From an uncultured Actinomycetes bacterium (GTDB taxonomy: Bacteria > Actinomycetota > Acidimicrobiia > Acidimicrobiales > RAAP-2): a stretch of DNA of 40,909 nucleotides. Under the pieces are notes generated by a model. It ran no database searches. It saw only the letters and a program-made list of their open reading frames with translations, and was not told the DNA's origin. Location: assembly GCA_903900235.1 (NCBI GenBank), contig CAIUMH010000077.1, positions 1 to 40,909 on the forward strand, in the 5' to 3' direction. Shown here one piece after another: positions 1-40,909 of this stretch (positions are counted from its first letter, which is position 1; each line of letters begins with the position of its first letter). The translations under genes and the position numbers were made by a program.

Positions 1-386
1 AATGGGACCGTTCCGGCTCTGGCAAGCCGCAGCCCCACTACTTCTCTCGCACCGATGGTGCCCCGCTGGTACTTGCTGGCCTCCACGAACGTTGGCGCGA
101 CCCCTCGGGCCCCGAGGATGAGCCTCCGATCTCTACTGCCACCGTGCTCACCACACCGGCGGGCTACGACATGAAGAAGATCCATGACCGGATGCCGGTG
201 ATCCTCGAACCCGACACTTTCGACCTCTGGCTCGAGGGCGACGGTGAGGAGGATGCGGTGGCCGACCTTCTGCGACCCGCACCACCCAAGACCCTCACCC
301 ACCACTTGGTCGGCCGTGACGTAGGCAATGTTCGCAACGATGGCCCTGAGCTGATCGAGGAACCACCTGCGACCACGCTCTTTTGA
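1..386 (+). CDS. SOS response-associated peptidase (SRAP/YedK/HMCES family), C-terminal part
   Basis: SRAP proteins bond covalently through Cys2 to abasic sites in single-stranded DNA and shield them. Only the last ~127 codons are present (frame from base 3); the N-terminus with Cys2 and the mid-protein Asn and Glu lies outside the window. Visible hallmarks are the KPHYF-like strand (here KPQPHYFSR), a GLHERW segment where the family usually has GLWE, a TTPA turn, and IHDRMPVIL, whose His matches the catalytic His of E. coli YedK (His160). The C-terminal NDGPELIEEP tail is also typical. The family assignment is firm from the HxRMPVIL motif. The gene ends at TGA 384-386 and a strong hairpin follows, so it appears to end its own transcription unit. 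Confidence 0.9.
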   Translation, partial: WDRSGSGKPQPHYFSRTDGAPLVLAGLHERWRDPSGPEDEPPISTATVLTTPAGYDMKKIHDRMPVILEPDTFDLWLEGDGEEDAVADLLRPAPPKTLTHHLVGRDVGNVRNDGPELIEEPPATTLF

Positions 387-402
387 GCCACCCCACTCGT
401 TC

Positions 403-433
403 GGCCCGAGAGAGGCTCGTCATCTCTCGGGCC
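403..433 (+). terminator. Hairpin terminator after the SRAP gene, nested in a larger inverted repeat
   Basis: GGCCCGAGAGA (403-413) pairs perfectly with TCTCTCGGGCC (423-433) around a 9-nt loop, starting 17 nt after the stop codon. A second inverted repeat, CGTTCGGCC (398-406) with GGCCGAACG (448-456), encloses it and shares bases 403-406, so the two stems compete partly. No T-tract follows, as is common for actinobacterial hairpin terminators. Termination is inferred from position and stem strength. Confidence 0.65.
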
Positions 434-581
434 TCTCGAAGGAGATCGGCCGAACGTGTTCCCAATGACGCTTCAGATCGGCTGGTTCCAACCGGGGCGG
501 AGGCAGACCCTCATGGCCCAAGCACCGCGAGCGAACGAGCGGTAGGTTCAGCCTTGACAGACCTGCAACGACTGGAGCCTC

Positions 582-1271
582 ATGGCCGCCTGCCCCAACT
601 GCTCGACCGAAGCCACCGGAGCCTTTTGCTCAACCTGCGGGGCCGCGCTGACAGCGCCATCACCGACGCCGCCTCTGACCTCGCCGGAGGCGCCGCCCGC
701 AGCCGCTCCGCTCACACCACCCATCGCCCCTCCATCTGCCCCAAGCTTCACTGCTGGGTCGATCCAGCCTCCATCGGAGTACGCCACCTGGCTTCGTCGT
801 GTGGGAGGGTCGCTCATTGATGCCCTGGTGTTCGGCATTCCCTTCGCCGCACTGTTGATCGGTGGGTTCGTCTGGGGCTTCTCGACCGTGCACCTCCGGT
901 GCGTCGATGCCGCCAATGGGACCACATCGTGCCATTCCCTTCCGGGCAGCACGTTCTCGGCCGGAGGGGGGGTCCTAATGTTCCTCGCTGCCATCTGGGC
1001 TCTCGCCTGGCTCGTCTACGTTGTCGTGGCAATCGGTGGCCCACGAGGTGCAACCGTGGGGATGCGAGCCTTGCAGCTGCGCTGCGTGCGCGACCTCACC
1101 TTCGACCAGGTGGGGATGGGCAAGTCGGTCCTGCGCCTCCTCGTCACCACCGTGCTCGGAGTGATCTGGGTCGGCTCCCTCGTTGACGACCTCTTCCCGC
1201 TGTGGGACTCCAAGCACCAGACCCTCCACGACAAGGCCGTCGAGACGGTGGTGTTGCGCACTGCGCTGTAG
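582..1271 (+). CDS. RDD family membrane protein with N-terminal zinc ribbon
   Basis: A 229-residue membrane protein of unknown transport or scaffold role. Residues 1-20 form a small zinc ribbon (Cys4, Cys7, Cys16, Cys19), followed by a Pro/Ala/Ser-rich linker to about residue 65. The RDD domain then starts at YATWLRRVGGSLIDALVFG, with the family's Arg and Asp in the first helix, and ends with a DSKHQTLHDKAVETVVL motif. Three hydrophobic stretches are visible, near 80-100, 130-150 and 180-195. ATG 582 has GGAG at 574-577. Zinc ribbon plus RDD is a common architecture in actinobacteria, but the function is not established. It is a single-gene unit between the SRAP hairpin and the solute-binding protein gene. 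Confidence 0.85.
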   Translation: MAACPNCSTEATGAFCSTCGAALTAPSPTPPLTSPEAPPAAAPLTPPIAPPSAPSFTAGSIQPPSEYATWLRRVGGSLIDALVFGIPFAALLIGGFVWGFSTVHLRCVDAANGTTSCHSLPGSTFSAGGGVLMFLAAIWALAWLVYVVVAIGGPRGATVGMRALQLRCVRDLTFDQVGMGKSVLRLLVTTVLGVIWVGSLVDDLFPLWDSKHQTLHDKAVETVVLRTAL

Positions 1272-1303
1272 CAGCCGTTTGTAGAGCGCGATCGGCGGAT
1301 CCC

Positions 1304-1312
1304 TGCTAGGAA
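1304..1312 (+). promoter_or_regulatory. TGCTAGGAA element shared with the paralogous solute-binding protein gene
   Basis: TGCTAGGAA lies 44 nt before the ATG at 1357. The same nine bases lie 50 nt before the start of the paralogous gene at 33574 (33625-33633, minus strand). It reads as an extended -10 (TGnTAGGAA), but no convincing -35 is present in either place. A shared promoter or regulator site is inferred from matching sequence and position. Confidence 0.4.
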
Positions 1313-1356
1313 TCTGCTCAGACAACAGATGGTTGCTGAGGACGGGGGGCTGTTCC

Positions 1357-3003
1357 ATGGCGGGTGAGTTCGACCGACGATCATTTCTGGCGGGGTCCGG
1401 AGCGCTGGCACTCGGTGGTGGGTATGAGCTCGCCACCGCAGGGACGGCCGGAGCGGTAGTCACCCATGGACGCGGCCATGACGGCATCTCGAGGGCCCGC
1501 GTCAAGCGGGGAGGAACCCTGAGAGTTGGGGTCAATGCCGAGGAGCAGGGGTTCAACCCCGCCACCGGTCGCTTCGACGCTGCAGGCTTCATGATGGCCA
1601 GGACGGTCTACGACCCCCTGTTCGTCATCACCGCCAACGGCGGCGTGGCGCCCTACCTGGCCCAGTCGATGACTCCGAACGCCGACCACACGAAGTGGAC
1701 GGTCACGCTGCGGCCGGGCATCACCTTCCACGACGGTACGCCGCTCGATGCCGATGTGTTGGTGTCGAACTTCACAAGCGGCCTGAACAGTCCATTGGCC
1801 GGCATCGCCATCCAGCCACTGGTGGCTGGAGCGAAGAAGGCCGGTCCGCTCTCGATGACCATCGAGCTCAAGCTGCCTTGGGTCTCATTCCCCTACACCT
1901 ATGCCGCGACCCAGATCGCCTTCGTCTCCGCTCCGTCGATGAACTCCACCCCCAATGGCGGCTCCGATCACCCGGTTGGCACCGGGCCGTTCATCTTCGA
2001 AGACTGGGTACCGAACGATCACTTCACCGTTCGGGCCAACCCGAACTACTGGCGCAAGGGCCTGCCCTACCTCGACCGCATCATCTTCAAACCCATCCCC
2101 GACGAGGCAGCCCGCTACATGGCACTCCAGTCGGGAACCATCGACATCATGCATGCCGCCGACGCGGCCACCATCTCTCAGCTGCGCCAGAACCGTTCGC
2201 TGTCGTATGTCGACAACTCCGGGAAGATGGTCGGGTCGCCCAACGTCAGCTGCTTGCTGCTCAACATGTCGAAGCCACCCTTCAACGACCCGCTCGCCCG
2301 AAAGATCCTGGCCACCGGCATCAGCGCGAAGGCCTACAGCCAGATCATCGACAAGGGGATTAACACCCCCGTCGACGGCATCTACCAGCCTGGTTCGCCG
2401 TGGTACACGAACGTGCCGTACCCGACCTACAACCAGGCTGCTGCAAAGAAGCTCTCGGCCGAGTACCGGACGAAACATGGCCACCCGCTCACCTTCACCA
2501 GTCTCGGCGTCGCTTCACCGCAGGGAGCCAAGCAGGGGGCCTACATCCAGCAGATCCTTAAGAACATCGGCGTGAACCTCAAGCTGACCACGGCCTCGGA
2601 GTCCGAGGTCATCTCCGCTGCCCTCGCCGGCACCTTCGAGGCAGTCGGCTGGCAATCCTTCGGTGGCATCTACCCGGACCTGAACTATGTGTGGTTCTCG
2701 ACCAAGACTCTGCGGATGACCGGTACGTCGCTCAACATCCCCCGCAACAAGGATCCGCAGATCGAGAGTGCCATGGTGTCAGGGATGGGCGAAACCAACC
2801 CCAAGAAGGCTGCGGCCTACTTCGCCAAGGTCAATCAACGGCTCGCTGTCGACCTGCCCTACATCTGGACCAACCGTGCCGTCTGGGCGGTGGCCTCGAC
2901 AGCCAAGGTCCAGAACTGGAACAACCCGACCACGCCCGCCGGCCGTCCTGTCCTCGGGATGGATCAGGGGGTCATCTGGCTTGGGCAGGCCTGGCTCAGC
3001 TGA
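1357..3003 (+). CDS. ABC transporter substrate-binding protein, family 5 (peptide/nickel-type), Tat-exported
   Basis: An extracytoplasmic binding protein of the SBP family 5 (DppA/OppA fold), 548 residues, normal for the family. The N-terminus has a Tat-type signal, FDRRSFLAGSGALALGGG. The body has the family hallmarks: RGGTLRVGVN at the mature start, YDPLFVITANG, W-V-LRPGITFHDGTP, VGTGPF and YWRKGLPYLD. An in-frame TTG exists at 1333, but ATG 1357 is chosen because its product, MAGEFDRRSFL, aligns with MTQEFDRRSFL of the paralogue at 31913-33574. No permease or ATPase gene lies nearby, so it is an orphan binding protein. There is no lipobox cysteine, so it may be soluble or held by other means. 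Its 3' end overlaps the convergent fucosidase gene by 8 bp. The ligand cannot be read from sequence. Confidence 0.92.
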   Translation: MAGEFDRRSFLAGSGALALGGGYELATAGTAGAVVTHGRGHDGISRARVKRGGTLRVGVNAEEQGFNPATGRFDAAGFMMARTVYDPLFVITANGGVAPYLAQSMTPNADHTKWTVTLRPGITFHDGTPLDADVLVSNFTSGLNSPLAGIAIQPLVAGAKKAGPLSMTIELKLPWVSFPYTYAATQIAFVSAPSMNSTPNGGSDHPVGTGPFIFEDWVPNDHFTVRANPNYWRKGLPYLDRIIFKPIPDEAARYMALQSGTIDIMHAADAATISQLRQNRSLSYVDNSGKMVGSPNVSCLLLNMSKPPFNDPLARKILATGISAKAYSQIIDKGINTPVDGIYQPGSPWYTNVPYPTYNQAAAKKLSAEYRTKHGHPLTFTSLGVASPQGAKQGAYIQQILKNIGVNLKLTTASESEVISAALAGTFEAVGWQSFGGIYPDLNYVWFSTKTLRMTGTSLNIPRNKDPQIESAMVSGMGETNPKKAAAYFAKVNQRLAVDLPYIWTNRAVWAVASTAKVQNWNNPTTPAGRPVLGMDQGVIWLGQAWLS

Positions 3004-4450
3004 GCCCGGGTGCCGGCATCACGCCGGTAAGCACCACCGCCACCGGATCAATTTCGTCCGGACCACCAAGGGTGACGCTGAGTCCGGCAGTGGTCTGCTG
3101 GAGATCGAGGGGGCGTCCATCGACGCGACGAGCCGTCGCTCCATCTGCATCGACGACCTCAGCGAGCGTCACCGTCGGCCCAGATGCTCGCACCAGGGCG
3201 ATCACCTCGCCGTCTCGGCGCACGTAGCGGAGCAGGTCACCCTCGACCGTGGTCCCACCGGGGACCAGCCACGGCGTCGACCCGGCCAACGCTGCGCGCA
3301 ACGTGGGGGCGAAGTCGGCCAGCCAACCCAAGCGCTTGAGCTGCTCATCAGGGATTGTGGCGTCGACTCCTCGGGGGCCGACGTTGAGGAGGAGATTGCC
3401 GCCCTTGGCCGCGATGTCCACCACACTGCTCACGAGGTCCTCACGGGTGAGGAAATCATCGGGAGCGGACTCGGCGTTATACCCAAAGGAGTGGTCCATC
3501 CCTCGCACGCACTCCCACGGAGTGGTCTGGATCTCGGCGAAGGTGGTGTACTCCGGCGTGCGCACGTCGAAGTGCGGCGGCCGCGGTGGCACCATGCCGC
3601 CGTTGGGGTCGGCTTGACGTCGTGAGACCCAGTCGATCGCCCTGCGGCCGATCCCCGTCTTGGCCATGGCGAGCAGCGGCGACCACGGCATCCAACGATC
3701 GTTGAGGACACCCTCGGGGACCGTCCGGTAGTAGTCGGCCATGAGCGGCCAAAGTTCTCGCCCCGGAGCGGGCCAGGCGATGTCGTTCCAGAGCACCGAC
3801 GGCTCGTAGCGCTCGATCAGCTCGCGGACCTGGGCCTCGGCATAGGCCGGGTAGTCCCCGCGGGGGATGGCCTGGACCATCGAGCCCATCGAGCCCATCG
3901 GCGTGTCACAGAAGGTCCAGTCAAGGCCGCCCGAGTAGTAGACGCCGAAGCGCATCCCCGCGTCGCGAACCGCTGCCGCCAGCTCACCGACCAGGTCCCT
4001 GCTTGCGTGCCACCCGGGCTTGTACGGGTTCTCGATCGCCGAGGGCCAGAGGCACCACCCGTCATGGTGCTTGGCGACCAGGACGACATAACCCGCCCCG
4101 GTGTCGGCGAAGGCCCGTGCCCAGGCCTCGGGATCCCAGGTAGACAGACCCGCCTCGAAATCGGTGACGAAGGCCTCATAGGGTCGGTCCCCCCAGACCT
4201 CGGCATGGTGTCGAGCCACTGGGGACCCAGGGAACCGAAGGGAGTTTTGATACCACTCGGTGTAGGGCGAGTAGCTGAACGCGTCCCGGCGACCCGAGGT
4301 CAGCAGCTCGCCATAGTCACCGTGCGCCGGAGCAAACCCGGCCACCGAGGCCGGGGTCCAGTGGACGAAGATGCCGAGCTTGGCCGCCCGCCACCACCCC
4401 GGGACCTCGTGCTCTCGCAGTGCCGCCAGCGTCGGATCGACCCGTGCCAT
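2996..4450 (-). CDS. Alpha-L-fucosidase, GH29 family, apparently cytoplasmic
   Basis: A retaining exo-glycosidase that would release L-fucose from glycans or fucosides; 484 residues. GH29 features in order: WWRAAKLGIFVHW (19-31), SPYTEWYQNSLR (61-72), KHHDGWCLWPS (127-137), a YYSGGLDW strand (171-178), and VLWNDIAWP with Asp223 at the position of the Thermotoga maritima nucleophile (VLWND). A C-terminal beta-sandwich follows, about residues 390-484. I see no signal peptide, so it probably acts on imported oligosaccharides. The convergent neighbour is an exported solute-binding protein with an 8-bp overlap; a functional link (sugar capture plus hydrolysis) is possible but unproven. There is no Shine-Dalgarno; a -10-like box 6 nt upstream suggests a leaderless mRNA. 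A TetR remnant lies just upstream. Confidence 0.9.
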   Translation of the reverse strand: MARVDPTLAALREHEVPGWWRAAKLGIFVHWTPASVAGFAPAHGDYGELLTSGRRDAFSYSPYTEWYQNSLRFPGSPVARHHAEVWGDRPYEAFVTDFEAGLSTWDPEAWARAFADTGAGYVVLVAKHHDGWCLWPSAIENPYKPGWHASRDLVGELAAAVRDAGMRFGVYYSGGLDWTFCDTPMGSMGSMVQAIPRGDYPAYAEAQVRELIERYEPSVLWNDIAWPAPGRELWPLMADYYRTVPEGVLNDRWMPWSPLLAMAKTGIGRRAIDWVSRRQADPNGGMVPPRPPHFDVRTPEYTTFAEIQTTPWECVRGMDHSFGYNAESAPDDFLTREDLVSSVVDIAAKGGNLLLNVGPRGVDATIPDEQLKRLGWLADFAPTLRAALAGSTPWLVPGGTTVEGDLLRYVRRDGEVIALVRASGPTVTLAEVVDADGATARRVDGRPLDLQQTTAGLSVTLGGPDEIDPVAVVLTGVMPAPGLS

Positions 4451-4456
4451 GGCCGA

Positions 4457-4462
4457 ACCCTA
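4457..4462 (-). promoter_or_regulatory. -10 element of a probable leaderless promoter (fucosidase)
   Basis: On the minus strand TAGGGT is followed by 6 nt (tcggcc) and the ATG of the fucosidase gene. TANNNT placed this close to a start codon puts transcription start at or beside the A of ATG, and no Shine-Dalgarno is present. No clear -35 box is seen. Confidence 0.5.
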
Positions 4463-4984
4463 GCGATCGGCGCGGGGGCGTGCTCGTGATCGGGGGCAAT
4501 GCGGTGCAGCTCGGCGTCGAGGACCACCCCAGCGGCCCCGGAGCGACGGGCCAGGAGAAGCAGGCCGGTGGCGACGAAGGTGCACGTGGCGGCCGCGGTG
4601 ACCTCGATTGGGCTCCGCGCCGGACCTCCCGGCGAAGAGCTCCCGGACCTCGTCGCGGACGAACAGGGCCACCCGCGGGTCCACCATCCCCGCCTCGATG
4701 AGCTCCATCGCCGCCAGGAGCTCGTCGGAGGGCTGGACGAATCGCGGCGATGGCCACGTCGATATCGTCAAGGCGCTCCTCGTCAACTGTGGCCACAACG
4801 ACACACCGGTGCGTTCGACTGCGTCCCGGACGACTGAACGAAGCCCATCGACGGGAACCAGGTCGACGGGACGGGCGAGGATTTCCGTGAGGGCTCGCTC
4901 AAGACCTGCGAGTTCGACGAGCCCCATCGATGGCGGGATTGTGGGCACGATGTCCACATCGCTCTCTGGTCCGTCGCCCCCCAC
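4463..4984 (-). pseudogene. Frameshifted remnant of a TetR-family regulator
   Basis: No single frame is intact, but three minus-strand frames together match the ligand-domain part of the tandem TetR at 9198-10403. In order along the strand: ATVDEERLDDIDVAIAA (like THTLDEQRFVETMARLA), then in another frame PSDELLAAMELIEAGMVDPR and VALFVRDEV (like PSATLLAAIEMIQAAMVDPR and ATIIVRDDV), then in a third frame EVTAAATCTFVATGLLLLARR (like EATVAATCVFVALGLLVLARR). At least two frame changes are therefore needed. The helix-turn-helix half is not recognisable upstream, so the DNA-binding domain appears lost. The right edge is approximate. It lies between the fucosidase promoter and the terminator of the large exported-protein gene. 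Sequencing error could explain one frameshift but not the missing HTH. Confidence 0.75.
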
Positions 4985-5035
4985 GCCACGCTCTCGAAGA
5001 CCACGAGGTTTGTTGCGCGGTGTCGTCCAGACGCG

Positions 5036-5066
5036 CCACAGGTGGGGGCCGCGCCCCCGCCTGTGG
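5036..5066 (-). terminator. Hairpin terminator of the large exported-protein gene
   Basis: CCACAGGTGGGGGC (5036-5049) pairs with GCCCCCGCCTGTGG (5053-5066) over 14 bp with one G-T type wobble and a 3-nt loop. It lies 31 nt past the stop codon of the minus-strand gene ending at 5098. No T-tract follows on the minus strand. Confidence 0.65.
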
Positions 5067-5097
5067 TCACCGATCTGGTGGTGTCGGGCGAGATGCC

Positions 5098-8000
5098 CTA
5101 GGTCAGAGCCCCCGGGCAGCTGGCCCCGTCATTGCGAGGTGCTGAGGGGAGGTTCCCAACCTTCGAGAAGCTTGGGGTCGAGCCGAGACCGGTGACCCGG
5201 GTGATGTCACCGGTGGCGTTCGACTCGAAGAAGATCGAACTGTCATCGGAACCCGACCAGACCGAGCCATAGCCATGGCTGACATAGCCCGCCGGCAGGT
5301 CGTAGCTGACGTGCTCGTCGCTGCTCAGGTTGATGCCGACGACCTGGGTCGACGTCACCGTCCAGAGCCACTCGCCCTGGATCACGAGGTCCCAGCCGAT
5401 CCTCGAGACGCCGTCGGGCAGCGGGATCTTGGTGGCTCGGTGGGTGTCGACGTCGATCGAGTAGAGGTGGCCTCGACCGCCCACGACCAGGTGGCCGCTG
5501 AAGGGGTCGAAGGCGCCGGCGGGGAACTTGGCCTCGGACCTCGTGGCCGGGAGGCCCTCGACGACGCCGAGGTCGGTCGCCGAGCCGTCGCCGGCGATCC
5601 GCATGAGGTGGTTCTCCGGTCCGGTGAGGTCACGGTTCGCCGTGCCGATGCCGTAGAGGAAGCCGTCGTCAGGCCGGTAGGCGATGGCGTTGACGAAGCC
5701 GTTCTCCTGCCCGAGCGTCGTCCAGGACGAGAAGTCCGTGGTCGACTGCAGCAGGCCGAGGCGCTGCTCGATGTGCATCCCCGGCGTGCAGGCGAGGACG
5801 CCGACCCGGGTCGAGACCGCAGCCTCAGGCCCGGTGCCGACCGCGTTGGTGGCGGTGACGACGAAGCCATAGGTCTTGCCCGGATGGAGCCCGTTCACCG
5901 TGCAGGAGTAGGGCCCGGGGCCCGACACGCTCACGGTGCAGGAGTGCTTGCCCGAGGGATCGCTGACGAGGTAGCTGAGCACCGACGAGCCGCCGTCCCA
6001 GGCAGGGACGTCGAACGACACCGTCGCCGACGTGATCCCGGCCGTGACGCTCGGAGAGGAGGGGACCTCGGGGATCGTCGGGAGGACCGTGACGCTGATG
6101 GTCGAGCTGGCCCGCTGGCCGATCCCGTCGACGACGTCGAAGCTGATCGGGGCGGGCGAGCCCACGTAGTTGTGCGCCGGGGTGAAGGTCACCGTGCCGT
6201 CGGGGTTCACCTCATAGGTCCCGACCCCGTCGACGCTCACCGTCGACTGGGAGCAGGACCCTGACGCCTCGCTCGGTCCACACAGCATGAGCGGGGTCTC
6301 CGCCCACCCGGCGGCCGGGTCGGTCGTGGCGGATGACATCGGGTCGAGGCTCTGGACCACGTTGACGTCGTCGATCGACGTCGCCGGCTGGGCGGTCGGG
6401 GTGCCGACCACCGTCACGGAGATCACCGCCGAGCCCGTGGTGGGGCCTGAGTCGGTGGCCTGGTAGGTCACGGGGGTGACGGTGCCGGTGAAGTCGGTCA
6501 CCGGGGTGAACGAGACGCTGCCGTCGGGGTTGACCACGAAGGCGCCCTCGGGGACCGTGACGGTCGACTGGGCGCAGGCTGGCGGGGCCTCGGAGGGTCC
6601 GCAGAGCCTGAGCGAGGTGGCGTCGAGCGTGTTGCCCGTGGCCGGCTCGTCGTTGGCCAGCGGGTGGAGCGTCGTGGTCGTGTTCTTGGGCACGACCTCG
6701 GCGTCGGGGACCAGGTCGATCAGCTGGGTGTAGAGCGCGTTGATCACGGTCGTGGCGCCGACGAGGACCGGTGCGTCGTTCGACGTCACCGAGCCGCCCG
6801 AGGCCGTCGTGGTGCCAGCGCCGTCGCCGTCGGGGACAGTCGAGGACACGGCGGTAGCGACCGAAGTATCGGGGAAGGTCACTGAGTAGGAGACGTCGGG
6901 GCGCAGGCCGGCGAAGCGATAGGTGCCGTCGGCCTTCGTCGTGGTCGTGTAGTCGTAGCCATCGAGCTGCACGGGGGTCCCATCAGGACCGGTGACCCTC
7001 ACCGGCACTCCGGGCACGGGATTGCCGCTGGTGTCGAGGACGGTGCCAGAGACAGCGCCAGTGCAAGTTTGGGGAGTCGAGGGCTTGACCGTGATGCGGA
7101 GCGCGCTGCCCGGGGTTACGGCAGTGTCGTCGCTGGCAAGCAGGTCGGCGAACGCAATCGGCAGGACCGGCACGGCGTCGTAGCCGCCGGGGCAAGCGTA
7201 GGAGATGGTCGGACTGATGCACAGCTGGGGTGAGTCACCCAGGGAGGTGAGCGAGGCCGTCGTGTCGACATCCGTCGGCGCGTGATCATTCACGCTGATA
7301 GAGAACTTCGGATGAGGTCCTGTCAGGGCGACCGGAAGTCCGGCAAGGTTCACCACGCCATTTGAGGGCACGGAGATGCCCTGCCAACCAGAGACGGCAG
7401 CCCCGGAAGTGTCGAAGACATCCAGCACGGCGGACGCAGATCCGACCCCCAGACTGGGTTGGTTCAGCGTGAAGGTGCGCCACGAAGCGACTCCGCCAGA
7501 GCAGGCATGCGTTGGCGCCAGGTTCGGGAAGTAGGCGCTCGACGACGTCGCCGGAGCGGGGCACCCGACTGATCCGTCAGCCTGAAACGGGATGATCTTG
7601 CCTTGATCGCCGTTCTCCCACAGGCAGTCTGGGGCGGCGGGATTCTGGGTCACCGTGTAGGGGGACGCATCCGTGAACCTCGGCGTGGTGAAGCCGGGGC
7701 ACAGGCCTCCAGCCAGACCAATGGCCACGTCCCAACACCTGACACCAATCGGTACGCCTCTGGCACCCCACACGTTGTAGACCCGTGAACCGACGATCGT
7801 CGCTGGGCCCGGGTAGGGCACCAGGTCACTCCCCGCTGCAGCAAGGAACGCGACAGAGGTCGGCGAGGCGATGGCAGACCCATCACGAGAGAAACATGAC
7901 TGCTTGTTGTCCCTCGAATAGAGGCAGATCGCCCCCTGGCTGCTCGCCGTCGGTGGGAACACCATGGTCTTGTTGAGGGCGATGCTCTGCACCTGCTGGC

Positions 8001-9135
8001 CGCCACTTGGCCAACCGGCACACACCGTCTTGGTGGTGGGATCGAAGCACCAGAGGACGGAGTACCCACTCGAGGCGGGCGGATAGTTGAAGAGGAAGAG
8101 CCTCCCCTCGAACGACTGGAAGTAGCCGTACGCCATGATGCGCGCTTCGTCGGGGCGCCCTGTCTGGAGCGAGAATGGCTGCCCCGGGCACAACCCACCC
8201 TGGCCATCGTTGGCCCGCGGGTCGACACAGCCGATCGACGCGCTGACGCCGGCCTGCATCGAGTTGTCGAGGTACAACAGCCCGCCGTATTCAGTCATGG
8301 GGAGGGGGCGGGCGTCGCTGACCCCCACCGCGATCGCGTCGCCTGTCCGGAGAAACGCCGACCCAATCGTCCCGCCGCACAGACTTGGGGTCGTCAGGTC
8401 AGAGATGTCGACGCACAGGAAACCGGATCCGAGTGCGACCGAGTAGTCGGCGATCCACACGTGGTGGTAGCGCTCGTCCACCCAACCGGACGTCTGGGTG
8501 TTGCGTGCGAGACCGGTCAGGTTCGTGATGTTCAGTGGCCAGCTGCCCGAGCACGTCGAACCCGACACGTTGTGGCAGTCCAGCAGCTGAACCTGCAGGT
8601 GCGTGAGATTGAAGACATGACCGTCAGCATCGAAGAAGACGTCCCAACCATCCCCAGTCTTCGAGGCGATGGTGTTTGACGCACCTGAGCTGAGTGGCAC
8701 CGTCTCCGTGGTCGTGACCGCCTGCTTGCCATCGATGATGCCGCCTGATGCGTAGGAGCCCCGAGCGCGGACGTACTGCACCCGACCCCAGGCATCTGGT
8801 GTGCTTGGTGGGACGTCGGAGAAGGCCACCCCATCGGTGGAGTACTGGACCTTCCAGCCCTCAGGCGCCCTGATCTGGCTCGGCGACGTGAGGTGGACGA
8901 CGGTTGGATCGATCTTTTCCTGCAACCAGCGCGTGGCGGTGCCGGCACCGTAGAGCGGAGAGGTCACCGTCAGGTTGACGGTGCCACCGTCGACCACCGT
9001 CGAGGGTGTCGCAGTGTGACCGAGCGTCGTCCCGGCTGCGCCCGCTGACATGGCTGGCGTGGTGAGCAGCAGGGCCGAGGCCAGTGCGGCGATGAGTCGG
9101 GCAGGACGGTGCAGGGTACGAATCATGGTCGCCAT
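5098..9135 (-). CDS. Large secreted multidomain protein: Cys-paired repeat region, carboxypeptidase-regulatory-like domain, two CshA-type repeats, FN3, propeller-like tail
   Basis: A 1345-residue Sec-exported protein; its role is unknown, probably surface adhesion or matrix. Residues 1-34 are a classical signal peptide (RPAR, hydrophobic core, cleavage near SAGAA). Residues ~160-530 hold seven Cys pairs (187/195, 241/253, 303/316, 363/372, 404/414, 467/479, 504/525), four of them C-[VFW]-D. Residues ~690-750 resemble a carboxypeptidase regulatory-like/SdrD-B domain (GTVLDTSGNPVPGVPVRV). Two CshA-type fibril repeats follow (~838-908 and ~945-1017), each with LCGPSEA...C.QSTV and a VNPDG-V-FTP core. 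A fibronectin III domain spans ~1020-1110. The tail (1118-1345) resembles DUF6923-type propellers (AYRPDDGFLYGIG, GAFDPFSGHLVVGG). There is no LPXTG or C-terminal membrane anchor, so it is probably released or held non-covalently. An alternative start is ATG 9126. A hairpin terminator follows. A tandem TetR gene lies directly upstream on the same strand. Confidence 0.85.
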   Translation of the reverse strand: MATMIRTLHRPARLIAALASALLLTTPAMSAGAAGTTLGHTATPSTVVDGGTVNLTVTSPLYGAGTATRWLQEKIDPTVVHLTSPSQIRAPEGWKVQYSTDGVAFSDVPPSTPDAWGRVQYVRARGSYASGGIIDGKQAVTTTETVPLSSGASNTIASKTGDGWDVFFDADGHVFNLTHLQVQLLDCHNVSGSTCSGSWPLNITNLTGLARNTQTSGWVDERYHHVWIADYSVALGSGFLCVDISDLTTPSLCGGTIGSAFLRTGDAIAVGVSDARPLPMTEYGGLLYLDNSMQAGVSASIGCVDPRANDGQGGLCPGQPFSLQTGRPDEARIMAYGYFQSFEGRLFLFNYPPASSGYSVLWCFDPTTKTVCAGWPSGGQQVQSIALNKTMVFPPTASSQGAICLYSRDNKQSCFSRDGSAIASPTSVAFLAAAGSDLVPYPGPATIVGSRVYNVWGARGVPIGVRCWDVAIGLAGGLCPGFTTPRFTDASPYTVTQNPAAPDCLWENGDQGKIIPFQADGSVGCPAPATSSSAYFPNLAPTHACSGGVASWRTFTLNQPSLGVGSASAVLDVFDTSGAAVSGWQGISVPSNGVVNLAGLPVALTGPHPKFSISVNDHAPTDVDTTASLTSLGDSPQLCISPTISYACPGGYDAVPVLPIAFADLLASDDTAVTPGSALRITVKPSTPQTCTGAVSGTVLDTSGNPVPGVPVRVTGPDGTPVQLDGYDYTTTTKADGTYRFAGLRPDVSYSVTFPDTSVATAVSSTVPDGDGAGTTTASGGSVTSNDAPVLVGATTVINALYTQLIDLVPDAEVVPKNTTTTLHPLANDEPATGNTLDATSLRLCGPSEAPPACAQSTVTVPEGAFVVNPDGSVSFTPVTDFTGTVTPVTYQATDSGPTTGSAVISVTVVGTPTAQPATSIDDVNVVQSLDPMSSATTDPAAGWAETPLMLCGPSEASGSCSQSTVSVDGVGTYEVNPDGTVTFTPAHNYVGSPAPISFDVVDGIGQRASSTISVTVLPTIPEVPSSPSVTAGITSATVSFDVPAWDGGSSVLSYLVSDPSGKHSCTVSVSGPGPYSCTVNGLHPGKTYGFVVTATNAVGTGPEAAVSTRVGVLACTPGMHIEQRLGLLQSTTDFSSWTTLGQENGFVNAIAYRPDDGFLYGIGTANRDLTGPENHLMRIAGDGSATDLGVVEGLPATRSEAKFPAGAFDPFSGHLVVGGRGHLYSIDVDTHRATKIPLPDGVSRIGWDLVIQGEWLWTVTSTQVVGINLSSDEHVSYDLPAGYVSHGYGSVWSGSDDSSIFFESNATGDITRVTGLGSTPSFSKVGNLPSAPRNDGASCPGALT

Positions 9136-9197
9136 TCTTTCACATCACGGAGACGATGACAATCACTCTCAATGAGCAGACTCCGCCGGCCTGAGGG

Positions 9198-10403
9198 TCA
9201 GTGCGGTGCGGTGGCGACGAGGGTCTCGGTGACGCAGGCGAAGGGGAGGTCTCTGACGTCGGGGCGGAAGAAGGCCACCACCACCATGCCGTTTCCGAGC
9301 GCGTACTCCGAGTGGAGGAACGCCGTCGCCCCCCGACCGCCGGAGAGCTGGTCGAAGGATCGAGCCTCCTCGGATTCGATCAGCTCTGCGAAGTCGGCAT
9401 CGAAGCCCGCCAAACGGCCGGTCTCGAGGGCCAGCACTGCCATCTTGGCGATCACCGGGTTCTGCATCTCACGCCACGCGAGCGCCTCGGCGAGGGTCGG
9501 GCCGATCTCGAGCGCGCTCTCGGCAATGAAGGCGCCGATGGCGGCCATGCCTCGGCCCCACATCTCGGTGGTCACGCGGCGAAACAGCGCGGCCTTGGAC
9601 GGGAAGCGACCCATGACGAAGCCGCTCGACACCTCCGCCTTCCGGCAGATCCGGGCGATGGTGGTGGCGTGGTAGCCGACCTCGCCCACGCTGATGGCGG
9701 TGGCTTGCATGACCCGCTCGAGACGGTCGTCTGCGACGTCGAACACATAGAGGTAGAGGTACTCGGCGATCCGATCCCTCGGCGTCCCGATGGGCTCAGT
9801 CGGGGCGACCAGAGCCCGGTGATAGCGACGGAACTCCTCCTCGAGCTCGGTCTCCTTTGCCCAGTTTCGCCGGGCCAACACCAGCAGCCCCAAGGCCACG
9901 AACACGCAGGTCGCCGCCACGGTGGCCTCGACCTCACCGCCCGACGCCTCAGGATCGAGCAGTCGGGCGAGTCCAGCATCGACGTCGTCGCGCACGATGA
10001 TGGTGGCACGGGGATCGACCATTGCTGCCTGGATCATCTCGATGGCGGCCAGCAGGGTCGCCGAGGGGCGAGCGAGGCGAGCCATCGTCTCCACGAACCG
10101 CTGCTCGTCGAGTGTGTGGGTGACGCTTTCGACTAGCGCCACGAGCAGACCGTCGAGCTCCGGCCAGAGCTGCTCGGACCATACGCTGGCCACCAGGTCG
10201 TCGAGGTGTTCGAAGCGCGTGTAGATGGCCCCGTAGGACAGGTTCGCCCGCTCACTTACCGACCGGGCGCCCAGTCCGTCCCATCCCAACTCCGCCAACG
10301 CGTCGATGGCTCCGGTCCTCAGCGCATCGTCGTTGCGCGTCCGCCGGGCGATGCGGCGCTGCCCAGGGGCAGCGAGGGTGCCACCAGAGACCGAGTCATC
10401 CAT
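9198..10403 (-). CDS. Tandem TetR/AcrR-family transcriptional regulator (two HTH domains in one chain)
   Basis: 401 residues, about twice a normal TetR. The first HTH is at ~20-75 (GAIDALAELGWDGLGARSVS then RANLSYGAIYTRFEHLDDLV), followed by a ligand domain with AAIEMIQAAMVDPR. A second HTH is at ~225-280 (QATAISVGEVGYHATTIARI then CRKAEVSSGFVMGRFPSKAA), followed by a second ligand domain. One chain could thus form an intramolecular pseudo-dimer or bind two half-sites. It probably represses its own gene and perhaps the divergent CoA-transferase unit or the downstream exported-protein gene; this is inference. No Shine-Dalgarno is seen; a -10 box sits 6 nt before the ATG and an imperfect palindrome just upstream. 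A degraded relative is found at 4463-4984, on the other side of the exported-protein gene. Confidence 0.88.
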   Translation of the reverse strand: MDDSVSGGTLAAPGQRRIARRTRNDDALRTGAIDALAELGWDGLGARSVSERANLSYGAIYTRFEHLDDLVASVWSEQLWPELDGLLVALVESVTHTLDEQRFVETMARLARPSATLLAAIEMIQAAMVDPRATIIVRDDVDAGLARLLDPEASGGEVEATVAATCVFVALGLLVLARRNWAKETELEEEFRRYHRALVAPTEPIGTPRDRIAEYLYLYVFDVADDRLERVMQATAISVGEVGYHATTIARICRKAEVSSGFVMGRFPSKAALFRRVTTEMWGRGMAAIGAFIAESALEIGPTLAEALAWREMQNPVIAKMAVLALETGRLAGFDADFAELIESEEARSFDQLSGGRGATAFLHSEYALGNGMVVVAFFRPDVRDLPFACVTETLVATAPH

Positions 10404-10409
10404 GCTCTC

Positions 10410-10436
10410 AGTCTATCGGGATTAGAAATATGTTTA
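10410..10436 (-). promoter_or_regulatory. Leaderless -10 box and candidate autoregulatory operator of the tandem TetR
   Basis: On the minus strand TAGACT (10410-10415) lies 6 nt before the TetR ATG. Upstream of it, in an AT-rich patch unlike the surrounding GC-rich DNA, is the imperfect palindrome TAGAAATATGTTTA (10423-10436; five of seven positions pair). This is a natural place for TetR self-repression. No -35 consensus is visible. Confidence 0.5.
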
Positions 10437-10476
10437 GGCGACCATCCACGACCCGTCGGATCTGTGATCGAGGCCC

Positions 10477-10641
10477 TCATCCACCGCGCTCCTGACCGAG
10501 AGCTGCGCAGAGGTCGAGCACCTCGGTCGCCCAACTGCGCTCGAGTGGTGTGACGTCGGACTTCTGGAGCACGAGCGCCGCCGCCAACATCAACTTGGCT
10601 CGACGTTGCTCATCGACCGGACGGGGCTCAGGCAGATCCAT
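10477..10641 (-). CDS. Small ORF, 54 residues, unknown
   Basis: ATG at 10641 to TGA at 10477, preceded on its strand by GGGAG about 10 nt upstream. The product begins MDLPEPRPVDEQRRAKLMLA and continues with LVLQKSDVTPLERSWATEVL, a charged, probably helical protein without a signal peptide or membrane segment. Third codon positions are mostly G or C, like the neighbouring genes. It fills the only gap of about 300 bp in the window (10404-10710) and is divergent from the CoA-transferase gene. I do not recognise a family. It could be a small conserved protein or a chance ORF; conservation in related genomes would decide. Confidence 0.45.
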   Translation of the reverse strand: MDLPEPRPVDEQRRAKLMLAAALVLQKSDVTPLERSWATEVLDLCAALGQERGG

Positions 10642-10666
10642 GCGAGCATTCTCCCACTGGGCCCAT

Positions 10667-10688
10667 CTGACGGTGCGTCAGGTAGCCT
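10667..10688 (+). promoter_or_regulatory. Promoter and palindromic operator of the CoA transferase-SDR unit
   Basis: CTGACG-gtg-CGTCAG (10667-10681) is a perfect 6-bp inverted repeat. It abuts TAGCCT (10683-10688), a TANNNT -10 box, and AGGAGG at 10701-10706 precedes the ATG at 10711. A repressor bound here would block the promoter. The nearby tandem TetR is a candidate; this is inference. Confidence 0.5.
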
Positions 10689-10710
10689 GCGGATCGACGA
10701 AGGAGGCCCT

Positions 10711-11943
10711 ATGTCCAGTTCCGCCCCGCTCGCCGGCGTGCGCATCATCGAGTGCTCCGCACTCGGTCCCGCAGAGATCACGACGTTCCTGATCGACCTC
10801 GGTGCCGAGGTCATCAAGGTCGAGCCACCCCAGGGCGACTACATCCGCGAGATGACCTGGCCAATCGTCGAGGGCACATCGCTGATGCACCTCCACGTCA
10901 ACCGAGGGAAGCGCTCGATCACGCTCGACCTGCGCACCGAGGCCGGCCAGGAGATCTTCCGAAACCTCTGCCGCGACGCCGACGCGGTGATCGAGGCCAT
11001 GCGCCCCGGCGGCCTCGCCCGCAAGGGACTCGGGTTCGAGGACCTCAAGCAGATCAACCCCAAGATCGTCTTCTGCTCCATCTCCGGCTACGGCATGACC
11101 GGGCCCTACAAGGAGTACCCGAGCCACGGCGTCGCCTACGACGTCTGGGCCGGCCTCGTCAACGTCGCCACCGATGACGAGGGCTTCACCTACCTACCCG
11201 AGCACCCCTCCACCGGCATCCATGCCGGCCCGCTCTTCGGTGCCCTCGGCGTCCTGGCCGGCATCATCCGTGCCCGCGAGACCGGAGAGGGAAGTTTCCT
11301 CGAGGTTGCTCAGTCCGATGCCTCGGCGGCCATGGACTGGCTGCGCTCGGAGACCTGGCGGGCCTATGAGCGCCCCGAGTCAGAAGTCACCGGCAATAAG
11401 GCCGACAACTTCGAGCGGCGTGCTCCCGGCACAGCTGGCATGAAGGAGGGGGTCCGCTACCAGGTCTATGAGACCGCCGACGGCCGGCACGTGCTGTTCA
11501 TGGCGTCCGAGCAGGCCTTCTGGAAGAACTTCGCTGAGGGGGTGGGACGACCTGAGCTCTTCGAGCGCTGGCCGGGATCGAAGTACGCCGACCATGCCCG
11601 GGGCAACCGCGAGCTCCAGGCCGAGCTCAAGGCCATCTTCGCCACTCGTACCCTGGCCGAGTGGCTCGACTTCGGCCTCGAGGTCGAGACGCCGCTGGCC
11701 CCGGTGAACACCCCCAAGACCCTCCTCGACGACCCGCAGTTTCTCGATCGCTTCCCGATGTACTCGGTCGAGCAGCTCGGAGCCGAGCAGATCCCCGGAC
11801 CGCTCAAGTTCCAGGGCGAGGCGCTCCCCGTGCCGACCAAGGCCCCAACGGTGGGCCAGCACACCGACGAGGTCCTCGCCGATCTGCTCGGCTGGGATAC
11901 CGAGCAGATCGCCGCCGCTCGCGAGGCTGGCGGCCTCGGCTGA
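10711..11943 (+). CDS. CaiB/BaiF family III CoA transferase
   Basis: Transfers CoA between carboxylic acids, usually activating a substrate for beta-oxidation, racemisation or decarboxylation. It has 410 residues, the usual length. N-terminal LAGVRIIECSALGPAEITTF and AEVIKVEPPQGD are typical, as are NRGKRSITLDLRTEAG and SISGYGMTGPY. Asp203 in VAQSDASAAM matches the catalytic Asp of formyl-CoA transferase (Asp169 of Frc). The start at ATG 10711 is fixed by AGGAGG; an in-frame reading continues upstream to 10606 but has no ribosome site. The following SDR gene overlaps its stop by one base (TGATG), so the two are translationally coupled. The acid substrate is unknown. Confidence 0.92.
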   Translation: MSSSAPLAGVRIIECSALGPAEITTFLIDLGAEVIKVEPPQGDYIREMTWPIVEGTSLMHLHVNRGKRSITLDLRTEAGQEIFRNLCRDADAVIEAMRPGGLARKGLGFEDLKQINPKIVFCSISGYGMTGPYKEYPSHGVAYDVWAGLVNVATDDEGFTYLPEHPSTGIHAGPLFGALGVLAGIIRARETGEGSFLEVAQSDASAAMDWLRSETWRAYERPESEVTGNKADNFERRAPGTAGMKEGVRYQVYETADGRHVLFMASEQAFWKNFAEGVGRPELFERWPGSKYADHARGNRELQAELKAIFATRTLAEWLDFGLEVETPLAPVNTPKTLLDDPQFLDRFPMYSVEQLGAEQIPGPLKFQGEALPVPTKAPTVGQHTDEVLADLLGWDTEQIAAAREAGGLG

Positions 11944-12713
11944 TGGGAGAGATGAGCGGCCACAAGGGCACCGCCCTGATCACCGGGGGATCCGGTGGGC
12001 TCGGACGAGCGATCGCCCTCCTGCTCGCCGAACGGGGCAGCCACGTGGTCGTCACGTATCGAGCCAATAGTGACGCCGCCGAGGCAGTGGTCACCACCTG
12101 CCGGGCCGCTGGTGTCGATGCGTCGGCTCACCAGCTCGACGTCATCAACGCTCAGGCAGCAGCTGAGGTCGTCGGGGCAGCAGTGGCCGAGCATGGCGGG
12201 ATCCACACCTTCGTCCACGCAGCCGGCCCCCATGTCCCCCAGATCCACCTCTCGAAGGTAGAGCCAGTGGACTACGCCCGGCACCTGCTCGAGGAGGCGG
12301 CCGGGTTCTTCAATGTCGTCTCCCCTGCTCTTCCCACCCTGCGCGCCACGAAGGGGTCCATCGTGGCGGTCACCACGGCCGCCACCCAGCGGTACCCCGT
12401 GCGCGACGGCCTGTCGGCATCAACCAAGGGCGCCATCGAGCAGACGGTGCGCGCCCTGTGTGCTGAAGAGGGGCGCTTCGGCATCCGGGCCAATTCGGTA
12501 GGGCCGGGCATGCTCACCGATGGCATGGCCGAGCGCCTGATGATCTCGGGTGATCTCGACGAAGCCGCGCTCGCCGTCACCCGAGCAAATATCCCACTGC
12601 GGACCTTCGGCACGGCGATGGACATTGCCGAGGCCGTGTGCTTCCTGGCGAGCGACCGAGCGAAGTTCATCAGCGGCCAGCACCTCTGTGTCGATGGTGG
12701 CTACAGCGTCTGA
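11943..12713 (+). CDS. Short-chain dehydrogenase/reductase with altered catalytic motif
   Basis: 256 residues, Rossmann fold, FabG-like layout. The nucleotide motif TGGSGGLG is at residues 14-21, HAAG replaces NNAG near 92-95, and the C-terminal VDGGYSV is typical of classical SDRs. In the active-site region the sequence is VAVTTAATQRYPVRDGLSAS then TK: the expected YxxxK reads S158-A-S-T-K162, and the catalytic Ser position is Thr. Either Tyr151 takes over, or the enzyme is inactive or non-canonical. It overlaps the CoA transferase stop by one base, so it probably acts on the same CoA substrate. Start ATG 11943; ATG 11952 is an alternative. Confidence 0.85.
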   Translation: MGEMSGHKGTALITGGSGGLGRAIALLLAERGSHVVVTYRANSDAAEAVVTTCRAAGVDASAHQLDVINAQAAAEVVGAAVAEHGGIHTFVHAAGPHVPQIHLSKVEPVDYARHLLEEAAGFFNVVSPALPTLRATKGSIVAVTTAATQRYPVRDGLSASTKGAIEQTVRALCAEEGRFGIRANSVGPGMLTDGMAERLMISGDLDEAALAVTRANIPLRTFGTAMDIAEAVCFLASDRAKFISGQHLCVDGGYSV

Positions 12714-12840
12714 CTCAGGGTTCTGCTCTGCGTGACCGCGGACCACGAGCTGCTGGTGCGCTGCAGCTTCGCTGTTGCGGCCAAGGCGGACAGCGATAGC
12801 GTCGTGATGTGCAACACCACCAGACCTGGCGAAACGCTCA

Positions 12841-13425
12841 ATGAGCGACATGGTCAGCACTGGGATCTTGGCTCTCGGGGCCTTCGCCGGCACAAACCTC
12901 GATAATCTTCTGGCACTCAGCGGCCAGCTGGCGACCGCCGATCGCTCCCGCCACCGACGCATCGCCGAAGGACAGGTGGCCGCCACCGTGGTCCTGCTGG
13001 CCTTCAGCGCCATCGCCGGTGCGGCCTTCGCCACCGTCCCGAGCCGACTGCTCGGCATCCTCGGGCTCGTACCTATCGGCCTCGGGATCCGCGCTGGGGT
13101 CCTGCTCGTCCGGCGGAGCCCCGACGACCGGAGCATGCCGGTGGCAGCTGGCCTCGTGTCATCGTTCCTCGTCACGCTCGTGATCGGCGCCGACAATGTT
13201 GCGGTCTACCTGCCGGTGCTCGCCACTGGCTCGATGGTGGCGGCCGGGGCCTGTCTGGCTATCTGGCTGATCTGCGACCTCGGACTGGTCGCACTCGCGA
13301 GCTGGCTGGGGCGCCATCGAGCAGTCGAGCGTTCCGTCGAGCGAATCGGCCCGTATGCCTTACCCGTCCTCTACGTGGCCATCGGCCTCGTGGTCCTGGT
13401 GCGTTCGGGTACCTTCGGCCGCTGA
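12841..13425 (+). CDS. CadD-family cadmium resistance / cation transporter
   Basis: 194 residues with about five or six hydrophobic helices. Family motifs are GTNLDNLLAL (17-26) in the first helix and GADNVAVYLPV in the middle. CadD proteins confer modest cadmium resistance, and related members may export other cations. No metal-responsive regulator lies beside it. Start ATG 12841 has no strong Shine-Dalgarno; ATG 12850 is an alternative. The gene ends 10 bp from the convergent pirin gene. A 10-bp palindrome, CTGAGCTCAG (13430-13439), spans that junction and runs into the pirin stop codon. Confidence 0.85.
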   Translation: MSDMVSTGILALGAFAGTNLDNLLALSGQLATADRSRHRRIAEGQVAATVVLLAFSAIAGAAFATVPSRLLGILGLVPIGLGIRAGVLLVRRSPDDRSMPVAAGLVSSFLVTLVIGADNVAVYLPVLATGSMVAAGACLAIWLICDLGLVALASWLGRHRAVERSVERIGPYALPVLYVAIGLVVLVRSGTFGR

Positions 13426-13435
13426 GCGCCTGAGC

Positions 13436-14392
13436 TCAGCCCCGGAAGGGACGCAGCCCATTGGCCGGGATCTGACCGAGGCGACCAGCCTGGTAGTCCT
13501 CGACTGCCTGGTGGAGCTCCTCGACGGTATTCATCACGAATGGTCCGTAATGCGCCACGGGCTCGCCAATCGGCTCGCCACCGAGCAAGATCACATCGAG
13601 CGGCCCGGAGGGTCCGGCCTCGAGGACGACGGTGTCACCCGCTCCGTACAGGGCCAACTGGCCAAGTTCGATCGGGTGACGATCAGGTCCAGCGAACCCC
13701 GACCCCGCCATGCAATAGGCCAGGGCGTTGAAGGACGGGCTCCAAGGCAGCTCCATCCGCCCACCAGCCGAGAGGGTGACATGGGCCACCGTGATCGGCG
13801 TATGGGTCGAGCCGGGTCCTCGGTGGCCGTCGATCTCCCCTGCGATGAGCCGGATCAGTGCGCCGGCGTCTGGGGTGGTCAGCAATGTGACCAGCTCGGC
13901 CTCGAGGTTCTGGTAGGCCGGGCTGATCATCTTGTCCCGACCGGGCAGGTTCACCCAGAGTTGGAAGCCGTGGAACAACCCGCCCGCCACCACCAGGCTC
14001 TCGGGTGGGGTCTCGATGTGCAGGATGCCGCCGCCAGCGGTCATCCACTGTGTACCGCCGTCGGAGATGATGCCTCCTCCACCATGGGAATCTTGGTGGA
14101 GAAAGGTCCCCTCGATCACATAGGTGACGGTCTCAAAACCCCGGTGGGGATGCCAGTCCGTGCCCTTCGCCTCGAAGGGCGGGTAGTCCACCTCGCCCAT
14201 CTGATCCATCATGATGAACGGATCAAGCTCGGCATGGGACACGCCGGCAAAGGCGCGCCGAACGGGGAAGCCCTCGCCCTCGAGGCCTCTCGGGGCGGTC
14301 GTAATGGAATGCACAGGACGAGCCTGGACCTCAGGTCCAGTCGGTGCGGCAATCCGCTGCAGGGTCAGGGTGTCGGCGGTGATGGCGGGCAT
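13436..14392 (-). CDS. Pirin family protein (cupin; possible quercetinase-type dioxygenase)
   Basis: A bicupin of 318 residues. Pirins bind Fe(II) or another metal; some bacterial members cleave quercetin, others act as redox-sensing cofactors. The metal ligands are all present: His81 and His83 in DWHPHRGFETVTYVIEG, then His125 and Glu127 in GILHIETP. The second cupin carries RLIAGEIDGHRGP and the usual C-terminal GGEPIGEPVAHYGPFVMNT. AAGGAG lies 7 nt before the ATG. It follows the nitroreductase gene on the same strand with a 25-bp gap, so the two are likely one operon, facing the LigB-type dioxygenase across a shared control region. Together they suggest handling of phenolics or quinones. 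Confidence 0.9.
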   Translation of the reverse strand: MPAITADTLTLQRIAAPTGPEVQARPVHSITTAPRGLEGEGFPVRRAFAGVSHAELDPFIMMDQMGEVDYPPFEAKGTDWHPHRGFETVTYVIEGTFLHQDSHGGGGIISDGGTQWMTAGGGILHIETPPESLVVAGGLFHGFQLWVNLPGRDKMISPAYQNLEAELVTLLTTPDAGALIRLIAGEIDGHRGPGSTHTPITVAHVTLSAGGRMELPWSPSFNALAYCMAGSGFAGPDRHPIELGQLALYGAGDTVVLEAGPSGPLDVILLGGEPIGEPVAHYGPFVMNTVEELHQAVEDYQAGRLGQIPANGLRPFRG

Positions 14393-14417
14393 GGAGACTC
14401 CTTGGGTCAGTGGTGAA

Positions 14418-15035
14418 TCAGAGCGTGATGACGGCGGCGGCGTGGTCGTGGCGAGGAAGCCGGTCGAAGTGAGCGTCAGGACCAGGGTGGCCCACGTTCA
14501 CGACGGCGAAGGACCGCAGCGTGGTATCCGCAAGCAGGTCGGCATCGATCCCAGCCGCATCGAAGCCGGCCATTGGTCCGGCGGCGAGACCGAGAGCTCG
14601 CACGCCGAGGATGAAGTAGCCGGCCTGAAGCCAGGCTTGCGGGGCGGCGAAGCCGTGGCGGACCTCCTCGGCACCGAACATCTCCTTGGCATCGGCCTTG
14701 TGGGGGAAATTGGTCGGCAGGTGCTCGTGGAAGTCCGAGTCATAGGCCAGCACCACCGTCAGCGGTGCCTGGGCGGTCTTGGCCTGGTTGCCCTCGAACA
14801 TGTGGCCGACGAGGCGCGCCTTGGCCTCGGCACTTCGGACCACCACCAGCCGCAGCGGCTGGGTGTTCATCGCCGTGGGACCCCACTTGATGAGGTCATA
14901 GAGAGCTGCGACCTGCTCATCGCTCACCGGCTCGTCGGTGAAGGTGTTGGCCGAGCGAGCATGACGGAACAGCAGGTCCTGGGCTGAGGCGTCGAGGGCC
15001 AAGTGATCGGCGAGGTCGGCGGTGGGGCTGGTCAT
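14418..15035 (-). CDS. Nitroreductase-family FMN oxidoreductase, RutE/malonic semialdehyde reductase type
   Basis: 205 residues. The RutE/HadB-like signature is clear: LFRHARSANTFTDEPVSDEQ, then LYDLIKWGPTAMNTQPLRLV for flavin binding, and near the C-terminus GALGLAAGPM-type GVRALGLAAGPMAGFD. RutE reduces malonic semialdehyde in pyrimidine breakdown, but other members reduce quinones and nitroaromatics, and no other rut gene is present. The start is ATG 15035, with AAGGAGA 7 nt upstream; the in-frame extension to 15194 crosses the regulatory region and is rejected. It is the first gene of the operon with pirin and is divergent from the LigB-type dioxygenase. Confidence 0.88.
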   Translation of the reverse strand: MTSPTADLADHLALDASAQDLLFRHARSANTFTDEPVSDEQVAALYDLIKWGPTAMNTQPLRLVVVRSAEAKARLVGHMFEGNQAKTAQAPLTVVLAYDSDFHEHLPTNFPHKADAKEMFGAEEVRHGFAAPQAWLQAGYFILGVRALGLAAGPMAGFDAAGIDADLLADTTLRSFAVVNVGHPGPDAHFDRLPRHDHAAAVITL

Positions 15036-15090
15036 GAGAGGTCTCCTTGAACGGCGCTCACAAGGAGTGATGCACCGGGTGGTCACCTTT

Positions 15091-15129
15091 ATTGTAGTGA
15101 AAGATACTGTAGATACAGATATTATAGTG
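15091..15129. promoter_or_regulatory. AT-rich divergent control region with repeats
   Basis: In a GC-rich window this stretch is strikingly AT-rich. It holds the inverted repeat CTGTA-ga-TACAG (15107-15118) centred between near-identical direct repeats ATTGTAGTG (15091-15099) and ATTATAGTG (15121-15129), spaced exactly 30 bp, about three helical turns. The minus strand contains a perfect TATAAT within it. It lies between the divergent nitroreductase and dioxygenase genes. The layout resembles HxlR- or MarR-type quinone-responsive operators, but no such regulator gene adjoins it. Confidence 0.6.
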
Positions 15130-15168
15130 GTCTCGTTCATCCCTCGTGACCGCGCTGAGAGGAACCCC

Positions 15169-15945
15169 ATGTCCACCATCCCCGCCGCCTTCATCGGTCA
15201 CGGCAACCCCATGAACGCGCTCGAGACAAACCAATGGACCACGGCGTGGAACGAGTTCGGCGCCAGCCTCGACGAGGCGACGGCGATCCTGGCCATCTCG
15301 GCCCACTGGTACATCGGCATCACGGCGGTCACCGCCATGGACCATCCACGGACCATCCACGACTTCTCCGGCTTCCCCGACGAGCTCTTCGCCGTGGAGT
15401 ACCCGGCCCCCGGCGATCCGCAGCTGGCCAGGAGCGTGATGGCGACCCTCGACCCCATCGATGTCGGTCTCGATACCGATAGCTGGGGCCTCGACCATGG
15501 CACGTGGTCGATCCTGGCTCACGTGCGACCGCAGGCCGACCTGCCGGTCGTGCAACTGTCGATCCATTCGGGCCTCCCCCTCGATGAGCATCTGGCCATC
15601 GGCCGGGCGTTGGCACCGCTGCGCGATCAGGGCGTCGCCATCATTTGCTCGGGCAATGTGGTCCACAACCTCGGTCGCGTCGAGTGGGGACGCCCCGGCC
15701 AGGGATCCGACTGGGCCGAGGACTTCGACCATGCCGCCTCCGAATTGCTCCGCACGCGCCCGGCCGAGATCGCCGAGCTGCTCGACCACCCGGCTTTCTC
15801 GTTGGCGGTGCCGACGGCGGAGCACTTCCTCCCCCTCGTCTACCTCGCCGGCCTCGCCGACGCCGCCGAGACGACCGCCAGCACCCTCATCGAGGGCTGC
15901 GACCTTGGCTCGCTGTCGATGACCTCATACCGGATCGACGACTGA
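15169..15945 (+). CDS. LigB/DODA-type extradiol dioxygenase (YgiD-like)
   Basis: 258 residues. The family opens catechol rings in an extradiol manner (for example L-DOPA in YgiD) with Zn or Fe. All four metal or catalytic histidines are present: His11 in AAFIGHGNPM, His46 in AISAHW, His166 in CSGNVVHNL and His219 in PTAEHFLPL. Start ATG 15169 follows GAGAGGA; the longer reading from 15022 crosses the AT-rich operator. It is divergent from the nitroreductase-pirin operon, and the trio fits oxidation and clearance of phenolic compounds. It ends 7 bp from the convergent arsC-like gene. The true substrate is unknown. Confidence 0.9.
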   Translation: MSTIPAAFIGHGNPMNALETNQWTTAWNEFGASLDEATAILAISAHWYIGITAVTAMDHPRTIHDFSGFPDELFAVEYPAPGDPQLARSVMATLDPIDVGLDTDSWGLDHGTWSILAHVRPQADLPVVQLSIHSGLPLDEHLAIGRALAPLRDQGVAIICSGNVVHNLGRVEWGRPGQGSDWAEDFDHAASELLRTRPAEIAELLDHPAFSLAVPTAEHFLPLVYLAGLADAAETTASTLIEGCDLGSLSMTSYRIDD

Positions 15946-15952
15946 GCTTCAA

Positions 15953-16312
15953 TCAGGCGAGGAAGAGCGCCACGCGGTCCTTGGGGCGACCGACGATCGC
16001 CCGACCGTCGCGCACGAGGATCGGGCGCTGCAGCAGGGCGAAGTGCTCGGCGAGGACGTCGGCGACCTGATCGACCGTCTCGACATCTGCATCGGTCAGC
16101 CCCAGTTTCGTGAAGTTGGCGTCCCGCCGAACCAAGTCGGTCACCGGGTCCTCGAGCATCCCGGCCAATGCCAAGATCTCGGAACGGTCGAGCCGTTCGG
16201 CCTTGAGCAGGTACCGGCGCTCAGTAACGCTCACACCCATCTCGGCCGCCACCTCGACGGCGTGGCGTGAAGTTGAGCAGTTTGGGTTATGGAAGATCAC
16301 CACGTCAGACAT
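15953..16312 (-). CDS. arsC: ArsC-family arsenate reductase (thioredoxin fold, glutaredoxin-type)
   Basis: 119 residues, standard length. The catalytic loop HNPNCSTSR, with the reactive Cys followed by TSR, sits right after the first strand, and RRDANFTKLGL and RPILVRDGRAIVGRPKDRV match the arginine-bearing substrate region and the C-terminal strand. It would reduce arsenate to arsenite, although many ArsC/Spx-like proteins have other redox roles. No arsenite exporter or ArsR lies nearby. Start ATG 16312 is chosen because MSDVVIFHNPNC matches the family N-terminus; a -10 box 6 nt before it implies leaderless translation. Confidence 0.88.
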   Translation of the reverse strand: MSDVVIFHNPNCSTSRHAVEVAAEMGVSVTERRYLLKAERLDRSEILALAGMLEDPVTDLVRRDANFTKLGLTDADVETVDQVADVLAEHFALLQRPILVRDGRAIVGRPKDRVALFLA

Positions 16313-16318
16313 GCCATG

Positions 16319-16324
16319 ACCGTA
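16319..16324 (-). promoter_or_regulatory. -10 element of a probable leaderless promoter (arsC)
   Basis: Minus-strand TACGGT is followed by catggc and then the arsC ATG, giving the same TANNNT-N6-ATG layout as several other genes here. No Shine-Dalgarno and no clear -35 are seen. Confidence 0.5.
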
Positions 16325-16481
16325 GCGACTCAAGCGTCGTCGTCGCCCACGGGACCCAGACCACCTCATCGTTGGCACCGATGCGGGCCGCCTGGTCCCG
16401 AACAAGAGGCGACACGGCGGCGATGGCCACTACCGTGGTCGGGTCGGCATCGACGAGAACCACCCGATCCAAGGAGGAGCC

Positions 16482-17630
16482 ATGGAGCGCACGCTCTACA
16501 CCGACGAGCACGAGGCCCTGCGCGAGAGCTTCCGGTCCTGGGTCGACAAAGAGATGGTCCCCCACGATGACGAGTGGAACGCCGCGGGCATCGTGCCGCG
16601 CCAAGTGATTGCCGACGCCGGCAGCCACGGCTTCCTCGCCTTCGACGTTCCCGAGGAGTTCGGCGGTGGCGGCGTTCCGGACTTCCGCTTCAACGCCATC
16701 GTGGACGAGGAGTTCCAGATGGCCGGCGTCGGGTCCTCGGGCCTCGGCATGTCGCTCCACTCAGACATCTGTGTCCCGTACTTCTTGAAGTACTGCACCG
16801 ACGAGCAGAAGCAGCGCTGGCTGCCAGGCATCGCGTCGGGCGAGCTGATCACCGCCGTGGGCATGACCGAGCCCGGTATCGGCTCCGACCTCGCCTCGAT
16901 GTCCACCTCGGCCATTCGCGACGGCGACCACTACGTCGTCAACGGCGCCAAGACCTTCATCACCAACGGGATCAACGCCGACCTCGTGATCCTGGCGTGC
17001 AAGACCGACCCCACGCAGCGGCACAAGGGCATGTCCCTCGTGATCCTCGAGCGGGGCATGGAGGGCTTCGAGCGAGGCCGCAATCTCGACAAGCTCGGTA
17101 TGCACTCCCAGGACACCGCCGAGTTGTTCTTCACCGACGTGATCGTGCCCGTTGAGAATCGCCTCGGCGAGGAGGGCCAGGGCTTCGCGATGCTGGCCGA
17201 CAACCTCCCCCAGGAGCGCCTGTCGATTGCCATCAGTGGCGTGGCCGCCGCCCGGGCCGCCCTCGAATTGACGCTCGACTATGTCAAGAACCGCAATGCC
17301 TTCGGCCAGCCGGTCGGGACCTTCCAGAACAGCCGCTTCGTGCTCGCCTCGATCGCCACCGAGATCGACGTGGCCCAGGCCTATGTCGATGCCCAGATCC
17401 TCGCCCTGAACGCCGAGACGCTGACCGCTGCGGACGCTGCGAAGTCGAAGTGGTGGTGCACTGAGCTGCAGAAGCGGGCCATCGACAGCTGCCTTCAGCT
17501 CTTCGGCGGCTACGGCTTCATGAACGAGTACCCCATCGCCCGTGCCTATGCCGACGCTCGCGTGACCACCATCTACGGCGGCACCACTGAAATCATGAAG
17601 GAGCTCATCGGCCGCTCCATGGGCCTCTGA
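16482..17630 (+). CDS. Acyl-CoA dehydrogenase, long-chain/isovaleryl-type active site
   Basis: An FAD enzyme of 382 residues introducing the alpha-beta double bond in acyl-CoA. Conserved segments: VGMTEPGIGSDLASMST (FAD and substrate), VNGAKTFITNGINADLV, RNAFGQPVGTFQ, LFGGYGFMNEYPIARAYADA and IYGGTTEIMKELIGR. The common catalytic Glu of IYEGT is Gly here, as in long-chain and isovaleryl-CoA dehydrogenases, where the base lies in an earlier helix; Glu262 in ALELTLDYV is the matching residue. ATG 16482 has a strong AAGGAGG 5 nt upstream. It is divergent from arsC. The chain length used cannot be read, but a long or branched acyl-CoA is favoured by the active-site type. Confidence 0.93.
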   Translation: MERTLYTDEHEALRESFRSWVDKEMVPHDDEWNAAGIVPRQVIADAGSHGFLAFDVPEEFGGGGVPDFRFNAIVDEEFQMAGVGSSGLGMSLHSDICVPYFLKYCTDEQKQRWLPGIASGELITAVGMTEPGIGSDLASMSTSAIRDGDHYVVNGAKTFITNGINADLVILACKTDPTQRHKGMSLVILERGMEGFERGRNLDKLGMHSQDTAELFFTDVIVPVENRLGEEGQGFAMLADNLPQERLSIAISGVAAARAALELTLDYVKNRNAFGQPVGTFQNSRFVLASIATEIDVAQAYVDAQILALNAETLTAADAAKSKWWCTELQKRAIDSCLQLFGGYGFMNEYPIARAYADARVTTIYGGTTEIMKELIGRSMGL

Positions 17631-17699
17631 TCCGATACCAGACCGATTCCTCGGAGGTCAGCCACTCGCCCATCGGGGCCAAGGTGGGAGGATGCTGAG

Positions 17700-18728
17700 A
17701 TGAGGATCGCTGTGCTGACCGGTGGTGGCGATGCCGCCGGCCTGAATGCCGCCATACGCTCCGTCGGCCGCCATGCCCTGCGAGGCGGCGACGAGGTCGT
17801 TGGCGTGCTGAACGGATGGGCTGGCCTACTCGGCGACGGCGATACCCGACCCCTCGACGAAGCGGCGTTGCTCGGCGCCCTGCGCCTGGGTGGAACTCTG
17901 CTGGGCAGCTCGAGGACCAACCCCCTTCGCATCGACGATGGGATCGCCCAGGTCGAGGCCGCCATGGCCGCCCATCGGATCGATGCCCTCGTGGCCATCG
18001 GTGGAGACGACACCCTGTCGGTGGCCGCCCGCCTCGCCGAGCGGGGTGCTCATGTGGTCGGTATTCCCAAGACCGTCGACTTCGACCTGGCGGTGACCGA
18101 GTACTGCATCGGCTTCGACTCTGCCGTGGCCATCGTCGCCGAGAGCCTCGATCGACTCCACACCACGGCAGCCTCGCACCACCGGGTAATGGTCTGCGAG
18201 GTCATGGGCCGGGACACCGGCTGGCTGGCCGTCATGGGCGGCATCGCTGGCGGGGCCGACCTGTGCCTGATCCCCGAGTTCCCGCTCCACCTCGACGAGA
18301 TCGTGGCGCGCATTGCTGCACGCGACGCCCAGGGCAAGACCTCCTCAATCATCGTGGTCGCGGAGGGTGCCCAGATCGCAGGACTGACCGCAGAGGCTGG
18401 CGGTCCGGCCGATGCCTTCGGGCACCAGAACCTGGCGCGCCGAGCCCTTGGCGAACGGCTGGCCGACGCCATCGAGTCCGCCAACGGCCACGAGTCCCGA
18501 GCCACCGTGCTCGGCCACGTCCAGCGCGGCGGGAGCCCGGTGGCCACTGATCGAATCTGGCCCAGTCGACTCGGCATGGCCGCTGTCGATGCCATCCGGG
18601 CTGACACCACCGGAGTAGCCGCCGCGGTGGTGGCCAACGCCGAGCAGCTTGTCCCGCTCGGCGACCTTGTCGCCGAGCAGAAGCGCGTCCCGGCTCCGAT
18701 CTACCAGGTATTCGAGGCCCTCAGCTGA
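17700..18728 (+). CDS. 6-phosphofructokinase with pyrophosphate-type active-site residues
   Basis: 342 residues, actinobacterial group III length. It starts MRIAVLTGGGDAAGLNAAIR, with LGGTLLGSSRTNP, EVMGRDTGW and LGHVQRGGSPVATDR as in all PFKs. Two positions separate ATP from PPi enzymes: GGDDT at 101-105 has Asp where ATP enzymes have Gly (E. coli Gly104), and PKTVD at 123-127 has Lys for Gly124. Both are the PPi-dependent state, so this is probably a PPi:fructose-6-phosphate phosphotransferase working reversibly. Oddly, residue 128 is Phe where the motif is nearly always Asn (TIDND). GGAGG lies about 8 nt before ATG 17700. The stop is one base from the convergent gene's stop. Confidence 0.9.
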   Translation: MRIAVLTGGGDAAGLNAAIRSVGRHALRGGDEVVGVLNGWAGLLGDGDTRPLDEAALLGALRLGGTLLGSSRTNPLRIDDGIAQVEAAMAAHRIDALVAIGGDDTLSVAARLAERGAHVVGIPKTVDFDLAVTEYCIGFDSAVAIVAESLDRLHTTAASHHRVMVCEVMGRDTGWLAVMGGIAGGADLCLIPEFPLHLDEIVARIAARDAQGKTSSIIVVAEGAQIAGLTAEAGGPADAFGHQNLARRALGERLADAIESANGHESRATVLGHVQRGGSPVATDRIWPSRLGMAAVDAIRADTTGVAAAVVANAEQLVPLGDLVAEQKRVPAPIYQVFEALS

Positions 18729-18729
18729 G

Positions 18730-19644
18730 TCAGCGGCCCGCTGGCTGGTTCCACTCGATCCAGCCAAGGCCCTGACGACCATCTTGAGCGACGAAACGGG
18801 CCATGGACCGAGGGAAGTGGCTGACCTGGCCCTCGGGGCCCCGAAGGAGGAGCGGCCCGAACCCGAGGGGCTCGATGTCGAGTTCAAGTCCCGTGGGTTC
18901 ATAGCGAGCGTGGCCCGAGGTCGGGAAGCCCTGAGGCCCCAGATCCTCGGTCACGTCTACCGTCGTCACCGCACGCGTCGGGGCCTGGGTGTAGCCAAAA
19001 GCCATCCGCATCTCGGGCACCCGGATGTCGGCACAGTGGAACCGGGTGCCGTCGTCCAAACGGCCGGCCATCCAGCACCAGCCAAAGCTCCACCAGTCCC
19101 GCACGCCCCAGGAGTGATCGCGCTGGCCGGGACCGGCGATTTCATAGATCTCTCCGTCGAGCGTGATCGTGCCCTCGACCAGACAGGGAATCTCATAACG
19201 GGTGTGCGCTCCGTAGCCATAGGGCTCCCCGTCGGTCCGCCAGGTGAGGTCGATGCCAAGCTCGGCCGGCCGGCCGGCCCCGTCATAGACCTCTAGCTCG
19301 CTCCCGAAGACCTCGGCCGGGGCGGTGGCCACCACCCGCATCCCCGCAAGGGCCTCGACGACTTCGATCGAGATCTCGGTGCCCGGACCTGACGCCCCGA
19401 GCCGAGGAAGATCAGGCACCGCCAGCTCATAGTTCGTGGACATGGCGATCAGCTCATCGGCCACCACCAGGGCTGTCGTCCACCAGACCACACCCTCATT
19501 CGGGTAGAAGCCCAATCGGACATACCCACCCACCCGACCCTCGGCGTCGACGACGTCGAGGTAGTACGACTCATTCCAGAGGGCATCGGCCGGGGCCACG
19601 TGGCGCTGCTCATCGGCCGGGTCGACCGTCCAGTCGTTGCTCAT
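18730..19644 (-). CDS. CrtC-like / DUF7064-type protein of unknown function
   Basis: 304 residues, soluble, no signal peptide. It is rich in Trp, Tyr and Gly and ends in a beta-rich half; IAGPGQRDHSWGVRDWWSFG and the preceding YEIPCLVEGTITLDG strand recall the carotenoid hydratase CrtC-like lipocalin-fold families, including actinobacterial DUF7064/DUF7065 proteins. I base this on motif memory, so the exact family is uncertain. In those groups the His/Trp/Asp motif lines a hydrophobic pocket, so a role in hydration or binding of a terpenoid-like substrate is possible. ATG 19644 has AGGAGA upstream, which rules out the longer reading from 19683. It is the last gene of the eight-gene operon, directly after the APH-like kinase. 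Confidence 0.7.
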   Translation of the reverse strand: MSNDWTVDPADEQRHVAPADALWNESYYLDVVDAEGRVGGYVRLGFYPNEGVVWWTTALVVADELIAMSTNYELAVPDLPRLGASGPGTEISIEVVEALAGMRVVATAPAEVFGSELEVYDGAGRPAELGIDLTWRTDGEPYGYGAHTRYEIPCLVEGTITLDGEIYEIAGPGQRDHSWGVRDWWSFGWCWMAGRLDDGTRFHCADIRVPEMRMAFGYTQAPTRAVTTVDVTEDLGPQGFPTSGHARYEPTGLELDIEPLGFGPLLLRGPEGQVSHFPRSMARFVAQDGRQGLGWIEWNQPAGR

Positions 19645-19691
19645 CTCGTCTCCTGTCATGGGGTCATGTCGTGGCTCAGTCACCCGGGGCC

Positions 19692-20771
19692 TCAGAAGGC
19701 ATCGAGGGCGTCAAGGTCAATGGCGTGGTCGGCGTGGCGTCCCACCGAGCAGAGGAACATCTCGTCCCCGCGATCCGTGCGCTGCACCAGCATTGCCGCG
19801 CCCACCCCGAGAACCACCCCAGCCAGCGTGCCAAGGCGATAGGAGCGATCGAGCTCGGCTCGGCCATAGCCCGTGACCCCGGCGCCGGCGAGATGACCGA
19901 GATACGCAGTGATCAATCCGTCCTCCGCCTCCCGGCGCTCGTGCGCCGGCAGGTTTCCGCCGAGGAAGTACGCGAGGTCATCGGCCGCCGAGCCCCAGAC
20001 GCAGGTCTGGAAGTCGACCACCACTGGACGCTGCTCTCCGGGAACGAACAGCAGGTTGTCGAGCCGGAAATCGCAGTGGATGGCTGTCTTGGGTCCCTCC
20101 TTGGCGGCGTACCAGTCCACCATCCGGGGGATGAAGCCCTCGAGGAGACCGACCTGCTCTGGCGTGAGCTGGGCTCCGTAGCGCTCGAGGAAGCCCGGGA
20201 AGACCCCCTGGACCACGCTGGCGGTGAAGGCTTCGAGCCCTGGTCCCCCCCGCCCGAGCCACGCCAGGCCAGCAAGGCTCGAGTCCTCCCAGCACGGTCC
20301 GTGGAGACCGGCCAAGTCCTCGAGGCATGCGGCGGCCTCAGCGACACTGCACCCTTCGATCTGATCGCCTTGGCGGGCGCCGACGATGTCCTCGAGCACC
20401 AGGGTGAACGTCCCCGCCTCGAGGTCGAGAGCGCAGAACAGCGCATCGGGAACGCGCACGGCGAGCCGCTCGGCGAGCTCGGCATAGAAGCTGACCTCGA
20501 CCTCGTAGGCCCGCATCATCTTGCCCGTCGATCGGCTGGTCTCGTCCGAGGAGGCGAACTTGGCGACGAGGGAGGACGGCACCCCGGTGCCCTCGATCGA
20601 GATCCGGACAGTGTCGGCCATCTGGCCGGTGCCCACAGGCTCAATACTGATGGTCCGCACGCACGACCCTGAGGTGAGGCGGCCTGCCTCGTCAAGCATC
20701 TGCTCGACCAGCTCAGCCGTCAGGTCACCCGGCTGAGCGACGACGCGATCGGAACCATGGAGCGTCCTCAT
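19692..20771 (-). CDS. Aminoglycoside phosphotransferase-like (APH/ecdysteroid-kinase type) small-molecule kinase
   Basis: 359 residues with a protein-kinase-like fold. Lys71 in SLVAKFAS would bind ATP; Brenner's motif IHCDFRLDNLLF gives His232, Asp234 and Asn239; the metal-binding Asp253 lies in VVVDFQTCVWG. Such enzymes phosphorylate hydroxyl groups of small molecules; substrates of the catabolic-cluster members are mostly unknown. ATG 20771 is preferred because GGGAGGG lies 4 nt upstream; a GTG at 20786 overlapping the previous stop is the alternative. It sits between the carboxymuconolactone decarboxylase-family gene and the CrtC-like gene. Antibiotic resistance is an unlikely role given the operon context. 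Confidence 0.85.
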   Translation of the reverse strand: MRTLHGSDRVVAQPGDLTAELVEQMLDEAGRLTSGSCVRTISIEPVGTGQMADTVRISIEGTGVPSSLVAKFASSDETSRSTGKMMRAYEVEVSFYAELAERLAVRVPDALFCALDLEAGTFTLVLEDIVGARQGDQIEGCSVAEAAACLEDLAGLHGPCWEDSSLAGLAWLGRGGPGLEAFTASVVQGVFPGFLERYGAQLTPEQVGLLEGFIPRMVDWYAAKEGPKTAIHCDFRLDNLLFVPGEQRPVVVDFQTCVWGSAADDLAYFLGGNLPAHERREAEDGLITAYLGHLAGAGVTGYGRAELDRSYRLGTLAGVVLGVGAAMLVQRTDRGDEMFLCSVGRHADHAIDLDALDAF

Positions 20772-20782
20772 CGATCCCTCCC

Positions 20783-21343
20783 TCACGCATCCTGCTCGGT
20801 CTGGAGCGTCTTGGAGAGCACAGCGTGCATGAGGTACATCGTGGTGATGTAGCAGAGCTCAAGCATGGCCTCGTCGCCGAGACGAGCGCGGAGGGGCTCG
20901 AAGGCCTCGTCGTCCACTGCCCCGAGGCCGGCCACCATCTGATCGACCAGGACCACGACCTCAGCAGCCGCCGGATCATCGGGGATGCCGCCGGGAGTGT
21001 TCACTGCCTCGATCAGCGCCGGCTCGACGCCAAGGCGCTCAAGGCGCAGTCGGTGCTGTTCGGCCACGAACCGGCTTCCTGCGGCCACCCCGACGCGCAG
21101 TTGGGCCACCTCGCGAAGCACCGGGTCGAGGACACGACCGGGGTCTTGATAGAAGAGGAACCCGTCGACGGCATGCTGAAGCGCCGGTGGACTGTTGGCC
21201 ATCACCGTCCACCAGTCCCCTGTCGTGCCATCGGCCGTGCCCGGATCGACCACCGGATCGCGATCGTCAAAGAGATAGTCGTACATGGCCACAACGATTG
21301 GGGCCTCGGCCTCAGAGCGAGAGACCTGACGCAGTCGTGGCAC
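20783..21343 (-). CDS. Carboxymuconolactone decarboxylase / AhpD-like family protein
   Basis: 186 residues, all-helical. VLREVAQLRVGVAAGSRFVA followed by EQHR matches the core helix of the family, but the AhpD CxxC pair is absent (the matching segment is GVAAGSRF), so thiol peroxidase activity is unlikely. The C-terminal CYITTMYLMHAVLSKTL is also typical. Related proteins without cysteines occur widely in actinobacterial lipid and aromatic catabolic clusters without assigned reactions. It starts with GTG at 21343, with GAGG 7 nt upstream, only 3 bp after the VOC gene stop, so the two are co-translated. Confidence 0.82.
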   Translation of the reverse strand: MPRLRQVSRSEAEAPIVVAMYDYLFDDRDPVVDPGTADGTTGDWWTVMANSPPALQHAVDGFLFYQDPGRVLDPVLREVAQLRVGVAAGSRFVAEQHRLRLERLGVEPALIEAVNTPGGIPDDPAAAEVVVLVDQMVAGLGAVDDEAFEPLRARLGDEAMLELCYITTMYLMHAVLSKTLQTEQDA

Positions 21344-21346
21344 CCG

Positions 21347-21898
21347 CTACCTCACCGGGCCAGCGGGTGCATGGGCAATGTCGTCAGGGCCAAAGGCTCG
21401 CGTCCACGCGGCGATCTCGAGGAGGATGCCGTCGGGATCCTGGAAGTAGACCGACCGCACGAACACCTCGTCAGTCATCTCGGCGCTGATACCGAACTCG
21501 GAGTCATCGTGGTTGGCGACCTCCGAGCAGGCCACTCCGGCCGAGATCAGCCGCTCGCGGTACTCCTCGATCTTGTCGGCCGGGACACTGAAGGCCACGT
21601 GGTTCATCGACCCAATGGCGCTGGTCAACGACCCGGTATCGGGTCGCACGCCGGGACCCGAAATCCCCGGTACCGGCTCCGCGGCATCGGGAAACCAGAA
21701 AAATGCCAGCTGGTCGCCACCGCCACAATCGAAGAAGAAGTGCTGGCCAAGGCCGAAGGGCAACTCGATGGTCTTGACCAGTGGCATCCCGAGGATCCGG
21801 GTGTAGAAGTCGACGGTGCGACCCATGTCGCGGCACACCAAGGCAAGGTGGTTGACCCCTCCATAGGCGAATGGTTCAACTGCGTCCTGGATCTCCAT
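21347..21898 (-). CDS. VOC superfamily protein (glyoxalase / extradiol dioxygenase fold)
   Basis: 183 residues with two beta-alpha-beta-beta-beta modules. Metal ligand candidates are His17 (GGVNHLALVC), His100 (SMNHVAFSV) and Glu161 (DPDGILLEIAAW), the His-His-Glu set of extradiol dioxygenases. RDMGRTVDFYTRILGMPLVK is the usual first helix. It could be a ring-cleaving dioxygenase, an epimerase or a lyase; substrate unknown. A run of G about 10 nt before the ATG may serve as ribosome site. It begins 78 bp after the DUF1330-like gene and is nearly fused to the following decarboxylase-family gene. Confidence 0.88.
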   Translation of the reverse strand: MEIQDAVEPFAYGGVNHLALVCRDMGRTVDFYTRILGMPLVKTIELPFGLGQHFFFDCGGGDQLAFFWFPDAAEPVPGISGPGVRPDTGSLTSAIGSMNHVAFSVPADKIEEYRERLISAGVACSEVANHDDSEFGISAEMTDEVFVRSVYFQDPDGILLEIAAWTRAFGPDDIAHAPAGPVR

Positions 21899-21976
21899 CG
21901 GTACCCCCCGGTCCGTCTCCGGACTCTAGCGGGAGCCCGGAACCGATTCCGAGCCCTCGTCCCGACCCGGGTGGGA

Positions 21977-22672
21977 TCAACCGGTGGTCACCGACTCAGT
22001 CAGTCGGTCGAGATAGCGATCAACGACCAAGGTGATCTGCTCCTCCACGCCGGGCTGCCCGATCAGGCTATTGATCTGGTCGTCATCGACGACGTCGAAG
22101 AGCACCTCGTCCCACTCGCGTTCGTCACCGATGATCGTCCCGTCCGACGAGAAGCGCGCCACCGACGTCACGCCGGCCGGATCCACCGGGGCGGTTGCAC
22201 CCGGGGCGAGCCGACGGACCCGCATCACATAGGAGCCGCCAGATGGGATCTCAACGGCCTCGCCGACGGGAAGCCCGCCCACGATGACCGTGAATTCCAT
22301 ACCGGCGGCCTTGTGGACGTGCTTCTCCTTGAAATCGTCACGCTCTTGCATGGCGAAGAACGAGGCGCGAGAGGGGTAGCGAACGATGGCGATGCGGTCC
22401 CACGCCGGATCCCCCTCGACCTGGCGCTCGACATCGCCGAAGAAGGCCACCATGGCCCCGAGGTCCTTCAGCACATCGACCGGGGCGTAGACATCATCGG
22501 CATCCTTGCCCGAGATGGTCGGGGCGTCATCGCCGTGATATGCGGCCACCTGGTGATACTTCATCAGGTTGATCATCCAGACATTTCCGTCCTCAGCCGG
22601 GTCCATACGGAACCACTTCTTGAGTGTGTCGACGTTGATCTGTCCATAGGGGTGCTCGATGCGATCGGCCAT
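21977..22672 (-). CDS. DUF1330-like dimeric alpha/beta-barrel protein
   Basis: 231 residues. The stretches VWMINLMKYHQVAAY, AWDRIAIVRYPSRASFFAMQ and HKAAGMEFTVIVGGLPVG follow the pattern of DUF1330/EthD-type ferredoxin-fold proteins, which form dimeric barrels and often bind small hydrophobic molecules or heme. A second ferredoxin-like half may follow (150-231). No catalytic residue can be named. AAGGAG lies 7 nt before ATG 22672. It is the fourth gene of the operon, 40 bp after the SDR gene. Confidence 0.72.
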   Translation of the reverse strand: MADRIEHPYGQINVDTLKKWFRMDPAEDGNVWMINLMKYHQVAAYHGDDAPTISGKDADDVYAPVDVLKDLGAMVAFFGDVERQVEGDPAWDRIAIVRYPSRASFFAMQERDDFKEKHVHKAAGMEFTVIVGGLPVGEAVEIPSGGSYVMRVRRLAPGATAPVDPAGVTSVARFSSDGTIIGDEREWDEVLFDVVDDDQINSLIGQPGVEEQITLVVDRYLDRLTESVTTG

Positions 22673-22712
22673 GTCGTCTCCTTGGGTCCTGTGAGATTGT
22701 CGGTTGGGTGGG

Positions 22713-23537
22713 TCAGTGCGCCTGTGGATTGCGGGGCCGCCGGCCGCGCTCGAGGTCCTCGTTGCGCTTGGCCATACGCTCGAGCGTCACCTGGTGCGTG
22801 ATGATCCAGAAGCGGTTCGCCTTGACGGCGTAGATCACGTCAGCCGCGGCATCGGCCGGGTCCATCGCCGTGGTGCCCATCATCTGCTCGGCGAAGGAAA
22901 TCGGAATGTCTCCGGGCGCCGGCAGGCCCGACGAGGCCGGAGCATTACGGGCCGACTCGAAGATCTTGGTGTTGATCAGCTCGGGGCAGAGGCACGAGAC
23001 ACCGACTCCGGTTCCCTCGAGCTCCATGGCCAGGCCCTCGCTCAATCCCACCACCGCGTACTTCGACGTGTGGTACGAGCCAAGCATCGGCGTGGCGATC
23101 AGGCCAGCCTCCGACGCGGTGTTGACGATGTGGCCCTCGCCCTGCTTGATCATCATGCGGGCGAACGCCGCCACGCCATAGGACACACCGAGGACATTGA
23201 CACCGATGACCCAGTCGAGATCACCCGGCGTGGCGTTGACATGGGTCTTGCCCGAGGCAACCCCGGCGTTGTTCACCAGCAGGTGGACCGCCCCGTAGGC
23301 GGCGAGGGCGGCCTGCTTGAGGGCCTCGACCTGCTCCGAGTCCGACACGTCACAGACGAACGCGGTGACATCCCCGCCCGCTGCGGACAGCCGCGCTGCC
23401 TCGGCTTCGAGCTTGGGGGCCTCGATGTCGGCCATCACGACCTTCATGCCCTCGGCGATGCAGCGTTCGGTGAGTGCCAGGCCGATGCCCGATGCGGCAC
23501 CAGTGATGACAGCGGTCTTATCCTTGAGATCTTTCAT
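22713..23537 (-). CDS. Classical short-chain dehydrogenase/reductase
   Basis: 274 residues with a complete SDR active site: TGAASGIG (12-19), NNAG (89-92), Ser142 in HIVNTASEAG, and Tyr155 and Lys159 in SYHTSKYAVVG. Asp37 at the end of the second strand (MADIEA) favours NAD(H) over NADP(H). It would oxidise a secondary alcohol or reduce a ketone. A longer C-terminal tail (about 230-274, KRNEDLERGRRPRN) is basic. It follows the LLM-class F420 gene by 41 bp and precedes the DUF1330-like gene by 40 bp. Confidence 0.92.
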   Translation of the reverse strand: MKDLKDKTAVITGAASGIGLALTERCIAEGMKVVMADIEAPKLEAEAARLSAAGGDVTAFVCDVSDSEQVEALKQAALAAYGAVHLLVNNAGVASGKTHVNATPGDLDWVIGVNVLGVSYGVAAFARMMIKQGEGHIVNTASEAGLIATPMLGSYHTSKYAVVGLSEGLAMELEGTGVGVSCLCPELINTKIFESARNAPASSGLPAPGDIPISFAEQMMGTTAMDPADAAADVIYAVKANRFWIITHQVTLERMAKRNEDLERGRRPRNPQAH

Positions 23538-23578
23538 GGTGTGGCTCGTTCCGTCTGTTCGGTTGGTGGTCGGGGAAA

Positions 23579-24448
23579 TCAGGACTTGGCGATGACCTCG
23601 GCGCCGAAGGCGGCGAGGGCGTCAGCGGTATCGGCGTAGTACAAGAAGGCAGGCACCACGACGCGGTCCACGCCGAGCTCGGCGAGGGCGGACACCTCAT
23701 CGAGTGCACCGGGGCCGAATACACCCCGGCCACCACTGGTGATCTCGAGGGCTTCCGGGTCGCGACCGGCGTCGGCGGCGGCATTGCGGGCGATCTCGAT
23801 CAAATTGGCCAGCTTGGCGTGGTTACCCTCGCCGGGGAAGAAGCCGTCACCGAGCCGGCCCGCCCGCCGGGCCGCCGCCTCAGAGTGTCCACCGACGTGG
23901 ATCGGAATCGTCCCGTTGACTGGCTGCGGCTTCGAGATGCAGTTGGTGAAGGAGGTGAATGCTCCGGCATAGGAGGCGACATCCTGGCTCCACAGTGCCC
24001 GCAGGGCGCCGATGGCGTCGTCGGTGCGTGCCGCCCGCTCAGAGAAGGGGATTCCCAAGGCGTCGAACTCCTCGGCCAGCCAGCCGATTCCGACCCCAAG
24101 GTCCATCCGGCCTCCCGACAGGTGGTCAAGCGTGGCGAGCTCCTTGGCGAGGACGACCGGGTTGCGCTGGGGCAGGATCAAGATCCCGGTGGCCAGACGG
24201 ATGGTGGAGGTGCGGGCTGCCACGAAGGACAGCCAGATCAGGGGGTCCGGAATCGGTGCCTTGTCCGAGCCGGGCATCTTGCCTGATCGGTCGTAGGGGT
24301 AGGTCGACTCGTAGCCCTCGGGGATCACCACATGCTCGACGGTGGAGAGGGATTCGAAGCCCGCTTCCTCGGCGGCCAACGCCATCTCGATGGCTGCCTC
24401 AGGCTCGACGAAGGGTCCCGTGTTGGCGAAGATGATTCCAAACTTCAT
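23579..24448 (-). CDS. LLM-class F420-dependent oxidoreductase (TIGR03619-like)
   Basis: A 289-residue TIM barrel of the luciferase-like family. MKFGIIFANTGPFVEPEAAI, TGILILPQRNPVVLAKELAT, GGRMDLGVGIGWLAEEFDAL and IPIHVGGHSEAAARRAGRLG are characteristic of the subgroup using deazaflavin F420; FMN cannot be fully excluded. ATG 24448 has GAGGAGG 7 nt upstream and overlaps the DUF2855 stop in an ATGA, so translation of the two is coupled. The frame stays open to 24601, but that part lies inside DUF2855. It probably reduces or oxidises a ketone, imine or enone in this pathway; substrate unknown. Confidence 0.9.
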   Translation of the reverse strand: MKFGIIFANTGPFVEPEAAIEMALAAEEAGFESLSTVEHVVIPEGYESTYPYDRSGKMPGSDKAPIPDPLIWLSFVAARTSTIRLATGILILPQRNPVVLAKELATLDHLSGGRMDLGVGIGWLAEEFDALGIPFSERAARTDDAIGALRALWSQDVASYAGAFTSFTNCISKPQPVNGTIPIHVGGHSEAAARRAGRLGDGFFPGEGNHAKLANLIEIARNAAADAGRDPEALEITSGGRGVFGPGALDEVSALAELGVDRVVVPAFLYYADTADALAAFGAEVIAKS

Positions 24449-25548
24449 GAGGTGACCTCCTCGGTCATGGTGCAGGTGTAGCCGACGGCTGGGTCGATTC
24501 TGTTCTCCAGCAGGTCGAGGAACAGCGAGCGGACCGCCTCGGCTCCGCCTCGATGCTCGAGGGAGAGCCATGACGGCACCCACGCGATGAAGCGGCTCCA
24601 CGCGTCGGCCACCTTGCGGTTGAGCTCGACGCTGCCCCAGTCCTCGGTCCGCTTGGCGATCTGGCTTGGAGCAAAGAGGAAGACCGGACGGGGGCCCGGC
24701 AACGGGGCTCCGTCGAGACTCGGTGTCTCATCCCAGTGGGTGTCCCCGACGATCATCGAGTGGACGAGGAAGTCGGTGAGGCGAGCGTGCACGGCCGCCA
24801 CGGTGCCTTGGTTGCCGGCGACGTCGACGAACACCGTCGGGACCAGCGGCAAGTCACCAGCCTGGTCGTAGGTGACCACCTCGTCATAGATCCCGATGGC
24901 CTCGGTGAAGGCCCGGTTGGCGGCCGAGGTCATCCCGACCACCGTGATGCCACGAGCCTTGGCCAAGAAGGCAGCACCGAGGGCTGTCTTCGCTGATGCC
25001 GAGGAGATGACCACCCGCTCGGCTCCGAAGTCCACATTGTCCTCGAGGAAGTCATCGATCACGAAGGAGGTGAAGAAGAGGGGGTACAGGAGCATCTGGA
25101 GGTCCGCCGTGGCCTCGGAGTAGCTCGGGTCCTGCTCGCAGCGCCGGAGCGAGTTGTAGGCATTGGCCAGGTGCGCTCGGTGAGCGGAGACGTCCGAGAT
25201 GGTGAAGGGGTTGGCCGATCCCACGGTGACCACTACCTCATCTGACATGGGCAGGTAGCCGAAGAGGAGCTCACCGACGGCGACATCGGCGGACCGTGTC
25301 TCTGTCACCCGGGCGAAGCCCCACACCGGCACGCGGCCCCAGACGGTGTCGTCTCCAGCCACTGGGTCCGATGCTGGGAAGAAATCCCAGTAGGAGAGCA
25401 TGTCGCCGACCACGGCATAGGAGACGTTGTTGGACGACAGTCCGAAGCGCTCCACGCGGAGGCGGGCCTGGTCCTCAGCCAAGGGTGACACTGCGGGCTC
25501 AATGATCCGCAGCTCTCGGAAATTTCCTCGGTTGATCTCGATGTCCAC
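24445..25548 (-). CDS. DUF2855 family protein (MDR-like, unknown function)
   Basis: 367 residues. The N-terminal GroES-like region contains ARLRVERFGLSSNNVSYAVV and VPVWGFARVTE, and the centre a Rossmann-like part with VVISSASAKTALGAAFLAKA and VFVDVAGNQGTVAAVHARL. These match DUF2855, a family related to medium-chain dehydrogenases but without the usual GxGxxG and zinc residues. No activity has been assigned that I know of. It is the first gene of the eight-gene minus-strand operon; a GTG start at 25548 follows GGGGGA. The ATGA coupling to the F420 enzyme suggests a two-enzyme step. Confidence 0.88.
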   Translation of the reverse strand: MDIEINRGNFRELRIIEPAVSPLAEDQARLRVERFGLSSNNVSYAVVGDMLSYWDFFPASDPVAGDDTVWGRVPVWGFARVTETRSADVAVGELLFGYLPMSDEVVVTVGSANPFTISDVSAHRAHLANAYNSLRRCEQDPSYSEATADLQMLLYPLFFTSFVIDDFLEDNVDFGAERVVISSASAKTALGAAFLAKARGITVVGMTSAANRAFTEAIGIYDEVVTYDQAGDLPLVPTVFVDVAGNQGTVAAVHARLTDFLVHSMIVGDTHWDETPSLDGAPLPGPRPVFLFAPSQIAKRTEDWGSVELNRKVADAWSRFIAWVPSWLSLEHRGGAEAVRSLFLDLLENRIDPAVGYTCTMTEEVTS

Positions 25549-25568
25549 GCGTCCCCCTTGTTGCCTCA

Positions 25569-25580
25569 GTGATTTGTCAC
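25569..25580. promoter_or_regulatory. Candidate operator in the divergent GST / operon intergenic region
   Basis: GTGA-tttg-TCAC is a short perfect inverted repeat in the 106-bp gap between the operon start (25548, minus) and the GST gene (25655, plus). On the minus strand TTGATT, 17 nt, TAGCGT is a possible promoter; on the plus strand TAGGCT about 30 nt before the ATG is a possible -10. All are weak. Confidence 0.3.
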
Positions 25581-25654
25581 GCTAGTTGCCATAAGATTAC
25601 GAATCAACAGGAGGGACCCGATCTAGGCTCCCGACTACCTCTCCGGGAGATCTC

Positions 25655-26824
25655 ATGAGCACATCGACCTACTACCTCTACGGGATGCCCGCATCCCTCT
25701 ACACCGCCAAGGCTCGCTCCTATCTCCGCACCCACCGTATCGACCACGTTGAGCGGGCCGTCGGCCACCCCCACTATCAGCAGGACATCATGCCAACCAT
25801 CGGGCGGTTGATCATGCCAGTCCTCGAGACCCCATCGGGCCAGCTGGTCCAAGATACGGTCGACATCATCGACTTCCTCGAGCAGGCCGAGGGCCTGCAG
25901 TCGGTCGTGCCTGATACCCCGGTGCAGCGCTGCGTGGCGCACGTGCTCGAGATCTTCGGAGGCGAGGGTCTCCTTCGGCCGGCCATGCACTACCGCTGGA
26001 ACTTCGATGAGGAGAACCTCGACTTCCTCGCTCAGGACTTCGCCGGGGCCATGATCCTCGGCGGCGATGCGGCACAGCGCGCCGCTGTCTTCGCTCTCGC
26101 CAGCGACCGCATGCGCTCGGCGGCGGCCATCTTCGGGGTCACCCCGGACACCGAGGCGCTGATCGAGTCGTCCTATGCCGAGTTCCTCAGCCTCCTCAGC
26201 TCCCACCTCGAGCACAGCCCCTTCCTGCTCGGAGGCCGCCCAACCATTGGCGACTATGGCTTCATGGGTCCGCTCTACCCCCACCTCGCCCGCGACCCCG
26301 CCCCGTCGCGCCTGATGAAGCAGACGGCGTGGCGAGTGTGGCGCTGGACCGAGCGGATGAACTCCCCACTGCTCGACGCCCCCGAGTACGGAGAGGTTGA
26401 CCCTGAGCTCTTCGCCGAGGACGAGATTCCCGAGACCCTCACCGCCCTGCTCCGCTACATCGCTGTCGAGTGGGTCGACGAGATCTGCGCCCAGGTGGCC
26501 TGGCTCGACGAGTGGCTCGGACATGCCGACGACGTCGAGACCGGAGGGGTCGTCGGTGGCAAGCCGGCACGCCGGACCCCGGGCAGCGTCACCTTCGCGT
26601 GGCGGGGCACCGAATTGACCACCGGCGTGTTTCCCTATCGCCTCTACGTGCTCCAGCGTCTCCAGGCCGCCTATGCCGATCTCGACGACGAGGGACGACG
26701 CTCGGTCGATGTCCTCTTCGCCGAGGTCGGTCTCACTCCATTGCTCACCCTGCGGGCTCGACGCCGAGTTGATCGAGTCGACAACCGCGAGGTGTGGGGG
26801 CACGAGCAGGACCCTTCCCTGTAG
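25655..26824 (+). CDS. Glutathione S-transferase-like protein with a long C-terminal extension
   Basis: 389 residues against about 210 for an ordinary GST. Residues 1-85 form the thioredoxin-like domain (YYLYGMPASLYTAKARSYLR, cis-Pro region LIMPVLETPSGQLVQDTVDI then IDFLEQ). The helical domain runs to about 240 with PFLLGGRPTIGDYGFMGPLY. A further ~150 residues (LRYIAVEWVDEICAQVAWLD, RTPGSVTFAWRGTELTTG) are not standard. Actinobacteria generally use mycothiol instead of glutathione, so the thiol used, or a ligand-binding role, is open. GGGAGA precedes ATG 25655. It is divergent from the F420/DUF2855 operon and likely works in the same pathway. Confidence 0.8.
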   Translation: MSTSTYYLYGMPASLYTAKARSYLRTHRIDHVERAVGHPHYQQDIMPTIGRLIMPVLETPSGQLVQDTVDIIDFLEQAEGLQSVVPDTPVQRCVAHVLEIFGGEGLLRPAMHYRWNFDEENLDFLAQDFAGAMILGGDAAQRAAVFALASDRMRSAAAIFGVTPDTEALIESSYAEFLSLLSSHLEHSPFLLGGRPTIGDYGFMGPLYPHLARDPAPSRLMKQTAWRVWRWTERMNSPLLDAPEYGEVDPELFAEDEIPETLTALLRYIAVEWVDEICAQVAWLDEWLGHADDVETGGVVGGKPARRTPGSVTFAWRGTELTTGVFPYRLYVLQRLQAAYADLDDEGRRSVDVLFAEVGLTPLLTLRARRRVDRVDNREVWGHEQDPSL

Positions 26825-26837
26825 GCGAAGTATTCGC
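26825..26837. terminator. Minimal palindromic spacer between convergent stops
   Basis: The 13 bases between the GST stop and the convergent gene's stop are exactly GCGAA-gta-TTCGC, a perfect inverted repeat. A 5-bp stem is weak, so it may be a minimal bidirectional terminator or chance. Confidence 0.35.
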
Positions 26838-27434
26838 TCAGCCTTCGTCGTGGGACTCGACGCCGCGCTCCTCATCGATCGGTGAGAAGTTGAAGTTCAC
26901 GCCTCGGCAATCACTGCACCGGTCGTATTCCCAGACCTCCTCGGGCGGGACGGTCGTGGCGCAGACGTAACAGTTGATGAAAGTGGACCGACGACGGCGC
27001 TGCGCCGTGGTGATCGCTGCCGCCACCTTGGCGCTGGTGGCGAAATCGGGTGGGGCACCCGTGCGAAACTCCCACGCCTCGAAGGTCGAGCGACCCTTGA
27101 GTGGCCGATAGGGGACCGGCAACAGACCGTCCCACCGCTGGGCATAGGGTGCGACCTCCACCGTCCATTCTCGACGGCTCAGGGTGATGAGGACCATCGG
27201 TCGCTTGGCACCGAGCACGAGCTGGCTGAGCACGCCGGTGTAGACCCCCGACTTCGAGAAGTTCCGTCCCTTGCGGCTCCCCTCGTAGTACTCACCCTGA
27301 CAGAATTCCTCGGCCGGGGCGAAGCCGGCGAAGTTGTTGTCGATCGGCCCCGACCACAGTGCCCGTCGCCGGAAGATCGCGGGATCAAGGCGGAACTCTC
27401 GGCACAGCTCTTGGATCGGGATGCTCATCTCCAT
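26838..27434 (-). CDS. Conserved-looking protein with C-terminal CX2C-X14-CX2C zinc site, unknown
   Basis: 198 residues. I do not recognise the family. The first 145 residues are mixed alpha/beta with aromatic patches (EYYEGSRKGRNFSKSGVYTG, REWTVEVAPYAQRWDGLLPV). A basic stretch, TTAQRRRRSTF, leads to a zinc-binding knuckle with Cys155, Cys158, Cys173 and Cys176 (NCYVC and RCSDC), and the tail is acidic. No signal peptide or membrane segment is present. Of three possible starts (TTG 27443, ATG 27434, ATG 27428), ATG 27434 is chosen since a TAGGTT box lies 7 nt before it and there is no Shine-Dalgarno. It lies downstream of the serine hydrolase on the same strand but probably has its own promoter. 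Confidence 0.65.
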   Translation of the reverse strand: MEMSIPIQELCREFRLDPAIFRRRALWSGPIDNNFAGFAPAEEFCQGEYYEGSRKGRNFSKSGVYTGVLSQLVLGAKRPMVLITLSRREWTVEVAPYAQRWDGLLPVPYRPLKGRSTFEAWEFRTGAPPDFATSAKVAAAITTAQRRRRSTFINCYVCATTVPPEEVWEYDRCSDCRGVNFNFSPIDEERGVESHDEG

Positions 27435-27441
27435 GGCCGGC

Positions 27442-27447
27442 AACCTA
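27442..27447 (-). promoter_or_regulatory. -10 element of a probable leaderless promoter (zinc-site protein)
   Basis: Minus-strand TAGGTT is followed by gccggcc and ATG 27434. It has the same TANNNT-near-ATG layout as arsC and the MFS gene; TAGGTT is identical to the MFS box. Confidence 0.45.
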
Positions 27448-27475
27448 GGTCGAGGGTGTCACGACCCGGGCAGCC

Positions 27476-28603
27476 TCAGACCGAGACCGCCAATGTTGCA
27501 TTGAACACGTGGCCGAATCCCCGGGTATCGCCGACGAGGCCGTTGCGCATCATGTTCATCATGTAGGCCACGGTCAGCTCCGCTTCTTGGTCCATGAAGA
27601 TGAACGATCCCCCGTACCCACCCCAGAAACAGGCTCGATCGCCAATGGGGAGCAGCGAGCTCGACAACCCGTACCCCATGCCCATGCGCATCGGCAGCCC
27701 GAGGACGAGGTCCGTGCCATCGGCCTGGGTCTCGAACACTCGATCGACCGTGGCCTCGCTCAGCAATCGAGTTCCGCCAACCTGACCCCGGCCGGTGATG
27801 AGGGACTGGACCAGTGCCACCGAGGCGGCATTGCCGTGGCCATTGGCCGCCGGCACCTCTGCGGCTCGCCACCAGCGATTGAGGGGGGCGGAGGAGTGCA
27901 ATCGGGGCGATCGGAAACTCCGCATCGCGATCGAGTCACCGGGGGCCCCTTCTGGGATCACCTCGTTCAGCGGGATCACCAACGAGACTCGGTGCTCCTC
28001 AGATTCGGGCAACCCGATGAAGAAGTCAGCCCCTAAGGGTGCGGCCACTTCGGCGGCGAACCATTGCCCGATCGTGATGCCCGTGATGCGTCGGACGATC
28101 TCCCCGATCAGGTTGCCTTGCGTGAGCGCGTGATAGCCCGACGCAGTGCCTGGCTCCCACCAAGGGGCTTGAGCGGCCAGCGCTTCACAGACTCGGTCCC
28201 ACTGCGTGATCTCCTCGTCGACGAAGAGCTCATCGAGACCACTCAGACCAGCGGTGTGGCCCAGCACATGGCGCACCAGGACCCCCTCTTTCCCGGCCTG
28301 GGCGAACTCTGGCCAGTACCGGGCCACCGGGGCGTCGAGGTCGAGTTCCCCTCGATCGGCCAAGATGAGGGCACAGACAAACGTCATGGTCTTGGTCGTT
28401 GACCAGACATTGACCAGCGTGTCGGCCTCCCACGGCCGGGTGCGCTCGGCGTCGGCGAACCCGCCCCAGAGGTCCACCACAACCTCCCCCTTGTGATGCA
28501 CGCAGATCGACGCGCCGCAGTCCTCGCCGTCATCGATGCTTTTTGACAGTTCAAGCGCCAAGGCCTCGAACCGCTCGTCGCATACTCCGTGGATCTCTGC
28601 CAT
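27476..28603 (-). CDS. Serine hydrolase of the beta-lactamase/EstB (family VIII esterase) type
   Basis: 375 residues. S68-T-T-K71 in NVWSTTKTM is the SxxK nucleophile motif, and Tyr157 in TASGYHALTQG stands for the YxN/YxS motif. HTAGLSGLDE and a C-terminal CFWGGYGGSFIFMDQEAELT segment, in the place of KTG, are typical of the EstB/LACTB-like esterases. No signal peptide is present, so a cytoplasmic esterase or lactonase is more likely than a beta-lactamase. Start ATG 28603 has GAGGGGGA 5 nt upstream, and TACGGT at 28631-28636 (minus strand) is a reasonable -10. It follows an SDR gene by 74 bp; hydrolysis of an ester or lactone formed by neighbouring oxidoreductases is possible. Confidence 0.88.
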   Translation of the reverse strand: MAEIHGVCDERFEALALELSKSIDDGEDCGASICVHHKGEVVVDLWGGFADAERTRPWEADTLVNVWSTTKTMTFVCALILADRGELDLDAPVARYWPEFAQAGKEGVLVRHVLGHTAGLSGLDELFVDEEITQWDRVCEALAAQAPWWEPGTASGYHALTQGNLIGEIVRRITGITIGQWFAAEVAAPLGADFFIGLPESEEHRVSLVIPLNEVIPEGAPGDSIAMRSFRSPRLHSSAPLNRWWRAAEVPAANGHGNAASVALVQSLITGRGQVGGTRLLSEATVDRVFETQADGTDLVLGLPMRMGMGYGLSSSLLPIGDRACFWGGYGGSFIFMDQEAELTVAYMMNMMRNGLVGDTRGFGHVFNATLAVSV

Positions 28604-28677
28604 GGTTCCCCCTCGTCTCCGATGGTCTTGACCGTACACACCCACCGACCGACTCGACCGCCAAGAGTCGTCGCGGC

Positions 28678-29457
28678 TCAGAGGACGGGCGAAAGTCCTC
28701 CATCGAGGTTGATAGCCGTTCCCGTCACGTAGCTGCTTCGCGCAGAGAGCAGGAAGGTTGCCAGGTCGGCGAACTCGGCCTCGGTCCCGACTCGGCCGAG
28801 CGGGATCCCGCCGTTGGTCGCCATCGACCGGTAGAGCTCCTCGACGTCTTGTCCAATGGTCTTGGCCAGACGCACCCACTGCCCCGACCGGATGAGGCCG
28901 ATCACGACGGCATTCACCCGGATCCCTTGAGAGCCAAGCTCCTTCGACAGCGTCTTGGTCAGTGCCAGGCCCGCCGCGCGCGACACCGAGGTCGGTGAGG
29001 ACCCAGCCGGCGGCGCCTTTCCGGCGGTGGCGAGCACGTTGACCACCGATGCAGAGTTGCTGGCCTCGAGCATCGGCAGGGCGAGGCGGGTCAAGCGGAC
29101 CGCCGCCATCAGCTTGAGATCCAGATCAGCCACCCAGTCCTCATCGGAGGTGGCCGCCAGTGTGCCCGCTGCTGACCGCCCGGCATTGTTCACCAATCCA
29201 TCGAGTCGGCCGAAACGATCCTCGACGGCCCTGACCAGCCGCTCGAGGCCGGCGAGTTCGGTGACGTCGCACTCGACGGCGAACACCGTCCCTCCCCGCG
29301 ACGTCAGCTCGTGCTCGACCTCGGCCAGCCGCTCGATCGAGCGGCCGCAGAGGGCGACCGAAGCGCCCTCATCGACCAATGCCCCGCACAGGCCGCGGCC
29401 GAGGCCGTCGCTGCCACCGGTGACCAGGACCACCTTTCCAGCGAGCTCGAGATCCAT
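28678..29457 (-). CDS. Short-chain dehydrogenase/reductase, subfamily without YxxxK
   Basis: 259 residues. TGGSDGLG (13-20), NNAG (90-93) and the C-terminal [10 protein letters not shown] show a normal SDR frame, but the active-site stretch [18 protein letters not shown] has Thr156 and Arg160 in place of the Tyr and Lys of YxxxK. SDRs with Ser/Thr-x-x-x-Arg-Ala at this place form a recurrent subgroup, so this is probably a lineage trait and not damage. ATG 29457 has GGAGG 6 nt upstream. It begins one base after the stop of the truncated Ddn-like gene, so the two are in one operon, with the serine hydrolase following. Confidence 0.85.
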
Positions 29458-29458
29458 C

Positions 29459-29785
29459 TCATGCCTCCATTCGTCGAGAGAGGGCGAGGACCCTGACGTT
29501 CTGATCCGTCTGCGTGTCGTCGTCGAGCAGGTACCCGAGCGGCGTCGTCCCCTCGAGTCCGGACGTGGCCCCCGCCATGGTGAGCAGCAGGGTGGGGGAC
29601 CCGCATGGCCCCAGCGCCGTGCATCGGCCCTTGGTCTTGGTTGGCACCCAGCGATCAACCGGGGCCATCGACCGAATCAGCCATGGCCCAATCGCCGACG
29701 AGACTCCCCAGTGGCCGGCTCGGGCCACCTCGGTGTCGCTCCTGCCCCACCTGACGTCTGGAACCCCATGCTCCGGCGATGCCAT
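29459..29785 (-). CDS. Ddn-like (F420H2-dependent nitroreductase/quinone reductase) protein, C-terminally truncated
   Basis: 108 residues where family members have about 130-150. [20 protein letters not shown] and [20 protein letters not shown], followed by LGYLLDDD, match the split-barrel core of deazaflavin-dependent nitroreductases (usual form LLLTTxGRKSGxxRTTPLxY). The reading stops at [11 protein letters not shown], just where the family continues with the conserved SxGG and HPxWYHN strands. The stop is one base before the SDR start and the SDR ribosome site lies in its last codons, so the short form is neatly integrated in the operon. Either a decayed gene or a minimal version; the missing strands help hold F420. 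Confidence 0.6.
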
Positions 29786-29828
29786 GGCCCAAGTCTCGCA
29801 CCTCGCCCCTGCGTCCGCATGACCACAC

Positions 29829-29856
29829 TTGACCTCGGCTGACCTGCCGGTAGGTT
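29829..29856 (+). promoter_or_regulatory. Leaderless promoter of the MFS gene (-35 and -10)
   Basis: TTGACC (29829-29834), a 16-nt spacer and TAGGTT (29851-29856) lie 6 nt before ATG 29863. It is the most complete promoter of the leaderless set, and no Shine-Dalgarno separates it from the start. Confidence 0.6.
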
Positions 29857-29862
29857 CTAGGC

Positions 29863-31092
29863 ATGCCGGAGCCGATGCCCGATCACCCCGCTGCGGCCGG
29901 AACCATCAACGACGAGCAGGCCACCAGCACCATGGTCCGGCGGCTGGCCCTGGTGGTGTTCCTCGAATGGCTCGGTGCCGGGGCGATCATGCCGCTGTTC
30001 CCGCTCTTCCTCAAGGACCACGGCGCCTCACCGTCGCTCATCGGCCTGACCATGAGCGCGTTCTTCTTAGCCGGCCTGCTCACGCAGTTTCCAGCGGGTC
30101 GCCTCGCCGATCGCATCGGCCGTCGGCCAGTCCTCGTCGGCGGGCTCTTCGTCTATGCCGGGGCTTGCCTCGCCTGCATGCTCCCGGTCTCGATCTGGGG
30201 GTTCATCGCACTGCGCTTCATCCAAGGTGGAGCAGCTGGCGCCGTCGAGGTTGCCAGTCTGGCGCTCGTCTCGTCGAACGTGCCCATCGAACGCCGCGGT
30301 CGGGCCATCTCGCGGATCTTCTCCGCTCAGCTGGCCGGGACTGCGGTGGGTCCCCTGCTCGGGTCGGTGGCTGGAGTCCACCACATGTCGCTGCTCTTCT
30401 TGGCCACGGCGATGGCCTGCACCGTCGCCGCCATCCCCGTCCTGACCAGCTCGACGATCCGCTCCCACGATGTCATCCATGTCCAACACGAGCCCCTCGT
30501 CCGCCTCGCCATGTCCCGGGCTCTGCTCGGAGCCGTCTTCGGGGCGATCACCCTGGGCCTCGGCATCGGCGTCTACGAAGCGTGTTGGACCCTGCTGCTC
30601 AATGATCGCGGAGCATCCTCGGCCATCATCGCCCTGTCATGGACGGCGTTCAGCGTCCCCTATGTCTTCTTCGTCCGCGCCGCCGGGTGGTTCGCCGACC
30701 ACTGGGACCGTCGGGCCCTCGCCGCTCTCGGTCTGCTGGTCTCGGTGAGCTTCTGCATCGCCTACCCCTTCGTGACCTCGATCCCGATCCTGCTGGCCAT
30801 GGGATTTCTCGAGTCCATGGGGTTTGCCTTTGCCCTGCCGTCGCTCCAGGCGATGATGACCGAGGGTCGAACACCACGCGAGCTGGGACGGGTCCAAGGC
30901 ATCTACGCCTCGTCGCAGACAGGGGCCATCGCCCTGGCCTCGGCGGTGGCCGGCGTCCTGTTCGGGATGCACATGTTCCTGCCCTTCCTGGTCTCCGCCG
31001 GCCTTGGCCTCCTGCTCACGCTGGCACTCTTGGTGACGTGGGCACCGCTCGACGGCCACGCCCACCACGAGGCGCCGACCACGGGCTCCTAG
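29863..31092 (+). CDS. Major facilitator superfamily transporter
   Basis: 409 residues with about twelve hydrophobic segments. Motif A, GRLADRIGRRP, lies at ~79-89 between helices 2 and 3, and a second-half equivalent reads GWFADHWDRR. The set of drug:H+ antiporter-like features (GTAVGPLLGSVAG in helix 5) suggests efflux, though the substrate is unknown. The N-terminal 25 residues are hydrophilic and precede helix 1; the C-terminal tail is His-rich (GHAHHEAP). It is divergent from the Ddn-like operon and overlaps the convergent methyltransferase by 4 bp (CTAG shared by the two stop codons). Confidence 0.9.
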   Translation: MPEPMPDHPAAAGTINDEQATSTMVRRLALVVFLEWLGAGAIMPLFPLFLKDHGASPSLIGLTMSAFFLAGLLTQFPAGRLADRIGRRPVLVGGLFVYAGACLACMLPVSIWGFIALRFIQGGAAGAVEVASLALVSSNVPIERRGRAISRIFSAQLAGTAVGPLLGSVAGVHHMSLLFLATAMACTVAAIPVLTSSTIRSHDVIHVQHEPLVRLAMSRALLGAVFGAITLGLGIGVYEACWTLLLNDRGASSAIIALSWTAFSVPYVFFVRAAGWFADHWDRRALAALGLLVSVSFCIAYPFVTSIPILLAMGFLESMGFAFALPSLQAMMTEGRTPRELGRVQGIYASSQTGAIALASAVAGVLFGMHMFLPFLVSAGLGLLLTLALLVTWAPLDGHAHHEAPTTGS

Positions 31093-31814
31093 CGCGCCTC
31101 GGCCACCAGCCGGATCGCCCACGCGTCGTCCGGTGGCTCAACCACCTCGACCAAGTCGAATCCGGCTGCGTCGAGCACCGATGGCCACCGCTGTCGCTGA
31201 GGAAGCCACAGGCGCAGCTGGCGCCGAGTGAAGGAGTCCGGACTTCGGACCGTGCGATCGACCACCAGCCGCTCGGTAACCGGATCGAAGCGCCGGACGT
31301 CTTCTTGCACCCAGTCGCCGCTCACCATTCTGATCGACTCCGGATCGCTCCCAATCTCGTCGGCGACGACAACCGGGTCGAGCGTGTCGATCACAAGGGC
31401 GGCACCCTCGAGGAGGCCTCCACGCAGGTGTTCGAGTACCCGGGCATTGCCCTTGTCGGACAAGAAGCCGAAGGTGGTGAACCACAGCAGGGCCCCCGCC
31501 GCGGGCGGATCGACCACCTCGACCGTGAGGTCGGCCATCCGCAGGTCAAGCTGGACCCCTCGATGCAATGCCCCCTGAGCCGCCCGAGCTATCTGATCAG
31601 GATCGGCGTCGATGGCCACCACGTCGTGACCGAGGGAGGCGAGGCGAACGGCGATCCGACCGTCACCACAGCCCGCGTCGATGATCCGGGAGGGCCCATC
31701 GAGACCGAGGAGACCGAGGACCTCGGCGGCCTCGAGGTCAGCTCGCTCCTCGGTCAGGTAACCCTCATGGAACCGGTGGTCGTCGGCGAGGAACCGAGCA
31801 TCGAAGGCTTCCAT
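31089..31814 (-). CDS. Class I SAM-dependent methyltransferase
   Basis: 241 residues. Motif I IIDAGCGDGR (44-53) and the following strand end VVAIDADPDQIARAA bind SAM; ADLTVEV and ALLWFTTFGFLSD form motifs II and III. An N-terminal HRFHEGYLTEERADLEA segment is typical of small-molecule methyltransferases. The substrate cannot be told. There is no Shine-Dalgarno and no convincing promoter beyond a TATC-containing stretch close to the ATG. A strong terminator hairpin for the upstream binding-protein gene separates the two. Confidence 0.88.
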   Translation of the reverse strand: MEAFDARFLADDHRFHEGYLTEERADLEAAEVLGLLGLDGPSRIIDAGCGDGRIAVRLASLGHDVVAIDADPDQIARAAQGALHRGVQLDLRMADLTVEVVDPPAAGALLWFTTFGFLSDKGNARVLEHLRGGLLEGAALVIDTLDPVVVADEIGSDPESIRMVSGDWVQEDVRRFDPVTERLVVDRTVRSPDSFTRRQLRLWLPQRQRWPSVLDAAGFDLVEVVEPPDDAWAIRLVAEAR

Positions 31815-31857
31815 CCCGATATCTTCGCCGACTGGTCAATCACGCGAGTCCGAGCGC

Positions 31858-31893
31858 GACGATGGCGCCCCGCCGAAGCAGGGCGCCATCGTC
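31858..31893 (-). terminator. Strong hairpin terminator of the second solute-binding protein gene
   Basis: GACGATGGCGCCC (31858-31870) and GGGCGCCATCGTC (31881-31893) form a perfect 13-bp stem with a 10-nt loop, 19 nt after the stop of the minus-strand gene. No T-tract follows. This is the strongest hairpin I found in the window. Confidence 0.75.
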
Positions 31894-31912
31894 AGAGTGG
31901 CTGATCGCCGGG

Positions 31913-33574
31913 CTAGCTGAGCCAAGTCTGGGTCACGAAGAACGTCCCCTGGTCCTGGCCAAGCGCCGGCTGGCCTGCTGGCGTCTTGGGGTTGGCCCAG
32001 TTCTGCACGTTGGGCTTTGACACCAATGCCCAGACTGCCCGATCGAGCCAGACATAGGGGATGTCAGCGCCGAGCCGCTCGTTGATCTTCTTGAAGGCAG
32101 CGGTGCGCACCTTGGCGTTGGTCGATGCCATCCCAGTTCGGAAGGCCGCCTCGATCTGCGGGTCGGAGTTACGCGCCATGTTGATCGAGATGCCAGCCTT
32201 GGTGGCGGTGGTCGGCGAGAACCAGACGTAGTTCAGGTCCGGGCTCATGCCGCCGAATTGGCTCCACTCAGTGGCCTGGAAGCTTCCAGAGAGTGCGTTG
32301 TTGATGAGCTCGTTCTGCTGCATGGTCTTGATCGTCACGTTGACGCCGATCCCCTTCATGACCTGCTGGGCATACTGAGCCTGACGCAGGTTGGTCGGTG
32401 CCGCCACGCTGTTGAGTGTGAAGGCCAACGGCTTTCCGTGCTTCTTGGCATAGGCGGCGGCCAAGGTCTTGGCCTTGGACTGGCTGTAGGCCGGGTACGG
32501 AGTCTTGCCGTAGTAGGGCGAGCCGGGCTGGTAGATGCCAACCGAGGGGGCGGCGATGCCCTGGTCGATGATCTTGGCATAGGCCGCCGCACTCGAACCC
32601 GTGGCCACGATGCGCCGAGCCTCGATGTCGTTGAACGGTGCCGCCGCTCCGTTCAGCATGATGCAGTTCACGTTCGGCGAGCCAACCATCTTGCCGACGT
32701 TGTTGGTGTAGGCCCACTTCTTGTTGCCGCGGAACGTCTTGATGTTCTTGGGATCGGAGGTGTGCATCATCTGGATGGTTCCCGACTGAAGAGCCTGAGC
32801 TCGGGCCTGCTCATCAGGGATCGGCTTGATGGTGACCTGGGAGAGATACGGCAGTCCTGGACGCCAGTACTCCTTGTTGGCCACCGCAGTGAAGTGGTCG
32901 TTGACCTTCCACTCCTTGAACACGAAGGGTCCTGTGCCGATCGGGTGGTCACTGCCCTGGTTCGGGAGCTTGAGCATCGAAGGGGCGAACACGAAGCAGA
33001 TCTGCTGCTCAGCCATGGTGATCGGGAAGGTCGCCCAACCGTGGTACATCGTGATCTTGACCGACAGCGGACCGGTCTGCTCGTAGCTCTTGACCAATGG
33101 GCGGATGGCGATACCCACCAGCGGGCTGTTGTAGTACGAGTCAATGTTGGTCAACAGGGCAGCACCGTCACATGGGGTGCCGTCGTGGAACTTGATGTTC
33201 GGTCGCATGGTGATCGTCCACTCGGTGGCGTCGGCGTTCGACGTCATCGACTGAGCGAGGTACGGGACCGCCTGGCCCTTGGTGTTGATGATCATCAGCG
33301 GGTCGTAGACCAAACGGGCGTAGATGAACCCTGCGGTGTCGAATCGCCCCGAGGCCGGGTTGAAGCCCTGCTCCTCGGCATCGAGGCCGATGGTGAGGGT
33401 GCCGCCGCGCTTGGGCTTGGCCGTGGAGACGCCGTTGAGACCCTTGCCATTGCTCTCGACTGCACCAGCGAGGTTGGCCGACAGTAGGTCGACGCTTCCT
33501 CCTGCCACCACGAGGCCCGAGGCGGTTGCCGCACCACGAGCAAGGAACGACCTGCGATCGAACTCTTGAGTCAC
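31913..33574 (-). CDS. ABC transporter substrate-binding protein, family 5, paralogue of the 1357-3003 protein
   Basis: 553 residues with a Tat-type signal (FDRRSFLARGAATAS). Alignment by eye with the first binding protein shows roughly half of residues identical along the whole length, including RGGTL, DAEEQGFNPASGRFDTAGF, PYLAQSM, SGTIQMMH, GKMVGSPNV, YQPGSPYY, PDLNYVWFS and the C-terminal WLS. The GTG start at 33574 has GGGGGA about 8 nt upstream. No permease or ATPase gene is near; the divergent gene is an NCS1-type secondary permease, which would not use it. A perfect hairpin terminator follows. The ligand is unknown; the pair may bind related peptides, opines or glycoconjugates. Confidence 0.92.
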   Translation of the reverse strand: MTQEFDRRSFLARGAATASGLVVAGGSVDLLSANLAGAVESNGKGLNGVSTAKPKRGGTLTIGLDAEEQGFNPASGRFDTAGFIYARLVYDPLMIINTKGQAVPYLAQSMTSNADATEWTITMRPNIKFHDGTPCDGAALLTNIDSYYNSPLVGIAIRPLVKSYEQTGPLSVKITMYHGWATFPITMAEQQICFVFAPSMLKLPNQGSDHPIGTGPFVFKEWKVNDHFTAVANKEYWRPGLPYLSQVTIKPIPDEQARAQALQSGTIQMMHTSDPKNIKTFRGNKKWAYTNNVGKMVGSPNVNCIMLNGAAAPFNDIEARRIVATGSSAAAYAKIIDQGIAAPSVGIYQPGSPYYGKTPYPAYSQSKAKTLAAAYAKKHGKPLAFTLNSVAAPTNLRQAQYAQQVMKGIGVNVTIKTMQQNELINNALSGSFQATEWSQFGGMSPDLNYVWFSPTTATKAGISINMARNSDPQIEAAFRTGMASTNAKVRTAAFKKINERLGADIPYVWLDRAVWALVSKPNVQNWANPKTPAGQPALGQDQGTFFVTQTWLS

Positions 33575-33624
33575 TGAAATCCCCCTTGGATCTGACGAAG
33601 CACCTCTGCACTTCTACTCTGCAT

Positions 33625-33633
33625 TTCCTAGCA
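33625..33633 (-). promoter_or_regulatory. TGCTAGGAA element, second copy
   Basis: Identical nine bases to 1304-1312, here 50 nt before the GTG start of the paralogous binding protein. It is a possible extended -10 or a common regulator site. Confidence 0.4.
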
Positions 33634-33739
33634 CCTCGAACGGGCGAATGGGAGGGCAATCCCCAAAATCGGCCGGAGCGACAGCTCTGGTGACCCGCCA
33701 TCAGCAGCGTCCCCCTCGTGGGTCGCTCGCTCGGCCACC

Positions 33740-33772
33740 ATGGGAAGCGAACTCCTCAAAGAAAGTTGGTGA
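33740..33772 (+). CDS. Possible upstream leader ORF (10 codons) before the permease
   Basis: ATG 33740 to TGA 33770-33772 encodes MGSELLKESW and ends 10 nt before the permease ATG. Its start lies in the context CGGCCACCATG, the same as that of the permease (33773-33785 region), a direct repeat 43 bp apart. It could be a leader peptide or chance. Confidence 0.2.
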   Translation: MGSELLKESW

Positions 33773-33782
33773 TCCGGCCACC

Positions 33783-35285
33783 ATGACCGACACCCATTCC
33801 CCCCTCCCCGTTGGAGACCTCCCATTCCATGTCGAGCAGCACGGTATCGACCTGATCCCGGCATCGGAGCGATGGGCACGCCCACGTGACCTCGGAGCGC
33901 TGTGGGCTGGTGCCAGCATCAATGTCGAGTACTTCGTCTATGGCGCCCTGCTGATGACCTTCGGATTCTCGATCTCCCAGGCCCTCATCCTGATCGTGAT
34001 CGGCAACCTCTCGTGGCTTCTCGTCGGCCTCTGCTCCCTCCAGGGTCCGACCACCGGCACGACCACCTTCGGCGTCAACCGGGCGACCTTCGGAGCTCGG
34101 GGATCACGAGGGCTGGCCCTGTTCAATTGGGTCACGTTGATCGGATTCGAGATCGAGGGATTGATCCTGATCGTCGGCGCCTCTCTCGTCCTCGCCAACC
34201 AAGGTGGCCTCCATCCCGGGACGCCACTCAAGGTGGCCATCGTCGTCGTCGCAGTGGCCATCCAGACACTGCTGCCCCTGTTCGGCCATGCCACCATGAC
34301 CACCGTCCTGCGGTGGCTCATCGCACCCTTCATCGTGATCTTCGGCGTGGTCGGCCTCCTCTGTATCGGGCATGGCCATCTGGCGGCCGGGACGGGCACC
34401 GGGGTGACCTGGCAGCTGTGGTCGCTGGGCCTGGCCTTCACCATCACCTTGTCGGGGCTCAGCTGGACCGAGTGCGGCAACGACTTCTCGCGCTACCTGC
34501 CGGCATCGACCTCCAAGGCGGCCACCACCGGGTGGGTGTTCCTCGGCACGGCACTGCCGCAGATCTGCGTGATGGCCATTGGTGCCATCTCCTTCGTCGC
34601 CATCGGCGGAGCCGACTGGACCGGCGCCAATCCCTTCACCGCACTCGGGGGAGGCCATGTCCTGCCGGCCTGGTTCATCTCGGTGTTCATGATCGCCGCC
34701 ATCGTGCAACTCTTCGGCATCAACAGTCTCGACCTCTACTCCTCCGGCGTCACCCTCCAGGCCCTGGGCCTAAAGCTCCGCCGCCCCCAGGCCGTCCTGC
34801 TCGACAGCGCCCTCTGCCTCATCGCCACCCTCTACGCCGTGCTCTCCTCATCCTTTGCCACGCTGCTGCGCGACTTCGTGGCCTTGGTCATCGTCTGGAT
34901 CGCCCCATGGTGCGCGGTCTTCCTGGTCGACTGGGTCCTGCGGCGAGGTCACTACGAGACTGCAGACCTCAGGTTCGGCGGCCCGAGCAGCGCCTACGCC
35001 ACAACCGGCGGCGTGAACGTGGCGGGGTTCGTGGCGATGGGTGCCGGGATGCTGGCCGCCCTGCTGACCCTCAACTCGACCGTCCCGCTGCCCTCTTGGC
35101 TCCACCCCTTCGCCTCAGCCACCGCAACCGACCACGCGCTGGGGGCCATGTCGGGCGGGGATGTCAGCGTGTTCGCCGGGATGCTGGTGGCCGGAATCGT
35201 CTACCTGCTCGTCGGCCGAGCCACTGGAGTCGTGCGTCCCACGTCCCCGATCCACGACCAGCTCAGCCCTCCCACACCTCGCTGA
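33783..35285 (+). CDS. NCS1-family nucleobase permease (purine/cytosine permease)
   Basis: 500 residues with about twelve membrane segments. The N-terminal HVEQHGIDLIPASERWARPR followed by LGALWAGASINVEYFVYGAL is the classic NCS1 entry (I-P-SER...W-GAN). GLSWTECGNDFSRYLPASTS matches the loop before helix 7 in cytosine permeases of the CodB/Fcy type. It would import a purine, cytosine or a related heterocycle with Na+ or H+. No good ribosome site is seen; ATG 33783 is chosen by family alignment. The convergent neighbour is a phosphoribosyltransferase whose 3' end it overlaps by 23 bp, which fits base uptake and salvage. Confidence 0.9.
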   Translation: MTDTHSPLPVGDLPFHVEQHGIDLIPASERWARPRDLGALWAGASINVEYFVYGALLMTFGFSISQALILIVIGNLSWLLVGLCSLQGPTTGTTTFGVNRATFGARGSRGLALFNWVTLIGFEIEGLILIVGASLVLANQGGLHPGTPLKVAIVVVAVAIQTLLPLFGHATMTTVLRWLIAPFIVIFGVVGLLCIGHGHLAAGTGTGVTWQLWSLGLAFTITLSGLSWTECGNDFSRYLPASTSKAATTGWVFLGTALPQICVMAIGAISFVAIGGADWTGANPFTALGGGHVLPAWFISVFMIAAIVQLFGINSLDLYSSGVTLQALGLKLRRPQAVLLDSALCLIATLYAVLSSSFATLLRDFVALVIVWIAPWCAVFLVDWVLRRGHYETADLRFGGPSSAYATTGGVNVAGFVAMGAGMLAALLTLNSTVPLPSWLHPFASATATDHALGAMSGGDVSVFAGMLVAGIVYLLVGRATGVVRPTSPIHDQLSPPTPR

Positions 35286-35874
35286 GTTCGCCGTCGGCCG
35301 ACCGGTCGAACACGGGGATCTCCCCCAGGGAACGGACAAGGTCGGCATCGTCACCCAACGCCGTTCGCCAGGTCGCCCCCTCAGTGAGCAAGCATCCGAG
35401 GGCAACGGGCAGGCCACCGATCCGTCGCACCAAGCGCAGTGCTGCGGTGATGGAGCCACCCGTCGAGATGACGTCGTCGATGATTGCGACCCGCCGGCCG
35501 GTGACCACCCTGATGCGCTCCCGATCGAACAGCAGGCGCTGCTCCCCAGCCGTGGTGATCGAGACCACCGGCTCCGACTCGCCGTCGGCCAGGTGGATCT
35601 TGGGCGTCTTGTGCAAGATGGCGTAGTCGTCGAGACCCAAGGCTCGGGTGGTCTCGATGGCCAGCGGAATGCCCATCGTCGCCACCGTGACCACCACCTC
35701 GACCTCGAGGTCGTCCAGCATCGCCGCCAGCTCGGTCCCCGCTTTGGCGCAGAAGGCCACCCCATGGTCGACGGTGATCATCAGGGCGATCGCCAGCGTC
35801 TCGCTCAGCGCCACAACGGGCAGATCGATGCCCTGTGAGCCGATGGTGGTGTGGTGGAGACCGATATGCGCCAT
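35263..35874 (-). CDS. Type I phosphoribosyltransferase (purine PRTase-like)
   Basis: 203 residues. The PRPP loop VAIIDDVISTGGSITAALR (129-147), with Asp133-Asp134 and the STGGS turn, is characteristic; an upstream basic/aromatic stretch ILHKTPKIHL plays the role of the flexible hood. It most resembles adenine/xanthine PRTases, but the base used cannot be fixed. It is convergent with the NCS1 permease (23-bp overlap of coding ends), an arrangement consistent with nucleobase salvage. No Shine-Dalgarno precedes the ATG; a promoter with its -10 6 nt upstream suggests leaderless translation. Confidence 0.87.
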   Translation of the reverse strand: MAHIGLHHTTIGSQGIDLPVVALSETLAIALMITVDHGVAFCAKAGTELAAMLDDLEVEVVVTVATMGIPLAIETTRALGLDDYAILHKTPKIHLADGESEPVVSITTAGEQRLLFDRERIRVVTGRRVAIIDDVISTGGSITAALRLVRRIGGLPVALGCLLTEGATWRTALGDDADLVRSLGEIPVFDRSADGELSEVWEG

Positions 35875-35880
35875 GGGTGT

Positions 35881-35909
35881 TGGTTACCCGACCCTCGATC
35901 GAAGCGCAA
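35881..35909 (-). promoter_or_regulatory. Candidate leaderless promoter of the phosphoribosyltransferase
   Basis: On the minus strand TTGCGC (35904-35909), a 17-nt spacer and TAACCA (35881-35886) lie 6 nt before ATG 35874. The -10 ends in A instead of T, so it is weaker than the MFS example. Confidence 0.4.
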
Positions 35910-35968
35910 ACGCTCCGGTGTTCGCTCCCCCATCGCGTCGACTGCATTTCCTTATCGATTATTCCTTA

Positions 35969-35996
35969 TTGACTGTCAGTCGCAAGTATGTAACGG
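35969..35996 (+). promoter_or_regulatory. Promoter and candidate MarR operator of the exporter operon
   Basis: TTGACT (35969-35974), 16 nt, TAACGG (35991-35996). The palindrome GACTG-t-CAGTC (35971-35981) overlaps the -35 box, a good position for autorepression by the MarR protein encoded next. GGTGA about 6 nt before ATG 36005 can serve as ribosome site. Confidence 0.5.
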
Positions 35997-36004
35997 TGAC
36001 CTCC

Positions 36005-36538
36005 ATGAGTACACCGTCTTCGGGTCCAATCCTGAGCGAGGACCGCGAGATGGAGGCGACCGCTCTCGCCCATGCCCTCCTCGAGTTCCGCTCGTCGTCA
36101 CCGCAAGACTCCCGCTCCACACAGATGGCTCGGTGCACCGTCTTCTTGGCCAAGCAAGCCGATCTGGCGCTGGGTGGCATCGGGCTCAGCGATGCCCAAT
36201 ACCGGATGCTGTGTCTCTTGAGCCGGGGGACGTTCTCGTCGTCCGTGGCGGCGAGCATCCTGTCGGTCAGCCCACCGAGCGTCACCTCTCTGATCGAGGG
36301 CCTCCTCGAGCGAGGTCTCGTCACGCGGAGCTCCGGGGCAGGAGACCGCCGGCGCGTCGAGTTGTCGCTCACGAGCGCCGGTCGTTGCATGCTGAGCGCG
36401 GCCGACGATGCGGTAGCGGCCCGCCTCATGGCTGTCGCCGAGATGGTGGAGGACCAGGATCGGCGAGAGGCCTCCTTCGACGCTCTGGTGTGGTGGGCCG
36501 AAGGTCTGCGGAGGACGGCCGCCAACCTCTGCCCCTAG
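36005..36538 (+). CDS. MarR-family transcriptional regulator
   Basis: 177 residues. The winged helix-turn-helix spans ~60-120: LSDAQYRMLCLLSRGTFSSS, recognition region SVSPPSVTSLIEGLLERGLV, and wing RSSGAGDRRRVELSLTSAGR. Helices on both sides form the usual dimer interface. It most likely represses itself and the two exporter genes, the first of which begins 10 bp downstream. A palindrome over the promoter -35 is the probable operator. The longer reading from 35648 is antisense to the phosphoribosyltransferase and is rejected. The inducer is unknown, probably an exporter substrate. Confidence 0.92.
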   Translation: MSTPSSGPILSEDREMEATALAHALLEFRSSSPQDSRSTQMARCTVFLAKQADLALGGIGLSDAQYRMLCLLSRGTFSSSVAASILSVSPPSVTSLIEGLLERGLVTRSSGAGDRRRVELSLTSAGRCMLSAADDAVAARLMAVAEMVEDQDRREASFDALVWWAEGLRRTAANLCP

Positions 36539-36548
36539 TGTCGAAGGG

Positions 36549-38420
36549 GTGCGCGCCACCGGCTTGACCGATCGGGCGACGTCTGCGTTCGAGCCAATGG
36601 GGGAAACTGCCCGCTACCGCCGTCCGCCGGCGTCGGTCGACCCTGACACCTCCAAGAGCCGGACCCGGCGCATCTGGCCGCTGCTGCGGGCTCGACGGTG
36701 GCCATTCTTCACCGCCATCGGCCTGTCCTTTCTCAGTCTGGTGCTCCAAGTCCAGGTCCCGAACCTGCTCAACCAAGCCATCGACCGCTCGGTCCAGAGC
36801 CACTCGGTCCCCCTCGAGCACTACGTGATCATCGTGTCCATCATCGGTGGCCTGGTCGGGATCTGTGGCTTCTTCTCCCGCTGGCTGCTGTTCCGGGTGG
36901 CCTATGACTTCGAGTTCGACCTGCGGAACCTCATCTATGAACACCTGAGCGGTATGTCGTTCTCGTTCTATGACCGGGTCCAGTCCGGCCAGCTCATCTC
37001 TCGAGCCAACTCGGACATCCGCTCGGTGCAGATGTATGCCACATTCGCTCCACTGATCCTCGTGCAGTGCTGCATCGGGATTGTGGCCTTCTGTTTCATG
37101 CTCTCGATCAGTGTGCCGCTGGCCCTGGTGGCCATGTCGGTGATGCCATTCCTGTTCTGGGCCGGCATCCGGATGCGCCACGTCATGTTCCCCATCTCCT
37201 GGATCATCCAAGCCCGTCTGGCCGAGGTCGCCACACTCACCGACGAGAACGTCAACGGGGTGCGCGTGGTGCGCTCCTTCGCCCAAGAGGGCCGCGAGAT
37301 CGCCCAGCTGACCGACGCCTCCGCCGCCGTGGCCTGGGCGTATGAGAAGGACGCCGACCTGCGTGCCCGCTTCACACCGATCATGCAGAACCTGCCCCAG
37401 GTCGGCTTGGCCCTCGTGCTGGCCTTCGGTGGATGGATGGTGATCCACGGCACCGTGGGCATCGGCGCCATCCTGGCCTTCAATGCGTACCTCCTGATGT
37501 TGCAGGCGCCGTTCATGATGCTCGGCATGCTCATCATGATGGGCCAGCGGGCCAGTGCCTCGGCCGAGCGGATCTTCGAGGTCCTCGACGAGCGACCCGA
37601 CGTGGTCGAGCGGCCCGGGGCCGTTGACCTCGAGGTCACCGCCGGGCGAGTCGAGTTCTCCGGGGTCACCTTCGGTTACGGCTCCGGCGCTCCGGTGATC
37701 GATGGAGTCGACCTTGTCCTCGAGCCGGGCGAGACCGTGGCGCTGGTCGGGCGGACGGGGTCGGGCAAGTCGACCATCGCCCGGCTGTTGCTGCGGTTCT
37801 ATGACGTCGAGGCCGGCACCATCACGATCGACGGCACCAACGTGGCCGACGCCACCCTGCCCTCGCTGCGCGCCCAGGTCGGAGTGGTCACCGACGAGCC
37901 ATTCCTGTTCTCAGCCTCGGTCGCCGACAACATCTCCTATGGCCGACCTGATGCCAGCCGAGATGAGGTCGTCGCTGCAGCGACAGCGGCCAATGCCCAC
38001 GGGTTCATCAGTGATCTCGCCGAGGGCTACGACACCGTGGTGGGCGAACGGGGCTACACCCTCTCGGGCGGCCAGCGCCAGCGGATCGCCATCGCCCGGG
38101 CGCTGCTCGTCAACCCACCCATCCTCCTGCTCGACGACGCCACCAGCGCCATCGACGTCCATGTTGAGCAGGTCATCCACGAGGCCCTCGAGGGCCTGCT
38201 GGCCGGCCGCACCACCCTGGTGGTGGCCCACCGCCTCTCGACCATCGCCCTGGCCGACCGTGTCGCACTGCTCGAAGACGGTCACATCACCGCCACTGGG
38301 ACCCATGAGGAGCTCCTGGCCACAGTGCCGGTCTACGCCGACGTGCTGGCCCACGTGGCCGACGATCCGGCAGACCTTGATCCTCTTGAGGACCTCGACG
38401 ACCAGGGTCTGGTGCACTGA
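36549..38420 (+). CDS. Heterodimeric ABC exporter subunit 1 (degenerate-site half)
   Basis: 623 residues: a type IV exporter membrane domain (~45-335, six helices) fused to an ATPase. Walker A GRTGSGKST (401-409) and the signature LSGGQ (505-509) are intact, and His561 is the H-loop. Walker B reads ILLLDDATS, with Asp530 in place of the catalytic Glu, and the Q-loop position is Asp449 (VVTDEPFLF instead of V-PQ-PFLF). This is the pattern of the non-catalytic partner in exporters such as TM287/288, LmrCD and BmrCD. The GTG start at 36549 has AAGG just before it; ATG 36597 is an alternative. The stop overlaps the start of subunit 2 by one base (TGATG). Confidence 0.92.
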   Translation: MRATGLTDRATSAFEPMGETARYRRPPASVDPDTSKSRTRRIWPLLRARRWPFFTAIGLSFLSLVLQVQVPNLLNQAIDRSVQSHSVPLEHYVIIVSIIGGLVGICGFFSRWLLFRVAYDFEFDLRNLIYEHLSGMSFSFYDRVQSGQLISRANSDIRSVQMYATFAPLILVQCCIGIVAFCFMLSISVPLALVAMSVMPFLFWAGIRMRHVMFPISWIIQARLAEVATLTDENVNGVRVVRSFAQEGREIAQLTDASAAVAWAYEKDADLRARFTPIMQNLPQVGLALVLAFGGWMVIHGTVGIGAILAFNAYLLMLQAPFMMLGMLIMMGQRASASAERIFEVLDERPDVVERPGAVDLEVTAGRVEFSGVTFGYGSGAPVIDGVDLVLEPGETVALVGRTGSGKSTIARLLLRFYDVEAGTITIDGTNVADATLPSLRAQVGVVTDEPFLFSASVADNISYGRPDASRDEVVAAATAANAHGFISDLAEGYDTVVGERGYTLSGGQRQRIAIARALLVNPPILLLDDATSAIDVHVEQVIHEALEGLLAGRTTLVVAHRLSTIALADRVALLEDGHITATGTHEELLATVPVYADVLAHVADDPADLDPLEDLDDQGLVH

Positions 38421-40363
38421 TGGGCTGGGGCGCCGCAGGTGGTGCGGGCGGGTTCGGCGGGGTCCCGATGGGAGGATCCCACAAGGCGAGCGGCCAGCCC
38501 GGCCTTCCCTTCGCCGGCATCCCGAGCGAGCTCCAGGCGGGCGTCGATGCCATCGTGGCCAGCGAGCCCGAGCGAGCGACGAGCTCGTCAGACTTCACCT
38601 CGCTCCCGACCGCCGACGAGCAACAACGCCTCACGCTCGTCGCCCTGCTCTCCGAGCACCCCACCCTCATGATCTGGTCGGCCCTGCTCGTCGTCGTCGT
38701 CGCCATCACCAGCCAGCTCGGCCCGACCCTCACCGCCTACGCCATCAACCACGGAATGACCGCCGGCCACCTCTCCTTCTCGGTGGTGGTCTGGTGCGCT
38801 GTCATCTATCTCGTCGTCGTCGGCATCGGCTCCCTGGCCCAGCAATCCCAGGTCAAGGTCTCCGGGCGCCTCGCCTCGCGAGTCATGCACCACCTGCGGA
38901 TCCGAGTCTTCACGCACCTCCAGCGGCTCGGCCTCGACTTCTACACCGAGGAGAAGGCCGGCGTCGTCATGACCCGGATGACCAGCGACATCGAGAACCT
39001 CCAGCAGCTGCTCCAAGACGGCCTCAGTCAGTTCGCCCTCCAGGGGCTCACCATGATCGTGATCACGGTCATCCTCTTCACTCTCAACCCCCTGCTGGCC
39101 CTGCTCACCGTGGCCATCGTCATCCCGCCACTGCTCGCGATGACCCTCTGGTTCCACCGGGCCTCGGAGCGGGGCTATGAGGCCGTGCGCGATGGCATCG
39201 CCAATGTGATGTCGGATCTGTCGGAGTCACTCCACGGGGTGCGCGTCGTCACCGCCAACAACCGCAGAGCCCACAACGCCATTCACCACCGCAATGTGGT
39301 CGGCGAGTACCGCGACGCCAATGTCGCCACCGGAGCCATCAACGCCATCTATGGCCCCGGCACCCAGGCCATCGGGATCCTCGGTCAAGCCCTGCTGCTC
39401 GGAATCGGTGGCACCATGGTCCTCCACCACACGCTGTCGATCGGTGCTCTCGTCGCCTTCTTCCTCTACCTGAACCGCTTCTTCCAGCCCATTCAACTGC
39501 TCGTCCAGCAGTACAACGCGCTTCAGCAGAGCCAGTCATCCATCCTCAAGCTGCGAGGCCTCCTCGACACCGAGCCCTCCGTTGCTGATGCCCCCGACGC
39601 CACCGAGCTCGAGGCCATCGACGGGGCCATCAGCTTCACCGACGTCTCGTTCGGGTACCTCCCCGACACCCCGGTCCTCACCGACATCAGCCTCGAGATC
39701 TCCCCCGGTGAGACCATCGCCTTGGTCGGGCCCACCGGTGGTGGCAAGTCCACCCTGGCCAAGCTCATCACCCGCTTCTATGACCCCACGAGCGGGACCG
39801 TGGCCATCGACGGCCACGACCTGCGGACGGTCACCCAGCAGTCGCTCCGCCGCCAGCTCGGCGTCGTGCCCCAGGAGGCCTTCCTCTTTGCCGGAACCAT
39901 CCGGGACAACCTCGCCTATGCCCGGCCCGAGGCCACCGATGCCGAGATCGAGGATGCCATCGACCGAGTGGGCCTTCGCGAGCTGATCGACGGCCTGGCC
40001 GACGGGATCTCCACCGTGGTCCACGAGCGAGGCCAAACCCTCTCGGCCGGCGAGCGCCAGTTGCTGGCCCTCGGCCGGGCCTTCCTTGCTCACCCCCGGG
40101 TCCTGGTCCTCGACGAGGCCACCTCCTCGCTCGACCTGCGCTCCGAGACGGCGGTCGAGCGGGCGCTCGACGCCCTGCTCGAGCAGCGCACCGCCATCCT
40201 GATCGCCCACCGGCTCTCGACCGCCGAGCGAGCCGACCGTGTGGTCGTCGTGGTCAATGGTCGCATCGCCGAGATCGGCACCCACGCCGACCTCGTCGCC
40301 CAAGAGGGTCGCTACGCCTCGATGTTCGCCACCTGGGAGTCTGCCGGCGGCGGCACTCGCTAG
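38420..40363 (+). CDS. Heterodimeric ABC exporter subunit 2 (catalytic half)
   Basis: 647 residues. A Gly-rich N-terminal stretch (MGWGAAGGAGGFGGVPMGGS) and a ~75-residue polar extension precede the membrane domain (~80-360). The ATPase has Walker A GPTGGGKST (437-445), Q-loop Gln485 (VVPQEAFLF), Walker B VLVLDEATSS with catalytic Glu566, and His597. Its signature motif is LSAGE (541-545) instead of LSGGQ. This complements subunit 1: the intact site joins this Walker A/B with the partner's LSGGQ, and the degenerate site joins the partner's Asp with this LSAGE. Probable multidrug or lipid export under MarR control. Its 3' end overlaps the convergent hydrolase by 4 bp. Confidence 0.93.
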   Translation: MGWGAAGGAGGFGGVPMGGSHKASGQPGLPFAGIPSELQAGVDAIVASEPERATSSSDFTSLPTADEQQRLTLVALLSEHPTLMIWSALLVVVVAITSQLGPTLTAYAINHGMTAGHLSFSVVVWCAVIYLVVVGIGSLAQQSQVKVSGRLASRVMHHLRIRVFTHLQRLGLDFYTEEKAGVVMTRMTSDIENLQQLLQDGLSQFALQGLTMIVITVILFTLNPLLALLTVAIVIPPLLAMTLWFHRASERGYEAVRDGIANVMSDLSESLHGVRVVTANNRRAHNAIHHRNVVGEYRDANVATGAINAIYGPGTQAIGILGQALLLGIGGTMVLHHTLSIGALVAFFLYLNRFFQPIQLLVQQYNALQQSQSSILKLRGLLDTEPSVADAPDATELEAIDGAISFTDVSFGYLPDTPVLTDISLEISPGETIALVGPTGGGKSTLAKLITRFYDPTSGTVAIDGHDLRTVTQQSLRRQLGVVPQEAFLFAGTIRDNLAYARPEATDAEIEDAIDRVGLRELIDGLADGISTVVHERGQTLSAGERQLLALGRAFLAHPRVLVLDEATSSLDLRSETAVERALDALLEQRTAILIAHRLSTAERADRVVVVVNGRIAEIGTHADLVAQEGRYASMFATWESAGGGTR

Positions 40364-40909
40364 GCCGAGAGGCCAGCCAAGGAAGCGACCTTGTCGAGCA
40401 GCTCAGGGGCCACCTCAATGGGCAGGTCGTGCCCCATGCCCTCGATGACCCAGTGCTCAGCGTGAGCAATCGCCTCGTTAGTGGCCTCACCGCCGGCGGG
40501 GATCACGAGGATGTCGGCATCGCCGTGGACTACCAGCACCGGCACGGTCAGACCGGCGAGCCCGGGACGACGATCGGGCGAGGCCAGGATGGCGGCGAGC
40601 TGGCGAGTAGTGCCCTGCGGGTGGAAGCCACGGTCGAAGTGCACCTCGGCGCGCGCCCGGATGCCCTGCTCATCGAAGGCGAAGTCGGGCGACGCGATCA
40701 CCCGCGACGTGACAATGGATTGCTCGATGGCGGCCTCGCGCTCGGCGACCGGTGGAGCCATCAGCGCCCCCACCGCCTCGTCGGCCGGGGGACTCACCGC
40801 CGGGTCCGGTGTCGACATGATCGAGGTCAGGGTTCGAGTGGCTGAGGGGAAGTCGATGGCGAACTGCTGGGCGATCATCCCACCCATCGACACGCCAAGG
40901 ATGTGGGCG
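40360..40909 (-). CDS. Alpha/beta hydrolase, N-terminus beyond window
   Basis: The visible 182 residues start at the nucleophile elbow, GVSMGGM, with the catalytic Ser. The acid lies in VLVVHGDADIL and the His in IEGMGHDLP. This resembles the aclacinomycin methylesterase-like and haloperoxidase-like hydrolases of actinobacteria. The lid region (about 30-110 of the visible part) is helical and Ala-rich. The oxyanion HG motif and N-terminal strands are outside the window. The stop shares CTAG with the stop of the exporter gene. Substrate unknown. Confidence 0.88.
   Translation of the reverse strand, partial: AHILGVSMGGMIAQQFAIDFPSATRTLTSIMSTPDPAVSPPADEAVGALMAPPVAEREAAIEQSIVTSRVIASPDFAFDEQGIRARAEVHFDRGFHPQGTTRQLAAILASPDRRPGLAGLTVPVLVVHGDADILVIPAGGEATNEAIAHAEHWVIEGMGHDLPIEVAPELLDKVASLAGLSA

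Follow-up and report, generated by a model that had tools for sequence, protein, structure and literature searches.

A probable seven-bladed propeller with a putative disulfide in each blade heads a secreted actinobacterial protein

Introduction

The window, i.e. the whole 40,909-nucleotide stretch of DNA analysed here, contains a gene for a secreted protein of 1345 residues in which recognised families are found from residue 695 onwards (Table 1), and in which the preceding region carries seven regularly placed pairs of cysteines. The initial annotation took these pairs for a disulfide-clasped repeat, perhaps a seven-bladed propeller. The locus raises the questions of which fold this region adopts, how its cysteines are bonded, and what such a domain would do at the front of a secreted multidomain protein.

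Results

Residues 1-690 gave no match over cut-off in Pfam or NCBIfam, in agreement with the suggestion that the region belongs to no named family, and none of the propeller families in these libraries (WD40, Kelch, NHL, LVIVD and others) exceeded its curated cut-off within residues 150-540. Across ten sequences scanned (the 1345-residue protein and nine relatives) the best family E-value was 0.0082, for DUF6283 (16.7 bits against a cut-off of 27), and LVIVD reached an E-value of 0.1 in one of the ten. PHROGs yielded no match for residues 36-690, and searches of PDB sequences with the single protein, a 10-row profile and a 29-row profile returned no credible relative; a 36-residue Yorkie homolog (E 0.92), the lone row of one such search, was taken as chance. 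Plasmids gave no match by tblastn, none of 23 pattern matches in viral contigs was a true relative, and no description of the propeller family was seen in a search of open-licence papers. Further along the protein, the CshA repeat was matched with E-values of 1.7e-21 (PF19076) and 3.6e-25 (TIGR04225). An LPXTG sortase tail was found neither by the Pfam and NCBIfam anchor models nor by eye at the C-terminus, and the Tad N-terminal segment (PF13400/PF07811) is absent by Pfam, indicating that the protein is not a pilin.

Table 1. Positions in the window of the gene, its domains and blades, and the invariant residues other than cysteine
Feature	Residues	Positions	Strand	Basis
Whole gene, secreted multidomain protein (1345 aa)		5098..9135	minus	ORF and domain matches
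Signal-peptide-like N-terminus	1-35	9031..9135	minus	Visual inspection: a basic start, a hydrophobic run and small residues
N-terminal beta domain, Ig-like by eye	36-150	8686..9030	minus	AlphaFold; subset of relatives only
Blade 1, Cys187/Cys195; includes GDGW and His179	156-205	8521..8670	minus	Model and alignment
Blade 2, Cys241/Cys253	206-262	8350..8520	minus	Model and alignment
Blade 3, Cys303/Cys316	268-325	8161..8334	minus	Model, alignment and repeat profile
Blade 4, Cys363/Cys372	330-380	7996..8148	minus	Model, alignment and repeat profile
Blade 5, Cys404/Cys414	384-430	7846..7986	minus	Model and alignment
Blade 6, Cys467/Cys479	436-486	7678..7830	minus	Model, alignment and repeat profile
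Blade 7, Cys504/Cys525; includes Tyr493	489-533	7537..7671	minus	Model and alignment
Beta domain after propeller, probable Cys545/Cys639 bond	545-640	7216..7503	minus	Model and homologue cysteines
CarboxypepD_reg (PF13620)	695-772	6820..7053	minus	Pfam
CshA repeat (PF19076/TIGR04225), the better of two matching stretches	912-1017	6085..6402	minus	Pfam, NCBIfam
fn3 (PF00041)	1027-1109	5809..6057	minus	Pfam
DUF6923 (PF21959)	1134-1342	5110..5736	minus	Pfam
Asp162	162	8650..8652	minus	44/44 rows MAFFT, 43/44 hmmalign
His179	179	8599..8601	minus	44/44 rows MAFFT, 43/44 hmmalign
Tyr493	493	7657..7659	minus	44/44 rows MAFFT, 43/44 hmmalign

All 14 cysteines are present in the translation at the residues originally assigned to them, separated within pairs by 8-21 residues as claimed, and the C-[VFW]-D start attributed to four pairs occurs at residues 241, 303, 363 and 467. 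The gaps between pairs are 25-53 residues, and the next cysteines lie at 545, 639, 648 and 691. With the first and last of the 14 kept in place and random positions drawn for the remaining 12, every within-pair gap was smaller than every between-pair gap in 90 of 200000 trials. The assertion that the unit is a recurring one stood in part: profile comparison gave a clear mutual match among blades 3, 4 and 6 and a weak one for blade 1, whereas blades 2, 5 and 7 went undetected.

AlphaFold2 models were built from seven sequences (mean pLDDT 64-67 in two models), and structure prediction returned a propeller of medium confidence, with a pTM of 0.70 and a pLDDT of 64; in the N-terminal beta domain, where the profile match of many relatives starts only at position 90 or later, pLDDT was 79-91 per 10-residue block over residues 56-145. 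The proposal of seven blades gained support from the alignment of these models to solved propellers at Z values of about 18-20. The top structural rows comprise E. coli YncE (Z 20.6, 284 residues, 3.4 A) and the Photorhabdus PLL/PHL lectins (PLL, Z 18.6, 301 residues, 4.2 A), rows within one Z being counted as ties; these proteins, which we take to be seven-bladed, share only the fold with the model, at about 10% identity, and they are not known to carry one disulfide per blade. Foldseek, amongst the 50 matches listed, gave propellers of mixed kinds at query TM values of 0.19-0.33, headed by GH43 enzymes and sialidases, of which none occurs among the best 50 VIA-align rows listed for either model; the blade number was taken from Z, strands and cysteine pairs, and Foldseek was not used for that purpose. 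The Foldseek list also includes particle proteins of phages P22 and Sf6.

Strand placement of each cysteine was counted by script on the predicted model. In blades 1-4 and 6 the pair spans strand 3 to the residue just past the short strand 4. The pair of blade 5 joins two neighbouring strands, and that of blade 7, unlike the others, begins in strand 2 and ends past strand 3.

Conservation was followed in 44 near-full sequences (the 1345-residue protein and 43 homologues, median identity 24%), with 12 of 55 unique frames left out of the counts as covering fewer than 355 of 388 profile positions. The highest pairwise identity is 87.6%; two rows (L010 and L061) are near-copies and the closest pair in the tree, L010 and L011 derive from one MAG, and many homologue frames are truncated by the end of the locus. 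Because the profiles that found the homologues contain the cysteines, relatives free of them would be under-sampled. In the MAFFT alignment 13 of the 14 cysteines are present in 44/44 rows and Cys195 in 43/44, whilst hmmalign places 12 in 44/44, Cys187 in 43 and Cys195 in 42. Taken together with Cys545, these region cysteines are common to 100% of rows on average (rounded), as compared with 42% for tryptophan, the next residue type. The seeming absence of Cys195 and Cys253 from L013, of Cys316 from L044 and of Cys253 from L017 was due to alignment slips, both cysteines of each pair being present when the frames were read, as was a blade 1 gap in the hmmalign row of L031, whose frame carries the blade with both cysteines. 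The second cysteine of blade 6 is truly lost in a second, interrupted copy in one genome (G827, L034).

Where cysteines change, they tend to do so in pairs. L028 has no Cys195 and has gained a cysteine at position 175, which the model of the 1345-residue protein assigns to blade 1, strand 2. Extra region cysteines are wanting in 24/44 rows and number exactly two in 9/44; a single one stands beside Cys545 in 10/44 rows, all of Tad type, and that of L028 is its only one. Cys545 is followed by a cysteine 87-103 residues downstream in 34/34 non-Tad rows (with a further cysteine after this partner in 20/34), and in 10/10 Tad rows the downstream partner is gone and another cysteine lies two residues from Cys545. 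These paired gains and losses, the invariant pairs and the strand 3/strand 4 placement in five blades support the suggestion of one disulfide per blade, the seven bonds being inferred from sequence and model.

Over the 44 rows within-pair lengths are 5-28 residues and between-pair lengths 20-209, and bonds inside blades are therefore favoured. Sequence order alone would be compatible with real disulfides that cross between blades, from the second cysteine of one to the first of the next, stitching the ring; this arrangement is nevertheless very unlikely, given the far greater reach of the between-pair lengths, the fall of the L028 replacement within the same blade, and the location of pair cysteines at the two ends of the strand 3-strand 4 hairpin in five blades of the model. 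Conservation of the cysteines would also be expected of metal ligands or of a redox-active set free of disulfides, yet gains and losses come in pairs with replacement of partners, pair members lie 5-28 residues apart rather than in tight clusters, and the protein is exported from a cell whose genome encodes oxidising machinery (over cut-off, one match to VKOR and four of DSBA type), all of which renders such a role very unlikely.

Besides cysteines, Asp162, His179 and Tyr493 are the only invariant positions of the region in the 44 MAFFT rows. Strand order would put them on a single face of the adjoining blades 7 and 1, and they are the likeliest candidates for a ligand or metal site. The same propeller and disulfides could instead constitute an enzyme, e.g. 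a lyase or hydrolase, with these three residues catalytic, and some structural neighbours are indeed enzymes, such as virginiamycin B lyase (Z 19.8). We consider this improbable, as the partner domains found are those of stalks, anchors and pilins, the propeller is covered by no enzyme family in any of the 10 scanned sequences, and of 21 members two match the phosphatase N-terminal-domain model PF16656 and one matches PF16655, with E-values no better than 3.6e-6.

The head occurs on stalk-type proteins in 34/44 rows and is fused to a Tad-pilus minor-pilin N-terminus in 10/44. Amongst the non-Tad rows, Pfam found CshA repeats in 10/34, many frames being incomplete because the locus ends within them; by scan they occur in the 1345-residue protein, 6/7 close relatives, L021 and 2/21 further non-Tad rows. 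Sortase-type anchor models are passed by L021 and L012. The tails of L005, L022, L023, L030 and L042 are sortase-like by eye, with no anchor model matched where scanned; LPXTG-like regular-expression matches in L003 and L063 were not counted, as the motif is internal in these frames, which the end of the locus truncates. The genome of the 1345-residue protein has one sortase, and neither PF13462 nor PF13400 found a match in it.

Tad models of Pfam were over cut-off in 4/10 and 7/10 proteins in two scans and in 0/21 non-Tad rows, with PF13400 over cut-off in the frames of 11 relatives. Eleven Tad-type stretches (L053-L056, L093-L099) were available, and upstream genes were looked at in nine (excluding L054 and L056; one upstream frame each for L094, L096, L098 and L099), one or two TadE genes lying directly upstream in five of these nine neighbourhoods. 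In a tree of the 44 rows (26 without a label) the ten Tad rows form one fork with support of 90/81, below the starred level; the root is a midpoint, so the tree gives no direction to the switch between the Tad and stalk types. The head is patchily distributed, occurring in 24 of 395 genomes of the class, its own included. This patchiness and the position after TadE genes are more readily expected of a variable head for recognition than of a structural spacer or coat element lacking a specific ligand; the latter, to which we assign a low probability, would accord with the scarcity of invariant positions beyond the cysteines and three residues described above.

Discussion

The evidence as a whole makes it probable that residues ~155-530 form a seven-bladed propeller, each blade closed by its own disulfide, and that an adhesin, surface-borne or secreted, uses this domain as its recognition head, the adhesive function being inferred from its domain partners. 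In the postulated arrangement the disulfide of blades 1-4 and 6 would link strand 3 with the position that follows the short strand 4, that of blade 5 would bridge neighbouring strands, and that of blade 7 would run from strand 2 to past strand 3. Such bonds, all local and in sequence order, would allow each blade to lock on its way out of the secretion channel and should leave the completed disc resistant to proteases and pulling. The putative order is propeller head, beta-sandwich neck and a stalk of CarboxypepD_reg, CshA and fn3 domains. Relatives bear this head on proteins with sortase-like tails or on Tad minor pilins, and in the latter case it would lie within the pilus tip.

A partial precedent is Plasmodium PfCyRPA, described as a six-bladed propeller with five blades stabilised by sequential intrablade disulfides (PMC5349852). 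The likeness lies in intrablade disulfides in sequence order; however, PfCyRPA is eukaryotic, has a sialidase-like fold of six blades, one of them without a bond, and gave no sequence match in the PDB profile searches. CshA-type fibrillar adhesins share the CshA repeats (PF19076, TIGR04225) found in the stalk of the 1345-residue protein, but its head is the probable propeller, for which the searches found no family, and a sortase-like tail is absent. In Myxococcus, Tad pilus tips are described as minor-pilin complexes in which the larger pilin exposes a variable domain, probably for the recognition of prey (PMC12075869, in whose main text the word 'propeller' is absent). These Kil Tips resemble the 10/44 rows that combine a Tad N-terminus with a large exposed head, and differ from the 1345-residue protein, which is not a pilin and whose genome lacks a PF13400 match.

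A broader picture is put forward tentatively, as a reasonable possibility rather than an expectation: an unnamed actinobacterial superfamily of fully disulfide-clasped seven-bladed propellers would serve as an interchangeable recognition head, passed perhaps once between stalk or sortase proteins and Tad-pilus tips with one neck cysteine partner changed, all members sharing one Asp-His-Tyr site at the seam of blades 7 and 1.

The propeller reading provides a shape and a testable job for a region left blank by the family libraries searched. Blade-by-blade clasping, if complete, would be a natural principle for building propellers that have to endure outside cells, and questions of ligand, attachment and cell contact become approachable with one recombinant domain. 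Finally, the head offers an indication of what the ends of some Tad pili and CshA-like surface proteins in actinobacteria may bear.

Domain composition and search for a named family

Translation of the window gene bears out all fourteen cysteine positions proposed in the initial annotation, as well as the C-[VFW]-D start of four of the pairs, and the way in which short gaps alternate with long ones along these cysteines is seldom reproduced when they are placed at random (90 of 200000 trials). The annotation had further described the protein as built of otherwise known CshA/FN3 parts around a repeat that it did not know as a named family. Pfam and NCBIfam matches are confined to the second half of the protein, with none above cut-off in residues 1-690, and the propeller region found no match in PHROGs and no credible relative in PDB sequence searches; for the ten propeller sequences of alignment A2 (the window and nine relatives) the best Pfam family reached only E = 0.0082. 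The C-terminal DUF6923 match is to a functionally uncharacterised repeat, and the protein may carry a second propeller-like domain. The 401-residue protein encoded at 9198-10403 matches TetR_N once only, its first half also appearing TetR-domain-like by eye.

Features of the window and of the propeller protein
Feature	Residues	Window position (strand)	Remark
Propeller protein gene		5098-9135 (-)	1345 aa
Propeller region	~155-530		pairs in blades 1-7: 187/195, 241/253, 303/316, 363/372, 404/414, 467/479, 504/525
CarboxypepD_reg	695-772		Pfam/NCBIfam scan
CshA repeats, best of two stretches	912-1017		Pfam/NCBIfam scan
fn3	1027-1109		Pfam/NCBIfam scan
DUF6923	1134-1342	5110-5736 (-)	Pfam/NCBIfam scan
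Alpha-L-fucosidase		2996-4450 (-)	PF01120, E 8.3e-65
401-aa protein	234-277 (TetR_N)	9198-10403 (-)	residues of this protein

Predicted fold

AlphaFold2, run with seven alignment rows, modelled residues 36-690 at pLDDT 66.7 and pTM 0.52, and residues 152-550 at pLDDT 64.2 and pTM 0.70. In VIA-align 2, where rows within one Z are treated as ties, the top matches were YncE for the longer model (Z 20.6, 284 residues, 3.4 A) and Photorhabdus PLL for the shorter (Z 18.6, 301 residues, 4.2 A), both of them seven-bladed propellers; Foldseek alone returned a mixed propeller list, with query TM of 0.19-0.33 among the best 50 rows. In the 152-550 model, blades 1-4 and 6 each have their first cysteine within strand 3 and their second immediately after the one or two residues assigned to strand 4; both cysteines of blade 5 lie in neighbouring strands, and those of blade 7 in strand 2 and in coil, respectively. 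Together with the signs of cysteine pairing described below, the model and its propeller matches support the initial annotation as essentially right in proposing a seven-bladed propeller, with one putative disulfide per blade. As to a recurring sequence repeat, blades 3, 4 and 6 are alike in profile comparison (pairs 3-4, 3-6 and 4-6, 90-96% probability), and the rest of the 21 pairs score lower (1-3, 26%; 1-4, 13%; remainder about 8% or less); all 35 comparisons with non-blade segments gave 1.4% or less.

Conservation and probable pairing of the cysteines

Besides the window, 55 open frames (pooled and de-duplicated) hold at least part of the domain, and 43 of these are near-complete for it and, with the window sequence, make up the 44 rows compared. 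The median pairwise identity of these 44 rows is 24%, or 20% without the shared cysteines. Of the 14 cysteines, the MAFFT alignment has 13 in 44/44 rows and one, Cys195, in 43; Cys545, Asp162, His179 and Tyr493 are its sole further invariant columns. The hmmalign alignment has 12 in 44/44, Cys187 in 43 and Cys195 in 42; there, Asp162, His179 and Tyr493 each reach 43/44 and Cys545 36/44. Since the profiles that found these rows contained the cysteines, this conservation holds among the members found.

The single loss of Cys195, in homologue L028, is accompanied by a new cysteine at position 175, within strand 2 of the same blade (blade 1) in the window model. Twenty-four rows have no extra cysteine in the region, and nine have exactly two; ten rows, all of the type with a Tad-pilus minor-pilin N-terminus, have one beside Cys545, and the remaining row is L028 with its replacement. 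A cysteine lies 87-103 residues downstream of Cys545 in 34/34 non-Tad rows (20 of which have a further one after it; in the window, Cys648, then Cys691). This downstream cysteine is missing in 10/10 Tad rows, which instead have a cysteine two residues from Cys545, before it in nine and after it in L033. Across the 44 rows, the segments within pairs differ little in length (5-28) and those separating one pair from the next differ more (20-209). Taken together, the L028 replacement, the extra-cysteine counts, the exchange near Cys545 and the length pattern are, at the level of sequence, the traces expected of local disulfides. The window genome encodes one VKOR and four DSBA-type matches above cut-off; a search of it for PF13462 found none.

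The fourteen-cysteine feature is real. A report on PfCyRPA describes five intrablade disulfides among six blades (PMC5349852), so the principle of clasping within blades has a precedent. We found no bacterial seven-bladed propeller with every blade clasped in the open-licence literature.

Carrier proteins and gene neighbourhoods

Whole-frame Pfam scans of all 44 rows placed Tad (PF13400) above cut-off in ten (L036, L044, L033, L076, L078, L045, L083, L032, L082 and L037) and in none of the other 34, L048 being scanned via its longer copy L035. Among further frames, Tad was above cut-off in the partial frame L040, under it in L085 and L090 (partial coverage), and without a match in L039. The ten rows form one fork in the tree of 44 (support 90/81). 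Directly upstream of the Tad-propeller gene, four of nine neighbourhoods tested have two TadE (PF07811) frames (L053, L093, L095, L097) and L055 has one; the single upstream frame tested in each of L094, L096, L098 and L099 had none. In genome G827 a second Tad-propeller copy directly follows the first (L053:7875-11282), split across two frames and lacking the second cysteine of blade 6.

CshA repeats occur in 10/34 non-Tad rows (the window, L003, L004, L008, L009, L010, L012, L021 and two of a further 21 rows); the others have Ig, PKD, fn3, DUF6923, DUF11 or CarboxypepD_reg-type domains or no match, some of these matches being under curated cut-offs and many frames ending at the locus edge. 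Surface-anchor models were matched above the cut-offs of both Pfam and NCBIfam by L021, and above that of NCBIfam by L012. LPXTG-like or LAXTG-like tails were seen by eye in L005, L022, L023, L030, L042, L047, L072 and L077, the first five of which matched no anchor model in Pfam/NCBIfam scans, nor did any of the 21 rows of another Pfam scan, L047 and L072 among them. The window genome has one sortase.

Distribution

Searches detected the region in 6/148 near relatives, 23/397 order, 24/395 class and 4/396 phylum genomes, counts that include the window's own genome, and in 4/101 relatives of G456 and 11/119 of G827; these sets overlap and were searched with four different queries (window protein, A2, A1 and A5). 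Six loci in named genomes comprise five from actinobacterial-labelled MAGs (two sharing one MAG) and one, L013, from an Archangium-labelled MAG. The latter, the sole named-collection carrier without an actinobacterial label, has a Cys-rich repeat tail and possibly reflects transfer or mis-binning. Plasmid and viral-contig searches found no relatives of the propeller region.

The window genome contains one propeller match and G083, a genome of 1.4 Mb, four. Two of the four (L042, L047) form a tandem pair with Thr-rich segments and LAFTG tails, and a third, L005, has the same LAFTG end. Elsewhere, the propeller of L061 (G1109:C26) lies within a 4905-residue open frame, the largest among the matches listed, and the frames of L007, L025, L067, L068 and L069 continue into DGGVFAFGDA-type repeats.

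Possible function

Two of the three conserved non-cysteine residues fall in blade 1 of the 152-550 model, Asp162 immediately preceding its first strand and His179 closing its second; the third, Tyr493, immediately precedes the first strand of blade 7. The start of strand 1 and the end of strand 2 share one face of a propeller, and the model would place all three residues on such a common face, where they may mark a binding site. They may instead be structural, by analogy with WD40 blades, where an Asp-His network has that role. An alpha-L-fucosidase gene lies downstream of the propeller gene, on the same strand; fucose is bound by some seven-bladed lectins.

According to a study of Myxococcus, Tad pili there bear tips built of minor pilins, with prey recognition probably residing in an exposed variable domain of the larger minor pilin (PMC12075869). 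The TadE-TadE-propeller gene order found here looks like the same plan, and in the non-Tad branch the propeller stands ahead of stalk domains. That one propeller domain is carried by two delivery systems speaks for a recognition role, with the propeller as a putative recognition head.
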